Shown here: piece after piece, positions 1-64,000 of the stretch
Layout of the letters: each line of letters begins with the position of its first letter
How positions within the stretch are numbered: position 1 is the first letter of the stretch
Assembly: GCF_026586665.1 (NCBI RefSeq)
Contig: NZ_JAODIY010000013.1
Coordinates: forward strand, 1-64,000
DNA: 64,000 nucleotides
Direction of reading: 5' to 3'
From: Halovenus rubra
GTDB taxonomy: Archaea > Halobacteriota > Halobacteria > Halobacteriales > Haloarculaceae
Translations under genes and position numbers: made by a program
The notes under the pieces: model-generated
What the model was told of the DNA's origin: nothing
The model's input: only the letters and a program-made list of their open reading frames with translations
Databases searched by the model: none

Positions 1-1554
1 ACCATCCCTCCGAGATACGTTTGTCCGCCTGTTGCATCGATCTACGCAACCAATTTCGCGGCTCCTACGAGAGACTATCGAAATCGATTGGGGGTAAACA
101 CGTACGTCGTACGTATATCCAAACATTGCCTGCTTGGCACGAATCGTGTTAGATGCCTGTGGCTCGGTGTCAGCCTGGGTTTGGTCATCGAGTTGTACCT
201 GCTCGTCAGCCACCCATGTCCCATACTGTTCGTCAGTAATCTCGTCAAACACGTCAGCATCAGGAACGATACGTCCCTCTGTTGGGTCCGCCACAAAACA
301 TTGTCCGGGCTGTAGCCGACCCCGCTCGACAATCTCGCTCTCATCGTAGGGAAGCACACCCACCTCCGAGGCCATGACGAGCGTGTCATCTGAGAGGAGA
401 TCGTACCGGCAGGGGCGGAGTCCGTTGCGGTCAAGCACGGCTCCAACGCGTTCTCCGTCTGTTCCCACAACGAGGGCAGGCCCATCCCATGGTTCGATAA
501 GTGATGCGTGATACTCATAGAACTCTTGGCGCTTCTCGTCGATTGCTGTCTCATCTCCCCTCCACGCCTCGGGAATCAACATCCTGAGTGCGTGTGGAAG
601 TGAACGCCCACCTTCGAGAAGGAGTTCAAGCACGTTATCGAGACTCGCCGTATCGGATTGGTCAGGGTCGTCAATAATCGGTTTGATTTTCTCGATATCG
701 TCGCCAAACGCATCGTGGGCGAGGTCCGTCTCGCGGCTGCGCATCCAGTTGATGTTCCCTCGAATCGTATTAAACTCGCCATTGTGGACCATCGTTCGGA
801 AGGGATGTGCCAGATGCCATGCTCCCAACGTGTTCGTCGAAAACCGTGCGTGTACCATCGCGAAGACCGACCGCATCCGCTCGTCAGTCAAATCTGGGTA
901 GTATGTGGCAAGCTGGCTTGCCTTCAGCAACCCTTTGTAGATGACTGTTTTTCTGTCAAGTGAAACAATATAGCACTGTTCGTATCCCGGCGGTTGTTTG
1001 GTATCGACTCTGTTTTCGACGACACGCCGTGCAACATACAGTCGTCTATCGAATTCATCGGCTGTCAGTCCGGTGTCGGTAGACTCATCCCGTGGAACGA
1101 TGAACACCTGTTCGACGTGGGGTTCTGACTCAATTGCTGTGTCGCCAAGACGACTGTTGTCCGTCGGGACACTACGCCAAGTACGGACCTCCAATCCTTC
1201 CTCAACCAGTGCATCTTCAACGAGCAGTTTAAGCCTGTGTCGAGCCTCGTCATCGCAAGGGAAAAACAGTGTTCCAACAGCGTAGTTTCCCGTTGATGGC
1301 AAGTCGGCATCAACCACAGCCGAAAAGAACTCGTGGGGGATACGTAACATAATTCCAGCACCGTCACCGGTTGCCTCTTCGGCCCCGGTTGTTCCCCGGT
1401 GTTCCATGTTCTCTAGTACTTGCAAGGACTCATCGACGATACGCGACCCACCATCCCCATCTAAATCCATTACCACGCCCACGCCACAGTTCGAGCGTGA
1501 CCTGGTTGCATCAACCAGGCTGTCCTCGCCCGAGGACATGCCATTGTGTGTCAT
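1..1554 (-). pseudogene. gltB: Glutamate synthase large subunit, N-terminal part, apparently truncated
   Basis: About 485 recognisable residues of ferredoxin/NAD(P)H-type glutamate synthase, which moves the amide of glutamine to 2-oxoglutarate. After a 22-residue leader comes the class II glutaminase nucleophile Cys23 in SNCGVGVV. Further on are FSTNT, HNGEFNTIRGNINWM and LDRNGLRPCRY, all glutaminase-domain motifs. Family members have about 1500 residues, so the central and FMN domains would lie to the left. However, after FGYTYDVRV (about position 98) the frame stays open but turns into Arg/Cys-rich sequence unlike GltB, and a convergent ORF ends at 97. I infer an insertion or rearrangement breakpoint. 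A sequencing frameshift is the alternative. The start is ATG 1554, with a TATA element about 30 bases upstream. Confidence 0.72.
2..97 (+). CDS. C-terminal end of an unidentified ORF (partial)
   Basis: A reading frame entering from the left edge runs for 31 codons and stops with TAA at 95-97. The peptide is Leu/Arg-rich and amphipathic, ends in EIDWG, and reads like a real C-terminus, unlike the other frames here. It is convergent with the glutamate synthase reading, and its stop falls exactly where that homology ends. It could be the last residues of a transposase or of an unrelated neighbour. I do not recognise the family, and 31 residues are too few for a functional call. Confidence 0.3.
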   Translation, partial: PSLRDTFVRLLHRSTQPISRLLRETIEIDWG

Positions 1555-1578
1555 GTTTGCGCCTTGTAGATTGCAGCC

Positions 1579-1590
1579 GTATATTAAGTT
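1579..1590 (-). promoter_or_regulatory. TATA element for gltB
   Basis: The AT-rich tract on the plus strand, atattaag at 1581-1588, is centred about 30 bases upstream of ATG 1554. That is the spacing expected for a nearly leaderless haloarchaeal transcript, and it supports this start. More AT-rich sequence (1600-1640) separates it from the gene upstream. Confidence 0.4.
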
Positions 1591-1678
1591 TATCTAGATA
1601 CAGGTAGATAGAATTTATATTCATTAAGGTAATTGAATATCACGCCACGTGGGGCATCTACTGCCGTTTTATTGGAAT

Positions 1679-2155
1679 CTATCGGACACTGAATGCTGTG
1701 GGCTGAGTTGTCCACTTCCAGCCCGGGAGCCGTGTTTGGAACCCAGCAGCGAGTGCTGCATCGAGGTCATCCACACCTGCACGCTCGCCGTTGTGGATAT
1801 GAACATCGGCGTAATGAAAGGTTGCCTCGCCAAGCAGTCGAAATGGCTGGTTGCCTGCAATCATACCAGCAAGTTCGCGACCCAGCAGTTCGTCCACAAT
1901 GAATCCTGGATAGTCACCTTCGACATCTATCTCACGGAGTAGTCCGGTGAGTGCAGCAATATTTACTGCGAGGTCACCGTCGGCAAACACGGCCTCGACT
2001 TCATCATGGTACTGGGAGGTCGTTACAGACCCAACCTCAGTGTCAAACAGTTCACCGAGGTCGGTCCGCACCTCGTTGATAAGTGGGACCACACGCTCAG
2101 CTCGCTCATCGACCCATTTGTATTCACTGGCGACGGTTTCCGGAGTCAGTCGCAT
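1679..2155 (-). CDS. Conserved protein of unknown function, kynureninase-linked
   Basis: 158 residues, acidic, without signal peptide or membrane segment. I do not recognise a named domain. A histidine-rich patch (His114, His119, His121 in FHYADVHIH) could bind metal, but that is inference. It starts 41 bases after kynureninase on the same strand, so it is probably cotranscribed and may act in the same tryptophan-degradation route. It lacks the HxGTHxDxPxH signature of the cyclase-type kynurenine formamidase. That formamidase step is otherwise unassigned in this locus. Confidence 0.75.
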   Translation of the reverse strand: MRLTPETVASEYKWVDERAERVVPLINEVRTDLGELFDTEVGSVTTSQYHDEVEAVFADGDLAVNIAALTGLLREIDVEGDYPGFIVDELLGRELAGMIAGNQPFRLLGEATFHYADVHIHNGERAGVDDLDAALAAGFQTRLPGWKWTTQPTAFSVR

Positions 2156-2196
2156 ACCACTATCACAATCGCGGGAAAGGAGAGTCTTGTGCTGGG

Positions 2197-3519
2197 TTAC
2201 GTCACGCCAGAAGCGTCGCTCTCGTAGGATTTGTAGCTCTCGCTTTCCAGAATCTCGTCGAGCAACTGAACAAACTCGTACGTTTCTTCAAAGCTGACAT
2301 ACAGTGGTGCAGGACAGGCACGAATAACGTTTGGCTCACGGTAGTCGACAATTGCACCGCTGTCACGGAGTGCCTGACTCACCTGGTAGGCATCAGGGTG
2401 TTCGATAGCGACATGCCCACCACGGCGCGCAGAGTCCCGCGGTGTTCCGACAGTACAGTCCTCAAGTTGTTCATCGACAAGAGCAATGAGGTAGTCGGTA
2501 AGTTCGATTGATTTCTCACGAATCGGCTCGATACCCGCCTCGTGAACCAGTTCGAGCGAGCCAAGAAGCGGGGCAGAGCTAAACAGTGGGACGGCAGTAA
2601 TCTGCCAGCCACCGGCTGACTGAGCGGGTGTAAACTCCAACTCCATATCGAACTGGGTCTCTTTTTCATGGCCCCACCAGCCCGCAAGTGACGGCATTGT
2701 TCCGAAGTGGCGTTCATTGATGTAGAGCCCACCAACAGCACCTGGACCGCCGTTGAGGTACTTGTAGCTACACCAGACAGCAAAGTCAACACCGTGAGCC
2801 GAGAGGTCGTGGGGGACAGCGCCGACAGAGTGAGCCAAGTCGAACCCTGCATAGATGTCACGCTCATGTGCCTCACGAGTTATCGTCTCGATGTCGAACA
2901 GTTGGCCGCTTCGATAGAGAACGCCGGGCATGAACACAATACCGATATCATTCTCATCCATCGCGGCAATGATGTCGTCTGTCTCGATGGTTCGGCCATC
3001 ACGACTCTCGACGATGTGCAGGTGGTCTTCGGGGTCAAGTCCCCGCTGACGGAGCTGGCCTCGAATAGCGTAGTGGTCCGACGGAAAGTCAAGGTCGTTG
3101 ACTAAGATTCCTTTGTCGTCATCACACTTGTCAAGAAATGTCGATATTGTTGCATGGATATTAGTCGTCGTGGTGCCAGTGGCAACGCATTCTTCGGGAC
3201 TGGCTCCAAGTAGTGGCGCAAGCTTCTCGCCGAGTCGCTCGCCGTACCAGAACCAAGATGGGTCGGCTTCGCTCCAGCCTTCGATTCCTAGTGTCCGCCA
3301 CTGCTCGATTGCTTCCTCAAGCCGCGCCTCGGCAGCATCGGAAAGTGGCCCCAGCGAGTTACCTTCCAGATACAGTTCATCAGGGAGGCTAAAGTGTGTG
3401 CTAAACCCACTAAGTGGGTCCCCCTCGTCGCGCTTACGAGCTTCTTCAACCCCGGATGCGTTGACTGCAGAGCTGTTGCTGTCCACAGATTGTGTCTGTG
3501 GAGAGTTGTCGTCTTCCAT
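2197..3519 (-). CDS. kynU: Kynureninase
   Basis: PLP-dependent enzyme (fold type I) that cleaves kynurenine to anthranilate and alanine. The 440 residues match the family length. A disordered acidic leader of about 35 residues precedes the canonical LYLEGNSLGPLS start of the domain. The cofactor lysine is about residue 253 in SYKYLNGGPGAVGG, and FDLAHSVGAVPHDL holds the PLP-binding aspartate and histidine. It is transcribed divergently from the dioxygenase at 3688 across a 168-base intergenic region, and it is followed by a small unknown gene. The pair provides a route from tryptophan to anthranilate. Start ATG 3519. Confidence 0.93.
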   Translation of the reverse strand: MEDDNSPQTQSVDSNSSAVNASGVEEARKRDEGDPLSGFSTHFSLPDELYLEGNSLGPLSDAAEARLEEAIEQWRTLGIEGWSEADPSWFWYGERLGEKLAPLLGASPEECVATGTTTTNIHATISTFLDKCDDDKGILVNDLDFPSDHYAIRGQLRQRGLDPEDHLHIVESRDGRTIETDDIIAAMDENDIGIVFMPGVLYRSGQLFDIETITREAHERDIYAGFDLAHSVGAVPHDLSAHGVDFAVWCSYKYLNGGPGAVGGLYINERHFGTMPSLAGWWGHEKETQFDMELEFTPAQSAGGWQITAVPLFSSAPLLGSLELVHEAGIEPIREKSIELTDYLIALVDEQLEDCTVGTPRDSARRGGHVAIEHPDAYQVSQALRDSGAIVDYREPNVIRACPAPLYVSFEETYEFVQLLDEILESESYKSYESDASGVT

Positions 3520-3633
3520 GGAGGCACCATTTATCGAGGGAGTATACGAAAGTACCGGTTACGCTGGTGATGATAGTCGCTACAAAGCAGACACTGTTCT
3601 GTGCTAGACAACACCTTTGGACATCTATGTACA

Positions 3634-3644
3634 GAATATATAAG
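3634..3644 (+). promoter_or_regulatory. TATA element for the dioxygenase gene
   Basis: gaatatataag is centred about 49 bases upstream of ATG 3688. An in-frame ATG at 3649 lies too close to this element to be used, so the element decides the start. The predicted transcript begins near 3665, giving a leader of about 20 bases. Confidence 0.5.
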
Positions 3645-3687
3645 AAAAATGACTAATTTGATAATCACGGAGACAAATGGTATTCTA

Positions 3688-4848
3688 ATGAGTACCCCAA
3701 ATCAGGAGCCAGACCAAGCAGTGATATCCGCGGACCGCGGATTTCTCCCGGACAGTGACCCCATGGAGTCATTCAATGAAGAACCCGACTTCCAGTCAAG
3801 CAACGAGTTTCTACGAGAGCTTGACGCGCTGACAGCAGCGTTGCCCGACCAGCTCGAACGTAATCAGCTTCGGCCAGCAGTCGAAGCACTTCCTGCGATG
3901 CCTGAGGGCCTCGTGGCGGAGCTGAACACACGTGGTTGCTGGCGGCTCTGTCTGCTGAGTGGATTTCTTGGGAGTGCGTACGTCCACCATCTCGGAAAAG
4001 AGTCAGCAGACAGCATTCCAGCAAGTATCGCCGTTCCGCTCTATGAGACATCCCAACGACTCGGTCGAAAGCCGATGCTTGCCTATGACGTGCTCTGTCT
4101 GCACAACTTCTGTCGCCATGAGAGTGAGTCTGGGTTCGGGCTAGATAACATCGACACGCTCGTCGATTTCACCACGCACGAGGACGAACGCTGGTTCGTC
4201 AAGATTCATATCGCGATAGAGGCTGCTGCTGGGTCTGGACTCGTAGCTGCCAGGCGGCTTCACGAGTCTGTACGCACCGATACCCCGAGAGCAGTTGAGG
4301 CTGCGCTCGATACAATACATGAGTCGCTACAGCGCCAGACCAGCCATATGCAACGAATGCGCGAGCGCAATGATCCCGAAACATTCGCACAACAGTACCG
4401 TCCGTACTACGATGGATTCGATGGCGTTGTCTATGAAGGAGTCGACGCTTTCGACGAAGAGCCACAGTCGTTCCGTGGCGGGTCAGGGGCACAGAGTCTT
4501 GCACTTCCGTCGTTCGACGCTGCCCTCGGTATCGACCACAGTGGAACAGGACTGACCGCACATCTCGACTCACTCCGCTCGTACTTGCCAGACTCTCACC
4601 TTGCAGTTGCTCAGGCATTCGAGCGTGGCCCCGACGTTCGCTCGTACGTTGCTGAACGTGACAGTCAAACGATGCGGGAATCGTACAACGATTGTATCGA
4701 TGCCATCTCGTCGTTCAGAACAGTCCATTTCGGGCAGACAATTGAGTACATCCGCCGGATGACCGGAGACACGACCGGAACCGGGGGAACAGATTACGAA
4801 GCATTCCTCCAACTGCTACAGTCAAAAACAGAAGAACACCGGCTCTAA
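3688..4848 (+). CDS. Indoleamine 2,3-dioxygenase family haem enzyme
   Basis: 386 residues. It oxidatively opens the indole ring of tryptophan to N-formylkynurenine using haem. The C-terminal half follows animal IDO closely: FRGGSGAQS, then FDAALGI, LRSYLP, VRSYV, YNDCIDA, and RTVHFGQTIEYI carrying the proximal haem ligand His347, then TGTGGTDYEAFL. The N-terminal half has IPASIAVPLYETSQRLGRKP, the typical IDO helix pattern. Start ATG 3688 is chosen because the TATA element is 49 bases upstream. The frame is open back to 3601, but those codons overlap the promoter. Divergent kynureninase supports a catabolic role. N-formylkynurenine would still need a formamidase. Confidence 0.88.
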   Translation: MSTPNQEPDQAVISADRGFLPDSDPMESFNEEPDFQSSNEFLRELDALTAALPDQLERNQLRPAVEALPAMPEGLVAELNTRGCWRLCLLSGFLGSAYVHHLGKESADSIPASIAVPLYETSQRLGRKPMLAYDVLCLHNFCRHESESGFGLDNIDTLVDFTTHEDERWFVKIHIAIEAAAGSGLVAARRLHESVRTDTPRAVEAALDTIHESLQRQTSHMQRMRERNDPETFAQQYRPYYDGFDGVVYEGVDAFDEEPQSFRGGSGAQSLALPSFDAALGIDHSGTGLTAHLDSLRSYLPDSHLAVAQAFERGPDVRSYVAERDSQTMRESYNDCIDAISSFRTVHFGQTIEYIRRMTGDTTGTGGTDYEAFLQLLQSKTEEHRL

Positions 4849-4892
4849 GCGACCGGCACAACCAGTAACGACTGACAACAGACTTGCGAAGG

Positions 4893-4952
4893 TTTTAAAG
4901 CTTCGAGTGATAACCCGGAATTAAGAGTGGTTTTCCGGGCAGTTCGCCCGGA
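4893..4952 (+). promoter_or_regulatory. aCPSF1 promoter and leader hairpin
   Basis: ttttaaag at 4893-4900 is a good TATA element, but the ATG is at 5054, so the leader would be about 130 bases. Near its predicted 5' end a 7-bp perfect stem (tccgggc 4934-4940 with gcccgga 4946-4952, loop agttc) could form in the RNA. Most haloarchaeal genes have short or no leaders, so a long structured leader ahead of a ribonuclease or termination-factor gene may be regulatory. Confidence 0.4.
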
Positions 4953-5053
4953 TACAACTGTTACGTAGTGAAGCGACAGTACACGATGATTCGTTCACAT
5001 ACTGAACCAAACCACCCTGACCAACTACGCAAGTTAGTGGGCATATTTGAGCT

Positions 5054-6973
5054 ATGAGCACGGTAGAAAACCAACTTGAAGAATTACAGTCGACGATAGA
5101 GAGCGAAGTACCGAATGATATCACAATTACTGAGGTCCGATACGAGGGACCAGAGCTAGTTATCTACACGAGGGACCCAAAGCGATTCGCCAGTGACGGC
5201 GACCTTGTTCGTCAGCTTGCCTCACAGTTGCGAAAGCGCATTACCGTTCGGCCTGACCCGACCGCACTCTCGTCACCTGACGATGCAGAGGCCGAAGTTA
5301 CAGAAGTGATCCCGGACGAGGCGGGCGTTACTGACCTTGACTTCCATATCGATACCGGCGAAGTCGTTATCGAAGCACAAAAACCCGGCATGGTAATCGG
5401 TCGTCACGGAACGACACTCCGTGAGATTACACAAGAAACCGGTTGGACTCCTGAAGTCGTCCGGACACCCCCAATAGAGTCGTCGACTGTCAAGAACGTC
5501 CGTAACTTCCTCAAACAGGAACGCAACGAGCGTCGCGACATCCTCGAACGGATCGGTCGACAGATTCATCGCGAGGAGATGTCAGATGACCAGTGGGTCC
5601 GGATTACGACGCTGGGCTGCTGTCGAGAGGTTGGCCGGGCCGCATTCATTCTTTCGACACCTGAAACGCGTGTGCTCATCGACTGTGGTGACAAGCCCGG
5701 CTCCGAAGATGAGGTTCCGTATCTACAAGTGCCCGAAGCCCTCGGTTCAGGCCCGAGTTCGCTTGATGCCGTTATTCTCACTCACGCCCACCTCGACCAC
5801 TCAGCACTCGTTCCGCTGCTGTTCAAATACGGATACGATGGCCCGATTTACACGACCGAACCGTCGCGAGACCTGATGGGTCTACTCACGCTCGACTACC
5901 TCGACGTTGCCGCAAAAGAAGGGCGAGCACCGCCGTATGAGTCCGAGATGGTTCGCGAAGCGATCAAACACACGATTCCGCTCGAGTACGGTGACGTAAC
6001 TGATATCGCACCCGATATCAAACTCACCTTGCACAACGCAGGGCATATTCTTGGCTCGGCGGTTGCACACTTCCACATCGGCGATGGCCTCTACAACGTG
6101 GCTTTCTCCGGCGATATTCATTATGACGATACTCGTCTATTCAACGGTGCAGTCAACGACTTCCCACGGGTAGAGACGCTTGTACTCGAATCGACCTATG
6201 GTGGCCGTGATGATTACCAGACCGACCAGAAAGACTCAGAGCGGAAGCTGAAACACGTCCTCAAGAACACGCTAGAACGTGACGGAAAAGTCGTTATTCC
6301 GGCATTCGCCGTCGGGCGCTCCCAAGAGATCATGCTGGTTCTCGAAGAGGCTATGCGGAAAGGAGAGTTGCCCGAAGTGCCGGTCCATCTTGACGGGATG
6401 ATCTGGGAGGCGACTGCAATTCATACGACCTACCCCGAGTATCTGCGCGACGACCTCCGAGAGCGGATTTTCCACGACGACTCGAATCCGTTCCTTGCTG
6501 ACCAGTTCAACCACATCGACGGCGGTGAGGAGGAACGCCAAGAGGTCGCCGACAGCGGTCCCTGTATTATTCTATCGACCTCGGGAATGATGGAAGGCGG
6601 CCCAATTATGTCTTGGCTTGAACACGTTGGTTCCGAAGAAGATTCCACACTAATGTTCGTTGGCTATCAGGCAGAGGGGACTCTCGGTAGCCGCATCCAA
6701 AACGGGCGACGAGAGATCCCAATTGGCGGACGGAACGGACGAGGAAGCTCTCTAACGCTAAATATGGATGTCAAAACGGTCGATGGTTTCTCCGGGCACG
6801 CCGACAGACAGGGGCTCGAAAACTTCGTCCAGACAATGAACCCTCGTCCGGAGAAAGTCCTCTGTGTCCACGGCGACGAGCGCTCGACACAGGACCTGTC
6901 ATCGGCACTATACCACGACTTCAATATGCGGACGTTTGCTCCAAAGAACCTCGAAACGTTCCGTTTCCTGTGA
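5054..6973 (+). CDS. KH-domain beta-CASP ribonuclease aCPSF1 (FttA)
   Basis: 639 residues, the usual length. The archaeal CPSF73 homologue is an RNA 3'-end endonuclease and exonuclease and the general transcription termination factor. The order is an N-terminal KH-like domain (to about residue 75), a second KH domain with GRHG at 116-119, then a metallo-beta-lactamase core with the zinc motif HAHLDH at 244-249. Later come the GHILGSA and SGDIHYDD loops, the beta-CASP insert (PAFAVGRSQE), STSGMMEGGP and the C-terminal FSGHADRQGL and CVHGDE motifs. All metal-binding positions look intact. It acts on nascent RNA with RNA polymerase. Confidence 0.95.
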   Translation: MSTVENQLEELQSTIESEVPNDITITEVRYEGPELVIYTRDPKRFASDGDLVRQLASQLRKRITVRPDPTALSSPDDAEAEVTEVIPDEAGVTDLDFHIDTGEVVIEAQKPGMVIGRHGTTLREITQETGWTPEVVRTPPIESSTVKNVRNFLKQERNERRDILERIGRQIHREEMSDDQWVRITTLGCCREVGRAAFILSTPETRVLIDCGDKPGSEDEVPYLQVPEALGSGPSSLDAVILTHAHLDHSALVPLLFKYGYDGPIYTTEPSRDLMGLLTLDYLDVAAKEGRAPPYESEMVREAIKHTIPLEYGDVTDIAPDIKLTLHNAGHILGSAVAHFHIGDGLYNVAFSGDIHYDDTRLFNGAVNDFPRVETLVLESTYGGRDDYQTDQKDSERKLKHVLKNTLERDGKVVIPAFAVGRSQEIMLVLEEAMRKGELPEVPVHLDGMIWEATAIHTTYPEYLRDDLRERIFHDDSNPFLADQFNHIDGGEEERQEVADSGPCIILSTSGMMEGGPIMSWLEHVGSEEDSTLMFVGYQAEGTLGSRIQNGRREIPIGGRNGRGSSLTLNMDVKTVDGFSGHADRQGLENFVQTMNPRPEKVLCVHGDERSTQDLSSALYHDFNMRTFAPKNLETFRFL

Positions 6974-7126
6974 ACTGTCCCAACGGTGGGTCTGGCTGTA
7001 CCGTTGTTGGCTAAAGGAACTATCTATCAGCAGAACTGGTCAAGACAATAACCACTTGTTTGAGAGTCGCATGCATTCTCGGAGAAATGACGTGCGCTTT
7101 TTGTACCCAGCGGGAGGATTCGTGGT

Positions 7127-7792
7127 ATGGACGTCCGAGTGAACGCCGCGATTAGCGCTGACGGAAAGCTCTCTTCGCGGCGGCGCGAGCAGATTGCAAT
7201 CAGTGGTGAGCGGGACTTTGACCGGGTTGACGGGCTCAGAGCTGAAAGTGATGCCGTCATGGTCGGTGTTGGCACAATCCTCGCAGATAACCCATCGTTG
7301 ACCATAGACGAGTCGGAACGTCAAGAACAGCGCCGTCAGAATGGGCAGCCTGAAAATCCGGCGCGCGTTGTGGCCGACTCGCATGTCCGTACCCCGCCTG
7401 ATGCTGCAGTACTTGACGACAGCGCCGAGACGTATCTCCTTGTCAGTGATGCCGCCCCGTCAGACTTCGTCGCTCAAATGGAAGAACAGGGTGCGACGGT
7501 TATTGCGACCGGTGAAAACCGCGCTGATCTGGCCAGTGCGTTCCAGGAGCTGGACTCACACGGCGTCGAGCAACTCTTTGTCGAAGGTGGTGGTGAGGTT
7601 ATTTACTCCCTGTTTGAGGACGAACTCGTCGACAGACTCTCGGTATTTGTCGGGTCGCTCGTTATCGGCGGCAGGGACGCACCGACATTGGCCGACGGCG
7701 ACGGGTTCATTGAAGATTTCCCGCAACTTGAACTCGACACAGTTACGCAAGTTGATGATGGGGTTGTCCTCGAATACGACGTGTTAAACTGA
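7127..7792 (+). CDS. arfC: 2,5-diamino-6-(ribosylamino)-pyrimidinone 5'-phosphate reductase
   Basis: 221 residues of the RibD C-terminal (DHFR-like) reductase family. In archaea this NADPH enzyme reduces the ribosyl side chain to ribityl in riboflavin and F420 biosynthesis. Visible motifs are VNAAISADGKLS at the N-terminus, MVGVGTILADNPSLT (substrate and cofactor loop) and LFVEGGGEVIYSLF. The start ATG 7127 aligns with the family N-terminus. It converges on the small gene at 7811 with 18 bases between stop codons. Confidence 0.88.
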   Translation: MDVRVNAAISADGKLSSRRREQIAISGERDFDRVDGLRAESDAVMVGVGTILADNPSLTIDESERQEQRRQNGQPENPARVVADSHVRTPPDAAVLDDSAETYLLVSDAAPSDFVAQMEEQGATVIATGENRADLASAFQELDSHGVEQLFVEGGGEVIYSLFEDELVDRLSVFVGSLVIGGRDAPTLADGDGFIEDFPQLELDTVTQVDDGVVLEYDVLN

Positions 7793-7810
7793 CCCAAAAA
7801 GGCTCGCTAT

Positions 7811-8095
7811 TCAGTGGCTGTGACCGGTCATTTCCTGGAAGCTCTGGCCGAAGCGCTCTTCGAATTCGTCCAGTGTTGCTTCCTCGGCAGCTTCAAGTTC
7901 GTCTCCGACGTCGCCGTGGCCGTGGTGGACAATGCCATGTGCCTGCTGTGCGAGGCCAAGCAGTGCAAGGTTTCCGACAACGTCTGCCGACGACTCTTCG
8001 CCCTCGCTTAGAGCGTTTGTCAGTGTAAGCGGAATTTCGAATTCGTCGCTTTCCCCGTCTACTTCGATACTGACCGTGGTTGTTTCAGGTTCCAT
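7811..8095 (-). CDS. Small acidic haloarchaeal protein
   Basis: 94 residues, very acidic, no membrane segment. It begins with a short beta-rich stretch (TVSIEVDG, DEFEIPLTLTNAL). It continues with a small-residue helix and a histidine cluster (HGIVHHGHGD), and ends TGHSH. A TATA-like taataaag near 8118 lies about 25 bases before the ATG, consistent with leaderless expression. I do not recognise a functional family. The His-rich segments might bind metal. Confidence 0.7.
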   Translation of the reverse strand: MEPETTTVSIEVDGESDEFEIPLTLTNALSEGEESSADVVGNLALLGLAQQAHGIVHHGHGDVGDELEAAEEATLDEFEERFGQSFQEMTGHSH

Positions 8096-8486
8096 ACCCC
8101 TCTTTTGAGAGACGGTAATAAAGACCCTGCGACTATCTCTACTCTACAGATGTTGACTCAACGGCTTTGATGAATCGCCGTACGTGAGTTACTTCGATGG
8201 GTTACGACTCGTGTGATATTGTTGACCGAACACATCAGAATAGTCTCACAGAATTTACGCGTGGTTGTCCTATTAGGGAGCCTACCACTGGAAGGATAAC
8301 CACAGGCCGGGCTGACCAATCCGGCTAATTTAATCGGTGAGCTTCTATAACGGAAGTAATATTTTGGCTAAGTTACGGGTTGGTCGCTCCACGCCATAGG
8401 ACACGCACGACCTGCTTACGCAGGGTAATCGCGCATTTCAGTGACATAGTCACAAACTCTACATACCGAAGCGACTACCCGACAAA
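8096..8486. other. Gene-poor stretch with small hairpins
   Basis: No convincing coding frame. It holds three short perfect stem-loops: gccgg/ccggc (8306-8325), cctgc/gcagg (8411-8424) and gtgac/gtcac (8441-8453). On the minus strand they follow the tRNA-like gene. I see no repeats or transposase remnant. The part before 8300 shows nothing recognisable beyond the promoter of the gene at 7811. Confidence 0.4.
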
Positions 8487-8559
8487 GCTGGAAGATGGAT
8501 TCGAACCATCAACTTCAGTCAAACATAGGGACTGCGCTCTTCCGTTGAGCTATCCCAGC
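8487..8559 (-). tRNA. tRNA gene with an enlarged (9-base) anticodon loop; identity uncertain
   Basis: The reverse strand folds as a cloverleaf of 73 bases without CCA. The acceptor is gctggga with ttccagc (one G-T pair), then TA at positions 8-9, D stem gctc/gagc, anticodon stem cagtc/gactg, a 5-base variable region, and T stem gatgg/ccatc around ttcgaat. Every arm is perfect, but the anticodon loop is nine bases (cctatgttt) rather than seven, so the anticodon cannot be read with confidence. The stems are richer in A-T than the neighbouring tRNA-Gly, which hints at a foreign or viral origin. A decayed tRNA is the alternative. Confidence 0.6.
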
Positions 8560-8953
8560 GCGAAAGCAGGGAACCACCCCCACTGTAGAATCCCAACCTG
8601 TTACGAAGCGGCGGGATACAACCTTCCGAGATAAACCCTCGGACCTAACCGTACAGTCCCGACTCACATAAACTTTGAGAGTCGCGGGGAGGAAAGCCCC
8701 GACTTCACAATGGACAGTATCGGATGAGCAGTCCGTGAGGGTTTCGCCCTCGGAATGGGTATTTTGTGGAATGATGAGGCAGTCGAACTTGATATCGTCG
8801 GGTTCCGTATCGAAGTGAATCGTTGACGCCTCACTGTCTTTTTTCATCTGAGATGATGGTGAAACCATCTAACGAATTCTGAATGATGGGCTCATTTTCT
8901 CTCACCGTTATTTAGGACGAAAATTGAGTGTAAAAGACTTCTACGGCGGTAGT
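8560..8953. other. Intergenic stretch with hairpins and a possible gene fragment
   Basis: On the minus strand codons from about 8868 to 8710 look haloarchaeal (GC-rich third positions; HFDTEPDDIKFDC), but the frame then runs through a hairpin and into the tRNA, so it is at best a fragment. The hairpin is cgggg/ccccg with an outer agtcg/act extension and a one-base bulge near 8683-8710. A second hairpin is gaggg/ccctc near 8738-8753. Such structures resemble ends of IS200/IS605-type elements or their guide RNAs, but no transposase is present. Confidence 0.3.
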
Positions 8954-9023
8954 GCGCTGGCCGAGATTTGAACTCGGGTTAGGACCGTGGCAGGGTCCTG
9001 TGATACCACTACACCACCAGCGC
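8954..9023 (-). tRNA. tRNA-Gly (anticodon GCC)
   Basis: A perfect cloverleaf on the reverse strand. The acceptor is gcgctgg with ccagcgc, the D arm contains agtggtatcac, the anticodon stem is ggacc/ggtcc with loop ctgccac (anticodon GCC), and the T stem is ccgag/ctcgg around ttcaaat. No CCA is encoded. It reads GGC and GGU codons. Confidence 0.95.
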
Positions 9024-9242
9024 TCACATACACCACACCGGTCATCACAAGCAGACTGTGTCTGCCTGACGTCACGGCGCTTCGTACCTTCATGTACTGG
9101 GATGAGTAATAAAAGCGTTCCGAATGATGTGTGCGTATCGGTCACAGTGTGAATACCCAGACGCGACGACATATTGTGAGAAAACAGCACATATCATGAC
9201 TGTTAACAGTGGTGAATCCGTCAACATAGCACACCCCTCCAA

Positions 9243-11159
9243 ATGAGTTCAGAACAGACAGACATTGAGTATCTCCGCGAGCACCGTGATACGGTAACAA
9301 ACCCTCTCTGGACACTATTTCAGCGGTATGGGGACGGGAGCCGCCGCTGGTTCTTACTCGGAATTATCGCATCAATCGGTGCTCGGTTCGCATCGCTCGT
9401 CCCGCCAGTCCTGCTTGGTGTCGCTATCGACGCCATCTTCCGAGACGAACAGGCCTTCGACCTGCCGTTAATTCCCCAAGAGTGGCTGCCCAGCGCGACA
9501 ATCGACCAGTTCTGGTTTATTATCGGACTGATGGCTGTCGCCATGATGGGGCGTGCTTTCCTGAATTTTGTCCGGATGTCATCACTCAATCTCTTCTCTC
9601 ATCGCGTGAAACACGAAGTGAGGACAGCAACCTATCAGCAGATGCAACGTCTCGATATGGAGTTTTTCAACGAGGTCCAAACCGGCGAGTTGATGTCTAT
9701 TCTTTCAAACGACACCAACCGCTTAGAGCAGTTCCTCGACGATATGTTCGGACAGGCTATCCAGCTGTCGGTGCTCATCGTCGGCATCACCGTTGTGCTG
9801 TTCTGGTTTAATTGGCAACTGGCCCTCGTCACGCTCGTCGTCGTCCCGATAGCCGCCGCGTTCACCTACTGGTTCATGCGCTTCGCTGAAGAGCGATACA
9901 CAGATGTGCGCGAATCGGTCGGCGACCTCAATAGCCGTCTGGAGAACAACATCAACGGCATCCAGGTCATCAAAGCCTCGAACACCGAAGACTACGAGGA
10001 CGACCGCGTCGAGGACCACTCCTATACGTATTTCCGGCTAGACTGGCTTGCTTTGCGGCTGAATTTTATTTACCGACCTGGGCTGCAGGCGCTTACGTCC
10101 CTTGCGTTCATTGCAACGTTCATCGTTGGCGGTGTCTGGATTCTTGAAGGACCACCAGGTCCGATGTCAGGCGAACTAACCGAAGGGACGCTCGTGATTT
10201 TTCTGTTGCTCACACAGCGTCTTGTCGACCCGCTGGCACAGATGAGTAATATCATTGACCGCTACGAAGACGCCAACGCCTCGCTCAAGCGCATTCTAGG
10301 TGTCATGAACTTACCGGTCAACATTAGCGACAACGAAGACGCGTACGATATCGAACACGTCGATGGACGCGTCGAATTTGACGAGGTAACCTTCGGCTAC
10401 GATGAGAAACCGGTTCTCAAAGACGTTGACCTGGCGGTCGAGCCGGGACAAACAATCGGGCTAGTTGGACCGACCGGTGCAGGCAAGACAACTATCGTCA
10501 AGCTTCTGCTTCGGCTGTACGATGTTGATCAGGGTGCAGTCAAGATTGACGGGCACGACGCGCGCGGGGTCACTCTTGAGAGTCTTCGGGGGTCGATGGG
10601 ATACGTCGGTCAAAAGAATTTCCTGTTCGATGGAAGCGTTGCCGAAAACATCAAATACGGAGCCTTCGACGCCAATCGCAAAGAGGTCGTCCAAGCCGCG
10701 AAAGACGCTCAGGCACACGACTTCATCACAAATATGCCAGAGGGATACGATACGGCAGTCGGCGAGAGAGGCGTGAAGCTCTCAGGCGGCCAGCGCCAAC
10801 GCGTGGCGATTGCACGCACTATTCTTCAGCATCCCGAGATACTCATTTTCGATGAAGCGACCTCTGCAGTCGATACCGAGACTGAGATGCTCATCCAGCG
10901 CTCTATCGACGAACTCGCAGCCGACCGGACCGCGTTCATTATCGCCCACCGCCTCTCAACGGTCAGGGACGCAGATGTTATCATGGTCATAGAGAACGGA
11001 CAGATTGTCGAGCGTGGCACACACGACGAGTTGCTGGCCGAGAACGGACTGTACGCGAACCTCTGGCGGGTCCAGGCCGGCGAAATTGGGGACCTCCCTG
11101 AAGATTTCGTCGAACAGGCGAGCAAGCGAGTCGCCCAGCAGGGGTTTGAGACTGACTGA
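9243..11159 (+). CDS. ABC transporter, fused permease and ATPase (exporter type)
   Basis: 638 residues. An N-terminal domain of six membrane segments (residues about 35-320) is followed by a nucleotide-binding domain. Walker A is GPTGAGKTT, the Q-loop region VGQKNF, the signature LSGGQRQRVA, Walker B ILIFDEATSAVD and the H-loop IIAHRLS. All are intact, so it should work as a homodimer, or with a partner elsewhere, exporting lipid, peptide or drug-like substrates. The substrate cannot be told from sequence. It is monocistronic, with a tRNA upstream and a decayed gene downstream. Start ATG 9243. Confidence 0.9.
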   Translation: MSSEQTDIEYLREHRDTVTNPLWTLFQRYGDGSRRWFLLGIIASIGARFASLVPPVLLGVAIDAIFRDEQAFDLPLIPQEWLPSATIDQFWFIIGLMAVAMMGRAFLNFVRMSSLNLFSHRVKHEVRTATYQQMQRLDMEFFNEVQTGELMSILSNDTNRLEQFLDDMFGQAIQLSVLIVGITVVLFWFNWQLALVTLVVVPIAAAFTYWFMRFAEERYTDVRESVGDLNSRLENNINGIQVIKASNTEDYEDDRVEDHSYTYFRLDWLALRLNFIYRPGLQALTSLAFIATFIVGGVWILEGPPGPMSGELTEGTLVIFLLLTQRLVDPLAQMSNIIDRYEDANASLKRILGVMNLPVNISDNEDAYDIEHVDGRVEFDEVTFGYDEKPVLKDVDLAVEPGQTIGLVGPTGAGKTTIVKLLLRLYDVDQGAVKIDGHDARGVTLESLRGSMGYVGQKNFLFDGSVAENIKYGAFDANRKEVVQAAKDAQAHDFITNMPEGYDTAVGERGVKLSGGQRQRVAIARTILQHPEILIFDEATSAVDTETEMLIQRSIDELAADRTAFIIAHRLSTVRDADVIMVIENGQIVERGTHDELLAENGLYANLWRVQAGEIGDLPEDFVEQASKRVAQQGFETD

Positions 11160-11254
11160 AAATCCGGCGGGTCCGCTTATGCGAAGACAGACAGGTGAAC
11201 TGCTTCCACAGCAGTCAGTTCGCCACAGACCACTCGGCAGGAGATGACGGCCAT

Positions 11255-11906
11255 TTACTGTGTTAAATCGAACGCGACGGCGACCCCTTCACCACCAGAC
11301 AAACCCCAGTACGTGAGCCTGTATCGCCCAGATTTGAGTTCTGGACACACCTATAGGGCAGTTTCGTGGACGGACGCCTCAGGAACACCATCTTCAGTCA
11401 GTGTGATGGTCCACTCGAACCCTCCCCAGGGTCGTTTTCGACGGCATCGTCAGTGTAAGGAAGAGCCATCCCGTTCTTCCAGCCACGAACCTCTGTCCAG
11501 TCGCTCTCCGTGAGAATCTCCAGATTGTACTTGTGTTTGTTTCCGCTCCGAATCATCGTTGAGGCGGTGTTTTTCAGTGTGAGCTCGGCCGTATCGCTGT
11601 ACTCGAATGAGGGGGCGTCAATACGTAGCGAGAACAAGTCCGTATTACCCCAGGCAAGGTTTTCCTCATCAGTTTCTACATATAAACAAGGCGAGTGCCT
11701 CGGGGCTTGACCCCGAGGCGGTTCACCCAGTAGCGCTCGAACTCGTCGTCGGTACACTGAAACGAACTCGGAACTGTTCTGGGATTATTATCTGGGCGAA
11801 CGATCCCATGGATACGTTTGTCTGTTTCCCCAAGACTGCCGAGACAGCCTGCCAATCCAATGAAAGCAGCCGTACTAGAAACCCCGAGGACTTCGCACCG
11901 GTTCAT
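11255..11906 (-). pseudogene. Broken haloarchaeal lipoprotein gene
   Basis: Three frames must be joined. From ATG 11906 the first reads MNRCEVLGVSSTAAFIGLAGC, a secretion signal with a lipobox cysteine, then CTDDEFERYW, and is stopped by TAG near 11677. The second continues with WGNTDLFSLRIDAPSFEY, TLKNTAS and GWKNG. It shifts again by one missing base at PGEG|FEW near 11420. The third reads FEWTITLTEDGVPEAS, has an in-frame TAG, then VCPEL and YRLTYWGLSGGEG, and ends at TAA 11255. The intact form would be a secreted beta-sandwich lipoprotein. A palindrome sits at the first break. Two frameshifts plus a nonsense codon argue for real decay rather than one sequencing error. Confidence 0.8.
11697..11719. 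repeat. Perfect GC-rich inverted repeat inside the broken lipoprotein gene
   Basis: gcctcgggg (11697-11705) and ccccgaggc (11711-11719) form a 9-bp perfect stem with loop cttga. On the minus strand it is followed by cactcgccttgtttatat. Homologous lipoproteins appear to run straight across this point, so the hairpin with its flank looks inserted. It could be a solo end of an IS200/IS605-like or palindrome-associated element. Confidence 0.5.
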
Positions 11907-12080
11907 AACTGAAACTGTCTCTATACAAATAACTATTTTCTGGCAAATCTGCCAGTTTCGCAATGGGAAGGAAAACTCCATCGACAGACCAAAGATTAGT
12001 TTATGCATAGACTGTAGTTCAGACGATAACACAGTCATACGGCATGTGAACGCGTCCCAGCGCGGAGCAAAAGCGGACTC

Positions 12081-12091
12081 TTTTTAAGTAT
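12081..12091 (+). promoter_or_regulatory. TATA element of the S10/spc operon
   Basis: tttttaagta is about 58 bases upstream of ATG 12144, predicting a start of transcription near 12110 and a leader of about 30 bases. No other good promoter is visible in the following 14 kb, where genes overlap or are separated by a few bases. Confidence 0.5.
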
Positions 12092-12143
12092 GTGCAAGAG
12101 ATAATCGCTACAGTCTAGTGGCGCGACGTGGAAGCGTTACGAC

Positions 12144-12992
12144 ATGACTGTCAGCGTGCTCGTGCCGTCGTCGCTCGTCAGGGAAGCTACCGATAAACGC
12201 GAGGCAACTCGCAAGCTTGGATACGTGGCCCGTGGGGCCACTGTATTCCGGGCCGACCGTCTTACGGTCTATCCGGACCCAGAAGGCGAGAATAAATATG
12301 GCGGCGGATTCGTCGAAACCGTGCTTCGGTACGCCGCGACGCCCCCGCACCTCCGAAAAGAGGTCTGGGGGACGCGGGACGAATTAGAGTACGCGGGCGT
12401 TATGCCGCCGCTCCGCGTGGCGACACAGACCGGCTCCGGATCCGAGGGTTCGGGGTCGTTAAGACAGGGAATCGTGACCAAGGTCGGAACTGATGGGCGC
12501 GTTCGGGTCAATTGCGGAATGCAACACCCGGTCTCCCTGCCCGTACCAGACGATATGGAACTGGGCGAGGGGGAACGCGTCTCCGTCAGGGTCTCTTCGC
12601 GAGAGCCGGTCCGAGCAAAACTCGTCGACGAGCCACACTCTGGCTACGTCGTCGACACCACGGACCTGGATACCGCAGTTACCCGTACCGAAGCGGGCGT
12701 CACTATCGCCTCATCGAGGCACGGTGAACGCCTGCGGCCGAGCCGACTCGACGAGTTGGCAGCCGACACCAGTAACGGCGTCACACGGTCGTATACGGTT
12801 GCGTTCGGCGCACCCGAACGTGGCCTACCAGACATCCTGGGAATTCCACCCGGGGCGGTAAGCGAAGACGACCACGACGAGACTGGACGGTTCGACCTTT
12901 GGCTGAATACGGTTCCGAACCAGGGTAGTGGAGTGGTGCGAACGGAAGAAGCACTGTTTGCAACGCTCGCCTGCCTGAACCTCATGGAGTGA
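12144..12992 (+). CDS. Putative SPOUT-fold RNA methyltransferase (DUF171 family)
   Basis: 282 residues. It begins MTVSVLVPSSLVREATDKRE and contains the YAATPPHLRK segment typical of this family. An OB-like insert follows (residues about 95-170), then the C-terminal knot with VAFGAPERGLPDILG and LNTVPNQGSGVVRTEEA. The family sits at the head of the archaeal L3 operon and is thought to methylate rRNA. The exact target is not known to me. It is 4 bases upstream of rpl3 and is likely cotranscribed with the ribosomal genes. Confidence 0.85.
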   Translation: MTVSVLVPSSLVREATDKREATRKLGYVARGATVFRADRLTVYPDPEGENKYGGGFVETVLRYAATPPHLRKEVWGTRDELEYAGVMPPLRVATQTGSGSEGSGSLRQGIVTKVGTDGRVRVNCGMQHPVSLPVPDDMELGEGERVSVRVSSREPVRAKLVDEPHSGYVVDTTDLDTAVTRTEAGVTIASSRHGERLRPSRLDELAADTSNGVTRSYTVAFGAPERGLPDILGIPPGAVSEDDHDETGRFDLWLNTVPNQGSGVVRTEEALFATLACLNLME

Positions 12993-12996
12993 ACAC

Positions 12997-14010
12997 ATGC
13001 CACAACCAGAACGACCACGCAAAGGCTCGTTGGGCTTCGGCCCGCGCGGGCGTGCCGCCAGCGAGACGCCACGGTTTAACAGCTGGCCGGATGACGACGG
13101 CCAACCCGGACTACAGGGTATTGCCGGCTACAAGGCCGGAATGAGCCACGTCGTCATGATTAACGACCAGCCCGATTCTGCACGGGAGGGAATGGAAGAG
13201 ACGGTCCCAGTGACCGTCGTCGAGACTCCCCCGATGCAGGTCGTCGCGCTGCGAGCCTACGAAGAGACGCCGTACGGACAGCGACCACTGACGGAGGTAT
13301 GGGCCGACGAGTTCGATCCTGAACTCGAACGTGCGCTCGACCTTCCCAATGAACACGATGCGGTCGCTGCAGAGGAACAGATTCAGGACGCACTCAATTC
13401 GGGAACGCTCGGCGATGTTCGTGCAATTACGCACACGACGCCGGCGGTCCTCGATGGTGTCCCCAAGAAACGACCTGACGTGATGGAAAACCGCATCGGC
13501 GGCGGCTCGCTTGCCGACCGCGTCGAATTCGGTCTCGACCTCCTTGAGGAGGGCGAGTACTCCGTTAACGACGTATTCCGCGCTGGTGAGTATGCCGACG
13601 TTGCGGCTGTCACAAAAGGAAAAGGGACACAAGGCCCCGTCAAGCGATGGGGTGTCCAGAAGCGTAAGGGTAAACACAAACGGCAGGGATGGCGACGCCG
13701 TATCGGCAACCTTGGCCCATGGAACCCTTCGCGTGTCCGGTCGACTGTCCCTCAGCTGGGACAGACCGGCTACCACCAGCGGACCGAACTCAACAAGCGC
13801 CTCATTGACTTTGGCGACAGCGATGGCCCGACGGCTGACGGCGGGTTCATCAACTACGGCGAAGTCGATGGTTCATACACGCTTGTCAAAGGGTCGGTCC
13901 CAGGACCGGAACAGCGTGTCGTACGCCTCCGACCTGCGGTGCGTCCGAACGACCAGCCGCGCCTCGACCCCGAGGTGCGGTACGTTTCGACAGCCTCGAA
14001 TCAGGGATAA
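12997..14010 (+). CDS. rpl3: Ribosomal protein uL3
   Basis: 337 residues, the usual archaeal length. Signature features are PRKGSLGFGPRGRA at the N-terminus, IAGYKAGMSHV, the basic loop that reaches the peptidyl-transferase centre (KGKGTQGPVKRWGVQKRKGK) and GNLGPWNPSRVR. It binds 23S rRNA early in 50S assembly. It is followed 3 bases later by rpl4. Confidence 0.97.
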   Translation: MPQPERPRKGSLGFGPRGRAASETPRFNSWPDDDGQPGLQGIAGYKAGMSHVVMINDQPDSAREGMEETVPVTVVETPPMQVVALRAYEETPYGQRPLTEVWADEFDPELERALDLPNEHDAVAAEEQIQDALNSGTLGDVRAITHTTPAVLDGVPKKRPDVMENRIGGGSLADRVEFGLDLLEEGEYSVNDVFRAGEYADVAAVTKGKGTQGPVKRWGVQKRKGKHKRQGWRRRIGNLGPWNPSRVRSTVPQLGQTGYHQRTELNKRLIDFGDSDGPTADGGFINYGEVDGSYTLVKGSVPGPEQRVVRLRPAVRPNDQPRLDPEVRYVSTASNQG

Positions 14011-14013
14011 CCC

Positions 14014-14757
14014 ATGCAAGTACCAGTACACACACTAGACGGTGACACGGACGGGGAGGTTGACCTTCCCACCGTCTTCGACAGCGAGTTCCGACCGGAC
14101 CTCATCCGGCGTGCGGTGCTTGCTGCACAGGCGAACCGTAAACAGGACTACGGCGCGGACGAATACGCTGGGCTTCGGACACCTGCCGAATCGTTCGGCA
14201 GCGGCCGGGGTCAGGCACACGTCCCCCGTGAAGGTGGCAAAGGCCGACGCGTTCCCCAGACGGTTGGGGGTCGCCCGGCTCACCCACCAAAGTCCGAGAA
14301 AGATCGGTCCTACGACATCAACGACAAAGAGCGCAAGAAAGCAACCCGTTCGGCCATCGCGGCCACAACGGATGCTGACGTCGTGCGCGAGCGCGGCCAC
14401 GAGTTCGAGGACGACCTCGACCTTCCGCTCGTTGTCAGCGACGAGTTTGAAGACCTGAACAAGACCAAAGAGGCAGTTGAGACGCTCGAAACACTCGGTA
14501 TCCACGCTGATATCGAGCGCGCTGACGAGACAAAGATTCGCGCCGGACAGGGAACGACCCGTGGCCGGAAGTACACGCGAGCCAAGTCGATTCTATTCGT
14601 GACGAGCGACGATGAGTCACGCGCCGCCCGGAACCTTCCGGGAGCTGACGTGACGACAGCCTCAGAACTGAACGCCGAAGACCTCGCGCCCGGGACGGAC
14701 CCGGGACGACTCACGGTCTGGACCGAAAGCGCAGTTGCGGAGGTGGCCGACCGATGA
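14014..14757 (+). CDS. rpl4: Ribosomal protein uL4
   Basis: 247 residues. Contains the extended loop lining the exit tunnel (FGSGRGQAHVPREGGKGRRV) and the archaeal C-terminal domain with ILFVTSDDE. It overlaps rpl23 by 4 bases, indicating translational coupling. Confidence 0.97.
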   Translation: MQVPVHTLDGDTDGEVDLPTVFDSEFRPDLIRRAVLAAQANRKQDYGADEYAGLRTPAESFGSGRGQAHVPREGGKGRRVPQTVGGRPAHPPKSEKDRSYDINDKERKKATRSAIAATTDADVVRERGHEFEDDLDLPLVVSDEFEDLNKTKEAVETLETLGIHADIERADETKIRAGQGTTRGRKYTRAKSILFVTSDDESRAARNLPGADVTTASELNAEDLAPGTDPGRLTVWTESAVAEVADR

Positions 14758-15008
14758 CAAGTGCCATCCGCCACCCACACGTCACGGAGAAGTCCGTCGA
14801 CAAGATGGATTTCCAGAACAAGATGGTGTTCATCTGTTACTCCGACGCCGAGAAAGACGAAATCATCTCGGAAGTCGAAGAGCAGTTCGATGTCGATACG
14901 GACGGTATCAACACGATGATTACAGCACAGGGCGAGAAAAAGGCTGAAATTCAGCTGACAGACGACCACGACGCACAGGAGATTGCGTCACGTATCGGGG
15001 TGTTCTGA
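14754..15008 (+). CDS. rpl23: Ribosomal protein uL23
   Basis: 84 residues, standard length. Begins MTSAIRHPHVTEKSVDKMD and ends in the KKAEIQLTDDHDAQEIASRI segment. It lies at the tunnel exit and docks SRP and the translocon. It overlaps rpl4 by 4 bases and is separated from rpl2 by 2. Confidence 0.96.
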   Translation: MTSAIRHPHVTEKSVDKMDFQNKMVFICYSDAEKDEIISEVEEQFDVDTDGINTMITAQGEKKAEIQLTDDHDAQEIASRIGVF

Positions 15009-15010
15009 AC

Positions 15011-15733
15011 ATGGGACGACGAATCCGTGGACAACGACGCGGACGCGGTGCACCGACGTTCCGTGCCCCGTCACACCGATACAAAGCAGAGCTTTCCCAC
15101 CGGACTGTCGAAGACGACGACCTCATTTCCGGAGCAGTCGTGGATATTGAACACGACCCAGCACGGAGCGCACCAGTCGCCGCCGTCGAGTTTGACGATG
15201 GTGACCAGCGTCTCGTGCTTGCTCCTGAAGGAGTTACCGTCGGCGACGAAATCCAGGTTGGTGTCTCCGCAGAAGTCGAGCCGGGCAACACGCTCCCGCT
15301 CGCGGAGATTCCCGAAGGAGTTCCGGTGTGCAACGTCGAAGCAAACCCAGGTGACGGTGGGAAATTCGGCCGTGCCTCGGGTGTCTACGCCACACTGTTG
15401 ACTCACGACCGCAACGTCGCAGTCGTCGAGCTACCGAGTGGTGAGATGAAACGACTCGATCCGGACTGCCGAGCGACCATCGGGGTCGTTGCCGGTGGTG
15501 GACGGACCGAGAAACCGATGGTCAAAGCCGGGAACAAACACCACAAGGCCAAGGCACGCGGTATGGTCTGGCCACGCGTTCGTGGTGTTGCGATGAACGC
15601 TGTCGACCACCCATTCGGTGGCGGTGGCCGTCAGCATCCGGGCAAACCAAAGAGCGTCTCCCGGGACGCACCGCCGGGACGCAAAGTCGGGGACATCTCC
15701 TCGAAGCGGACCGGCCGAGGTGGTGACACATGA
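15011..15733 (+). CDS. rpl2: Ribosomal protein uL2
   Basis: 240 residues. Basic N-terminus [20 protein letters not shown], an OB/SH3 core, and the conserved [18 protein letters not shown] loop near the peptidyl-transferase centre, whose histidine is important for activity. It overlaps rps19 by 4 bases. Confidence 0.97.
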
Positions 15734-16155
15734 GTACGGACGATTACCAGATTGGCCATGAAGGCGAGTTTACCTACCGTGGCCACACGCTTGAGGAGTT
15801 GCAGGAGATGGACCGCGACGAAGTTGTGGAACTGCTGCCCGCACGACAGCGGCGAAGTATCAAACGCGGCCTGTCTTATGAACACCAGCAGTTACTCGAG
15901 GAGGCACGCGAGGCTGGTGAAGAAGAAACCGCAAACAACCCGATTCGGACCCACCTCCGGGATATGCCAATTCTCCCGGTGATGGTCAACGTGACCTTTG
16001 CGGTCCACAACGGGCAGAGCTTCGAGCGCGTCAAAGTCGAGCCGGAGATGCTCGGCCACTACCTGGGCGAATTCCAGCTGACGCGGACGAGCGTCGAGCA
16101 CGGACAGGCCGGCATCGGAGCGACACGCTCCTCGAAGTTCGTACCCTTGAAATAA
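15730..16155 (+). CDS. rps19: Ribosomal protein uS19
   Basis: 141 residues, the archaeal form with an acidic N-terminal extension ([19 protein letters not shown]) before the bacterial-like core. Core motifs are [29 protein letters not shown] and the C-terminal [14 protein letters not shown]. It sits in the 30S head with uS13. Confidence 0.96.
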
Positions 16156-16158
16156 ACC

Positions 16159-16623
16159 ATGGGAATCAGCTACTCAGTCGAGGTCGACTCGGATACGACG
16201 GCGAAAGCCATGCTCCGAGAGCGGCCCATCAGTATCAAGCACAGCAAAGCCATCGCCCGTGAAATCAAGGGTATGACTGCCGACGAGGCTGTCGAATACC
16301 TCGACGGCGTCGTTGAAGGCGACGAGGTCGTACCCTTCCGTGAACACAACACGGGCGTCGGTCACCGAAAGGGAATCGAAGGCTGGGACGCCGGTCGATT
16401 CCCCGAGAAGGCAGCAAACGCCTTTCTCGATCTACTTCAGAATGCCATCGGCAACGCCGACCACCAGGGTTTCGACGGCGAATCGATGGCCATTAAGCAC
16501 GTTGCGGCACACAAGGTCGGCGAAAGCTCGGGCCGACAGCCCCGCGCGATGGGGCGGGCCTCACCTTGGAACACGCCGGAATGTGATGTTGAACTTATCC
16601 TGAAAGAGGGAGGTGACGAATAA
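16159..16623 (+). CDS. rpl22: Ribosomal protein uL22
   Basis: 154 residues. Contains the hairpin that lines the peptide exit tunnel (SGRQPRAMGRASPW). The N-terminus MGISYSVEVDSDTTAKAMLR is typical of haloarchaea. Its stop overlaps the start of rps3 by one base. Confidence 0.96.
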   Translation: MGISYSVEVDSDTTAKAMLRERPISIKHSKAIAREIKGMTADEAVEYLDGVVEGDEVVPFREHNTGVGHRKGIEGWDAGRFPEKAANAFLDLLQNAIGNADHQGFDGESMAIKHVAAHKVGESSGRQPRAMGRASPWNTPECDVELILKEGGDE

Positions 16624-17558
16624 TGGCTGACGAACTCCAATTCATCGAAAACGGCCTTCAGCGCACCCAGATTGACGAGTTCTTCCAGGATGAACTCGGC
16701 CGCGCAGGCTACGGTGGTATGGATATCGCCAAAACGCCGATGGGAACTCAGATTGTCCTCAAAGCAGAAAAGCCGGGGATGGTCATCGGAAAAGGCGGAA
16801 AGAACATTCGGAAAATCACGACCACGCTCGAAAACGAGTTCGGTCTCGAAGACCCCCAAGTCGATGTACAGGAGGTCGACGAGCCAGATCTCAACGCCCG
16901 GATTGTCGCTGACAAGTTGGGCAACGCACTCGAACGTGGCTGGTACTTCCGGAAAGCCGGTCACACGACAATCGACCGCATCATGGAGTCGGGCGCACTC
17001 GGTGCTGAAATCGTCCTCTCCGGAAAGGTCACGGGCGCACGCTCACGCGTTGAGAAGTTCAACCGTGGCTACATCAAACACAACGGCGAACCCGCAGAGG
17101 AGATTGTCGACCACGGTGTTGGCAAGGCAGTGATGAAACTGGGCACCATCGGTGTGCAGGTTAAAATCATCCCGCCGGACGCCGAACTTCCCGACGACTT
17201 CGAGATTTACGAGGATGTCGAAATCGAGGACTACGTCGCAGAGGGCGACAACGTCGACGACCTCCTCGCTGGCGAACCCGAAGAGACATCTGCCGGTGAC
17301 GAGCCCGAAACGGGCGCACCACCGTCGGATGATGAGCCGGGCGACGCCGGCACAGACGCCGAAGAAGTCGAAGAAGAAGTCGTCGAAGAAGATGTCGATT
17401 ACGAAGACCCAGATGTTCCGGACGAGGCAGCTGTCGAAGAAGAACTCGACGAGCTTGACGCCGATGTCGAGGAGGAACTCGACGAGGAGACCGAGTCCGA
17501 AGCCGATGAGTTGATGGACGAGATGGAGACCGACGAAGAAACCGACGGTGAAGACTAA
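16623..17558 (+). CDS. rps3: Ribosomal protein uS3 with long acidic tail
   Basis: 311 residues. The first 205 or so are the normal protein: a KH domain with VIGKGGKNIRKI and a C-terminal domain that helps form the mRNA entry channel. The last 100 residues are almost entirely Asp and Glu, with a few Ala, Val and Thr, and have no counterpart in non-halophile uS3. Haloarchaeal uS3 commonly carries acidic tails of varying length. Its stop overlaps rpl29 by one base. Confidence 0.95.
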   Translation: MADELQFIENGLQRTQIDEFFQDELGRAGYGGMDIAKTPMGTQIVLKAEKPGMVIGKGGKNIRKITTTLENEFGLEDPQVDVQEVDEPDLNARIVADKLGNALERGWYFRKAGHTTIDRIMESGALGAEIVLSGKVTGARSRVEKFNRGYIKHNGEPAEEIVDHGVGKAVMKLGTIGVQVKIIPPDAELPDDFEIYEDVEIEDYVAEGDNVDDLLAGEPEETSAGDEPETGAPPSDDEPGDAGTDAEEVEEEVVEEDVDYEDPDVPDEAAVEEELDELDADVEEELDEETESEADELMDEMETDEETDGED

Positions 17559-17773
17559 TGACGGTACTCCACCCAGTCGAAATTCGAGATATGACCCCCG
17601 CAGAGCGGGAGGCAGAGCTCGAAGAGCTGGAAACGGAACTGCTGAACGCTGAGGCCATCAAGGCCACAGGCGGGATGCCGGAGGACCCCTCCCGCATCAA
17701 GGAACTACGGCGAACTATCGCCCGAATCAAGACAATTCAGCACGAAGAAGGCGACTCGAACGGAGACGAATAA
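17558..17773 (+). CDS. rpl29: Ribosomal protein uL29
   Basis: 71 residues, two-helix protein. Begins MTVLHPVEIRDMTPAEREAE and has the conserved DPSRIKELRRTIARIKT helix. It lies next to uL23 at the tunnel exit. Confidence 0.95.
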   Translation: MTVLHPVEIRDMTPAEREAELEELETELLNAEAIKATGGMPEDPSRIKELRRTIARIKTIQHEEGDSNGDE

Positions 17774-17776
17774 CAC

Positions 17777-18064
17777 ATGCCAGTGACACCTGAGAATCTG
17801 ACGCGACACGAACTCGTCGGTCTCGATGTCCGAGTCGTTGCTGCCTCCAACCCCGATATTATCGGGGCAGAAGGGACCGTCGTTTCCGAAACGACGCGAA
17901 CGCTCAGTATCGAACACGACGACCGGGTGTCACACGTGCCGAAGGATTGCGCCACCTTCGAATGGACGCTTCCCTCCGGGGAAGCAGTCGAGACTGCGGG
18001 CGAGACACTCATCGCTCGACCAGCCCGGCGCACAGAACAGAAGGGTGATTCGAAATGGGAATAG
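17777..18064 (+). CDS. rnp1: RNase P protein component 1 (Rpp29/Pop4)
   Basis: 95 residues forming an Sm-like barrel. Motifs are LVGLDVRVVAASNPDIIG and GTVVSETTRTLSIE. It partners with the RNase P RNA in 5' maturation of tRNA. Its usual archaeal location is between rpl29 and rps17, as here. It overlaps rps17 by 10 bases. Confidence 0.93.
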   Translation: MPVTPENLTRHELVGLDVRVVAASNPDIIGAEGTVVSETTRTLSIEHDDRVSHVPKDCATFEWTLPSGEAVETAGETLIARPARRTEQKGDSKWE

Positions 18065-18408
18065 GATTAGACGTAACGCAGCCACCAGAACCCGAGAACC
18101 CCGACGAGTACGACTATGAGACCTGTCCGTTCCACGGCGAGCTATCGGTTCGCGGACAGATTCTCGAAGGCAATGTCGTCTCGACGGAGATGGACAGGAC
18201 GGTCGTCGTTCAGCGAGAGTACGACGTAAACGTACCAAAATACGACCGAAAAATGAAACGACGTTCGCGCATCCCGGCCCACGTGCCAGAGGTGCTCGAA
18301 CCGCTGTCAGAAGGCGACAGCGTCAAAATTGCGGAGACACGACCGCTCTCGAAGACGAAATCACATGTCGTCGTCGAAGTGGTACAGGAAGACGGAGGTG
18401 ACGCCTGA
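18055..18408 (+). CDS. rps17: Ribosomal protein uS17
   Basis: 117 residues, archaeal form. The N-terminal extension ([19 protein letters not shown]) precedes the OB fold with [18 protein letters not shown] and the [17 protein letters not shown] loop. The stop overlaps the rpl14 start by one base. Confidence 0.96.
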
Positions 18409-18806
18409 TGGAAGCAATGAAAGCTGACGTGACACAGGGCCTCAAGAAAGGCTCTCTCATCACGTGTGCCGACAACACGGGAGCCCGTGAGCTGAAAGTC
18501 ATCAGCGTGCACAACTACTCTGGTCGCCTGAACCGCCAGCCGAAAGCTGGTCTTGGCGACAAAATAACGGTGTCGGTGACCAAAGGGACGCCCGAAATGC
18601 GGCGTCAGGTCCTCGAAGCCGTTATTGTCCGCCAGCGCAAGCCGATTCGACGCCCCGACGGCACACGTCTGTCCTTCGAGGACAACGCAGCCGTCATCGT
18701 CGACGAGAACGAGGACCCACGTGGCACCGAGCTGAAGGGTCCGATTGCGCGTGAGGTCGCAGAGCGGTTCGGAGCAATTGCCTCAACAGCTACGATGATA
18801 GTATGA
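18408..18806 (+). CDS. rpl14: Ribosomal protein uL14
   Basis: 132 residues. Motifs are [53 protein letters not shown] and the end [16 protein letters not shown]. It forms a bridge to the small subunit. It overlaps rpl24 by 4 bases. Confidence 0.97.
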
Positions 18807-19159
18807 CTCGCCAACCACACAAACAGCGAAAACGCGAACGAGACGCTCCGCTGCACGAGCGACACGAGCAGGTCAAGGCAACGCTGTCACAGGACCTGCG
18901 CGACGAGTTCGGTCAGCGTTCGATCCGCGTTAACACGGGCGATACGGTCGAGATTATGCGTGGCGACTTTGCCGATGAAGAAGGCGAAGTCGTCAATGTT
19001 GACCTCAGAGAGGCATCCGTTCACGTTGAAGATGTGACCGTCGAGACGGTCGACGGGGAAGAGGTCCCCAAGCCACTCGACGCCAGCAACCTTCGCGTGA
19101 CAAGCCTTGACCGCTCGGACTCAGTACGCATCGAGCGTCTGGAGGAAGATAACGAATGA
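18803..19159 (+). CDS. rpl24: Ribosomal protein uL24
   Basis: 118 residues. Basic start [20 protein letters not shown], then a KOW motif ([20 protein letters not shown]). It is an early assembly protein. It overlaps rps4e by 4 bases. Confidence 0.96.
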
Positions 19160-19878
19160 CGCACCATCAGAAACGACTGTCAGTTCCCAAGAGCTGGCCA
19201 GTCGAACGGAAAGAGGAGATGTTCACCGTCAAGGCGGGTGCCGGCCCACACGGCGAGTCGGGAGTGCCGCTCCTGATTCTCCTGCGGGACGTGCTCGGCT
19301 ACGTCGACAACCGGAAGGAAGCCCGCTACGCGTTGAACCAGGACAGTGTCCACATCAACGGAACGCCTATCAGCGACGAGGAACGCCCCGTCGGCATGTT
19401 CGATATCCTTGCGTTCACCGAACGCGAGGAGTACTACCGGGTGTTCCCCGATGAGGGTGGTCGGCTTACGCTGACACCTATCGACGAGGACGCAGCCGGC
19501 AGCAAGCTCGGAAAAATCGACGGGAAACAGCACGTTCCCGGCGGAGACCTCCAGCTAACCCTGCACGACGGCCATACGCTCCTTGTCGAAGACGGGAGCG
19601 GCTACAGCGTCGATGACTCGCTCGTTGTCGACAACGAGGATGACGAAATCGTTGCGCACTTTGAGTACGAAGAAGGTGCACTCGCGACGGCTGTCGCCGG
19701 CAAACACGCCGGCCAGATCGGAACAATCGAAGAGATTCGCGTCTCAAAGAGTAGTTCCTCGAACGACGTTGTTCTGTCGGCCTATGACGAAGACGGAACG
19801 TTCGAAACCGTCGAAGAGTACATCGTCACCATCGACGAGAACTTCATCGGCGGCGATTCAACGGAGGGAGATGAATGA
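19156..19878 (+). CDS. rps4e: Ribosomal protein eS4
   Basis: 240 residues of the archaeal/eukaryotic S4e family. It has an S4-like RNA-binding segment ([39 protein letters not shown]), then a central domain and a C-terminal KOW ([13 protein letters not shown]). It overlaps rpl5 by 4 bases. Confidence 0.96.
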
Positions 19879-20393
19879 GCACGACGGAGTTCCACGAGAT
19901 GCGCGAGCCACGTATCGAGAAGGTCGTCGTCCACATGGGCGTCGGTCAAGGTGGCCGCGAACTCGGTGAAGCGGAAGATATCATTGGCGAGCTGGCCGAA
20001 CAACAGCCTGTCAGAACGACCGCCAAGGAGACCGAGCCAGAGTTTGGCATCCGTGAGGGAGAGCCAATCGGGACAAAAGTAACGCTGCGCGACGAGGAAG
20101 CAAAGTCGTTCCTTGCAACTGGACTGACGCTTGTCGACCTCGAACGTAACCAGTTCGACGACACCGGCAACTTCAGCTTCGGTATCGAGGACCATACGGA
20201 CTTCCCAAGCCAGGAATATGACCCGACTATCGGTATCTACGGGCTCGACGTGACAGTGAACCTGGTTCGTCCGGGCTACCGCGTCGCAAAGCGAGACAAG
20301 GCGTCTCGTTCGATTCCCTCGGACCACCGACTCACAATCGACGATGCAGTTGCGTACATCGAATCCACGTTCGACGTGGAGGTGACAGCATGA
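19875..20393 (+). CDS. rpl5: Ribosomal protein uL5
   Basis: 172 residues. Motifs are [40 protein letters not shown] and the C-terminal [20 protein letters not shown]. It binds 5S rRNA together with uL18. It overlaps rps14 by 4 bases. Confidence 0.96.
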
Positions 20394-20572
20394 GCGAAAG
20401 TGAAGGAGAAGAGCCCACCACAGGCGAGCAAGCCGCAAAGCGGACGGACCAGCTACGGGAGTGCCAGCGCTGTGGCCGCAAACAGGGCCTGGTTAGCAAG
20501 TACGACATCTACCTTTGTCGCCAGTGCTTCCGTGAGGTATCCCGAAGCATGGGCTTTAAGAAATACTCATGA
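20390..20572 (+). CDS. rps14: Ribosomal protein uS14 (zinc form)
   Basis: 60 residues. The zinc ribbon is intact: CQRCGRK and, 15 residues later, CRQCFRE, then [10 protein letters not shown]. The N-terminus is extended by an acidic segment of about 20 residues ([11 protein letters not shown]), a haloarchaeal feature. It overlaps rps8 by 4 bases. Confidence 0.95.
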
Positions 20573-20961
20573 CAGGAAACGATCCACTCGCCAACGCGCT
20601 TTCGGCTATCGATAACGGAGAGGGCGTCGGGCATCTGAAACAGGAGGTACAACCCGCCTCGAACGAGATTGGTAGTGTACTCGAGGTCTTCTATGACCGC
20701 GGATACATCGACGGTTTCCAGCATATCGACGACGGTAAGGCTGGAACGTTTGAGGTCGAACTAAAAGGAGCCATCAACGAGTGTGGCCCCGTCAAACCCC
20801 GATACTCTGTCGGTGCCGAAGAGTACGAAAAATGGGAGAAACGATTTCTCCCAGCCCGTGACTACGGGACGCTCATCGTCACCACCTCGCATGGCATCAT
20901 GAGCCACTACGAGGCACGTGAGGCCGGGATTGGCGGACAGGTCATCGCTTACGTCTACTAA
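20569..20961 (+). CDS. rps8: Ribosomal protein uS8
   Basis: 130 residues. Begins [18 protein letters not shown]. It has the C-terminal RNA-binding core with [20 protein letters not shown] and ends GGQVIAYVY. It binds the central domain of 16S rRNA. Confidence 0.97.
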
Positions 20962-20963
20962 CA

Positions 20964-21500
20964 ATGCCAGAAGAACGACTCGACATACCAGAGGAGGTGA
21001 GCGCTGAGATGGACCATCTTGAGCTCACCGTCGAAGGACAGAACGGCAGCGTAACGCGCCGACTGTGGTATCCAGATGTGTCTGTTTCGGTCGATGGTGA
21101 CGAGGTTGTCATCGCGACCGAAAACGACGACGCACAGACAATGTCCACAGTGGGGACCTTCCAGAGCCACATCGAGAACATGTTCTACGGCGTCACTGAG
21201 GGATGGGAGTACGAGATGGAAGTCTTCTACTCTCACTTCCCAATGCAGGTGAACGTCGAGGACGGAGCCGTTGTCATCGAGAATTTCCTCGGTGAACGAG
21301 CCCCGCGTCGGGCCCCAATCCACGGGAATACCGACGTTGAGGTTGACGGCGAAGAGATTACGCTCAGCGGTCCCGACATTGAATCGGTCGGCCAGACAGC
21401 TGCCGATATTGAACAGCTCACGCGTGTGACAGACAAAGACGTTCGCGTCTTCCAAGACGGCGTCTACATCACCGCGAAACCGAGCCGAGGTGACGCATAA
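20964..21500 (+). CDS. rpl6: Ribosomal protein uL6
   Basis: 178 residues, a duplicated fold. Motifs are [17 protein letters not shown] and, in the second half, [20 protein letters not shown]. It sits near the factor-binding site. Its stop overlaps the rpl32e start by one base. Confidence 0.96.
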
Positions 21501-22522
21501 TGAGTGACCAACCGGAAGACGCCGAAGAAATCGAAGACGAAGCGGCAGACGAAACTGAAGCCGTCGCGACGGAACTGACCGGACTTGGCGGTGTCGACGA
21601 GGAGACGGCATCAACGATTCGCGATGCCGGCTTCGAAACCGTCGAACACGTCAGCGCCGCGACGCAAGACCAGATTCAGGACGTTGAGGGAGTCAGCACC
21701 GCGCTGGCCGCCCGCATCAAGGCTGAGACCGACGAGGTCGAAGTCAGTGACAACGTCGAAGCCGATGTCGACGAACTCAGCAGTGACGAGAGCGACACGG
21801 CAGAAACCGACGACAGCGATGATGAAGACGAGGAGCCAGAAATTCAGGAACTTACCGACATCAGCGGCGTCGGTGATGCCAAGGCAGACTCGCTTCAAGA
21901 CGCTGGCTACGATTCGGTTGCCAAGGTCAAAGGTGCAAGTCAGGACGAACTCGCTAATGTCGACGGTATCGGCATGGCACTGGCTGCCCGTGTCAAGGCC
22001 GATATCGGCGACCTCGAAGTAAGTGAGGACGTCGAGGCTGATATTGAAGCTGACGAGGAAACCGAGGAAGCAGAGGACGTCGAAACGGAGCTCCGTCCTC
22101 GCGGCCTCGCCGACAAGACACCGACGCTCGATGACGAGACCGAACGACTGCTCACCGAGCGCTCCCGAATCAGCAAACCGCAGTTCAATCGGCAGGATTA
22201 CCACAAGAAAAAGCGCGTCCCCACTTCGTGGCGACGCCCACGCGGCCAGCTCTCCCGACAGCGGAAGGGTATCAAGGGGAAAGGCGACACTGTACAGGCG
22301 GGCTTTCGCTCGCCGACCGCAGTTCGTGGCCTGCACCCCTCTGGCTTTGAAGAAGTTCGGGTTCACAACACCGACGATCTCGAAGGTGTCAACCCTGACA
22401 CGCAGGCAGTCCGCATTGCCTCTAAAGTTGGCGGTCGCAAGCGCGAGCAGATTGAGGAAGTCGCCGAAGACCGCGAGATTCGCGTTCTCAATCCCACCTA
22501 CGAAGAGGTTGAAGTAGAATGA
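21500..22522 (+). CDS. rpl32e: Ribosomal protein eL32 with two helix-hairpin-helix repeats
   Basis: 340 residues, about 100 longer than the haloarchaeal form I know. The C-terminal 140 residues are ordinary eL32 ([48 protein letters not shown]). Ahead of it lie two related helix-hairpin-helix modules, at residues about 26-84 ([20 protein letters not shown]) and 118-175 ([20 protein letters not shown]). Each ends in LAAR-K and is followed by an acidic linker. The usual haloarchaeal protein has a single such module, so this is a tandem duplication with divergence. It overlaps rpl19e by 4 bases. Confidence 0.95.
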
Positions 22523-22968
22523 CGGACCTGAAAGCACAGAAACGGCTCGCATCGGACGTGCTCGACGTGGGCAAGAACAAGCTCTGGTTTGACCCTGACC
22601 GACAGGGTGATATCGCGGAGGCGATTACCCGTGAAGACATCCGCGAACTGGTCGACGAAGGCGTTATCAGAGCGGACCCCCCACAGGGGAACTCCCGCGG
22701 CCGTGCACGCGAACGACAGAAAAAGCAGTCTTACGGCCACCAGAAAGGCCCCGGCTCCCGGAAAGGGAAGGCCGGTGGTCGGCAAGACCCGAAAGAAGAG
22801 TGGCAGTCAAGCATTCGCGCGCTCCGAACACATCTGCGCGACCTACGCGACGACGGCGAACTCGACCGAACGCAGTACCGCGACTTGTACGACAAGGCCG
22901 GCGGTGGCGAGTTCGACAGTGTCGCAGACCTCGAACGATACATCGACGAAACTTACGGTGAAGCATAA
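22519..22968 (+). CDS. rpl19e: Ribosomal protein eL19
   Basis: 149 residues. Motifs are [40 protein letters not shown] and the basic linker [20 protein letters not shown]. It makes an inter-subunit bridge. It overlaps rpl18 by one base. Confidence 0.96.
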
Positions 22969-23528
22969 TGGCAACAGGACCACGCTACACGGTGCCGATG
23001 CGGCGTCGCCGCGAGGCCCGAACCGATTACCATCAGCGGTTGCGCCTGCTGAAATCAGGCAAACCTCGTCTCGTTGCTCGCAAGAGCAACAGCCACGTCA
23101 GGGCGCAGCTGGTCGTTACCGGCCCACAGGGCGACGAGACAATTGCAAGTGCACACTCGGGAGACCTCGAGGAGTACGGCTGGGAAGCCCCGACCGGCAA
23201 CATACCGGCGGCATACCTGACCGGACTTCTCGCAGGCCTGCGTGCGCATGAAGCAGGGCTCGACGAGGCCGTACTCGACATCGGACTGAACTCCCCGACA
23301 CCGGGGAGCAAGATCTTTGCAGTACAGGAAGGCGCACTTGACGCCGGACTCGAAATCCCCCACAGCGACGACGTGCTGGCCGACTGGTCACGCACGCGTG
23401 GCGAGCATATCGCCGACTATGCCGACCAGCAGGACGGCCTCTACAGCGGGGAGTTCGACGCAACAGACCTGCCAGCGCATTTCGACGAGATGCGCGAGAC
23501 GTTGCTGGAAGGAGAGGTTGAACTATGA
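22968..23528 (+). CDS. rpl18: Ribosomal protein uL18
   Basis: 186 residues, archaeal length. The basic N-terminus ([20 protein letters not shown]) contacts 5S rRNA. The core carries [16 protein letters not shown] and [19 protein letters not shown]. It overlaps rps5 by 4 bases. Confidence 0.96.
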
Positions 23529-24163
23529 GTGCCGAAGACGGATGGGAACCACAGACGCGACTCGGACGGAAAGTCGCAGACGGCGAGATAGACTCGATGG
23601 AGGAGGCCCTGAACTCGGGACTCCCATTGAAAGAACCGGAGCTTGTCGACCAGTTGGTACCGGACCTTGAAGACGAGGTTCTCGACATCAACATGGTCCA
23701 GCGAATGACCGACTCCGGACGACGCGTGAAGTTCCGCTGTGTCGTCGTTGTCGGCAACCGCAACGGCCTCATCGGCTACGCCGAGGGTCGTGATGACCAA
23801 GTCGGCGGCGCAATCCAGAAAGCCATCAACATCGGCAAGCTGAATCTGGTAAAGATTCCGCTTGGCAGTGGCTCCTGGGAGGACCGACCCGGCGGGACAA
23901 ACTCGCTGGTTCGGAACACTGAGGGTAAAGCGGGAAGCGTGACGGTCGAACTCCGTCCCGCGCCGCGTGGCCTCGGACTCGCAGCCGCAGAAACACCCCG
24001 ACATGTGCTCGAACTCGCCGGCGTTCAGGATGCTTGGACCCGGAGTGACGGTAACACCCGAACGACGGTCAACTTCGCTAAGGCGACGTTCAATGCCCTG
24101 CGAAAGACCGCCGAAACACGGGTTCCCGAGCACGCCATGGAACAACAGGAGGTAGTCGAATGA
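23525..24163 (+). CDS. rps5: Ribosomal protein uS5
   Basis: 212 residues. The double-stranded RNA-binding-like domain has [20 protein letters not shown]. The C-terminal domain has [20 protein letters not shown] and [20 protein letters not shown]. It affects decoding accuracy. It overlaps rpl30 by 4 bases. Confidence 0.96.
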
Positions 24164-24624
24164 AAGCAATTGTTCAGCTTCGTGGCGAAGTAAATATCAA
24201 TCAGGACATCGTTGACACGATGGAGATGCTCAACATCGGCCGTGTCAATCACGCAACCTTCGTTCCCGAGGAGCCGACCTATGAAGGGATGATCACGAAG
24301 GTAAACGACTACGTTGCACACGGACAACCGAGTGAAGAAATCGTCGCACTCCTGCTTGAGGAGCGAGCTGAGCCCGCAGAGGGTGACGCAGACATCGATG
24401 ATGAATGGGTCAGCGAGAACACAGCCTACAGCTCTGTAGACGATATCGCTGGCGCGCTGGTGGACGAGGAGACGACGCTACAGGATTCTGGTCTGTCACC
24501 GACCCTCCGCCTGCACCCGCCCCGGAGTGGCCATGATGGTATCAAGCAGCCGGTTTCTACCGGTGGTCAACTTGGTGTCCACGAAACAGACGACCTCGAT
24601 TCACTACTGGAGGCGATGCGATAA
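24160..24624 (+). CDS. rpl30: Ribosomal protein uL30
   Basis: 154 residues, the long archaeal form. The ferredoxin-like core ([34 protein letters not shown]) is followed by an archaeal extension ending in [20 protein letters not shown]. Its stop overlaps rpl15 by one base. Confidence 0.96.
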
Positions 24625-25097
24625 TGTCGAACAAAAAGAAACGACAGCGCGGGTCACGGACCCACGGCGGCGGTTCACACAAGAACCGCCGTGGTGCCGG
24701 TCATCGCGGCGGTCGCGGTGACGCCGGCCGTGACAAACACGAGATGCACAACCACGAGCCGCTTGGCAAGTCCGGCTTTAGCCGACCAGAGAAAGTGCAA
24801 GACGAGGTTATCACCGTCGACGTACAAACGCTCGACGAAGATATCCTCCTGCACGTTGCCGACGATAACGCCGAGGAAGCGAACAATCGCTACATCCTTG
24901 ACGCGCGCGACGTGGTTGATGACGGTCACGACGCTGATGTCGTGAAAGTGCTTGGAAACGGACAGGTACGCAACCAACTTGAGATTACCGCTGACGCCTT
25001 CTCCGAGGGTGCACGCGAAAAAATCAACGGAGCAGATGGATTCGTAAAACTGACGGAGAGGGCTTCCGAAAACGAAGCAAACGAGACAGAGAATTAG
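24624..25097 (+). CDS. rpl15: Ribosomal protein uL15
   Basis: 157 residues. The Gly/Arg-rich N-terminus (KKKRQRGSRTHGGGSHKNRR) penetrates 23S rRNA. A globular C-terminal domain follows (VVKVLGNGQVRNQLEITADA). secY begins 2 bases after its stop codon (25099). Confidence 0.96.
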   Translation: MSNKKKRQRGSRTHGGGSHKNRRGAGHRGGRGDAGRDKHEMHNHEPLGKSGFSRPEKVQDEVITVDVQTLDEDILLHVADDNAEEANNRYILDARDVVDDGHDADVVKVLGNGQVRNQLEITADAFSEGAREKINGADGFVKLTERASENEANETEN

Positions 25098-25098
25098 T

Positions 25099-26586
25099 AT
25101 GAGCTGGAAGGACACCGCCGAACCCGTACTCACCCGCATGCCCTCGGTACGACGGCCCGAAGGGCACATTCCGTTCAAGCGAAAGCTTGGCTGGACAGCG
25201 GGTATTCTAGTACTGTACTTCTTCCTGACGAACGTGATGCTCTTTGGCGTCGCGCAGGGAGAAGGAACGGACATCTTCGGGCAGTTCCGCTCGATTCTTG
25301 CAGGGTCGTCAGGCTCGCTCCTGCAAGTTGGAATTGGCCCAATTGTCACTGCGAGCATCGTGCTCCAGTTGCTCGGCGGTGCCGACCTGCTCGGTCTCGA
25401 TACGCAGAACAACCCGCGTGACCAGGTGCTGTATCAGGGGCTCCAGAAGTTCCTCGTGTTGGTGATGATCGCATTGACCGGCATGCCGATGGTGTTCTCT
25501 GGTGGCTTCCTCCCTGTCGACTCGGGTCTTGCGACCAGTCTTGGACTCTCTGACGCTGGATTGCAGTGGATTATCTTCGCACAGGTGTTCATCGGTGGCG
25601 TCCTCATCCTTTATATGGACGAGGTCGTGAGCAAATGGGGAATCGGGAGCGGTGTTGGCCTGTTCATTATCGCCGGTGTGAGCCAGCGACTGATTGGCGG
25701 CCTCCTTGAGTTCCCATTTATCACGCCAGCAAACGTCGACTCCTACGGAGTTATTCCAAAATGGATTCGGCTTGCCACCGGACAGCAAGAGCTGTCAGGC
25801 GGCCTGTTGACCACGCAAGGAATACGAGACCTGATATTTGGACAGGGTGAGTTGCTCGCCATCTTCACGACGGTGTCGATTTTCGTCATCGTCGTCTACG
25901 CCGAGAGCGTCCGTGTCGAGATTCCACTCTCGAACGCCCGTGTCAAGGGTGCGCGCGGACGATTCCCGGTGAAGCTTATCTACGCGAGCGTTTTGCCGAT
26001 GATTCTGGTTCGCGCACTGCAGATGAATCTCCAGTTCGTCGGCCGTATCCTGCACAGCCAGTGGGCTGGGATGCCCGGTTTACTTGGCAACTACAGCGCT
26101 GAAGGGAACCCGATAAGCGGGTTCTTCTACTACGTTGCACCAGTCCAGTCACCAGATGACTGGATGTGGTTCATCGGAGCCGGTCGCGGCCAGTCGGCTA
26201 TCGACATCATGATTCGGGTCGGCGTTGACCTGACCGTCATGGTTGTCGGTGGCGCAGTCTTCGCCATCTTCTGGGTGAAGACCACTGACATGGGGCCGGA
26301 GGCGACTGCCCAACAGATTCACAACTCGGGCATGCAGATTCCTGGCTTCAGGCAGAACGTCAAGAGCATCGAGCGTGTGCTTGGACAGTATATCCCACAA
26401 GTGACCGTCATTGGTGGTGCACTCGTCGGTGTGCTTGCAGTGGGCGCGAATATGCTGGGGACAATCGGTGGAGTCTCCGGAACTGGCCTACTGCTGACAG
26501 TCTCTATCACGTACAAGCTCTACGAGCAGATGGCCGAAGAGCAACTGATGGAGATGCACCCGATGATGCGAAAGATGTTCGGCTAG
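25099..26586 (+). CDS. secY: Preprotein translocase subunit SecY
   Basis: 495 residues with ten predicted membrane segments. It forms the protein-conducting channel with SecE and SecG/Sec61-beta. Visible features are the plug region after the first segment, GGADLLGLDTQNNPRDQVLY, the cytoplasmic loop with SVRVEIPLSNARVKGARGRF that contacts the ribosome, and the end MEMHPMMRKMFG. It is the last gene of the operon. In many haloarchaea adk follows, but here the operon ends with a hairpin/T-run and an opposing gene. Confidence 0.97.
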   Translation: MSWKDTAEPVLTRMPSVRRPEGHIPFKRKLGWTAGILVLYFFLTNVMLFGVAQGEGTDIFGQFRSILAGSSGSLLQVGIGPIVTASIVLQLLGGADLLGLDTQNNPRDQVLYQGLQKFLVLVMIALTGMPMVFSGGFLPVDSGLATSLGLSDAGLQWIIFAQVFIGGVLILYMDEVVSKWGIGSGVGLFIIAGVSQRLIGGLLEFPFITPANVDSYGVIPKWIRLATGQQELSGGLLTTQGIRDLIFGQGELLAIFTTVSIFVIVVYAESVRVEIPLSNARVKGARGRFPVKLIYASVLPMILVRALQMNLQFVGRILHSQWAGMPGLLGNYSAEGNPISGFFYYVAPVQSPDDWMWFIGAGRGQSAIDIMIRVGVDLTVMVVGGAVFAIFWVKTTDMGPEATAQQIHNSGMQIPGFRQNVKSIERVLGQYIPQVTVIGGALVGVLAVGANMLGTIGGVSGTGLLLTVSITYKLYEQMAEEQLMEMHPMMRKMFG

Positions 26587-26594
26587 TGTTACTC

Positions 26595-26626
26595 AACGTT
26601 CACTCATAGACGCTCGAACGTTTTTT
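26595..26626 (+). terminator. Hairpin plus T-run after secY
   Basis: aacgttc (26595-26601) and gaacgtt (26616-26622) form a 7-bp perfect stem, followed directly by further T residues (26621-26626). It lies 8 bases after the secY stop, where the ribosomal operon should end. Archaeal termination needs mainly the T-run, so the stem may be secondary. Confidence 0.55.
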
Positions 26627-26740
26627 CCAATTCCGCAACTTGAGTTGCTGTCGACGTGCTGAGATTTAAGAGCAGACTCACTGTTATCGTTACTCAGCAC
26701 GGCCTATCAGTTGACTCCAAGTTCTATCTCGGCATTGAGT

Positions 26741-26755
26741 CTGACTCGGAGTCAG
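26741..26755. repeat. Perfect palindrome between convergent genes
   Basis: ctgactc-g-gagtcag, 7-bp arms around one base, about 90 bases before the 3' end of the beta-lactamase-fold gene. It may be a terminator element or a protein-binding site. Nothing else is recognisable in 26627-26844. Confidence 0.35.
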
Positions 26756-26844
26756 TACTTTAGGATAATATTGTCTCAGTTTCGTGGCAACACCAGCAAG
26801 CGAGAATAACCACCGGTACGTGTCATTCATCGGGGCAATAGCGT

Positions 26845-28116
26845 TCAGTTCTCGATGCTGCTGAATGCCTCGTCGAGTTGTGTGTATATCTGCTGAGAAT
26901 TTCCGCGCAAGCGACGGTCGTTGAACAGCGTAACGACCCATCCCTCGGGGCGACGACCGGCGTAACCAAAGGAGTCATAGACCGAGCCGAACCACGCAAG
27001 CGTCGACTGGTCAGTCTGTTCGAACACCGATTCAAAAGAGTCGTAGCGCTGGCCGTTAACCCAGATCCACTGGAGTTCATCCAGTGCGCGGGCGAGGTCG
27101 GGCGCGCGCGCGACGAAGCCGCCGGCACCGCTGAACGCGCTGAGGACCATCCCGTAGTCGGCACATGCAGCCGTTCCGTTCTGGGTATAGATGTCCTCAC
27201 ACTGCTCTGAGTCGTCGTACCAGATCTCATCTGGTCGTCGGTCTTCCGGCCGGGTCTCACCGAGATGGATATCTGTCGCGTTCGCGGGCTCAAAAAGATT
27301 CTCCGAGACCACCGACGCGAAGGTATCGCCCGTAATGCCCTCAATGACCAGCGACAGCATGACGTACCCGATGTTCGAGTAGACGTTGTCGGTGCCGGGG
27401 TCGAACTGCAGCGGCTGGTCGAGGACATACCGGACAAAGTCGTCGCGCTCGGGTACGTCGTCAAGGCCAAGCGCTTCTACGACAACCAACGGATTGAACA
27501 GTGGATTCGCGTTTTCGAACCGGTTCCAGCCGCCAGCATGATTCAGGAGCTGCTCGATAGTGATCTGGCGGATGCGCTCGTCTGCTGGCTCACCCTCCGG
27601 CGGGTCGACAGACAACAGCGGGTAAAATTCGTCATCAAGTGCGAGATCGCCAGACTCCACGAGTCGAAGGACAGCGTCGGCAGTAAACAGCTTAGAGAGA
27701 CTCCCGATGCGGAACATCGCTCTGGGGTCAACCGGCTCGGTTCGCTCGCGGTCGCCCCAGCCATAGCCCCGCACCAGTTCCATCGCTTCATCGCGATAGA
27801 GTGCAAGCGAACCCGCACCGTAGTCACGGTCTGTCATGTACTCGACGGTCGCTTTGTCGAGCGGTCGTAACTCGGGAACTGATTCGCCAGACAGCGGAAT
27901 TTTGTCGGTTACCTCTGTCGGTGTCTCAGTTGGTGTATCCGTCGAGGTCTCGGTTTTCGCTTTCGTTGCCGTCTCGGTCGGCGTCGCGGTGGCAGTCGGC
28001 GACTCTCCGTCGTCGCCGCCAAGACAGCCCCCAAGGGCCAATACGCCGGTAGCCGTGCCCGTGCGAAGGAGTGTCCGTCGGTCGATACGGGTCTGGGTCT
28101 GTGGTTTGTCGGTCAT
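26845..28116 (-). CDS. Beta-lactamase-fold serine hydrolase, secreted lipoprotein
   Basis: 423 residues. A twin-arginine-type lipoprotein signal (RRTLLRTGTATGVLALGGC, lipobox Cys31) is followed by a Thr/Glu-rich linker to about residue 75. The class C beta-lactamase/D-aminopeptidase domain has the catalytic SxxK at Ser139-Lys142 (GSLSKLF) and the YSNIGY tyrosine motif, so it looks active. Haloarchaea lack peptidoglycan, so it is more likely an esterase or peptidase than a lactamase. Its start overlaps the stop of the Cro-like regulator by 4 bases, so it belongs to the operon starting at 28774. Confidence 0.85.
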   Translation of the reverse strand: MTDKPQTQTRIDRRTLLRTGTATGVLALGGCLGGDDGESPTATATPTETATKAKTETSTDTPTETPTEVTDKIPLSGESVPELRPLDKATVEYMTDRDYGAGSLALYRDEAMELVRGYGWGDRERTEPVDPRAMFRIGSLSKLFTADAVLRLVESGDLALDDEFYPLLSVDPPEGEPADERIRQITIEQLLNHAGGWNRFENANPLFNPLVVVEALGLDDVPERDDFVRYVLDQPLQFDPGTDNVYSNIGYVMLSLVIEGITGDTFASVVSENLFEPANATDIHLGETRPEDRRPDEIWYDDSEQCEDIYTQNGTAACADYGMVLSAFSGAGGFVARAPDLARALDELQWIWVNGQRYDSFESVFEQTDQSTLAWFGSVYDSFGYAGRRPEGWVVTLFNDRRLRGNSQQIYTQLDEAFSSIEN

Positions 28117-28316
28117 GTGTCTGTGAGGCTAGGGTCGAAGATATCTTCGATAGCGCAGTCGAAAAACTGTGCAAGCTTGAACGCCAGTTCGAGCGAGGGG
28201 TCATAGCGTTCGCGCTCGATGGCGTTTATCGTCTGTCGAGAAACCCCGACTGCCGCCGCGAGGTCCCCCTGTGAGAGGGCGTGCCGGCCCCGGAGGTCCG
28301 GTAAGCTGTTTTGCAT
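28113..28316 (-). CDS. Cro/XRE-family transcriptional regulator
   Basis: 67 residues, a single helix-turn-helix domain: ALSQGDLAAAVGVSRQTINA, then YDPSLELAFKLAQFF and a short tail IEDIFDPS. This is the small YozG-like type often paired with a membrane protein. The start ATG 28316 is 2 bases after the stop of the membrane-protein gene. The longer open frame upstream overlaps that gene and is rejected. It most likely represses its own operon through the inverted repeats at 28776-28809. Confidence 0.9.
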   Translation of the reverse strand: MQNSLPDLRGRHALSQGDLAAAVGVSRQTINAIERERYDPSLELAFKLAQFFDCAIEDIFDPSLTDT

Positions 28317-28318
28317 GG

Positions 28319-28774
28319 TCAGTACTGTCGCTTTGTATACCAGTGGGCGACGGCAAAGATAGCAAAAAGCGACGCGTACCCCCACAGCATGCCAGTGAGC
28401 CAAGCCGGTGGCGTATACACACCAGTCTGTCCGAGCGTAGCCAGCCCCGGCCCACCCAGTATCAGGAGAAACCCGGCAACACCGAGAGTCCGTCCAGACG
28501 CTTTTGCATTGATTTCTTCTGCGCGTTCGTCTTCGATTTCGTCTGGACCAAGCTGCAAGAGGCCAAGCGCGAGCACGATTGCTCCCCAGTAGACGCCGAC
28601 TGCACTGATTGCAATCGCATCACCACCCACGCGGTTCCAGACTGTCACTAGCGCTAAGTAGCCGACAATTCCTACGGTGAGAATGCCGTAGAACAGTCGC
28701 TTGTATCGTTTGCGTCGCTGTAGCTGCGTCCGTGCTTCTGATAAGTCTGTCTCTGACGTCTTTGCTTCGCTCAT
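28319..28774 (-). CDS. Small membrane protein (DUF2178-like), regulator partner
   Basis: 151 residues with four predicted membrane segments: LFYGILTVGIVGYLALVTVW, ISAVGVYWGAIVLALGLLQL, LGVAGFLLILGGPGLATLG and MLWGYASLFAIFAVAHWY. The N-terminal 25 residues are charged. Such proteins are commonly encoded next to a YozG-like regulator, and their molecular role is unknown to me. It is the first gene of the three-gene unit. Start ATG 28774, directly beside the operator repeats. Confidence 0.8.
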   Translation of the reverse strand: MSEAKTSETDLSEARTQLQRRKRYKRLFYGILTVGIVGYLALVTVWNRVGGDAIAISAVGVYWGAIVLALGLLQLGPDEIEDERAEEINAKASGRTLGVAGFLLILGGPGLATLGQTGVYTPPAWLTGMLWGYASLFAIFAVAHWYTKRQY

Positions 28775-28775
28775 G

Positions 28776-28809
28776 TGTAAAGCTCTGTTTACAGTAAAGT
28801 CTACTTTAC
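28776..28809 (-). promoter_or_regulatory. Two inverted repeats at the operon start (putative operators)
   Basis: Two adjacent perfect dyads: tgtaaa-gctctg-tttaca (28776-28793) and gtaaagt-ct-actttac (28794-28809). They share the half-site GTAAA and begin one base from the ATG at 28774, so they cover the likely transcription start and TATA region. This layout is typical of autorepression by a dimeric Cro-like protein. Confidence 0.65.
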
Positions 28810-29018
28810 ATTCTTACTTAATTCTGTTGGTGGGGGTCAGCCTCGTTGATATCTGAGTAAGCTCAGGCTAACAGTCCAAGACGTTCGGCTAGCGTCTCTC
28901 AGTTTTGATTCAATATAGAACAGCTAACTACCGCTAGTCTTTGATACCAGAGTCACAGAATCAATATCGGAGCGACTTCGTGTTTTTACTCCATAGCTTC
29001 ATCTTTAAGAAGTGATTC

Positions 29019-29412
29019 TCAGCGGAACCGTGTTGTTTTACCGATAACAGTTACCTGGTCTTCCCGTCGCCACCACACTTCGACGACATCAGGAAATGCG
29101 ATGTCCACTTGTATTGTTTCCCCACTGATCCCAGCTGTTGGGTCGGATTCATCATTTTGCTCACTCCACAAGACCGTCCCCGTTTCGCCTGCTTCGTAAT
29201 CAAGAGCGACGTTTGAAATAAACACCTCGTCGGCAGGGAGATTATCACCACCGGTGTGTGATCTCTAACTGGTCTGGCACGTCGTCGGCTGCGTGGTGTC
29301 TGAAATTGAAACAGGCAACATCATCAAGGCATGGGATATATTGGAGACAACCAGCCAAACCTACGCTTCCGACGAGAGTCGCTTGGAGGACTGAACGACG
29401 AGAGGAGACCAT
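29019..29412 (-). pseudogene. Frameshifted lipoprotein with pilin-like domain
   Basis: From ATG 29412 the frame reads MVSSRRSVLQATLVGSVGLA then GC, a twin-arginine lipoprotein signal. It continues to VPDQLEITH and hits a stop (RW then TGA). The +1 frame continues without a gap as HTGGDNLPADEVFISNVALD and runs to TGA at 29019. The expected motif ITHTGGD is restored by adding one CA to the acacac run near 29262, so a two-base slippage explains it. The mature part resembles the beta-domain found in haloarchaeal pilin-like and secreted proteins. It may be a real pseudogene, a phase-variable gene or a sequencing error. Confidence 0.72.
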
Positions 29413-29561
29413 ATTATTATATCAACCTACCTTCTATTAAAATTATGCAACGTTGACAGTTGCTTGTAACCAGTGTCAGCGAGACATTTCATCCAAAGAC
29501 ACAGACGTGACAGTTATCTAGGTGCGTAAGCGTTTAATCCGCCCCCAAAGTATTGGTTCCT

Positions 29562-30026
29562 ATGGCAGACTGCCCAATTGCTGACGACTGTCCCAGTTTT
29601 AACGAACGAATTGAAGGGATGGGCTGTCAACATTATGGTGACCGTGGCGGGGCGGAGTGGTGCAACCACTACAACCAGCCAATCGATGACCTCAAATCAC
29701 AACCCGTCCAGCCCGGGCAGGAAGTCGTCATTACGGTCGAAGATATCCACGAGAGTGGTGCCGGTGTCGGACGGACTGACGACGGATTCATCATCATGGT
29801 CGACGGGGTTCTTCCGCCGGCCCGTGCGCAGGTCAAGGTGACACAGGTTCGGTCGAACCACGCACGTGCTGAAGAGATTAAACAACTCCCGCTGGAGGAA
29901 GAAGAAGAACCCGAACCGACTGAGCAAGCGGATACCTCGACAGAGGAGAAAGAAGATACGGAAAATGAAACGCGTCAGGAAGACGATCCACGGCTGGGCA
30001 GTCGTGATAACTTCTGGGGTAGCTAA
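29562..30026 (+). CDS. TRAM-domain protein with Cys-rich N-terminus
   Basis: 154 residues. The first 40 contain several cysteines and histidines (CPIADDCPSF, GCQHYGD, WCNHYN) that could bind zinc. Residues about 48-107 are a TRAM domain (VEDIHESGAGVGRTDDGFII, VLPPARAQVKV), an RNA-binding OB fold. The rest is a highly acidic disordered tail ending GSRDNFWGS. Haloarchaeal TRAM proteins act as RNA-binding or chaperone-like proteins. Start ATG 29562 is preferred to the TTG at 29553, which lacks support. Confidence 0.85.
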   Translation: MADCPIADDCPSFNERIEGMGCQHYGDRGGAEWCNHYNQPIDDLKSQPVQPGQEVVITVEDIHESGAGVGRTDDGFIIMVDGVLPPARAQVKVTQVRSNHARAEEIKQLPLEEEEEPEPTEQADTSTEEKEDTENETRQEDDPRLGSRDNFWGS

Positions 30027-30194
30027 TCTCCTTTGCAGTTCTTTGCCCCAGTCTAGTTGTTGATAGAAGTGGTGGTGCAATGACATTGTCTTGGCATCGA
30101 TGAGCCTGTTCTTTGCACGCACAGAGTTTTCAAAGAATTCTAAAAGTGTGTCAACAATAGAATTATTACGCGGGAGTACCGACATGAGCCTGAT

Positions 30195-32342
30195 ATGTCG
30201 ACGGCGCTGGTTATCGCGTACGTCGGTGCTGAATTAAACGGGTTAGACCTAGTTTCAGGGCTCGACAAACGTCTTGAGAGGCCTGTGAGAGTAGTGTCGA
30301 CACAGGTCGACAGAGTTGCTACAGTCTTAGAGGACAACCGAATCGACTGTGTCGTTGCGGGGCGTTCACTATCGGGGGGTGACTTCCAACGAGTAGTGTT
30401 CGAAGTAATGGATACAAACGAAGAGCTGCCCGTTTTCGAAACAGGGGGCGACGTGGCTGCCGTGCCGTCGAAAGTCGAGATACATCATCTTGACCCGGAG
30501 GCCGGGCCAGCAGCGCAGGCAAATGCTCTCCTCACTGAACTTTCTGCCAGTACTGACGAACACATGTCTTCTCCGGGTCCGTTTTTGTATCTCGCAGTTG
30601 ACTCGGCGTGGAAAGTTATCGACTGGGACCCACAGCTATCAGACTGGACTGGCGTTGACACCGCCGATGCACTCGGCATGTCGCTTTGGACAGCTCTGTC
30701 TGAATGGCACGACACCGAGTTTGAGGAGGCATGCCGAGCGGTTATGGGCGAGTCAGACGACCGCAGAAAGCAGGTGTTTCACGAGGAGTCACGGAAATGG
30801 TTCGCAATCCATATTATCGGCCACAAGCGAGGCGGCCTCGAACTGTATCTACAAGACGTGACAGAGTTTCAAAATGCTGGCGGGAAAATCGAGGGCACCG
30901 GCGCGCGGTTCGAAGAGACACTAGACCGGATTACGGACGCATTTTTTGCACTTGATACTCAAGAGCGATTCGTCTTTCTCAACAGCCAAGCTGAATTCTT
31001 GCTTGATGTAAACGCAAAAGACGTGACCGGCGTCCGGTTCTGGGATGCGTTCCCGGCCGCGGTCAGCACAACATTTTATGAAGAGTTTAATATGGCCATA
31101 GAGGCTCAGGAGCCGACCAGTTTCGAGGAGTACTATCGGCCACTTGATCGGTGGTTCGAGGTGAATGCGTATCCTTCAAGCGAGGGGCTATCCGTCTTCC
31201 TCCGGGAAATCACCGACCAAGTCGAGCTTCAAGAGAAACTCGAACAGTTACACAGCGTGACACGAGAACTCGTTGTGACGGAGTCGGACCGAGAGATTGC
31301 CGTCAAAACGGTCGAAGCCACCGAAGACATCCTCAATTTCACGCTGGTCACTGTCTGGCAGTATGATGAATCGACAGAGACACTCGACCCTCTATCGTGG
31401 TCAGACGAAATGGACGACCGTGTCGACAACATAGAGCCTCTAAACCGGAACAATAAGTTCATCTGGGAAGTGTACGACACCGGCGAGCCACGTAACATGG
31501 GTTTTGTTCCATCGACGGCAACGACCGCACATCCGCCGGGAAAGATGAGTTCAGAACTGCTCGTACGAATCGGTGAGTACGGTGTGCTTGGCGCGTACGC
31601 AGATGAGCGTGATGCATTCGACGAAACCGATATCAGATTATTCAAGATACTTGCCAGCACTGTCGAGTCGGCACTAGGCCGGGCAAAGCGGGAACGCCAA
31701 CTGGCCAGACGGAACGAGCGACTCAATGATTTTGCAAGTATCGTCTCCCATGACCTCCGTAATCCACTCAACGTGGCTTCCTCACACGTCGAACTTGCCC
31801 GGATGACCGGTGAGACAGGAGACCATCTGGACAAAATTGAGGACTCGCTGTTCCGGATGGAAGACCTCATTGAAAACATTCTCTCGCGGGCACGAGGCAA
31901 AACTGAACTTGATAGAAAGCAGATTTCGCTCGCTGACATCGGGCACAATGCATGGGGTACCGTCGACACGACAGCAGCGACGCTCAAAATCGACGAAGAT
32001 GCACAGTTTTCGGCAGACAGTGAACGTATACAGCAACTGTTCGAGAACCTGTTTCGCAATGCTATCGAGCACAGCGAGCAAGGCGTGACAGTCCGTATTG
32101 GGTTACTGGAAAACGGCTTTTATATTGCCGATGATGGGCCTGGTATCCCAGAAGAACGCCGGGACGAAATCTTCAAGCAAGGAGTAACACATGCTGACGG
32201 CGGGACAGGATACGGCCTCGCAATTGTTACTGATATTGTTGAGGGTCACGGCTGGAACGTGGATGTAACCGAGAGTTGGGCTGGAGGTGCACAGTTTGAT
32301 ATATATAATATCTATTCGCTATCCACAGAAGAATCCCAATAA
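30195..32342 (+). CDS. Multi-domain sensor histidine kinase (PAS-PAS-GAF-HisKA-HATPase)
   Basis: 715 residues, no membrane segment, so cytoplasmic. An N-terminal receiver-like region (about 1-115) is followed by a PAS domain (about 135-230), a second PAS domain (about 235-345, ITDAFFALDTQERFVFLN), and a GAF domain (about 365-500). The HisKA has FASIVSHDLRNPLNVA with the phospho-acceptor His519. The ATPase has N-box NLFRNAIEHS, G1 DDGPGIP and G2 GTGYGLAI. No response regulator is adjacent. The HalX regulator at 52915 is a possible but unproven partner. Confidence 0.9.
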   Translation: MSTALVIAYVGAELNGLDLVSGLDKRLERPVRVVSTQVDRVATVLEDNRIDCVVAGRSLSGGDFQRVVFEVMDTNEELPVFETGGDVAAVPSKVEIHHLDPEAGPAAQANALLTELSASTDEHMSSPGPFLYLAVDSAWKVIDWDPQLSDWTGVDTADALGMSLWTALSEWHDTEFEEACRAVMGESDDRRKQVFHEESRKWFAIHIIGHKRGGLELYLQDVTEFQNAGGKIEGTGARFEETLDRITDAFFALDTQERFVFLNSQAEFLLDVNAKDVTGVRFWDAFPAAVSTTFYEEFNMAIEAQEPTSFEEYYRPLDRWFEVNAYPSSEGLSVFLREITDQVELQEKLEQLHSVTRELVVTESDREIAVKTVEATEDILNFTLVTVWQYDESTETLDPLSWSDEMDDRVDNIEPLNRNNKFIWEVYDTGEPRNMGFVPSTATTAHPPGKMSSELLVRIGEYGVLGAYADERDAFDETDIRLFKILASTVESALGRAKRERQLARRNERLNDFASIVSHDLRNPLNVASSHVELARMTGETGDHLDKIEDSLFRMEDLIENILSRARGKTELDRKQISLADIGHNAWGTVDTTAATLKIDEDAQFSADSERIQQLFENLFRNAIEHSEQGVTVRIGLLENGFYIADDGPGIPEERRDEIFKQGVTHADGGTGYGLAIVTDIVEGHGWNVDVTESWAGGAQFDIYNIYSLSTEESQ

Positions 32343-32346
32343 CTCG

Positions 32347-33261
32347 CTATCGCCCGGTCCAACGGAGCAATAGCAGCGTCAACTCATAGAGTGCGACCAT
32401 CGTGAGACCGACGATAAATGGGGCCATCCCTGTTGGGTCTGGGCTGAAAAAGAACGCAAACCCGGCGAACGCAAGCCAGAAGTACAGCCGCTTTTCTTCG
32501 AGCCATCGCCGTGTCGTCACACCCATCATGATTGCCAGCATCATGAACAGCGGAATCTGGAAGATTGCGGCAAACATCCCCATCATCAGCAGTATCAGGT
32601 CAAACGTCTCAGTAAGACCGAACGCAATCGAGGCAACATCTTCCGAATAAAAGAGGAAATACGTGAATATAACCGGTAACACGAGGAAGTACGAGAACGC
32701 GAGGCCAACAAAGGCAAGCAACAAACTTGTCGGCACTGCCGCAAGGTAGTATCGACGCTCGTTGGGGTACAGTCCCGGCCGCATGAATAGGTATGTCTGG
32801 TAGACAAACACTGGAAGTGCAACAACGAACCCGACTAGCGATGCGACTTTGATACGTGCAAAGAGTAGGCCAAGGGGGTGATACACCCGTGGACAGGCAG
32901 CTGCTTCAGCAGCCCCCTTCGCGCAGGCTTCTGGGCTTCCCGGTAAATACGAATACCAGAGCCAGTTAATAAGGCTAGGGGCGACAGGGAAGACGAGGAT
33001 ACTCACACCCGCCATGATGACAATAACAGCGGCGAGGCGTTTTATCATCTCCTCGATGTGTACCGTGAGCGGCATTTCTTCGTCGTCGGGTGCACCCTCG
33101 TACCCGCCGTTTTGGGCCGGGGTTGCCCCTTCTGGGTCATTAACTGCAGTTGCCGCTGCAGCGGCCGCTGGTGTATTACTACCGTTGGAACTGATTCCGG
33201 ACTCAGTGACGTCGGCAGAGCTATCAGCGTGCTCGGCACCAGAACCGTCACCTTCAGCCAT
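32347..33261 (-). CDS. tatCo: Sec-independent translocase TatC, single-domain form
   Basis: 304 residues from ATG 33261. The longer frame to 33351 overlaps the divergent promoter. An Ala/Ser/Asp-rich N-terminus of about 65 residues precedes six membrane segments. The conserved start of the core is PLTVHIEEMIKRL, and the proline-rich loop has LPVFVYQTYLFMRPGLYPNE, both key to twin-arginine signal binding. It works with TatA in exporting folded proteins, including the lipoproteins encoded in this window. It is divergent from the tandem TatC with 110 bases between starts. Confidence 0.92.
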   Translation of the reverse strand: MAEGDGSGAEHADSSADVTESGISSNGSNTPAAAAAATAVNDPEGATPAQNGGYEGAPDDEEMPLTVHIEEMIKRLAAVIVIMAGVSILVFPVAPSLINWLWYSYLPGSPEACAKGAAEAAACPRVYHPLGLLFARIKVASLVGFVVALPVFVYQTYLFMRPGLYPNERRYYLAAVPTSLLLAFVGLAFSYFLVLPVIFTYFLFYSEDVASIAFGLTETFDLILLMMGMFAAIFQIPLFMMLAIMMGVTTRRWLEEKRLYFWLAFAGFAFFFSPDPTGMAPFIVGLTMVALYELTLLLLRWTGR

Positions 33262-33371
33262 CGCTACGTGGGTACTTTGTCGGCTCTTGTAAGCCTTCTC
33301 TCTCGGAAGAACTCCCCCAGTGGTTTCGGTATGAATAGATTGATAACCCACAACGGGTAAAACCGGAATAG

Positions 33372-35615
33372 ATGTCCGGAGCGATAGATGAAGATACAGC
33401 GAGGTCGCTTGCTAACGGCCGGGCAGCTGTCGGCTCAATGCTTTCGACCGCGCAGACTCACCTCAAGAAAGTATTCCTGATTTTTGTCACGGTGATGATG
33501 CTAACGCTCTGGGGACTTCGCGCGTTTATCTGGGATAGGCTCAAACAGGACCTCGTCTACGACCGGATGGATGTTGGAACCGAGGCGGCAACCGAAATCA
33601 TCGTCACAACGCCGTTCGACGTTATCCTGTTACAGGTCAAAATCGGCGTTATTACTGGCATTGTTTTGTCGATTCCCGCGCTGGTCTACTACAGCCGCGA
33701 CTCCCTGCGCCGACGTGGCTACTGGCCAGCCTCGAAGATTCCACGCTGGAAGCTGGTTGCGTTCGGTGTTGCAATTGTTTTCCTGACGCTTGTCGGAGTC
33801 AGCTATGCGTATTTCCTGTTTTTCCCCATTATGTTCGATTTCCTCGCTGAGAACGCAATTCAGGCAGGGTTCAAGCCGACCTGGTCTATCGTCTTATGGA
33901 CCGAGTTTATCTTTTTCCTCGCATTCTCCTTTGGCCTCGCTGCCCAACTACCACTGTTTATGAGTGCAACCGCTCGGGCAGGCATCGTTCCCTACGAAAC
34001 GTACCGTGAGAAGTGGCGCTATGCCGTGGTTGGCATTTTTATTTTCGGTGCGATGTTCTCTCCGCCAGACCCGTTCACACAGGTTATGTGGGGCGTTCCA
34101 CTGGTCTTTTTGTATTTCTTTAGCCTCGGGATTGCCAAGCTCGCTGTTCTCTCGAAACGTGCGGGCGAACAGGTATCGACAGTCAGTGTAGCTAAATCTC
34201 GCTGGAACGTGCTGGTCGGAGCTGGGTTCTTGAGTGTGGCCAGCGTCTACGCCTACCTCCTAGAAGGCGGCGTGGAATCGACAAATGACCTGCTCGATGC
34301 AGTTGGGTCTCAGTATCGTGTTGCCCTCTTTCCGGACGATCTCGCGGTGTTTGGACTCGAGCCTGTGATTACTGCTGTTGGCCTTGGCGTGCTCACAGCA
34401 GTACCAATTACTGGGATTGTGCTCTTTTATTCTAGGGTACAGGCACTCGAACAGCAGGTAAAGACAACAACACAAGGACAGACAGCGAGCCCGACTGCCG
34501 AGGGAGCCACAGAGACACAAGCAGGTGAGGCAGCAGAGATTGATCTCGGCGCAATGAGCGAACCAGCAATCCGTGCAGCTTCGGTTGAAGCGTTTGTCGA
34601 GCTTGGCGAAGAGACCGCAATCGAGTACGCTGAAGCGGCTGTCGAGAACGATAATCCGAAAAAGGCACGCGCCATTCTGGACAGAGTCGACGACGCAAAC
34701 GATGTTCTTGAAGAGCAAGCCAAAAAAGAAGAGCAAGCCGACGACGAGGAAAGCGAAGACGAGGACGACAATATCTTGACCTCAACTGCGGCGGGCATGG
34801 TCGACCCGTTCACCGACGACGAGACCGACGAGGACGATATCGGTGGCTACTATTACGATATCCGATTCATCCTCGATTCGTTGACCTCGAAAGCAATCTG
34901 GATTGTAGCGACATTCATGACCGTGCTCGCAGGGTCGTTCATGTGGCTGTATCTCGGTGGCATCGGTCAGGTTCGGGAGACGTTCTTCCGGAATATGCCT
35001 GAACAGCTCGTACAGGACCCACAGATTGTCGTGTTGCATCCCGTCGAGGCGCTTATCTTCATGATTAAGTTCTCGACGTTGCTCGCAGGCGTGTCTATCG
35101 TGCCGATACTCCTGTATTTCGCGTGGCCAGCCATCGAAAAGCGAGGCGTTACAACGGGCGACCGGAATGTCATCCTTGTTTGGGGAGTCTCACTGTTTGT
35201 TGGACTAGCTGCTGGAACAGCAGTCGGATTCTTCTATATCGCGCCGACAACCCTCTCATTGCTGGCAACAGATGTTGTCAATAATAGCATGATTATCGCA
35301 TACCGTATCAGCTCCTTTGGCTGGCTCGTTATCTACTTGACTGTCGGGGTCGGGGGTCTAGCGATGATTCCGGTAACGATGGTGTTGTTCAACTACGGAG
35401 ATATTGTTCCGTACAGCAAGATGCGTGGAAACTGGCGGGTCGCAGTAATCGCCATGTTTGCCGCGGCCGGGTTCCTCTCACCAAACGGCCTCTGGACTAT
35501 GTTTATCGTCGCTATCCCGGCGTCAATAGCGTACGGTCTTGGCCTCAGTCTCTGCTGGCTATACACTCAAATTGGCAGCCGCGTCCCGACTCGTCGAGGC
35601 GAAGCTGCTGACTAG
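33372..35615 (+). CDS. tatCt: Tandem TatC fusion protein
   Basis: 747 residues. Two TatC domains, one near each end (AQTHLKKVFLIF about residues 27-38; second domain from about 490), are joined by two extra membrane segments and an acidic Gln/Glu/Ala-rich cytoplasmic linker (about residues 355-490). Roughly 14 membrane segments are expected. Fusions of this kind are known only from haloarchaea, which export much of their secretome by the Tat route and need both TatC forms. Start ATG 33372. Confidence 0.92.
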   Translation: MSGAIDEDTARSLANGRAAVGSMLSTAQTHLKKVFLIFVTVMMLTLWGLRAFIWDRLKQDLVYDRMDVGTEAATEIIVTTPFDVILLQVKIGVITGIVLSIPALVYYSRDSLRRRGYWPASKIPRWKLVAFGVAIVFLTLVGVSYAYFLFFPIMFDFLAENAIQAGFKPTWSIVLWTEFIFFLAFSFGLAAQLPLFMSATARAGIVPYETYREKWRYAVVGIFIFGAMFSPPDPFTQVMWGVPLVFLYFFSLGIAKLAVLSKRAGEQVSTVSVAKSRWNVLVGAGFLSVASVYAYLLEGGVESTNDLLDAVGSQYRVALFPDDLAVFGLEPVITAVGLGVLTAVPITGIVLFYSRVQALEQQVKTTTQGQTASPTAEGATETQAGEAAEIDLGAMSEPAIRAASVEAFVELGEETAIEYAEAAVENDNPKKARAILDRVDDANDVLEEQAKKEEQADDEESEDEDDNILTSTAAGMVDPFTDDETDEDDIGGYYYDIRFILDSLTSKAIWIVATFMTVLAGSFMWLYLGGIGQVRETFFRNMPEQLVQDPQIVVLHPVEALIFMIKFSTLLAGVSIVPILLYFAWPAIEKRGVTTGDRNVILVWGVSLFVGLAAGTAVGFFYIAPTTLSLLATDVVNNSMIIAYRISSFGWLVIYLTVGVGGLAMIPVTMVLFNYGDIVPYSKMRGNWRVAVIAMFAAAGFLSPNGLWTMFIVAIPASIAYGLGLSLCWLYTQIGSRVPTRRGEAAD

Positions 35616-35657
35616 CGTTGTCAAAAGAAGAGACCTGTTTTAGCACTACTCGAACAG

Positions 35658-36119
35658 TTACAATCCTTCGACTGCTCGAAGCTTGCTCTCGATATCCGGC
35701 GGCATACCGCCAGGACCGTCTCTGACACGGTGGGTCGGAATGAAAATAGGGACTTGGTTTGCTGCGAGACCCTCACGAATGGTCCGGGTTTGCTCCTCAT
35801 CGTCGCCCTCAAGTCCCACAGCCATATGTCTAACTTGCTTGACCGTAGCGTTTTCACCGTACGGAATTTTGGTGACTGCGTCCAACACTTTGCGGTGGTC
35901 TGTCGGCATCGTCATCGCTACCTCCACGTCGTCGAAGTCGTCGGTCTCACCCTGAAGGTACTCCTCGATGCGGTCCAGTAGTTCATGGTTCTGGTTTGTC
36001 TCATCAGGCGGTGTCGACGGAAAATCAACTGAGATGACACGCCCCTGTGCCATCCCAACCTGAACGAACCGGTCGAGGAACGACGACTGTAGAGCATAGA
36101 TACCCGCTGTCTCGTCCAT
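35658..36119 (-). CDS. MGMT/alkyltransferase-like protein lacking the active cysteine
   Basis: 153 residues from ATG 36119. The C-terminal domain is O6-alkylguanine-DNA alkyltransferase-like: VLDAVTKIPYGENATVKQVR with the DNA-binding helix, then ANQVPIFIPTHRVRDGPGG. The acceptor motif PCHRV is here PTHRV, with Thr129 in place of the cysteine, so suicide dealkylation is not possible. It may bind alkylated DNA and flag it for repair, as alkyltransferase-like proteins do. It lies downstream of the fibrillarin gene on the same strand (37-base gap). Confidence 0.8.
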   Translation of the reverse strand: MDETAGIYALQSSFLDRFVQVGMAQGRVISVDFPSTPPDETNQNHELLDRIEEYLQGETDDFDDVEVAMTMPTDHRKVLDAVTKIPYGENATVKQVRHMAVGLEGDDEEQTRTIREGLAANQVPIFIPTHRVRDGPGGMPPDIESKLRAVEGL

Positions 36120-36156
36120 ACTCTCTGTCAACACCCGAGCGTCTTGAAGATATCTG

Positions 36157-36783
36157 TTAGGCAGGGCGAGCGATGACGCCGAGGTGGTCGTCGTGATACG
36201 GTTCGAGCCGGGTTGTCTCCAAGATTTCGTAGCTCTCCCGGAGCTCGTCGAGTACATTCTCGAAAACGGCCTCTGGGTCTCCAGTTACGTCTTCGCTCCG
36301 GGCTTTGATAGCCATCAGTAAGAGCCCGTCGTCTGCAAGGAACCGACGATTTGCGACAGCGACAGCGGCTTGCCCGCGGGTCGCAACGTCTTGAAGCAGG
36401 ATATCAACCGGTTCGACGATGTGGGAGTACGAGTCAGGGTCCCGTGCGTCTTTGAGAAGCGGAAAGAGATTTTCGCGGTCCTCAGCAGCCAAAACAAGGT
36501 CGCGCATCGGTCGGGGCGCAAACTCGACGGCGTACGTTGGTCCCGCAAAGTCGGCAACATGACTCACTGTCGTCCCAGCGGCTGCGCCGAGATACAGCAC
36601 TGTCTCGCCGCCAGACAGCCCTGTATCCATCCCCAAATCAAGCATCGAACCGAGCTTCGACCGGGAGGGGTCCCAGCGTCGCCATCCATCTCTTACCGGT
36701 TCGCCGTAGACCGGTTCGCCGCGGGTAGCAAGTCCAGTATCACCGTCAAACTCCTGACGTTCGACACCCTCGGGCAGAGTCAT
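36157..36783 (-). CDS. flpA: Fibrillarin-like rRNA/tRNA 2'-O-methyltransferase
   Basis: 208 residues, a Rossmann-fold SAM enzyme. SAM motif YLGAAAGTTVSHVADF, then VYAVEFAPR-like AVEFAPRPMRDL, and DILLQDVATRGQA. It is the catalytic subunit of archaeal box C/D ribonucleoproteins. The start overlaps the stop of the Nop5 gene by 4 bases, the usual archaeal arrangement. Confidence 0.95.
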   Translation of the reverse strand: MTLPEGVERQEFDGDTGLATRGEPVYGEPVRDGWRRWDPSRSKLGSMLDLGMDTGLSGGETVLYLGAAAGTTVSHVADFAGPTYAVEFAPRPMRDLVLAAEDRENLFPLLKDARDPDSYSHIVEPVDILLQDVATRGQAAVAVANRRFLADDGLLLMAIKARSEDVTGDPEAVFENVLDELRESYEILETTRLEPYHDDHLGVIARPA

Positions 36784-37625
36784 TCAGCATCACGAGCGCG
36801 AATGCGCTCGATTCGGTCGTCTAGCTCTGCTTCAAGCGATGGTCGATACTCCCCAGAATAGTGGTCAATACGGGCCGCAATCGAGAGCTTGCCGGCGAGT
36901 GCGCGGGCAGCCGAACCGCGGTTTGCCGGGGGCGTATCCCGGACTGCTTCATGAAGATAGATGACACCGTGTTTCGGCGACGGAGCAGACCCTCCAAGAT
37001 GTGCGAACAGTGATTCCTCGGCCCCAAGTACCTGTACGGTCCCGCTTGGTTTTTTCGCCAAGTCTTCGATACCGCCTGCCAGTGAGATAAGTCGTGCTGC
37101 AAGCTCTGGTCCCGCTAGCGTAGCGAGGTTTGGGGCTACATCTGGGGTTCGACGTTCAACGAACTCACGGAGTTCCTGTGTCTCCTCATCGAGTGCAACA
37201 ACACGAGAAGCAAATCGTGACATCTGTTCTTTGACCGCATTATCTGTCTCCATTGCCGCGAGCTCCCTGATGAAGTCGGTGTCGACGGTCGCGTCAGCGT
37301 CGTGTGTTCCGGCCCACTCGGCCAGTCGCTCAGTGAGCTCATTCGTTACGCGTTCGCAATCGTCAAGCGACCGGATTGCGTGGATGAGTTGTTGGTCGTC
37401 GGCTAGTTCACGTTCCGTGGTTTCCTCGCGCGCGGCTGCGAGCGTCGCCTCATGCAGCCAGTTGTAGTACGTTGATTCGTCCGGGACAGCACCGTTATCG
37501 ATTGCTTCCTGTGCCCATTCCCGAGGTTCTGTGCCAGACCCGTCACGAATAACACCAACAGCTGCGCCTACATCTCCGGAGTCAAGCGATTCAAACCAGC
37601 CCGAGCCGGAGTCCTGAGCGTTCAT
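36780..37625 (-). CDS. Nop5/Nop56-family box C/D RNP scaffold
   Basis: 281 residues, shorter than many archaeal homologues, with a reduced N-terminal domain and no Lys-rich tail. The Nop domain is clear: TPDVAPNLATLAGPELAARL, LISLAGGIEDLAKKPSGTVQ, VLGAEESLFAHLGG and PKHGVIYLHEAV. It binds L7Ae and fibrillarin on guide RNAs. Start ATG 37625; the upstream in-frame Met at 37670 gives an untypical leader. Confidence 0.93.
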   Translation of the reverse strand: MNAQDSGSGWFESLDSGDVGAAVGVIRDGSGTEPREWAQEAIDNGAVPDESTYYNWLHEATLAAAREETTERELADDQQLIHAIRSLDDCERVTNELTERLAEWAGTHDADATVDTDFIRELAAMETDNAVKEQMSRFASRVVALDEETQELREFVERRTPDVAPNLATLAGPELAARLISLAGGIEDLAKKPSGTVQVLGAEESLFAHLGGSAPSPKHGVIYLHEAVRDTPPANRGSAARALAGKLSIAARIDHYSGEYRPSLEAELDDRIERIRARDAE

Positions 37626-37687
37626 GCCTTCGCGTACGACCCCGCAGCCTAAAAAACAGCGCTGATTCACTCGCCGAAGAGACCACG

Positions 37688-38770
37688 TCAGCGAGGAAGC
37701 ATTGTTCGAAGCTGTTCCGTCGAGAACAGCGTCGTCGGGCGGTCCATATGGACACCAATCTCTCCTTCAAACAGTTCCATCCCTGCCTCCTGAATGCGTT
37801 CAGGGGCTGAGTACGCCTGACGGAGGAGGTGGCCCAGCCTAATATCGCCCGCCAGTTCATCTCGCCACGCCGTCTCGTACTCCCCAAGAGTTGCGGGGTT
37901 CTTCGGGTCGACATGAGAGACAGCACAGTCAGCTGCCGTCATCCCGTAGAGAATTCCGCCGCCTGTGAAGGGCTTGTTGTGACCTGCTGCATCGCCGATG
38001 AGAAAAACGCGGCCGGTCGTGACGCTTTCTGGTGGTCCAATTGGAATGAGTCCCGAGCAACGGCGGTCAGTTTCGACACCATACTCCTGAGTGAACCGCT
38101 CAAAGCGCGCACTCACGTCGTTTCCGGGTGGCATCGCAAGACCGTACTCTACACCGGCCTCGCCACGAGGGATACGCCAAGCAAAAAACCGGGGAACAGT
38201 GAGATGGACATCAACAAACTCCTCTCCATCCGGCTCCTCGTCGAACCCGAGAACACCGTGTAACAGTTCGTCTGGCTCGGGCAAGCCAACGGCGTGACGG
38301 ACACGGGATTTCGGGCCGTCACAGCCCGCAACCATCCGCGCACGAACTGTCTTTGTCTCATCCGAGCCACGGACAGTCACTTCCACATGGTCGCGGTACT
38401 CAGAGAGGTCAACGACCGTGTGCCCCTCACGGACAGTTGCGCCTGCCTCGCGTGCAGCGTCGGCGAGTGTCCGGTCGAGTTCGACTCTGTCGATGACATT
38501 CGAGACCACATCATCCTTGAAAAAGCAATGGGGTTGGCTTTCAGGGCCTCCAGTGTGAAACCGTGCGCCGTAGATTTCGTTCTGGAATAGGCGGTCGTGT
38601 GCCGAGTCAGGGACGAAATCCCAGATATCAGTGCTGACGTGGCCCGAACAGGCAAGTGGCTCTCCAACAGTCCCCTGCTCGAAAGCGACCACATCGTACC
38701 CAGCACCAGCCACACCCCGTGCGAACCGGGACCCGGCGGGCCCAGCGCCCACGACAACGAAATCGTACAT
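37688..38770 (-). CDS. Geranylgeranyl reductase family flavoprotein
   Basis: 360 residues. FAD Rossmann motif VVVGAGPAGSRFA at the N-terminus, CSGHVS (substrate-site cysteine region), GCDGPKSRVR, and the FAD-pyrophosphate motif LIGDAAGHNKPFTGGG. Members saturate isoprenoid chains of archaeal lipids or of menaquinone and dolichol; which substrate applies here is not visible. Start ATG 38770 gives the usual N-terminus. The frame is open further, but the residues are not family-like. Confidence 0.88.
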   Translation of the reverse strand: MYDFVVVGAGPAGSRFARGVAGAGYDVVAFEQGTVGEPLACSGHVSTDIWDFVPDSAHDRLFQNEIYGARFHTGGPESQPHCFFKDDVVSNVIDRVELDRTLADAAREAGATVREGHTVVDLSEYRDHVEVTVRGSDETKTVRARMVAGCDGPKSRVRHAVGLPEPDELLHGVLGFDEEPDGEEFVDVHLTVPRFFAWRIPRGEAGVEYGLAMPPGNDVSARFERFTQEYGVETDRRCSGLIPIGPPESVTTGRVFLIGDAAGHNKPFTGGGILYGMTAADCAVSHVDPKNPATLGEYETAWRDELAGDIRLGHLLRQAYSAPERIQEAGMELFEGEIGVHMDRPTTLFSTEQLRTMLPR

Positions 38771-38903
38771 ACAGTATCTCTTTACTGCCTGGCTCTTAAG
38801 CAAGATGGTTGGCAAAGCAGAGAACAGTGGACCCGAGTGGACAGAAACACCCCAAGAACCGTCGGAATTACACCAATAGTTACAACTCAGTGACAAGATA
38901 TTC

Positions 38904-38913
38904 GCATAAAAGG
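38904..38913 (+). promoter_or_regulatory. TATA element of the nuoJ-N operon
   Basis: gcataaaagg lies about 47 bases before ATG 38955, between this operon and the divergent flavoprotein gene. It shows that the membrane-arm genes have their own promoter and are not the tail of a larger upstream operon. Confidence 0.5.
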
Positions 38914-38954
38914 GGAATCTTGAAAAGCAGGGCGTGTACACCAACAAAGTAACA

Positions 38955-39224
38955 ATGGTACTCGACCAATTAGCATTCGGGCTTTTCGCGCTGGTGACAG
39001 TTGCCAGCAGCCTGGGTGTCGTTCTGGTCCGTGACGTCTGGCACGCGGCGCTGTTACTTGGCGTCGCGCTGTCGAGCGTGGCGATACACTACGTCCTGTT
39101 ACAGGCTGAATTCATCGCTGTGATGCAAGTTCTGGTCTACATCGGTGGTGTGCTTATCCTGCTCACGTTCGGCGTCATGCTGACCCGAGACGACACAACC
39201 GAGACTGGGGAGGTAACACCATGA
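38955..39224 (+). CDS. nuoJ: Complex I-type dehydrogenase subunit J, N-terminal half (NuoJ1)
   Basis: 89 residues with three membrane segments, matching the first half of bacterial NuoJ (VLLQAEFIAVMQVLVYIGGV, LILLTFGVML). In haloarchaea subunit J is split into two genes. It overlaps the second half by 4 bases. It is part of the proton-translocating membrane arm of the respiratory dehydrogenase. Confidence 0.9.
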   Translation: MVLDQLAFGLFALVTVASSLGVVLVRDVWHAALLLGVALSSVAIHYVLLQAEFIAVMQVLVYIGGVLILLTFGVMLTRDDTTETGEVTP

Positions 39225-39544
39225 CGACGGGGCCACGGCTCATTGAGATAAATCGCAGTCTCGTTCCGGGACTTATTGCAGTTGTACTGTTTGGAATCAT
39301 GTCTACCGTGTTTCTGACTGCAGACGGAACGGCAGTTTTCGAATGGGCTTATACCGACCCGAACGCGTTCCCGGACACAAGTATCGTCGCTGCAATCGGG
39401 TACACGCTCATCGGGGCAACAGAACACGGTATCGAATCGACAGAGAATTTCATCGTCGCTCTCATTCTTATCGCTGTCTTGCTTGATGCGGCGCTTGACG
39501 GGGCACTCATGCTGGCGAAACGGGATGGAGGTGACGAGCGGTGA
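39221..39544 (+). CDS. nuoJ: Subunit J, C-terminal half (NuoJ2)
   Basis: 107 residues with two membrane segments (LVPGLIAVVLFGIMSTVFLT; FIVALILIAVLLDAALDGAL) around a periplasmic-side loop. Position between J1 and K and 4-base overlaps on both sides identify it. Sequence similarity to bacterial NuoJ is low in this half. Confidence 0.85.
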   Translation: MTTGPRLIEINRSLVPGLIAVVLFGIMSTVFLTADGTAVFEWAYTDPNAFPDTSIVAAIGYTLIGATEHGIESTENFIVALILIAVLLDAALDGALMLAKRDGGDER

Positions 39545-39846
39545 CGGTCCCGCTTGAGTTGTATCTCGTCCTTTCAGCCAGCGTTTTCTGTGCTGGCCTG
39601 TTCGGCATTCTCGTTCGCCAATCAGCCCTTCATTTCCTGATGGCTGTGGAGTTGATGCTCAATGCAGCGAACATCAATCTCGTTGCCTTCTCGCTTGAAC
39701 ACGGGAATCTGACCGGGCAGGTGTTTGCGCTGTTTGGCCTCGCACTGGCTGCGGCCGAGGTTGCCATCGGTATCGGCATTATCCTCGTGTTAAACCGAAA
39801 CTTCGACAATATCGACGTGACTGACGCTGTCACGATGAGGTGGTAA
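39541..39846 (+). CDS. nuoK: NADH dehydrogenase-like subunit K
   Basis: 101 residues, three membrane segments. Conserved glutamates lie in LMAVELMLNAANINLVAF and in LALAAAEVAIGIGIIL, both needed for proton translocation in the family. It starts with GTG at 39541 in a 4-base overlap with J2. Confidence 0.93.
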   Translation: MTVPLELYLVLSASVFCAGLFGILVRQSALHFLMAVELMLNAANINLVAFSLEHGNLTGQVFALFGLALAAAEVAIGIGIILVLNRNFDNIDVTDAVTMRW

Positions 39847-39849
39847 CAG

Positions 39850-41895
39850 ATGGTAGATGTTTTCAATTTCGTCGAGGCAATCGCACTTGTCCCGCTCGCG
39901 TCCTTTGTGCTCGTCTTGCTGCTTGGCGACAGGATGCCCAAGAAAGGCGCTATCTCAGGTATCGCCGCAACCGGCTTCTCACTGGCGATTTCGCTGTGGG
40001 TTGTGCTTGACCTAGCGATGGGCGGTGAAGTCTATCATGAGGAACTATTTACTTTCGTAGCAGGTGACGATGTTGGCGTCGAGTTGATGTTCGGGTTGCT
40101 TATTGACCCGCTTGCGGCTCTCATGCTGACTATTGTCTCGCTTATCGCTTTTCTCGTTCATCTTTTCTCGCTTGGGTATATGAACGACGAGGGCGAAATT
40201 GGCCTCCGCCGGTACTACGCTAGCCTCAGTCTGTTTACGTTCTCGATGCTGGCGTTTGTCTACAGCAACAATCTTCTGATGGCGTTTATGTTCTTCGAGC
40301 TAGTGGGTCTCTGTTCGTTCCTGCTCATTGGCTTTTGGTTCCGCGACGACGGCCCGCCAAGTGCCGCAAAGAAGGCGTTTCTCGTTACCCGCTTTGGAGA
40401 CTACTTCTTCCTCGTGGGTGTCGTTGCCGTCTTGGGAACGTTCGGAACTGCTGCCTTCGCCGGTGAACACTCTTTTATCATCGAAGCAACCCACGTTCTC
40501 GACCCAAGCCACTCTGGTGAGATGAACACGTTCTTTGGACTTGGTGAGCAGGCATGGATTACTGTTATCGCCCTGCTAGTCTTGGGCGGCGTCGTAGGTA
40601 AGTCTGCCCAGTTCCCACTACATACGTGGTTGCCCGACGCGATGGAGGGTCCAACGCCTGTCTCGGCACTTATTCACGCAGCGACGATGGTCGCTGCAGG
40701 TGTCTATCTCGTTATGCGGATGTACGGCTTCTATGCACTGTCACCGACTGCACTCAGCATTATCGCTCTTATCGGAGGCTTTACCGCGTTCTTTGCCGCA
40801 ACGATGGCGCTGGTTAAACAAGAGCTCAAGCAGGTGCTCGCGTACTCGACGGTCTCACAGTACGGTTATATGATGCTCGCACTCGGTGGCGGTGGGTACG
40901 TCGGCGCAGTGTTCCATCTCACCACCCATGCCATCTTCAAGGCGCTGCTCTTTCTCGGGGCTGGCGCAGTCATCATCGCCATGCACCACAACGAGAACAT
41001 GTGGGATATGGGCGGCCTGAAATCGCGGATGCCGGTCACCTACTGGACGTTCCTCTTTGGCTCGCTCGCGCTCGCGGGCATCTTCCCGTTCGCGGGCTTT
41101 TGGTCGAAAGACGAGGTGCTTTTGGAGACGCTTCAGCACGGTCTCTCGGGTGAACCAATCCTGTTAGTTGGATATGGATTTGGTGCCGCTGCAGTCGTGT
41201 TGACGGCGCTTTACACGTTCCGGATGGTGTTCCTCACCTTCCATGGCGATCCCCGGACAGAGACCGCCGAAGACCCCGAGCCGATTGGCTGGAACATGAA
41301 GTTCCCGCTTGTGGTTCTGGGTGTGCTTTCGGCTGTCGCCGGCGTGATTAACCTCGGCGCAATCAAGGAGTTCATCGGAGAGGATGCACTGTTCTTAAAG
41401 AAGTGGCTCGAAGGCAAAACGTTGGATGGCGAACTCGGCTCACTTTCAGCAAAAGAGTACCATCATATCCTCGAAAGTGATTACGCCGCCGGCTACGAGG
41501 TGACAGAAATTTCACCGCTTGGTCCTGGGGCACTTGCACTTGTGCTCGCTCTCATTGGCCTTGGTGGCGCTGTTGCCCTCTATCGCGGTTCGGAGCCGAC
41601 TCCACATATGACGAAACTCGGTCGCGTTCGCACGCTACTCATGAACAACTACTATCTCGACGAGTTCCAGGTTTGGCTGGCAACAGGACTCACTGCACCG
41701 CTCGCCCGCGCGGCGAACAAGTTTGACCAGAGTGGTATCGACGGTGTCGTCAACGGCACCGGTAGTGTGAGCATGTTCACTGGCCAGCGCTTCCGGAAGA
41801 TTCAGACAGGGATCGTGACGAACTACGCTGCCTTGCTCACAATGGGGCTGGTGTTGCTCCTGTTGGTGTTTGCGCTGATGGGGGGGTGGTTCTAG
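39850..41895 (+). CDS. nuoL: NADH dehydrogenase-like subunit L
   Basis: 681 residues, antiporter-like subunit with about 16 membrane segments and the C-terminal lateral helix. Conserved motifs are FFELVGLCSFLLIGFW (key glutamate), VGKSAQFPLHTWLPDAMEGP (key lysine) and ALIHAATMVAAGVYLV. It forms the distal proton channel. Its stop directly abuts the nuoM start. Confidence 0.95.
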   Translation: MVDVFNFVEAIALVPLASFVLVLLLGDRMPKKGAISGIAATGFSLAISLWVVLDLAMGGEVYHEELFTFVAGDDVGVELMFGLLIDPLAALMLTIVSLIAFLVHLFSLGYMNDEGEIGLRRYYASLSLFTFSMLAFVYSNNLLMAFMFFELVGLCSFLLIGFWFRDDGPPSAAKKAFLVTRFGDYFFLVGVVAVLGTFGTAAFAGEHSFIIEATHVLDPSHSGEMNTFFGLGEQAWITVIALLVLGGVVGKSAQFPLHTWLPDAMEGPTPVSALIHAATMVAAGVYLVMRMYGFYALSPTALSIIALIGGFTAFFAATMALVKQELKQVLAYSTVSQYGYMMLALGGGGYVGAVFHLTTHAIFKALLFLGAGAVIIAMHHNENMWDMGGLKSRMPVTYWTFLFGSLALAGIFPFAGFWSKDEVLLETLQHGLSGEPILLVGYGFGAAAVVLTALYTFRMVFLTFHGDPRTETAEDPEPIGWNMKFPLVVLGVLSAVAGVINLGAIKEFIGEDALFLKKWLEGKTLDGELGSLSAKEYHHILESDYAAGYEVTEISPLGPGALALVLALIGLGGAVALYRGSEPTPHMTKLGRVRTLLMNNYYLDEFQVWLATGLTAPLARAANKFDQSGIDGVVNGTGSVSMFTGQRFRKIQTGIVTNYAALLTMGLVLLLLVFALMGGWF

Positions 41896-43470
41896 ATGTT
41901 TATTGAAGGAATACTCGCGTTCACACTGGCAAGCGCCCTGCTTGTCTTTGGAAGCCCAGACCGATACGCTGGTAAACTCGCGACTGGTCTCAGTCTTGTT
42001 CCGCTCGTCGGGAGCGTGCTGATGTGGCTGGACTTTTCGAGTGGCGGGAACGCGCTACTTGCAGATGGTAACGTTGCATTCCAGAACACAGTCGACTGGT
42101 TTACGTTTACGTTCGACAGCTTCGAGTTAACGCTTCAGTGGAACGTCGGCGTTGATGGCGTGAGCCTACCCTTGCTGGTGCTGACAACAGTGTTGACGAC
42201 GCTTGCACTGGTCTCATCATGGACACCAATCGATGCACGCCAGTCCCAGTTCTACGGACTGATGTTGCTCATGGAAATGGCACTTATTGGCGTCTTCACA
42301 ACGCTCGATTTCCTGCTGTGGTTCGTCTTCTGGGAGGCTGTTCTGATTCCGATGTACTTCCTTATTGCCATCTGGGGGGGACCACGTCGGAAATATGCTG
42401 CAATCAAGTTCCTCCTCTATACGAACCTTGCGTCACTGATTATGTTCATCGGGATGTTCTCTCTCATCTTCGGGCTCGGCGACGCCATCTCGACGCTTTC
42501 GTTCACCGAGATAGCAGGGGCACTTCGAGCAGGTGAGCTCGGAAGCTTCGCAGGAATGGAAGCGGAAACCCTCCGCCTGTTCGCGTTTGTATTGCTGTTC
42601 GTTGGCTTCGCGGTGAAGGTTCCGCTAGTCCCGTTTCATACGTGGCTTCCGGATGCTCACGTTCAGGCACCGACCCCAGTGTCGGTAATGCTGGCTGGCG
42701 TTCTCCTGAAAATGGGAACCTACGCACTCCTACGATTTAACTTCACAATGTTGCCTGACGTGGCTCGCGAAAACGCCGAGATTATCGCCGCTATCGGTGT
42801 GTTGAGCGTTATTTATGGCGCGTTGCTTGCCCTTGCACAGCGTGATCTTAAGCGTATTGTTGCTTACTCTTCTATCTCGTCGATGGGATACGTCATTCTC
42901 GGCCTTGTGGCGTTTACGCCCCACGGGATGGGCGGTGCGACGTTCCAGATGGTCAGCCACGGTCTTATTTCGGGGCTGATGTTCATGGTTGTCGGAGTTA
43001 TTTATAACGCCACTCACACTCGGATGGTTGGCGACATGTCAGGACTGGCCGACCGGATGCCATGGACAGTCGGTATCTTCGTTGCCGGTTCGTTCGGGTA
43101 TATGGGACTGCCACTGATGAGTGGCTTCGCTGCTGAAGTGCTGATATTCATCGGCTCGTTCCAATCCACTGTTATCGGCAACGCACCTCTCTTTACCGCG
43201 GGCGCAATGTTTGGTATCGTCATCGTTGCGGGCTATCTGCTATGGGCGATGCAACGGACTCTCTTCGGTGAGTTCTCCGTCGAAACCGACTATGAGGTTG
43301 GAACTGCACCAGTACACGATATCGCGCCAATGTTCGTCCTTCTTGGACTGATTATCGTGCTGGGCATACAACCCGACATTATCTACGAGGCGATTCAGAA
43401 CGCTGTCAACCCGCTAAACGACCCGCTGACACTTGCCGTCGACTTCTTTACCGGAGGTGAGCTCCAATGA
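41896..43470 (+). CDS. nuoM: NADH dehydrogenase-like subunit M
   Basis: 524 residues, about 14 membrane segments. Family motifs are FVFWEAVLIPMYFLIAIWGG, VKVPLVPFHTWLPDAHVQAP and SVMLAGVLLKMGTYALLRF. It is the second antiporter-like channel. It overlaps nuoN by 4 bases. Confidence 0.95.
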   Translation: MFIEGILAFTLASALLVFGSPDRYAGKLATGLSLVPLVGSVLMWLDFSSGGNALLADGNVAFQNTVDWFTFTFDSFELTLQWNVGVDGVSLPLLVLTTVLTTLALVSSWTPIDARQSQFYGLMLLMEMALIGVFTTLDFLLWFVFWEAVLIPMYFLIAIWGGPRRKYAAIKFLLYTNLASLIMFIGMFSLIFGLGDAISTLSFTEIAGALRAGELGSFAGMEAETLRLFAFVLLFVGFAVKVPLVPFHTWLPDAHVQAPTPVSVMLAGVLLKMGTYALLRFNFTMLPDVARENAEIIAAIGVLSVIYGALLALAQRDLKRIVAYSSISSMGYVILGLVAFTPHGMGGATFQMVSHGLISGLMFMVVGVIYNATHTRMVGDMSGLADRMPWTVGIFVAGSFGYMGLPLMSGFAAEVLIFIGSFQSTVIGNAPLFTAGAMFGIVIVAGYLLWAMQRTLFGEFSVETDYEVGTAPVHDIAPMFVLLGLIIVLGIQPDIIYEAIQNAVNPLNDPLTLAVDFFTGGELQ

Positions 43471-44966
43471 CAGACTTCGGAACGTTGCCCGACTGGGCCG
43501 CACTTGGGCCAGCACTTGCGCTGATTTCTACGGCATTTGCCGTGTTTATCGTCGATATGATTCGACCGGACGAGCCATGGAGTGAACTGCTTGCGGGTGT
43601 CTCGCTGACAGGGTCACTCGCCGCGCTCGGTCTCAGTCTCTGGTATTTCATCGCGGGGACCGGGCAGGCAGATTGGGGCGGCGCTATCCGACTGTTCGAG
43701 GGGACGCTTATCGTCGACGGGATGTCACTGTTCTTCGCGACGATTGTCTCAAGCGTCCTCGTTCTCGTCGTGCTGGCGAGTTACGACTACTTCTCGGGGC
43801 ACACCCATGAGGCGGAGGTCTACTCGCTGATGTTGCTCGCTGCCACGGGCATGGTGATGGTTGGGATGGCAAACAGCTTCGTTATCGCGTTTATCGCCTT
43901 CGAGTTGGCATCGCTTCCCTCCTACGCACTGGTCGCCTCGCTAAAACGGAACCGCGGAAGCGTCGAAGCCGGACTGAAGTACTTCCTTATCGGTGCACTG
44001 TCGTCAGCAATTCTCGCTTACGGCATTTCGCTGGTCTACGTTGCGACCGGGTCGCTCCAGTTCGACGCTGTCACGGCAGCGATTTCCGAGGATGTCGGCG
44101 GCATCTTCGCGCTGGGCATCGTCATGATTCTTGCTGGCTTTGGCTTCAAGATTGCCGCTGTTCCGTTCCACTTCTGGGCACCCGAAGCATACGAGGGCGC
44201 ACCGGGGCCAGTTTCCGCATTCCTTAGTTCTGCCTCGAAAGCTGCCGGCTTCGTACTCATCTTCCGCGTGTTCATCGACGTCTTCCCGTACGAGGCAGTC
44301 AGCAACACAGTTGACTGGGTGATGGCATTCCAGGCGATTGCTATCGTGACAATGACCATCGCCAACTTCGCCGCGCTCAGACAAGAGAAAGTCAAACGCA
44401 TGCTCGCGTACTCTTCGATTGGTCATGCAGGGTACGTTCTCATCGCAGTGGCCGCCCTCACTGGGGACGCTAGTGGTTCGTTCGTCCTCGGCTCCGGGAT
44501 GGCTCACCTCATGGTCTATGCGTTCATGAACACCGGTGCTTTCCTCTTTATCGCGCTGACTGAACATTGGGGAGTGGGTCGCCACATTGAGGACTTCAAC
44601 GGACTTGGAACACAGGCTCCGTTTGCCGCAAGCGCTATGACACTGTTCCTGTTCTCACTTGCTGGACTGCCAATCGGTGGCGGGTTCCTCTCGAAGCTGT
44701 ACCTGCTCTTGGCGTCGGTTCGAGCCAATGTTGCCCTGTTGGGCGTTGCACTCGTTGTTAACAGTGTCGTCTCGGTGTTTTACTACACACGAGTGGTCAA
44801 GGCCATGTGGGTTGAAGAACCGAGCGAAGACCTCGAAATCGAGAGTCAGCCTGTGGGTCTGTACGCCGCGCTCGCGTTGGCTGCAGTGATGACGTTCCTC
44901 CTTTTGCCCGGATTCGGCGCTGTTGTCGAGTTCGCCAACACTGCCGCCGAACTCGTCACGCCCTGA
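43467..44966 (+). CDS. nuoN: NADH dehydrogenase-like subunit N
   Basis: 499 residues, about 14 membrane segments. Motifs are FIAFELASLPSYALVASLKR, FKIAAVPFHFWAPEAYEGAP and the VKRMLAYSSIGHAGYVLI segment. It is the last gene of the operon. Subunits A, B, CD, H and I are not in this window. Confidence 0.95.
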   Translation: MTDFGTLPDWAALGPALALISTAFAVFIVDMIRPDEPWSELLAGVSLTGSLAALGLSLWYFIAGTGQADWGGAIRLFEGTLIVDGMSLFFATIVSSVLVLVVLASYDYFSGHTHEAEVYSLMLLAATGMVMVGMANSFVIAFIAFELASLPSYALVASLKRNRGSVEAGLKYFLIGALSSAILAYGISLVYVATGSLQFDAVTAAISEDVGGIFALGIVMILAGFGFKIAAVPFHFWAPEAYEGAPGPVSAFLSSASKAAGFVLIFRVFIDVFPYEAVSNTVDWVMAFQAIAIVTMTIANFAALRQEKVKRMLAYSSIGHAGYVLIAVAALTGDASGSFVLGSGMAHLMVYAFMNTGAFLFIALTEHWGVGRHIEDFNGLGTQAPFAASAMTLFLFSLAGLPIGGGFLSKLYLLLASVRANVALLGVALVVNSVVSVFYYTRVVKAMWVEEPSEDLEIESQPVGLYAALALAAVMTFLLLPGFGAVVEFANTAAELVTP

Positions 44967-45037
44967 ACAGAGTTTGTTTTCCTGCTGTCGGCTTTAGCTT
45001 CAAAACTGCCAAGTACCGACGACGAATTGCTCAGAGT

Positions 45038-46018
45038 ATGAAGGCGACAGCGAGAGCCCACCCCATCGAAGGGCTCGTCAAATACCACGGGATGCGCGAT
45101 GAAGAGCTTCGGCTTCCGTACCATGATTCGATTAGCCTCTGTACTGCGCCGAGTAACACGACAACAACCGTTGAGTTCGATGACACACGTGACGCAGATA
45201 GATACGTCATCGACGGTGAGGAAATCGATGGGAGAGCCGCAGAGCGTGTCAGACACGTTGTCGACTACGTTCGCGAACTCGCAGATATTGACACCCGGGT
45301 TCGATTCCGGTCAGAAAACTCGTTTCCGACCAACGTTGGTTTTGGCTCGTCAGCTTCAGGATTCGCGGCGGCTGGGATGGCCCTCTCGGAAGCTGCAGGG
45401 CTGGACCTGACGCTGCCCGAAGTTTCGACGATTGCGCGCCGTGGCTCGTGCTCTGCCGCGCGGGCAGTGACTGGCGGCTTCTCACATCTCCGAGCAGGCT
45501 GCAACGACGACGACTGTCGCTCCGAAGTTGTCGCCTCCCCAGACGCGTTTGACGAAGATCTCCGAATTATTGGCGCGCTGGTTCCGTCCTACAAGGAGAC
45601 AGAACATGCACACGAGGAAGCCGCAGCGAGTCATATGTTCGATGCCCGAATGGCTCACGTCCACGGTCAAATCGCAAAAATGCGGGACGCACTGCAAGAC
45701 GGGAACTTCCATCGCACTTTCGAGTTGGCCGAGCAAGATACACTCTCACTGACCGCAACAACAATGACTGGCCCATCCGGGTGGGTCTACTGGCAGCCCG
45801 AGACAATCAAGGTGTTCAACACAGTCAGAGAGCTTCGGACCGACGAAGAGATACCCGTCTACTTCTCAGCCGATACCGGCGCAAGCGTCTATGTAAACAC
45901 GACTGCCGAGTACGTCGACCGTGTCGAAGAAGCGATCAGCGACTGCGGTGTCGAGACTCGTCGGTGGGAACTGGGCGGCCCGGCCCACCTTCTCGACGAG
46001 GACAACGCGCTGTTTTGA
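45038..46018 (+). CDS. mvaD: Phosphomevalonate decarboxylase (MvaD family)
   Basis: 326 residues of the GHMP-kinase-fold decarboxylases. Motifs are HPIEGLVKYHG near the N-terminus, the ATP loop PTNVGFGSSASGFAAAG and RRGSCSAARAVTGGF. Haloarchaea use the variant that decarboxylates mevalonate 5-phosphate to isopentenyl phosphate, as shown in Haloferax volcanii. I assign that activity by lineage, not from residues I can read. It supplies isoprenoid lipid precursors. Start ATG 45038. Confidence 0.88.
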   Translation: MKATARAHPIEGLVKYHGMRDEELRLPYHDSISLCTAPSNTTTTVEFDDTRDADRYVIDGEEIDGRAAERVRHVVDYVRELADIDTRVRFRSENSFPTNVGFGSSASGFAAAGMALSEAAGLDLTLPEVSTIARRGSCSAARAVTGGFSHLRAGCNDDDCRSEVVASPDAFDEDLRIIGALVPSYKETEHAHEEAAASHMFDARMAHVHGQIAKMRDALQDGNFHRTFELAEQDTLSLTATTMTGPSGWVYWQPETIKVFNTVRELRTDEEIPVYFSADTGASVYVNTTAEYVDRVEEAISDCGVETRRWELGGPAHLLDEDNALF

Positions 46019-46079
46019 CCCCTGTGGGGCTGTCGAGAGAGCCGGGGGACTTAATCCGACAGCGTTCAAACAGTATATA

Positions 46080-46532
46080 ATGACCACCGTCACGCTTATT
46101 GGAACCCGGCTCGCCGAGTCGGGAACCGAGTTCGTCTACAACGGAGAATCCGACGCTTGTGAAGGATGTCCGTATCGCAATCAGTGTCTCAACCTGACTG
46201 AGGGATACAAGTACCAAGTCAAGTCGGTCAGAAACGGCGCAAGTACGCTTGACTGTGCAGTACATGATACAGGCGTCACCGCAGTCGAAGTTGAGCCGAC
46301 GACAGTACAGGCAAACGTCGCATCGAGTAGCGCGTATGCTGGGAGTAAAGCCTCGCTCGAAGGACCGTGTCCACATACAAGTTGCCCGAGTCACGAATAC
46401 TGCGAACCTGCAGGCGCTTCCACAGACGAGCAATACCGTATCGACGAGGTTGTCGGCGACCCTCCACACGACTACTGTATGCTCGATCGCGACCTCACAC
46501 TTGTCGAGTTCGAGCCGCCTGAAGAGAAGTGA
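46080..46532 (+). CDS. UPF0179-family cysteine-rich protein
   Basis: 150 residues from ATG 46080. Cysteine clusters CEGCPYRNQC and CPHTSCPSHEYC could hold zinc or an iron-sulfur cluster. The family is conserved in archaea without known function. It lies 61 bases after mvaD on the same strand. Earlier in-frame ATGs overlap mvaD and lack family similarity. Confidence 0.85.
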   Translation: MTTVTLIGTRLAESGTEFVYNGESDACEGCPYRNQCLNLTEGYKYQVKSVRNGASTLDCAVHDTGVTAVEVEPTTVQANVASSSAYAGSKASLEGPCPHTSCPSHEYCEPAGASTDEQYRIDEVVGDPPHDYCMLDRDLTLVEFEPPEEK

Positions 46533-46584
46533 CCACACAGCGTGGTGAGTATCTTTCAATAGCCTCGATGCCAAACATGGCCAT

Positions 46585-46770
46585 ATGACGACGATAGACC
46601 CACCCCGAGAGCGCCGCTGTCTGCGCTGTGACCGTATCGAAGTATGGGACGACAAACAACAGACCTGGGTGACAGACGAACAAGAACACACTAGCCCCCG
46701 AGGGACACCACACTGTGTCCACGAGTGGAACATTACCGGAAACTACTATCCAATTGAAAACGACCTGTAG
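46585..46770 (+). CDS. Small zinc-binding-like protein (HEWD family)
   Basis: 61 residues. CLRCDRIEVWDD supplies one CxxC; CVHEWNITG supplies further Cys and His ligands. It matches the haloarchaeal HEWD-type small proteins, whose function is unknown. The signature aspartate is Asn here (HEWN). It converges on the membrane-protein gene at 46780 with 9 bases between. Confidence 0.75.
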   Translation: MTTIDPPRERRCLRCDRIEVWDDKQQTWVTDEQEHTSPRGTPHCVHEWNITGNYYPIENDL

Positions 46771-46779
46771 CCAACCAAT

Positions 46780-47850
46780 CTACAGCACGGGATAGGGAAT
46801 AGCTGCCGGGTCGACAACCCCAGCAGTTGCCAACAGCGTCAAAAGCAGTGTCGTCACAACAATTGCAACGGCTGGCGGGTCGACGTGTGTGTCACCGTGT
46901 GCGTAGAATACTCGCTGGGCAACCTCACCAAGAACGCCACCAAGAATACCGAACACAGCACCAGCGACGAGCCCAACGACTGGTTCAAACTCGCTTGCGA
47001 CAGCGATTGCCGCGATACCTGCCGGAAGCGCCATATGGTGGGTAACAGGGAACGAGTAGAGACCAAGCGAGAGAAACCCGAGACTGACAAGTGAGAGACC
47101 GAAAGCGAGGAACGCGCTGTTGCTCACAAGGGCAATATACCCCGATGCGAGACCAACCCCAAGCCCAAGGACGACTACGTTACCGAATTCGTAATGGTCA
47201 GGCAACCATACTTCGACGACTTTCCGTCCTTCAGTCCCTTGTTCAGTTTCGAACGATTCCTCTCCCCAGCGGTCGTCACGGACGTGCGGGCTCATATCGA
47301 GAACCGAGCGACTCATACCACGGACGCGGCCGACTAGGGGATAGCCCAGTGTGAGCCGGTGGATGAGTGCTGAAAGCACGACTGCAAGAAAAATCGGGTC
47401 TACCGGTAGCTCTAGACCGGCCGCGACTCTTGCAATGAGCACACCGACGACACCGAAGACACCGCCGACAAGCAAGGTGACAGGGTCAGAGCCAAGCGGC
47501 TTCGTGATGTTCTTGGCCTGATGATAGCGAAACGTGGTGTCAAACGTCTCGCTTCTGCCAACAAACGCGGCAGCAGCGACGCCGCCGGCGAAAGCGACAT
47601 GCGGTCCAAGTACCGGCCCGAGTCCGATTGCGCCGCCGAGACCAGTCGCGTCAACAGTCGCTGGGTCGACACCGAACGTCGATAACGTCGCCCCATCAGC
47701 GTCCAGTGCGCCAAGTAAGCCAGCCATCTCGGCGATGACGATAATGACACCGGCCAAACTCAACGACGGTAACGCTCCGAGTGCCGCACCGAGCATCCCG
47801 CCGGCCAGACCCGCAAGAAGAATTTCGATTGTCAGCTCTGAGAATGGCAT
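46780..47850 (-). CDS. Multi-pass membrane protein of unknown function
   Basis: 356 residues, eight to ten predicted membrane segments rich in Gly and Ala. A hydrophilic loop (about 165-215, with DRWGEESFETEQGTEGRK) lies in the middle. An internal repeat is possible, as segments with GGVFGVVGV and GAVFGILGGVLGE resemble each other. I do not recognise the family. It lies 157 bases downstream of the DUF368 gene on the same strand and may be cotranscribed with it. Confidence 0.75.
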   Translation of the reverse strand: MPFSELTIEILLAGLAGGMLGAALGALPSLSLAGVIIVIAEMAGLLGALDADGATLSTFGVDPATVDATGLGGAIGLGPVLGPHVAFAGGVAAAAFVGRSETFDTTFRYHQAKNITKPLGSDPVTLLVGGVFGVVGVLIARVAAGLELPVDPIFLAVVLSALIHRLTLGYPLVGRVRGMSRSVLDMSPHVRDDRWGEESFETEQGTEGRKVVEVWLPDHYEFGNVVVLGLGVGLASGYIALVSNSAFLAFGLSLVSLGFLSLGLYSFPVTHHMALPAGIAAIAVASEFEPVVGLVAGAVFGILGGVLGEVAQRVFYAHGDTHVDPPAVAIVVTTLLLTLLATAGVVDPAAIPYPVL

Positions 47851-48007
47851 TGTTACCTCCAGAAGGCTCCAGCCCGCAACAATAGATACTCGACACTCGA
47901 TTCAGGGTCAACTCCTGTCAGCTGCCATCGCATACTCACATATCAGTGCGTCCACCTGGGTCATAGTTGTTTGTGTCTCCGACCGAGCCAAGAGTGACGC
48001 CAACTGA

Positions 48008-49015
48008 TTACTTGACGGCGTCCCCGTCATAGTCGAGGTCATCGGTATAACGGTCGAGAAGAAGAATGATGCCAGTCCCTGCAACCAGCCCAACAGCGAG
48101 ACTGCCGATAGCAGCCATCGTAAACTCATCCGTTGCATCACGCATACGAATCGCGGGGTACCGGAGCGCACCGAGCATTAGACTGACTAGGAACGCAAAG
48201 GTCGCCATACGATACCGTGCAAGGGCTGCACGAACGATAAAGGCGATTGTAAACAATCCGAGAAATGCACCAATCATGAACACGACGACCACAGCAGTTG
48301 CGTCAATGAGAGTATCACTGACACCGCCGCTTACAATGCCAATGACTTCGTCGATGAAGTCGTTCAATGTCTCGGTCATGTGGTCGTACTGTCCGAGCAA
48401 TAGCAAAATGAACGACCCCGAAATGCCGGGCAGAATCATTCCCGAAATCGCAATTAGCCCTGCGCCAAAGATAATCGGGAGTGTATGCGGGAATGCCTCC
48501 GTTGCGGTCTCGCCGGCGACGAGGAACGCAAGAGCAAACCCGACGACTCCCGCAATCATCGGACCTATCTGGGTTAGCCAGCGACGCTCAGCGAGAACCA
48601 GTGCCGATGCGCCGATGAGACCAAAGAAGAATGCAAACGTTGGCCCCGGAATGGCCGATAGTGCCGTTTGTACTAATCGAGAGAGAATGATAACCGCAGT
48701 TAACATCCCTGAACCCAGCGCGAGGAGAAACGGAATATCCATTCCAACAAGCGAATTGTAGAACTCGCGACGATTTTCAGTCCGGTGGAGTGTCGGGATT
48801 TCGGCCAGAATAAATGGATCCAGAGCGGTTACGGCCCCAATAAGGCGCTCGTAAATGCCGGTTATCAAGGCAATCGTCCCGCCGGAGACGCCGGGCACAG
48901 CGTCCGCTGCCCCCATTGCCAATCCCTTACAGTAGATAATCGCGAGACTCGCCAATGCCGGACGGCTCTCGACGATGTCGGCTGTCTCGCCGTCAGTGGA
49001 TGCCACAGCTATCAA
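48008..49015 (-). CDS. DUF368 (PopT-like) polyprenyl-phosphate transporter
   Basis: 335 residues, about nine membrane segments. The family signature is clear: KGLAMGAADAVPGVSGGTIA near the N-terminus, and a second inverted-topology copy, ISGMILPGISGSFILLLLG, in the middle. Bacterial DUF368 proteins recycle undecaprenyl phosphate across the membrane. In haloarchaea the analogous carrier is dolichyl phosphate. The start overlaps the aglB stop by 4 bases, so the two are translationally coupled. I infer that it returns the lipid carrier released by AglB. Confidence 0.88.
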   Translation of the reverse strand: MIAVASTDGETADIVESRPALASLAIIYCKGLAMGAADAVPGVSGGTIALITGIYERLIGAVTALDPFILAEIPTLHRTENRREFYNSLVGMDIPFLLALGSGMLTAVIILSRLVQTALSAIPGPTFAFFFGLIGASALVLAERRWLTQIGPMIAGVVGFALAFLVAGETATEAFPHTLPIIFGAGLIAISGMILPGISGSFILLLLGQYDHMTETLNDFIDEVIGIVSGGVSDTLIDATAVVVVFMIGAFLGLFTIAFIVRAALARYRMATFAFLVSLMLGALRYPAIRMRDATDEFTMAAIGSLAVGLVAGTGIILLLDRYTDDLDYDGDAVK

Positions 49016-52000
49016 CCCATGATTCGAACTGTGGGGTTAGTTACTTCTGAAGGAGCAACGAGAGCGCCCGTCTCGTTACTAGCTCCGTCACCAGAACTGC
49101 TGTCCTCGCCGCTGTCACTGCTCTGACCATCACTCTGTCCGTCTTCACCTGCGCTGGTACTGTTTTCTTCGCCTTCACCGCCAACGGTGACTTCTTCTTG
49201 TTCTAGCTCGACGGTCACTGGCTCAGGGTCTTCACCGATGACCTGTGCCTCGGTGACGTTTGTACTACCTTGCCAGACAAGGAGAGTCCCATTTTCCGAA
49301 GCCTCCGTGTCGGCGGTGAACTGGTACGAGGTCGTAGCGTTTACTGCTGTGTCAGTGTATCCATCTTCGGGACCGTACTCGTCGTATCCAGTCGTCGCGT
49401 ACGGCACAGTCAGTTCGAAGTTCCCTTCGTCATCGGTTGCAACACGGCGCTGGTAAGTGAACTCTTTGCCGTTTTCGGGGTTGAGTTGAACGCGAGTGCT
49501 CACAACGGAGTTCGCGGGACCACTCCCTTCGATAGTAGCACCGGGGACACGTTCAAACGTCTTCGTGAACGCTGGCGTCGTTGGGAACATGTTGTTCAAC
49601 GCTGTAAGCGCAGCCTGCTGGCGCAGCTGTTGGCTTCCTGCTTCCGGATTGGACTGTTCTAGCTGATCGACGAGTGCCTGACTGTATCCCGTGTTTCTGA
49701 CAGTCTGGCGGAACGAGAGTCGCTTTGCCAGGTTGACGCCGTAGTTGCTCATCTGTACGTCCTGCTGGTCTTGTGGGATAGCAGATGTTTCGCTCATATG
49801 GACCAGACGGAAGTTTTCTAGGCCCTCGACTCGTTCGCTTGGCATCGCACCGAGGCCACCAATCTGTGCGGAAGGAGTGTTCTCGACGAACTCTCTGGCC
49901 TGACTCATACTGTCGAACAGTCGGACACTGCCATCGTCGCCAGACGGTGCCTCAATCCAGGATTGTCCCTGAAGTTCCTCGGCCTGGAATTCGCGTTCTT
50001 CGCCTGTCCACTCGACAACAACGGGCTGGGGTGACTGCGCGCTCCCATGATAGTGATACAGCCGTGACACCATCGAATTATAGTAGGGCTGTTTCCGGAT
50101 GGTAGATAGCCGCTGAAGTCTGTCCCGCTCGTTGACATTCATAAGTGTTGTCGTGAAGTCCTGCAGTTGATAATCTGGGTGGAACTCGGGTGGCGCAAAG
50201 AACTTGCCGCGAATCGGCCGTTGGCTCTCTGTTTCGACCATCCGCCAGTCAATCATGACGTACTGCGTCTGCGCGTTTGTATTCTCGTCTGTCTTAGAGA
50301 GTACATCAAGTGCTGTGCTTTCGTCTTGGGCGAGCAGGAAGCGGGCAGCAGTATTAGTCCCTTCCTGGAACGGGTTTGCAGTCGGGATACGCTCTCCGCG
50401 CTGCGTTATCCAGTGTCCGTAGTCCCACCAAGACAACACGCCGTAGGCACCGTCTGGATAATCGAAGTCATCAGTTTCCGTGTACGAACCGAATGGGTCC
50501 ATAGCATCGCCACCAGACTGTCCGTACTGACCGGGTGCCGGTGTGTTCTCATTCATGAACTGAAGGCCATCGTCCCACGCAACGATATCGCCCGGATAAC
50601 TTGATTGGGACGTATACTCTGTTGCGGTCGTCTCCGCGCTGATAACTGGCAGTCCAAGCAGTGGTGCAAACATTACGAACACGATTGCGACAAGCGTGAG
50701 TACCTGATAGGTCTCGAATTCGAACTGTTTTGATGAACCGCCTGTGAGACTGAATATGTACCCGACGAGTGCAGCGTTGAGCCCACCGATGACGAAGGTC
50801 ATGTAGTACGCGAATCGAAGTTGGGTGAGTGTAGCCACAAGTATGATCACACCCCAGACGACAACAAACAGTTGCTCACGGTTTGGCTTGTCCATGAAGA
50901 CTTGCTTCAGGAGAAGAATTGCACCGCCGACTCCAGCAGTAAACAGCGCAAGGTGGTACGTCTCGCGGAGCTGACTGAACTCCATTGGCTGTGCCTCGCC
51001 AATTGTACCGCCTGAACCGGCAGGTTGAGTTATAAACCCAAAGACACGGTTCGTTTGTCTGAACGCGAAATCAAGCGTTTCCGGGAGTACCAACGCCATC
51101 ACGGCGACGGTACCAACCATCGTACCGACGACTGCTACTGGATAATAGTAGCGGGGGAAACCACGTGAATCTAGCTGGCGCGACAACAGGGCGAGGAAGG
51201 CTACACCTGCAACACCAGCCATCGCAATCGCTGGCTGAAGCAGTGACCGGCCTGTGACATTCATGAGTTCGAGTGACCGGGTCGTGCTAAGAATCAGTAG
51301 CGCAGCTGTTGTCATACTGATAATGCCGACGAACGCGGCGTGTTCCGGGCTGTTCCCCCGAACGTGGTCCACGGTCATCTGGAGCAGGAAATAAATGCTA
51401 AGGATTGCGAAAAAGACCATGGCTGGCGGCCACGTCCAGACGAACATTGCCATGACGAGGCCAGCCAACATCGAGTAGCCGATTGTTCCCCGCATCGCGT
51501 CGAATTCGCGCATCCGAACGAGTTCAAACACCGGTTTTTCGTCTTCTGCCCGCGAAATTGCCACCATCACCGCGAGGACACTGAGTATCATGAACAGAAC
51601 CTCGATGGCGTGGTGATCGCTACTGCCTGCGATCGTCACCGAAAGATACCGGTCAGGCATGAATGCCATCGTTGCGACAGAGACAAGCCCACCAAGCCGG
51701 CCACCGAGACGTTTCCCGATATAATAGGCAGGAACAGTGGCCACCAGTGCAAGGAACGGTGGCGCAATCAAGAATATCTCGCGAACAAGACTATCACTCG
51801 GGTTGCCAAGCCCGACGATAAGTGCGACAAATGCGATTAACTGGTCGTACAGTGTTCCGAACTGTTGGGGCGACGTTCCGTATGGGAAGTACGTAAACGG
51901 GTCGAACGGCATCGTCGACGGGAAGTTTTCGACCGTATATTCGACCATCCGAAGGTGGTACCACGGGTCGTTACCCGTGTAATAAACCGACCCATCGATC

Positions 52001-52146
52001 ATGAATCGACCGTATTTCCGCAACCGATTCCACAGAATGAATCCAACGAGGAGCACGAGCACTGGTACGTGATAGTATTCGGTAAACCACGCAGCCAGCG
52101 CTTTTGATTCCGACTCCTCGGAAAGCTGCTCACGCCAGTTGCTCAT
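49012..52146 (-). CDS. aglB: Dolichyl-phosphooligosaccharide-protein glycosyltransferase AglB
   Basis: 1044 residues from ATG 52146. The N-terminal half has about 13 membrane segments. The first external loop has the metal-binding YYTGNDPWYHLR. The hallmark WWDYG is at about residue 570 (VLSWWDYGHWI). The external C-terminal domain (about 550-980) is followed by a Ser/Gly/Glu-rich tail. It transfers lipid-linked glycans to Asn in N-x-S/T sequons of S-layer and other surface proteins. It lies between a small upstream gene and the coupled DUF368 gene. No glycosyltransferase cluster is adjacent. Confidence 0.95.
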   Translation of the reverse strand: MSNWREQLSEESESKALAAWFTEYYHVPVLVLLVGFILWNRLRKYGRFMIDGSVYYTGNDPWYHLRMVEYTVENFPSTMPFDPFTYFPYGTSPQQFGTLYDQLIAFVALIVGLGNPSDSLVREIFLIAPPFLALVATVPAYYIGKRLGGRLGGLVSVATMAFMPDRYLSVTIAGSSDHHAIEVLFMILSVLAVMVAISRAEDEKPVFELVRMREFDAMRGTIGYSMLAGLVMAMFVWTWPPAMVFFAILSIYFLLQMTVDHVRGNSPEHAAFVGIISMTTAALLILSTTRSLELMNVTGRSLLQPAIAMAGVAGVAFLALLSRQLDSRGFPRYYYPVAVVGTMVGTVAVMALVLPETLDFAFRQTNRVFGFITQPAGSGGTIGEAQPMEFSQLRETYHLALFTAGVGGAILLLKQVFMDKPNREQLFVVVWGVIILVATLTQLRFAYYMTFVIGGLNAALVGYIFSLTGGSSKQFEFETYQVLTLVAIVFVMFAPLLGLPVISAETTATEYTSQSSYPGDIVAWDDGLQFMNENTPAPGQYGQSGGDAMDPFGSYTETDDFDYPDGAYGVLSWWDYGHWITQRGERIPTANPFQEGTNTAARFLLAQDESTALDVLSKTDENTNAQTQYVMIDWRMVETESQRPIRGKFFAPPEFHPDYQLQDFTTTLMNVNERDRLQRLSTIRKQPYYNSMVSRLYHYHGSAQSPQPVVVEWTGEEREFQAEELQGQSWIEAPSGDDGSVRLFDSMSQAREFVENTPSAQIGGLGAMPSERVEGLENFRLVHMSETSAIPQDQQDVQMSNYGVNLAKRLSFRQTVRNTGYSQALVDQLEQSNPEAGSQQLRQQAALTALNNMFPTTPAFTKTFERVPGATIEGSGPANSVVSTRVQLNPENGKEFTYQRRVATDDEGNFELTVPYATTGYDEYGPEDGYTDTAVNATTSYQFTADTEASENGTLLVWQGSTNVTEAQVIGEDPEPVTVELEQEEVTVGGEGEENSTSAGEDGQSDGQSSDSGEDSSSGDGASNETGALVAPSEVTNPTVRIMG

Positions 52147-52226
52147 TACAAGAAGCAAACAAAAGCGCAGGGAATAAGCCTTATGTAATTCGCTCGCGTG
52201 AGGAACATGCGACCCAAAAGCGCAAG

Positions 52227-52751
52227 CTAAGCCCCAAATTCTGATTCCGTTACACGAACCGTAAGTGTCTGTTCGACATCTCTCAGGTCGTACTCCGGGA
52301 TCATTCCTCCCGTGCGGGTGACGAGCATCGGTTCGACGAGTTGGAGCGCTGAGTTCCCCGAGCGAGAGTTGGGTTCGTTTTCTCCAGCAGTATCGGCTTC
52401 AGTGTCGATGCCAGCTGGTCCGACCAACCCATAGACTTTCAGAAATCGATTACTCTCAGCAGGTGAAAGCTTATCGTCACGGATTGCTGTGGCGAGTTCC
52501 CTGGAGAGCCATTCTGTTTCACTCACTGAAGGGTCTCTAACCAGTGCGACATCAACGAACCTGACGAGATACCAGTCCAAGTCATTGAGCAACGCGACCG
52601 CCACACCAAGACTGAGTGTATCAACGGCCAGTGAGTTATAGAACGGTTCGTCGAGGTCGTACGCAGCAAGCGCGTTCCTCGATGTCTCTCTTGAGAGTAG
52701 TTCGTACTGGAGAGAGACATCGTCCGAACCGACAAGACAGACACGCGCCAT
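52227..52751 (-). CDS. Haloarchaeal DUF5804-like protein
   Basis: 174 residues from ATG 52751; the longer frame has no family-like N-terminus. It starts MARVCLVGSDDVSLQYELLS and includes ETEWLSRELATAIRDDKLSP. Soluble, acidic, no known activity. It is 80 bases upstream of aglB on the same strand. Confidence 0.72.
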   Translation of the reverse strand: MARVCLVGSDDVSLQYELLSRETSRNALAAYDLDEPFYNSLAVDTLSLGVAVALLNDLDWYLVRFVDVALVRDPSVSETEWLSRELATAIRDDKLSPAESNRFLKVYGLVGPAGIDTEADTAGENEPNSRSGNSALQLVEPMLVTRTGGMIPEYDLRDVEQTLTVRVTESEFGA

Positions 52752-52914
52752 ACTACGTGTGAACAGAGCCAGTCTAAAAGTGATTTCGTCTTTCCAGCCC
52801 TTACACAAAGTAACCGTTCTTGTGCTATCGCTCACCGGTTTCGTGCCGTCGACATGGTGTCCCAGGGGCTCTGGCACCACTAGTCCTGCTGCCTGACAAT
52901 GTGAGCGTCCCAAC

Positions 52915-53466
52915 TCAGTCTTCGATTAGTTCAGGCGGAATGGTCTCGTCACTCATATCTTCAAGCGTCACATTGATGCTTTGTCTGAGTTCGTTGAGTT
53001 GTTCGGTAATTTCTTCGTACTCTTCGCTGCCGTGTTCGTTCACTTTTTCGAGTGTTGTCTTCTTAACAGCCAGACTGAAAAACTCTTGACTGTGTTTGTT
53101 GTAGGTGGCACGTTCGATGAGAACCTGAACCAACGCGAGTAGTTCGTCACGGGTAATCGGCTTTGTTTTGTACTCATCGAAGGGCAGGTTCACAATGTCT
53201 CGTGCAGGCTCAACGGCGGTGAGCATGGCGACCTGGATGTCGATTCCGTGTTCGGAAAGTCGTGCAAGCACCTCATCACCGGACAGATCCGGCATTTGTC
53301 GGTCAAGGAGGACGACATCAAAAGAGTCATGAACAATTTCTAGTGCTTCTTCTCCTCCTGTCGCCATCGAGACATCGTACTCTGCTTCTAGAAACGTTGT
53401 ATAGAGCTGGGCCAAGTCTTCTTCATCTTCCACGACAAGGACGTTGGCTTTGTCTGTATCTGTCAT
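52915..53466 (-). CDS. HalX-type response regulator
   Basis: 183 residues. A CheY-like receiver (residues about 7-115) has acidic pocket VVEDEED, phospho-acceptor in VVLLDRQMPDLSGDE and lysine in EYKTKPITRDE. A HalX C-terminal domain (about 120-183, helical, YNKHSQEFFSLAVKKTTLEK) follows. It has no recognised DNA-binding domain. The start ATG 53466 avoids an untypical leader. No kinase is next to it. Confidence 0.88.
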   Translation of the reverse strand: MTDTDKANVLVVEDEEDLAQLYTTFLEAEYDVSMATGGEEALEIVHDSFDVVLLDRQMPDLSGDEVLARLSEHGIDIQVAMLTAVEPARDIVNLPFDEYKTKPITRDELLALVQVLIERATYNKHSQEFFSLAVKKTTLEKVNEHGSEEYEEITEQLNELRQSINVTLEDMSDETIPPELIED

Positions 53467-53598
53467 TGGTTGTATACCCCTGTTGTACAGCCAGTTCACT
53501 GCCCGGTGATTCGAACACTCGACGCGGCTGTGATCGTTGCGGGTCTAGATATATGTCTCGAATAACACGTATAAAAGTTGGTTATTTTCTCACAGAAG

Positions 53599-53615
53599 TG
53601 ATAATACGTATCACA
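53599..53615. repeat. Inverted repeat upstream of the HalX gene
   Basis: gtgata-atacg-tatcac, 6-bp perfect arms, lies 133 bases before the HalX start and 51 bases beyond the end of the downstream cystathionine gene. A TATA-like run (cgtataaaag, near 53567) is beside it. It may be a regulator-binding site. Confidence 0.35.
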
Positions 53616-53665
53616 CACGGTAGCAGTCAGAACAGAGACTCTGTGCGCCTAGAGAATAGTCGTAA

Positions 53666-54865
53666 TTACGCGACTGCGGCGTCGATAGCTTGTTCGATAT
53701 CGTCCCAGAGGTCTTCGATGTGTTCAATTCCGACGCTGATTCTGACCAGCCCATCAGTCAGTCCCGCTTCGAGACGTTCTTGACGTGGGATTGATGCGTG
53801 TGTCATGGTAGCAGGCTGTTCGATAAGGCTCTCGACACCACCGAGACTCTCTGCCAGCGCGAACACGTCGGTTTCGGAGACAAAGTCGGCAGTCTCGTCG
53901 ATCGATGCAGCAAGTTCAAAGCTAACCATCCCGCCGAACTTATCCATCTGTTCGGTCGCAAGCCCGTGCGCGGGGTGAGATTCAAGGCCGGGGTAGTAGA
54001 CCGTGTCTACATCCGGATGGTCTGCCAGTCGATTAGCAAGTGTCTGTGCGTTCTCACAGTGTCGGTCCATCCGGACAGAGAGGGTTTTCGTTCCACGAAG
54101 GATCAAAAAGCACGCAAATGGGTCCAGTGTCGCGCCGACGCTGTTCTGGTAAAACCCGAACTGTTCGTCTAGCTCCTCATTGTCGGTAACCAAGGCTCCG
54201 CCGACAACATCGGAATGTCCGCCGAGGTACTTCGTCAGAGAGTGGGAAACGATATCAGCGCCGTGTTCAAGCGGGCGCTGGAGATATGGTGTCGCAAAGG
54301 TGTTGTCGACTGCACAGAGTGCGTCGTGGTCGTGGGCAATTTCAGAGAGCGTCGCTATGTCGTTGACTCGCATCAGCGGGTTCGTCGGCGTTTCGACCCA
54401 CAGCAGTTCTGTCTCCGGACAGATTGCCTCTTGGACAGCGTCGTGGTTGGTCGTGTCAACAAAAGAAAATGAAAGGTCGTAGTCTTCGTACACCTGCCGG
54501 AACAATCGGTGTGTCCCGCCGTATACGTCATCACCGGCAATAACATGGTCTCCCGATTCGAGCAAGTTGAGAACAGTGTTTATCGCCGCCATGCCGCTGG
54601 CAAAGGCACGACCGTGCTCACCGCCTTCGAGGGCTGCAAGATTATCTTCGAGTGCCGTTCGGGTCGGATTCCCGGTCCGGGAATACTCGTATCCCCGGTC
54701 CTCACCGGGGCCGTCCTGAACGTACGTCGATGTCGCATAGATTGGGGGCATTATTGCCCCAGTTTCTTCGTCGGGTTCCTGCCCAGCATGGATGGTGTCT
54801 GTTTCGAACCGCCGGCTGAGTTCGTCCGATTCTTCGGCTGTCTCTTCGGGTTGTCGTTGTGTCAT
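53666..54865 (-). CDS. Cystathionine gamma-synthase/lyase family PLP enzyme
   Basis: 399 residues from ATG 54865. Motifs are PPIYATSTY, YEYSRTGNPTRTALE, the PLP lysine in SHSLTKYLGGHSDVVGG, and LAESLGGVESLIEQPATMTH. Whether it makes cystathionine from cysteine or splits it cannot be told from sequence. It is 32 bases downstream of cysK on the same strand, suggesting a transsulfuration unit with cysteine synthase. Confidence 0.9.
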   Translation of the reverse strand: MTQRQPEETAEESDELSRRFETDTIHAGQEPDEETGAIMPPIYATSTYVQDGPGEDRGYEYSRTGNPTRTALEDNLAALEGGEHGRAFASGMAAINTVLNLLESGDHVIAGDDVYGGTHRLFRQVYEDYDLSFSFVDTTNHDAVQEAICPETELLWVETPTNPLMRVNDIATLSEIAHDHDALCAVDNTFATPYLQRPLEHGADIVSHSLTKYLGGHSDVVGGALVTDNEELDEQFGFYQNSVGATLDPFACFLILRGTKTLSVRMDRHCENAQTLANRLADHPDVDTVYYPGLESHPAHGLATEQMDKFGGMVSFELAASIDETADFVSETDVFALAESLGGVESLIEQPATMTHASIPRQERLEAGLTDGLVRISVGIEHIEDLWDDIEQAIDAAVA

Positions 54866-54897
54866 GGATTGTATGTCTGTCAGCTTGGCAGCGTTGT

Positions 54898-55884
54898 TCA
54901 GGAATCGTCGACCCACTCTTCGTAGTTGTCGTAAATTCCCTTCGAGAGATATCGCTCACTCGAATCCGGAAAGACGGTGACAACTGTCTCGTGTGGCACG
55001 TCGAGTTTGCCTGACTCGATTCGGTCTGCAACATCTTGTGCGACGACACTTGCAGCACCGGCACTCGACCCGACGAGTTGCCCTTCTTCGCTTGCCAATC
55101 GTTTAAGCTCTGCTTGTGCGTCTTTGTCGCTTACCTGTTGTACTTCGTCGACCAAATCGGGCTCAAATAGCTCGTTTGTTGCTAGGTTGGAGGTTCCGAT
55201 TCCTTCGATAGTGTACTCCTCGTGTTCGACATCTTTTCCTTTGGTGTTTGCAAACAGCGACCCTTCTGGCTCGACGGCCGCGACGTGGACAGCAGGTTGT
55301 TGCTCACGGATATACTGAGTAATGCCCATCAGCGTCCCTGCGGTGCCACAGCCCGCCACAATTGCGCCGACCTTGCCATCGAGTTCGTCCCAGATTTCCG
55401 GACCAGTTGTCGCCTTGTGGGCTTCGACGTTCAGCTCTGAGCTGAACTGCTGTGGAACGATCGCGTTATCGAGTTCCTCGGCCAACTCGTTTGCGTGCTC
55501 AATGGCGCGTTTCATTCCGTCTTCGGTGGGTGTATTAACAACCTCGGCACCGAGAGCACGCATCAGCGTCTGTTTCTCGACACTGAAGTTTTCGGGGACA
55601 ACAAACATCGCTTGCACGTCAAACTGTGTCGCCGCCAGCGCGATACCGATGCCAGTATTCCCGGCAGTCGGCTCGATAATAGTCCCGCCTGGCTCGATAT
55701 TACCGCGTTCGAGGTGTTGTTCGACCAGATAGACACCGAGACGGTCCTTAATGCTTGCACCCGGATTGAACGATTCGAGTTTGGCGTAAATTGGGACGTT
55801 GTCCGGGCTTGCCTGTACCTTAACGAGTGGTGTCTCGCCGACAGTCTCCAGAACAGACTCGAGTTGCTCTCTGTTCGTCGTCAT
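54898..55884 (-). CDS. cysK: Cysteine synthase (O-acetylserine sulfhydrylase family)
   Basis: 328 residues from ATG 55884, PLP fold type II. The Schiff-base lysine is in NPGASIKDRLG, the substrate loop is PTAGNTGIG, and the phosphate-binding loop is GCGTAGTLMG. Close relatives can also be cystathionine beta-synthases, which would fit the neighbouring cystathionine gamma-lyase-type enzyme as a reverse transsulfuration pair. First gene of the two-gene unit. Confidence 0.88.
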   Translation of the reverse strand: MTTNREQLESVLETVGETPLVKVQASPDNVPIYAKLESFNPGASIKDRLGVYLVEQHLERGNIEPGGTIIEPTAGNTGIGIALAATQFDVQAMFVVPENFSVEKQTLMRALGAEVVNTPTEDGMKRAIEHANELAEELDNAIVPQQFSSELNVEAHKATTGPEIWDELDGKVGAIVAGCGTAGTLMGITQYIREQQPAVHVAAVEPEGSLFANTKGKDVEHEEYTIEGIGTSNLATNELFEPDLVDEVQQVSDKDAQAELKRLASEEGQLVGSSAGAASVVAQDVADRIESGKLDVPHETVVTVFPDSSERYLSKGIYDNYEEWVDDS

Positions 55885-56311
55885 AGCTCTCTCCAACGAC
55901 GTGTTTGCCAGGTTTTCCGGATTCCCATCAATACATACTGATAAATCCGTGGGTTTAGAACTGTCTATTCCTGCTTTTATCTGGATGACGATTTATGATT
56001 ACTGGTCGGTCGCCAAGTGTCTGTATCAAGGGTAATGCTTACCGTCTGGTCAGCGCATCGGGTGTAAATTGGCTGTCGGCTATATACCATTCACCGCTAT
56101 AGAAAACGTCGAACAAAACCCCAGTACAGTGTCTCAATACGACAGTGCATGCTGTCGTTTCCGGTCCGAGACCCCACATCGAAAGATAGCGCCTTTAGTT
56201 GTGCCTACTGGATACTGTAACAATTATACAACTGCCAAGCCAAGCCAGTAGAGACCGGGTGTGTAAAGAGACACCGACGAGCATTTTTACCATTCGCCCA
56301 ATAGCACAACA
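55885..56311. other. Intergenic region between divergent genes
   Basis: 427 bases without a convincing coding frame. It carries promoters for cysK (gatttatca near 55950 on the reverse strand) and for the gene at 56312 (catttttacc about 25 bases before its ATG). No hairpins, repeats or RNA genes recognised. Confidence 0.4.
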
Positions 56312-57127
56312 ATGACTGTCACGCTCGACAGCGACATGCTTTTTCAGTACCGGCGGTTCACGCTGTACAACTCGCCGTACGTCGCACACGATACCGGTTG
56401 TGCAGTCGACCTCTATCCCACACCGGGGACAGCCCCGTCACCAGTTAGCGGAGAAGTACTGGACACACGGACAGTCAAAGCGCCGTCAAAATCGTATGCC
56501 GCCACACACGACCATCTCATCGTTGTAGACACGGGCGAACACGTCGCTCGGATGCTACATATCGACCCGGCAGTTGAAGCTGGGGACCGTATCGAACAAG
56601 GGGATTCGCTTGGCTCACTGGTCCGTGCTGGATTCTTCGCGCCTTGGGTCCCAAACCACATTCACCTTGGCTTCCGTGACGACGATACTAACCCATATCG
56701 TGCAGCAGGGTCACTGCCGCTCTCGCTAGAGCTCTCTGTTACACCGCTTGACTGGGATGGGACCGGAACTGTCGTCGAGACGGGAAAAACGTGGGCACGG
56801 CTTGATGCGCCACGACATCCAAGTCCCGGCGATACGTTCGTTGGTCTTGGAAGCGATGGTGGTGTTCTCGACGGAGGGTTTCCACATTATGACGGCGGAG
56901 GACTACTAGGAAACGGTGACCGGGCAGTTGTTGCAGGAAGAGAAGTTGGACCTGTTTCAAATCGAGATGTAGACTGGACGGACTGCACTGTCAACGCAAA
57001 CGGGCAGCCAGTGACTGGTCTCGCGTTGTATTGCAGTCGCGACGAGTTCGGTATCAAAATTGTTGGCGAAGCTGTTGACTTCGAACTTGGTGACGATATC
57101 TCGGTCACAGTTGTGCCCGGAAGCTGA
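56312..57127 (+). CDS. M23/LytM-like duplicated-hybrid-motif protein, probably inactive
   Basis: 271 residues, no signal peptide. Residues about 20-120 follow the M23 metallopeptidase/hybrid-motif pattern: DTGCAVDLYPTPGTAPSPVS, then LIVVDTGEHVARMLHIDP, VEAGDRIEQGDSLGSLVRAG and NHIHLGF (the HxH zinc half-site). The first zinc histidine (expected four residues before the Asp of CAVD) is Gly, so catalysis is doubtful, and haloarchaea have no peptidoglycan. The C-terminal half is a beta-rich domain I do not recognise. Confidence 0.7.
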   Translation: MTVTLDSDMLFQYRRFTLYNSPYVAHDTGCAVDLYPTPGTAPSPVSGEVLDTRTVKAPSKSYAATHDHLIVVDTGEHVARMLHIDPAVEAGDRIEQGDSLGSLVRAGFFAPWVPNHIHLGFRDDDTNPYRAAGSLPLSLELSVTPLDWDGTGTVVETGKTWARLDAPRHPSPGDTFVGLGSDGGVLDGGFPHYDGGGLLGNGDRAVVAGREVGPVSNRDVDWTDCTVNANGQPVTGLALYCSRDEFGIKIVGEAVDFELGDDISVTVVPGS

Positions 57128-57357
57128 GCGTCCGGCAACCTCGCATGATTGGGCAGATCTTTTGATTACTGGGACAGACTACTACATTGCGTCTATTTTT
57201 GCGAGCGTCGCTGTACTTTTATTAATAACATGGTATCCAAGCCACGTTTTTATGTCAGCGGACTTCCCAGAATATACCAAACTTGTTAGGCACTACCTGT
57301 ATTTATGGTCCTCTCGTATGGTATATTGCCGGCAGTACGAGGCCGGTTGTTAGACGA

Positions 57358-57507
57358 ATGCCAGAATGTAATCACTGTGGTGCACACGTATCAGACCGCT
57401 TCGCTCGCGTTTTCGCCGACGAGCACGGACATATCCGTGCTTGCCCTAGCTGCTCCGCGAATGCGGGTATCGCAGAGGCGGCCAGACGGCGTGCCCACGA
57501 AGTGTGA
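57358..57507 (+). CDS. Small zinc-finger protein
   Basis: 49 residues from ATG 57358. MPECNHCGAHV gives one CxxC, RACPSCSANAG the second, separated by 21 residues, then a helical tail with Ala/Arg. This is a typical haloarchaeal micro zinc finger of unknown role. It precedes the phosphohexomutase gene by 85 bases on the same strand. Confidence 0.75.
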   Translation: MPECNHCGAHVSDRFARVFADEHGHIRACPSCSANAGIAEAARRRAHEV

Positions 57508-57592
57508 CGCATCGACCCCGCGGACCCCTTGGACCTGACTGTTCGCCCCGACCCGAGCAGGGTTTTTAGTACCCCCGGTAAGTGGTACCCAT

Positions 57593-59014
57593 ATGGGACG
57601 AAACCCAGGGACGCGAGAACCGATAGAGTTTGGAACAGACGGTTGGCGCGCTCCGCTCTCGCTATTTACTACCGACCGTGTCAAAATGGTTGCACAAGCC
57701 GTAGCTTCGTACCTCGACAGTCAAGACTGTACGGGACCGGTCGCTATCGGATACGATGCACGCGAGCACTCTCCGAAGTTCGCCGATGAGCTTGGAGAGG
57801 TATTGGCTGCAAACGGCCGTGAAGTCGTTATTTCGGACCGAGACTGTCCAACCCCGGCGCTTGCCTGGTCTGTCGAACAGGGAGAGTATGCAGGCGGCCT
57901 CGTCATTACGGCCTCACACAACCCGCCGGCATACAACGGCGTCAAATTCGTTCCCGGTACTGGTTCGCCAGCCCTGCCTACCGTGACAGATGAACTCGAA
58001 CGACGCCTTGCCACTCCGAAAACCAACGAACGAAACAGCAAAATCCGTGAAACAGACTTTTTGACGCCCTACATCGAACACGTTTCGGACTTTCTTCGGT
58101 CACAACTTGGCATCACCCCGTCGCTCGACGGGCTGACAATCGCCTACGATGCGATGCACGGAAGCGGTCGTGGTGTCACGAACGAAGTCCTCAGCCGAGC
58201 CGGTGCAAGGGTCACCAGTCGCCGTTGCAGCCAAGAGCCTGATTTCGGTGGAACCGCCCCTGAGCCCACAGCAGAAAATGCTACCGCCCTTATCGAAGCT
58301 GTCCGAAACGGCAAGGCTGATATTGGCTTTGTCAACGACGGAGATTCCGACCGCGTTGGCATTGTTACGCCCGAACGTGGATTTGTCGACCCGAACCTCG
58401 TCCTTGCACTGCTCTATGACTTCTTGCTTGAACACACAGATGGCGATGTGGTCAGAACAGTGTCGACGAGTAGCCTTGTCGACCGTATTGCCGATGCTCA
58501 CGACCAAGCCGTCCATCAAACCGCTGTTGGTTTCAAGTGGGTTGCTGAAGCAATGGACAGACACGATGCGCTGGCAGGCGGTGAAGAGAGTGGCGGATAC
58601 GGCATCAGCGCCCACCTGCAGAACAAAGACGGCGTACTGGTTGCCCTTGTTGCCGCAGCCGCACATGTTGAACAGCCCTTAGATACGCGCATCGACGAAC
58701 TGTTCGAGAAGTACGGTGAAATCCACCAGGGAAGACGGAGCCTCGATTGTCCCAACGAGCAGAAAGCTACAGTACTCGCCAGCCTTACTGAGAGCAACCC
58801 CGAGACAATCGCAGAGGTCCCGGTCGAAGATATCACGACAGTTGATGGGATGAAAATAGAGCTCGAGGATGGGACATGGATTCTTGTCCGTCCATCAGGA
58901 ACAGAACCAAAGCTACGGATTTATGCAGAGGCAAAATCTGAGAGTCGGCTGGATACACTTCTCGATGCTGGAGAGTCATTTGTCGGGTCGAATGCTGAAA
59001 ACCACCTCTCGTAG
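57593..59014 (+). CDS. Phosphoglucosamine mutase / phosphomannomutase family
   Basis: 473 residues, alpha-D-phosphohexomutase. The phosphoserine loop is ITASHNPPAYNGVK, the Mg loop NDGDSDRVG, the sugar loop GGEESGGYG, and the phosphate loop RPSGTEPKLRIYAEA. The four-domain layout is complete. The substrate (glucosamine-, mannose- or glucose-phosphate) is not decided by these motifs. It feeds nucleotide-sugar synthesis, for example for N-glycans. Confidence 0.9.
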   Translation: MGRNPGTREPIEFGTDGWRAPLSLFTTDRVKMVAQAVASYLDSQDCTGPVAIGYDAREHSPKFADELGEVLAANGREVVISDRDCPTPALAWSVEQGEYAGGLVITASHNPPAYNGVKFVPGTGSPALPTVTDELERRLATPKTNERNSKIRETDFLTPYIEHVSDFLRSQLGITPSLDGLTIAYDAMHGSGRGVTNEVLSRAGARVTSRRCSQEPDFGGTAPEPTAENATALIEAVRNGKADIGFVNDGDSDRVGIVTPERGFVDPNLVLALLYDFLLEHTDGDVVRTVSTSSLVDRIADAHDQAVHQTAVGFKWVAEAMDRHDALAGGEESGGYGISAHLQNKDGVLVALVAAAAHVEQPLDTRIDELFEKYGEIHQGRRSLDCPNEQKATVLASLTESNPETIAEVPVEDITTVDGMKIELEDGTWILVRPSGTEPKLRIYAEAKSESRLDTLLDAGESFVGSNAENHLS

Positions 59015-59041
59015 CCGAACCTGCAAAGCTAGCGACGCGAG

Positions 59042-59437
59042 TTACTCGAATACGGTGTCTGTTGTCTCTACGTGTCCGTAAAATCGGTCTTCCTCATCAG
59101 TGGGGGTGATACTGAATCCGAGGGATTCCCAGAATGGTCGAACACGGCGATGAAAATCTGCCTGAAGAGTGTCGTGGCGCTGGCTGGCTGCTTCAATGAG
59201 TGCGGTCCCGATACCCTGACCCCGTCGTCGCTGACGGACAGCAATAGCGGCGATTTCTGAGCCGTCGAGAACGACGACACCCAAAACAGGCGACATATCA
59301 CCGTCACGAACAGCGACAAGCACCGAATCCGTCTTGACAGCTGCTGTCAGGGGTATCGAATTGAGCGCCAACAGTCCGCCGTCCAACACGTTTCGGAGGG
59401 CGGGAACGTCATCAGTTGTCGCAGTTCTCACGTGCAT
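59042..59437 (-). CDS. GNAT-family N-acetyltransferase
   Basis: 131 residues. The acetyl-CoA loop is AIAVRQRRRGQGIGTALIEA, followed by HRRVRPFWESLGF, the usual C-terminal strand region. The substrate is unknown. It starts 8 bases downstream of the SAMP2-like gene on the same strand, so the two are probably cotranscribed. Confidence 0.87.
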   Translation of the reverse strand: MHVRTATTDDVPALRNVLDGGLLALNSIPLTAAVKTDSVLVAVRDGDMSPVLGVVVLDGSEIAAIAVRQRRRGQGIGTALIEAASQRHDTLQADFHRRVRPFWESLGFSITPTDEEDRFYGHVETTDTVFE

Positions 59438-59445
59438 TGCAACGG

Positions 59446-59649
59446 TTATCCGCCCTTGATGAGGCGGATGACTCTTACGTGGTCGACAGTGTTGTCAATC
59501 GTCTCGTCTTCGGGCACCGGCCGGCCATCAACAAGAATAGAAACCTCGTGTTTACTCACGTCGAACGGCGAGAGCAAGTCGCTGTATTGTCCTGTTTCAG
59601 CGTCAACCTCGTGGCTCCCCTCACCGACCAGTTCGACTGTGATTCCCAT
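59446..59649 (-). CDS. samp2: Ubiquitin-like small modifier, SAMP2 type
   Basis: 67 residues, beta-grasp fold, ending in the Gly-Gly needed for adenylation and conjugation (VIRLIKGG). The segment HEVSILVDGRPVPEDETID closely matches SAMP2 of Haloferax volcanii. SAMP2 is attached to lysines of target proteins and also carries sulfur for tRNA wobble-uridine thiolation, using the E1-like UbaA. It lies just upstream of a GNAT acetyltransferase. Confidence 0.9.
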   Translation of the reverse strand: MGITVELVGEGSHEVDAETGQYSDLLSPFDVSKHEVSILVDGRPVPEDETIDNTVDHVRVIRLIKGG

Positions 59650-59706
59650 ATCGGTGTGTAGGTGACCCTATCCTGTTGAGCGTGTCGTTGTTCGGCGCCG
59701 ACAGAG

Positions 59707-60555
59707 CTACTTGTCGGATGCGGGCTCGTCATCCAGCGGGTCGTACGTGTTTTCTTCTGCCGGGAACTCGCCGTTTTTTACCTCCGCAACGTAGTCACCG
59801 ACTGCATTGCGGATTTCGCTGTCGAGGTCAGCGTACTGCTTCGAGAGTTTAAATGCCTCGCCGCCAAGCCCGAGCATATCTGTAATAACGAGTACCTGCC
59901 CGTCAACATACCGACCGGCACCGATACCGATTGTCGGCACGTCTACTGCATCGGTAACACGTTTGCCGACCTCCTCGGTCACAGTTTCGAGCACGATAGT
60001 AAAGACGCCCGCGGATTCGAGACGTTCCGCAGTCTCGACGAGTTCATCGACTGCCGCAGAGCTCGTCTGTCCTCGCCCCTGAATGTATGGCCCCCCTATT
60101 TGATGCATCCGCTGTGGTGTAAGACCGATGTGGCCCATCGTCGGGATACCGAGCTCTGTTAATCGGTCAATAATCTCGATTGTCGTCTCGCCATGCGGTG
60201 CCGTTTCGAGTTTGACTGCATCAGCACCTGCTTCCTTCATAAATCGTCCGGCGTTTTCGACCGACTCCTCCATGGATGCGCCATAAGAGAGAAACGGCAT
60301 ATCACCAATGACCATAGCATTGTCGACGGCACGGTCGACAGCCGCGGTATTCGACAGCGCTTCCTCCATCGTTAGTGGAAGCGTATCGTCGTGGCCAAGA
60401 TGATTGTCAGCGGCTGAGTCGCCGACAAGAATCATATCGACGCCCCCCAAATCGACCTGTTCAGCAATCGGCGCATCATACGCCGTCAGCATCGTTAACG
60501 CCTCATCGTTCTCGTATGTCTCCCAGATGTCGCGAACAGACATTCTGTCTTGCAT
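59707..60555 (-). CDS. panB: 3-methyl-2-oxobutanoate hydroxymethyltransferase
   Basis: 282 residues from ATG 60555 (or 278 from ATG 60543, closer to the family start). It makes ketopantoate, the first step to pantothenate and CoA. Motifs are ITMLTAYD-like LTMLTAYDAPIAE, DMILVGDSAADNHLGH, DMPFLSYG, ADAVKLE, MGHIGLTPQ and GIGAGRYVDGQVLVITDMLG. The very long open frame to 60885 is not family-like. A TATA-like ttttacaa about 28 bases before 60555 favours that start and a leaderless mRNA. Confidence 0.9.
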   Translation of the reverse strand: MQDRMSVRDIWETYENDEALTMLTAYDAPIAEQVDLGGVDMILVGDSAADNHLGHDDTLPLTMEEALSNTAAVDRAVDNAMVIGDMPFLSYGASMEESVENAGRFMKEAGADAVKLETAPHGETTIEIIDRLTELGIPTMGHIGLTPQRMHQIGGPYIQGRGQTSSAAVDELVETAERLESAGVFTIVLETVTEEVGKRVTDAVDVPTIGIGAGRYVDGQVLVITDMLGLGGEAFKLSKQYADLDSEIRNAVGDYVAEVKNGEFPAEENTYDPLDDEPASDK

Positions 60556-60623
60556 ACGCGGCCAGTTCGATGGGTGTGATTGTAAAACATCGCATCGGGC
60601 GGGCAACGATCCGTCAGAGCTGT

Positions 60624-60824
60624 TCACTCCCAGAACTGAGCCTCGCCGAAAGCCAGCCTGTAAACAAAGTAGCCGGACCAACAGATGAACAACATAATTA
60701 TTGTAAACCACACGGACACCTGTAGGAGTTGTGCTGGGTAGATAACGTATGCAGCAACCAGCAACCCGACAACAATCGTGAGTGCCGCCAGATCGATGCG
60801 GTCCGGTGCTGGAATATGTGTCAT
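60624..60824 (-). CDS. Small two-helix membrane protein
   Basis: 66 residues. Two membrane segments, LAALTIVVGLLVAAYVIYPA and VWFTIIMLFICWSGYFVYRL, separated by a short loop. The N-terminus MTHIPAPDRID is soluble. No known family. It is upstream of panB on the same strand (68-base gap). Confidence 0.65.
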   Translation of the reverse strand: MTHIPAPDRIDLAALTIVVGLLVAAYVIYPAQLLQVSVWFTIIMLFICWSGYFVYRLAFGEAQFWE

Positions 60825-60961
60825 CGACCACAGGTTGTGACGCTGGCGGTTTCAGTCCCCCGATTTGGGCTGACTCGATAGACAATCAAATAAAAAAGTT
60901 GGGACGAGGATTCGTTCGTGGCGGCCATAGTGTTTTTATCCCGGCCATCGTACGAGGCTGT

Positions 60962-61630
60962 ATGAGGTTTATCATCGTTGGCTTCGGTCGTGTCGGCATG
61001 CGAAATGCTAGGACACTGCAAAGCGAAGGTCACGACGTCGTCGTCGTCGATTACAGCCGGGACCGTATCAAGCGAGCCAAAGAGGAAGGATTTGACGCCA
61101 TCGAAGGGAGCGGTGGCGACGAATCGGTATTACGGGAGGCAGGTCTCGAAGAGGCCGACGGTCTCGGTGCGTTGACCGGTGATATCAACACCAACTTTTC
61201 AGCCTGTGTCATCGGAGATGCCCACGACTGCCGGACAGTGTTACGGGTCAACGAGGACTTCAGCGAACAGCTCTACGAACGGTACACAGACAGCGTCGAC
61301 GAGGTTATTTACCCTGAGCGTCTCGGCGCAGCAGGCGCGAAAACTGCACTGCTTGGTGGCGACTTCACCGTCATCGCTGACCTGACCGAACGCCTCTCGG
61401 TTGCAAGTGTGACAATTCCGGATGAATCGCCGGTCATGGATGACCGAGTTATCGACATCGAACTGCCGGGCGATGCCCGGATTTATGCCCACGGTCGCAA
61501 AGATGAATCGATGACGATTCCGCTTCCACAGGTTCGTGTCAAGCCGGGCGATTCGGTCGCAGTCATGGCAGACCCGGACAGGCTAGAAGATGTTCGGTCG
61601 ACCCTGCGCGGTGAATCGGCATCGGCCTGA
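60962..61630 (+). CDS. TrkA-type NAD-binding potassium-channel/transport regulator
   Basis: 222 residues from ATG 60962. A TrkA-N (RCK) Rossmann domain, IIVGFGRVGMRNARTLQSEG with GxGxxG and Asp at the end of the second strand (VVVDYS), covers residues 1-130. A TrkA-C domain (about 140-215, RVKPGDSVAVMADPDRL) follows. It regulates K+ flux in response to nucleotides. No membrane partner is adjacent. Confidence 0.9.
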   Translation: MRFIIVGFGRVGMRNARTLQSEGHDVVVVDYSRDRIKRAKEEGFDAIEGSGGDESVLREAGLEEADGLGALTGDINTNFSACVIGDAHDCRTVLRVNEDFSEQLYERYTDSVDEVIYPERLGAAGAKTALLGGDFTVIADLTERLSVASVTIPDESPVMDDRVIDIELPGDARIYAHGRKDESMTIPLPQVRVKPGDSVAVMADPDRLEDVRSTLRGESASA

Positions 61631-61667
61631 ACAGGATGTAGCCGTCGTGTGTCGCGTCACGACAAAA

Positions 61668-61743
61668 AGGGTATTAAGTATTCGGGCGCGCCGTCAGAGG
61701 ATGGGAGTTGTGGGTGTGGATGTGAGGCCGTCGGTGCGCGCCC
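61668..61743 (+). other. Promoter-like element and GC-rich stem, possible small RNA
   Basis: A TATA-like ggtattaag (61670-61678) is followed by gggcgcgc (61684-61691), which pairs perfectly with gcgcgccc (61736-61743) across 44 mostly G-rich bases. It lies between trkA and the PIN-like gene. It could be a small RNA, a leader structure or a terminator for trkA. No known RNA family is recognised. Confidence 0.3.
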
Positions 61744-61848
61744 ATCTCATATCTCTTTCCTGTGGTACATAAACGTCCGTCAGACAGGTGTGTGACGAGC
61801 AGACGGCACGTCGGGCAGTTTTTCTACCCACCACTACTGAAACTGAGT

Positions 61849-62481
61849 ATGTCTTGGGGAGCACTGTTCAATCGGGCCACCGAATTTGAGGTGACCGAAC
61901 CGGCAATTGCCAAAGAGCGGGGCGATGTCACCCGCCGGACGGGAGGCCAGGCCGAAACAGGCGATGCTGAGCGACAGACGACACAGGAGACCGAGAGTCC
62001 GACTACCGAGAGCGAACACGGTGAAGGAGTCCGTGTCGTCGCTGATACAGGTGTTCTTGCTGGGGACTTGCTTCTTGGCAACGCCTCGCGTGCGGTACTC
62101 GACGAGGTGAGAGGCCACCACTGGGTCGTTCTCGTTGCCAGCGACGAACTCCTTGCGGTGACTCGTGAAATCATTGCTGCGCTGACGACAACAACCCTAG
62201 CAGATGACTGGCACGAACAAATCAGGCGAGAGCGTGTTTCTGTCTCACATCCGCCCGGAGACCATCCGGCGCTGGCGTCTGCCTACCGTGGTAACGCCCG
62301 GCACCTCGTGACCACTAATGAAGAGCTGACTGCAACCGGGATGAATCTCTCTGTCCAATCTCATATGGAACTGAGTATCCGCCCACCGGACGCGTTTCAG
62401 ACACTGTTTGAACCAGAATCACTGTATGAGGGTCTGTTCGAGGAGGCATATCCGGGACCCGACCGGGACCCGCGAGCCTGA
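61849..62481 (+). CDS. PIN-like domain protein
   Basis: 210 residues from ATG 61849. An N-terminal variable segment, rich in charged residues and Thr (to about 60), precedes a PIN-like fold. It starts GVRVVADTGVLAGDLLLGNA with the first acidic residue, then a helical middle, and HPALASAYRGNARHLVTTNE for the later acidic and central positions. Some catalytic acids are hard to place, so nuclease activity is uncertain. Its stop is 2 bases from the opposing rdgB-type stop. Confidence 0.7.
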   Translation: MSWGALFNRATEFEVTEPAIAKERGDVTRRTGGQAETGDAERQTTQETESPTTESEHGEGVRVVADTGVLAGDLLLGNASRAVLDEVRGHHWVVLVASDELLAVTREIIAALTTTTLADDWHEQIRRERVSVSHPPGDHPALASAYRGNARHLVTTNEELTATGMNLSVQSHMELSIRPPDAFQTLFEPESLYEGLFEEAYPGPDRDPRA

Positions 62482-62482
62482 C

Positions 62483-63130
62483 CTAGCGGTTGGTCTGTGC
62501 GTGCCAGTCAGCAAACTTCGCCAGTGCCCGTCCACGGTGAGAAATTGCGTTTTTTTCTTCAGTATCCATCTCGGCAAACGTTGTGCCGTCGTACTCAAAG
62601 ATAGGGTCGTATCCAAACCCACCGTCGCCACGTGGTGAGACAATTTTCCCGGGAACAACGCCCTCAAACAGTTTCACCGGCACGTCAGCCTCGTCGACTT
62701 GTGCATCAGTTGTCGCACTCGCACGCTCGTCAGCAGCGAGGTCCTGTCCACGGCGCTGGTCGTTAACCGGCTCTGGCGTCGCTTCGAACGGCTCGCCGTC
62801 GCAGTAGGCGAGGACACCACGGAAGGCTGCACTCTGTGAGGCTTCTCGGCTGACGAGGTCTGCAACCCGCTCGAAACCGACTCGCTCTTGGACGTACGAT
62901 GAGTAGGGGCCGGGAAAGCCATCGAAAGCATCGATAGTGAGCCCAGAGTCATCGACTACCACTGGCTCATCGAGCCGTCTGTAAGCAGCACGCGCACCGT
63001 AGGCAGCAACGGTTCCCAAATCAACTGCCTGCGGTTCAACGTAATCGAACTCAACCTGTTCGACCGGCTCGTCGAGATACTCCCGGGCTTCCTGTACTTT
63101 TCCGGGGTTCGTCGTGACGAACGTGACCAT
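62483..63130 (-). CDS. Non-canonical purine NTP pyrophosphatase (RdgB/HAM1 family)
   Basis: 215 residues from ATG 63130. It hydrolyses ITP, dITP and XTP. Motifs are FVTTNPGKVQEA, VDDSGLTIDAF, GFPGPYSSYV, GDGGFGYDPIF and ISHRGRALAKF. A polar insert of about 30 residues (about 125-160, RRGQDLAADERASATTD) lies in the middle and is known to me from haloarchaeal members. The longer open frame upstream is not family-like. Confidence 0.92.
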   Translation of the reverse strand: MVTFVTTNPGKVQEAREYLDEPVEQVEFDYVEPQAVDLGTVAAYGARAAYRRLDEPVVVDDSGLTIDAFDGFPGPYSSYVQERVGFERVADLVSREASQSAAFRGVLAYCDGEPFEATPEPVNDQRRGQDLAADERASATTDAQVDEADVPVKLFEGVVPGKIVSPRGDGGFGYDPIFEYDGTTFAEMDTEEKNAISHRGRALAKFADWHAQTNR

Positions 63131-63167
63131 ATCTTCGGTCAGAGGAGATAATGAAAATAGGCGTCGA

Positions 63168-63449
63168 TTAGTCGACGACAACCTCAACCGGCTCGTTGTC
63201 TTCCTCAGTTGCTTCGTCATCGTCGCCGGTGCTGTTGCGTTCCTCTTGGAAAAGAAGCGCTCCAACAACTGCGAGGACAATCCAGGACCGCCAGTTGGCA
63301 AGGTTCAATGTGTACCCCACGCCGAACTCTTTTTCGACGAGCATCCCCTCATCAGGCTGCCAGTAGCCAGACAGCAGCCGTTTGAGGCTTGGCTTCTCGA
63401 AGTTGTACGGGATTCCAAACAGCTCGCCGGATGTTGGCTGATCTGACAT
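63168..63449 (-). CDS. DUF5808-like small membrane protein
   Basis: 93 residues from ATG 63449. It begins MSDQPTSGELFGIPYNFEKP, then YWQPDEGMLVEKEFGVGYTL, one membrane segment (WRSWIVLAVVGALLF) and an acidic tail. The pattern matches a haloarchaeal/bacterial domain of unknown function. It lies 38 bases downstream of the membrane-protein gene at the right edge. Confidence 0.75.
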   Translation of the reverse strand: MSDQPTSGELFGIPYNFEKPSLKRLLSGYWQPDEGMLVEKEFGVGYTLNLANWRSWIVLAVVGALLFQEERNSTGDDDEATEEDNEPVEVVVD

Positions 63450-63487
63450 AGTACTGCGTAGTACTGCTGGGATTAAGATGGTTTTCA

Positions 63488-64000
63488 TCACGAAAGGCGC
63501 GTATGGTTCACACGGTAGATTGTCACGGCCTCGTTCTTGAACGCAATTGTGATACCGTCGACCGTGTCGAAGTCGTTGATGCGATAGAACGTTTCGCGCT
63601 CACTAGTACCTACGTAAATATACTCCACATCATATCGTTTAAGCGTCTTAACGGCGTTGTCGAGCGACCCGACATAGAGCTGTTCAATAGCACCTGCTCG
63701 CTCCTCAAAGGCCTCTTCACCGCGATATCCGACCTGATGGTCCCATCCAACAACAGAGACTGCATCTGTCAGCACTGAGGCAGCAGACCGCCAGTTGTAG
63801 GTATCTCGTCCCGGTGCCTCGGCGATGGTTGGCTTGCCCTGCTCGTCAAGCCAGTACAGGCCTTCCATCTCCTCTGCCCTGTCCTCGTCGTGGGTTGCCA
63901 GCCCGTCAAACGTTCCCTCCGAGGGAGAGAACACATCGTAACCAACGTTGTTGTGGACAGCCAAAATACCGAATGGGAGACTGGTTGCGACGACGCCGAC
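63488..64000 (-). CDS. Large membrane protein, C-terminal part (DUF2298/YYY-like)
   Basis: The frame is open to the right window edge (171 codons visible). The external C-terminal domain has SVVGWDHQVGYRG, RAGAIEQLYVGSLDNAVKTL, YDVEYIYVGTSERETFY and the end VTIYRVNHTRLS. This matches the tail of long polytopic haloarchaeal proteins of the Chlor_Arch_YYY type, thought to be glycosyltransferase-like. The membrane part lies outside the window. Confidence 0.7.
   Translation of the reverse strand, partial: VGVVATSLPFGILAVHNNVGYDVFSPSEGTFDGLATHDEDRAEEMEGLYWLDEQGKPTIAEAPGRDTYNWRSAASVLTDAVSVVGWDHQVGYRGEEAFEERAGAIEQLYVGSLDNAVKTLKRYDVEYIYVGTSERETFYRINDFDTVDGITIAFKNEAVTIYRVNHTRLS

Follow-up and report, generated by a model that had tools for sequence, protein, structure and literature searches.

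Linkage of a PopT-family (DUF368) gene to aglB points to a candidate for dolichyl-phosphate return in Halobacteria

The aglB and DUF368 genes

The window, the whole 64,000-nucleotide stretch of DNA that was analysed, carries the gene of the oligosaccharyltransferase AglB, and the gene of a DUF368 protein lies directly 3′ of it. The features of the locus are as follows.

49012..52146, minus strand: aglB, archaeal oligosaccharyltransferase, 1044 aa from ATG at 52146
49004..49015, minus strand: aglB/DUF368 junction, with the aglB stop TGA at 49014-49012 and candidate DUF368 starts TTG at 49015 and GTG at 49006
48008..49006, minus strand: DUF368 / PopT-family polyprenyl-phosphate translocase gene, 332 aa from GTG at 49006

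The adjacency of the two genes on one strand, proposed in the initial annotation, is borne out by the profile matches: AglB matches TIGR04154 (E 5e-244, 812 bits against a cut-off of 450) and DUF368 matches PF04018 over residues 34-285 (E 2e-58, 198 bits against a curated cut-off of 26), a family whose Pfam title is now 'Undecaprenyl phosphate translocase-like'. AglB also matches PF02516, PF22627 and PF18079 (domain names AglB_core-like and AglB_L1) and contains the motifs NDPWY and SDHH, with the catalytic WWDYG at residue 573 conforming to WWDxG. It is the only full-length AglB in the window's genome (98.7% complete), in which DUF368 is likewise single copy. Elsewhere in the genome (G000:C1:127554-129596) and in several congeners there is a paralogue resembling STT3, about 815 aa long and with an AglB_L1 domain, which matches TIGR04154 with E between 1e-22 and 1e-30. 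An example from a congener (L250:1084-3531) has NDPYF and GFIDHP instead of NDPWY and SDHH and lacks WWDxG. A second, unidentified oligosaccharyltransferase has been reported for Haloferax volcanii (PMC3871713), to which this paralogue is perhaps, speculatively, relevant.

About 2 kb from the pair, at 45038-46018 on the plus strand, lies a diphosphomevalonate-decarboxylase-like gene of isoprenoid synthesis (MVD-like_N, GHMP kinase fold). The ORF at 46780-47850 on the minus strand encodes a 356-aa membrane-protein-like product with neither a Pfam nor an NCBIfam match; several congeners have a homologue 3′ of DUF368, and in two other loci (L067 and L178) one lies further away on that side.

The junction was first read as a four-base overlap with translational coupling. 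That overlap (TTGA) requires the TTG at 49015, which would give a protein of 335 aa, and is probably wrong, as this start is found in no congener. The GTG at 49006 (+5) is likely to be the preferred start, leaving a gap of 5 nt, because in seven of the nine congener loci that include aglB a GTG stands at +2 or +5 after the aglB stop and none of the ten DUF368 loci of the genus starts at -4. A 5-nt gap is still compatible with an operon. Spacing was also compared in 66 distinct linked loci of the class, taking as the start the first ATG or GTG that leaves over 18 residues ahead of the PG[V/I]SG motif, from which real starts may differ. By this rule 16 loci overlap (ATG or GTG at -4 or -1), 22 are spaced by 0-10 nt, 6 by 11-50 nt and 19 by 51-300 nt, and 3 have an intervening gene. 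The spacing of -4 to +10 nt in 38 of the 66 would fit a single transcript with coupled translation.

The two halves of the DUF368 protein are homologous (hhalign probability 97.9, E 5e-13), forming a two-fold internal repeat. In the AlphaFold2 model (pLDDT 90.5, pTM 0.85), built from an alignment of 71 sequences from the window and the fetched loci, the helices break at both PG[V/I]SG motifs, one in each half. The predicted architecture matches the two-fold symmetry and the two re-entrant loops described for PopT (PMC10216114). Asp38, Ser44, Thr47, Tyr55, Ser199, Tyr210 and Arg285 (335-aa numbering) are conserved in at least 80% of the 71 rows. A sequence search of the PDB gave no solved relative, and Foldseek gave no match to the model with E <0.001. 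A ZIP zinc transporter, the best row of a second structural comparison, was considered as a relative and rejected, the similarity (Z 9.1, rmsd 4.1 over 158 residues) being too weak for a helical protein.

Linkage across Halobacteria and in other archaea

Of 292 Halobacteria genomes, 289 have DUF368 and 289 have AglB, usually with one copy of each per genome. Linkage, defined as DUF368 lying on the strand of aglB and no more than 3.5 kb downstream of it, was scored in the 80 genomes with complete coordinates for both genes. The pair is linked in 58 of them, covering 29 of 42 genera and all eight families sampled, mostly with 100-430 bp between profile edges; three genomes have room for an intervening gene. 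Within the genus of the window, every one of the 13 relatives in which a single contig carries both genes has the pair. The adjacency is therefore not limited to the genome in which it was noticed. The genes are apart in the remaining 22 genomes, and most of the losses fall in two families (f3, 12 of 18 genomes; f1, 7 of 14).

Linkage of this kind could be a frozen ancestral neighbourhood with no functional meaning. A single ancestral event would suffice to account for all linked genomes, and the linkage is confined to one class. The surroundings of the pair, however, have been reshuffled: among the 24 linked loci with 4 kb of downstream sequence, no other downstream gene family is common to more than five, yet the two genes have stayed together at close spacing while these surroundings change. 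We regard a meaningless relic as improbable. The upstream neighbourhood is weakly tested, with just seven loci having enough upstream sequence.

A tree of 151 DUF368 proteins (quick method, SH-aLRT supports) places all Halobacteria copies in one group (support 100), with linked copies at its base and throughout. A single nested clade (support 96), spread over several families, holds 28 of the unlinked copies. As linked copies are basal and most unlinked copies nested, the most economical reading is that the linked state is most likely ancestral in Halobacteria, the root within the group not being firmly placed. The nested clade points to one translocated paralogue that may then have spread from lineage to lineage and replaced the linked gene. 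Both forms, linked and unlinked, occur in two genomes (G005 and G025), whose relatives of the same genus keep the unlinked copy only. Where the linkage to aglB is broken, a DUF368 copy is retained. HVO_RS12060, the DUF368 protein of H. volcanii, belongs to the same family and class as that of the window. It is probably of the unlinked form, since we take the gene beside aglB in H. volcanii to be aglM and not DUF368.

One genome of the window's genus (G607, a MAG about 73% complete) lacks aglB between the DUF5804 gene and DUF368 (L231, 1200-1560). An ORF of about 18 codons is left at the position of aglB, and TIGR04154 has no match elsewhere in the genome. This is either a natural deletion of aglB that spared DUF368 or an artefact of assembly; DUF368 in place without aglB means that it may not depend on AglB. 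Three other congeners have a second full-length AglB (G606:C1:1465111, G617:C10:428 and G618:C82:6754), lying at a great distance from DUF368 or on a different contig, and no second DUF368 gene.

Outside Halobacteria, 54 of the 312 genomes sampled from the phylum carry DUF368, 53 of them together with STT3, and none of the 54 has the aglB-DUF368 pair. The control genomes of M. jannaschii, S. acidocaldarius and M. acetivorans have STT3 and lack DUF368. Since most other archaea sampled in the phylum are without it, DUF368 cannot be a general archaeal recycler. In one family (f30), DUF368 lies 12-19 kb from STT3 in six of ten genomes. This was not counted as a link because in the locus inspected (L208) mostly unrelated genes separate the two and a upp-like gene precedes DUF368; the interval, named by sequence reading, holds a thermosome gene, a DUF1464-like gene and others and, next to STT3, a few genes of sugar metabolism. 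The only near-link noticed outside the class is a single case in a Thermoplasmata MAG (L088, 1192-7849), where STT3, AMMECR1-like, dihydroorotase-like, DUF368 and inositol-phosphatase-like genes (again named by reading the sequence) follow one another on the same strand within a stretch of housekeeping genes.

Proposed return of dolichyl phosphate

In H. volcanii, dolichyl phosphate is the carrier of the glycans that AglB transfers (PMC3871713). The literature searched names no protein that returns dolichyl phosphate in archaea. We consider it probable that DUF368 is a PopT-type polyprenyl-phosphate translocase that returns the dolichyl phosphate released by AglB in Halobacteria. At the outer face, AglB would transfer the glycan off its dolichyl-monophosphate carrier, thereby releasing dolichyl phosphate on that side. 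DUF368 would take up the released lipid via its two symmetric re-entrant hairpins and bring the phosphate head group back to the cytoplasmic face, making the carrier available for reloading by AglJ- and AglD-type glycosyltransferases. Keeping the two genes together would allow carrier release and carrier return to be made together. Because AglB uses dolichyl-phosphate-linked glycans (PMC3871713), transfer from a monophosphate carrier should free dolichyl phosphate directly, with no pyrophosphatase step required. Dolichyl phosphate as the substrate, the direction, the service to AglB and co-transcription are what we infer; transport of polyprenyl phosphate from the outer to the inner leaflet is predicted for the window protein by analogy and published for its relatives only (PMC9876793).

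The initial annotation had proposed DUF368 as the recycler in archaea. Within Halobacteria this is upheld by the linkage, the architecture and the finding that H. volcanii HVO_RS12060 at least partly complements the V. cholerae delta-vca0040 C55-P translocase mutant (Sit et al., PMC9876793). For archaea at large it fails, DUF368 being present in so few of the genomes outside the class and never next to aglB. Against a role in the service of AglB stand the 22 of 80 Halobacteria with the genes apart, the lack of any linked pair among the 54 genomes outside the class, and the DedA proteins, which could do the same job. The complementation, moreover, is partial and was seen in a bacterium with C55-P (PMC9876793).

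UptA and other DedA proteins (PF09335) are polyprenyl-phosphate flippases like PopT but by published description a separate protein family (PMC10216114). They were found in all 81 Halobacteria of the phylum sample, so DUF368 need not be the sole recycler; the only match in the window's genome lies on contig C2, which is not the contig of aglB. A replacement of DUF368 by DedA in other archaea was considered and not adopted. Outside Halobacteria, DedA occurs in 12 of 54 DUF368-bearing and 128 of 258 DUF368-less genomes, about 130 having neither, and this contrast is a weak trend only, as the counts are uncorrected for relatedness.

DUF368 could instead be a general recycler of polyprenyl phosphate, serving exopolysaccharide, AglS mannosylation and N-glycans and sharing the work with DedA, which could cover its loss. 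The link to aglB would then reflect the biggest consumer and no dedicated function. This overlaps the AglB-serving reading in substrate and direction and differs from it in the degree of dedication to AglB. Besides the ubiquity of DedA, it is favoured by the genomes that keep DUF368 far from aglB, by G607 with no aglB at all, and by the conditional and redundant roles of such recyclers in bacteria (PMC9876793; PMC10127716). The conserved neighbour is nevertheless aglB and not other glycan genes, and the unlinked copies show local synteny only, with no conserved glycan-related partner. We hold the general role to be a serious contender, if somewhat short of probable. In the opposite direction, AglB and DUF368 might form a physical unit with direct hand-over of dolichyl phosphate, DUF368 being the dedicated recycler of the class and the translocated paralogue taking its place where the link is broken; this stronger form of the proposal appears doubtful.

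A link to aglB would equally suit an outward flippase of the loaded dolichyl-phosphate oligosaccharide. The translocation mechanism of the main glycan has been described as unknown, with AglR apparently involved (PMC4335974). AglR and Agl15 are, however, the flippase candidates (PMC3871713), and bacterial DUF368 acts on free C55-P, a phenotype that the H. volcanii homologue partly complements (PMC9876793). We therefore think it very unlikely that DUF368 exports the loaded carrier, and favour return of the empty one.

The linkage makes DUF368 the leading candidate for the return of dolichyl phosphate after N-glycosylation in Halobacteria. A class-wide and probably ancestral link to a known recycler family names a candidate in organisms with good genetics.

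Comparison with known systems

The premise of the proposal, that bacterial DUF368 proteins recycle undecaprenyl phosphate, is accepted in the literature (PMC9876793; PMC12826051), and the enrichment of DUF368 in Halobacteria has been noted (Sit et al., PMC9876793). No paper joining DUF368 and AglB was found in an incomplete search; Roney & Rudner 2023, described as using syntenic analyses (PMC10216114), may already show the synteny.

The closest known system is PopT / VCA0040 (PF04018, DUF368, COG2035; NF052564, NF052563), with which the window protein shares the family match, the two PG[V/I]SG motifs and the two-fold repeat. Identity to bacterial and methanogen members of the family is about 31-41% (alignment A2). 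The protein scores below the NCBIfam cut-off of 400 bits for the bacterial PopT equivalogs (173 for NF052564 and 84 for NF052563), and by these matches it is classed as a family member and not as a bacterial PopT equivalog. It is an ordinary member of a known family, and its value lies in the strength of the gene context and in its testability. In contrast to bacterial PopT, its expected substrate is dolichyl phosphate and not undecaprenyl phosphate, and its gene adjoins that of an oligosaccharyltransferase.
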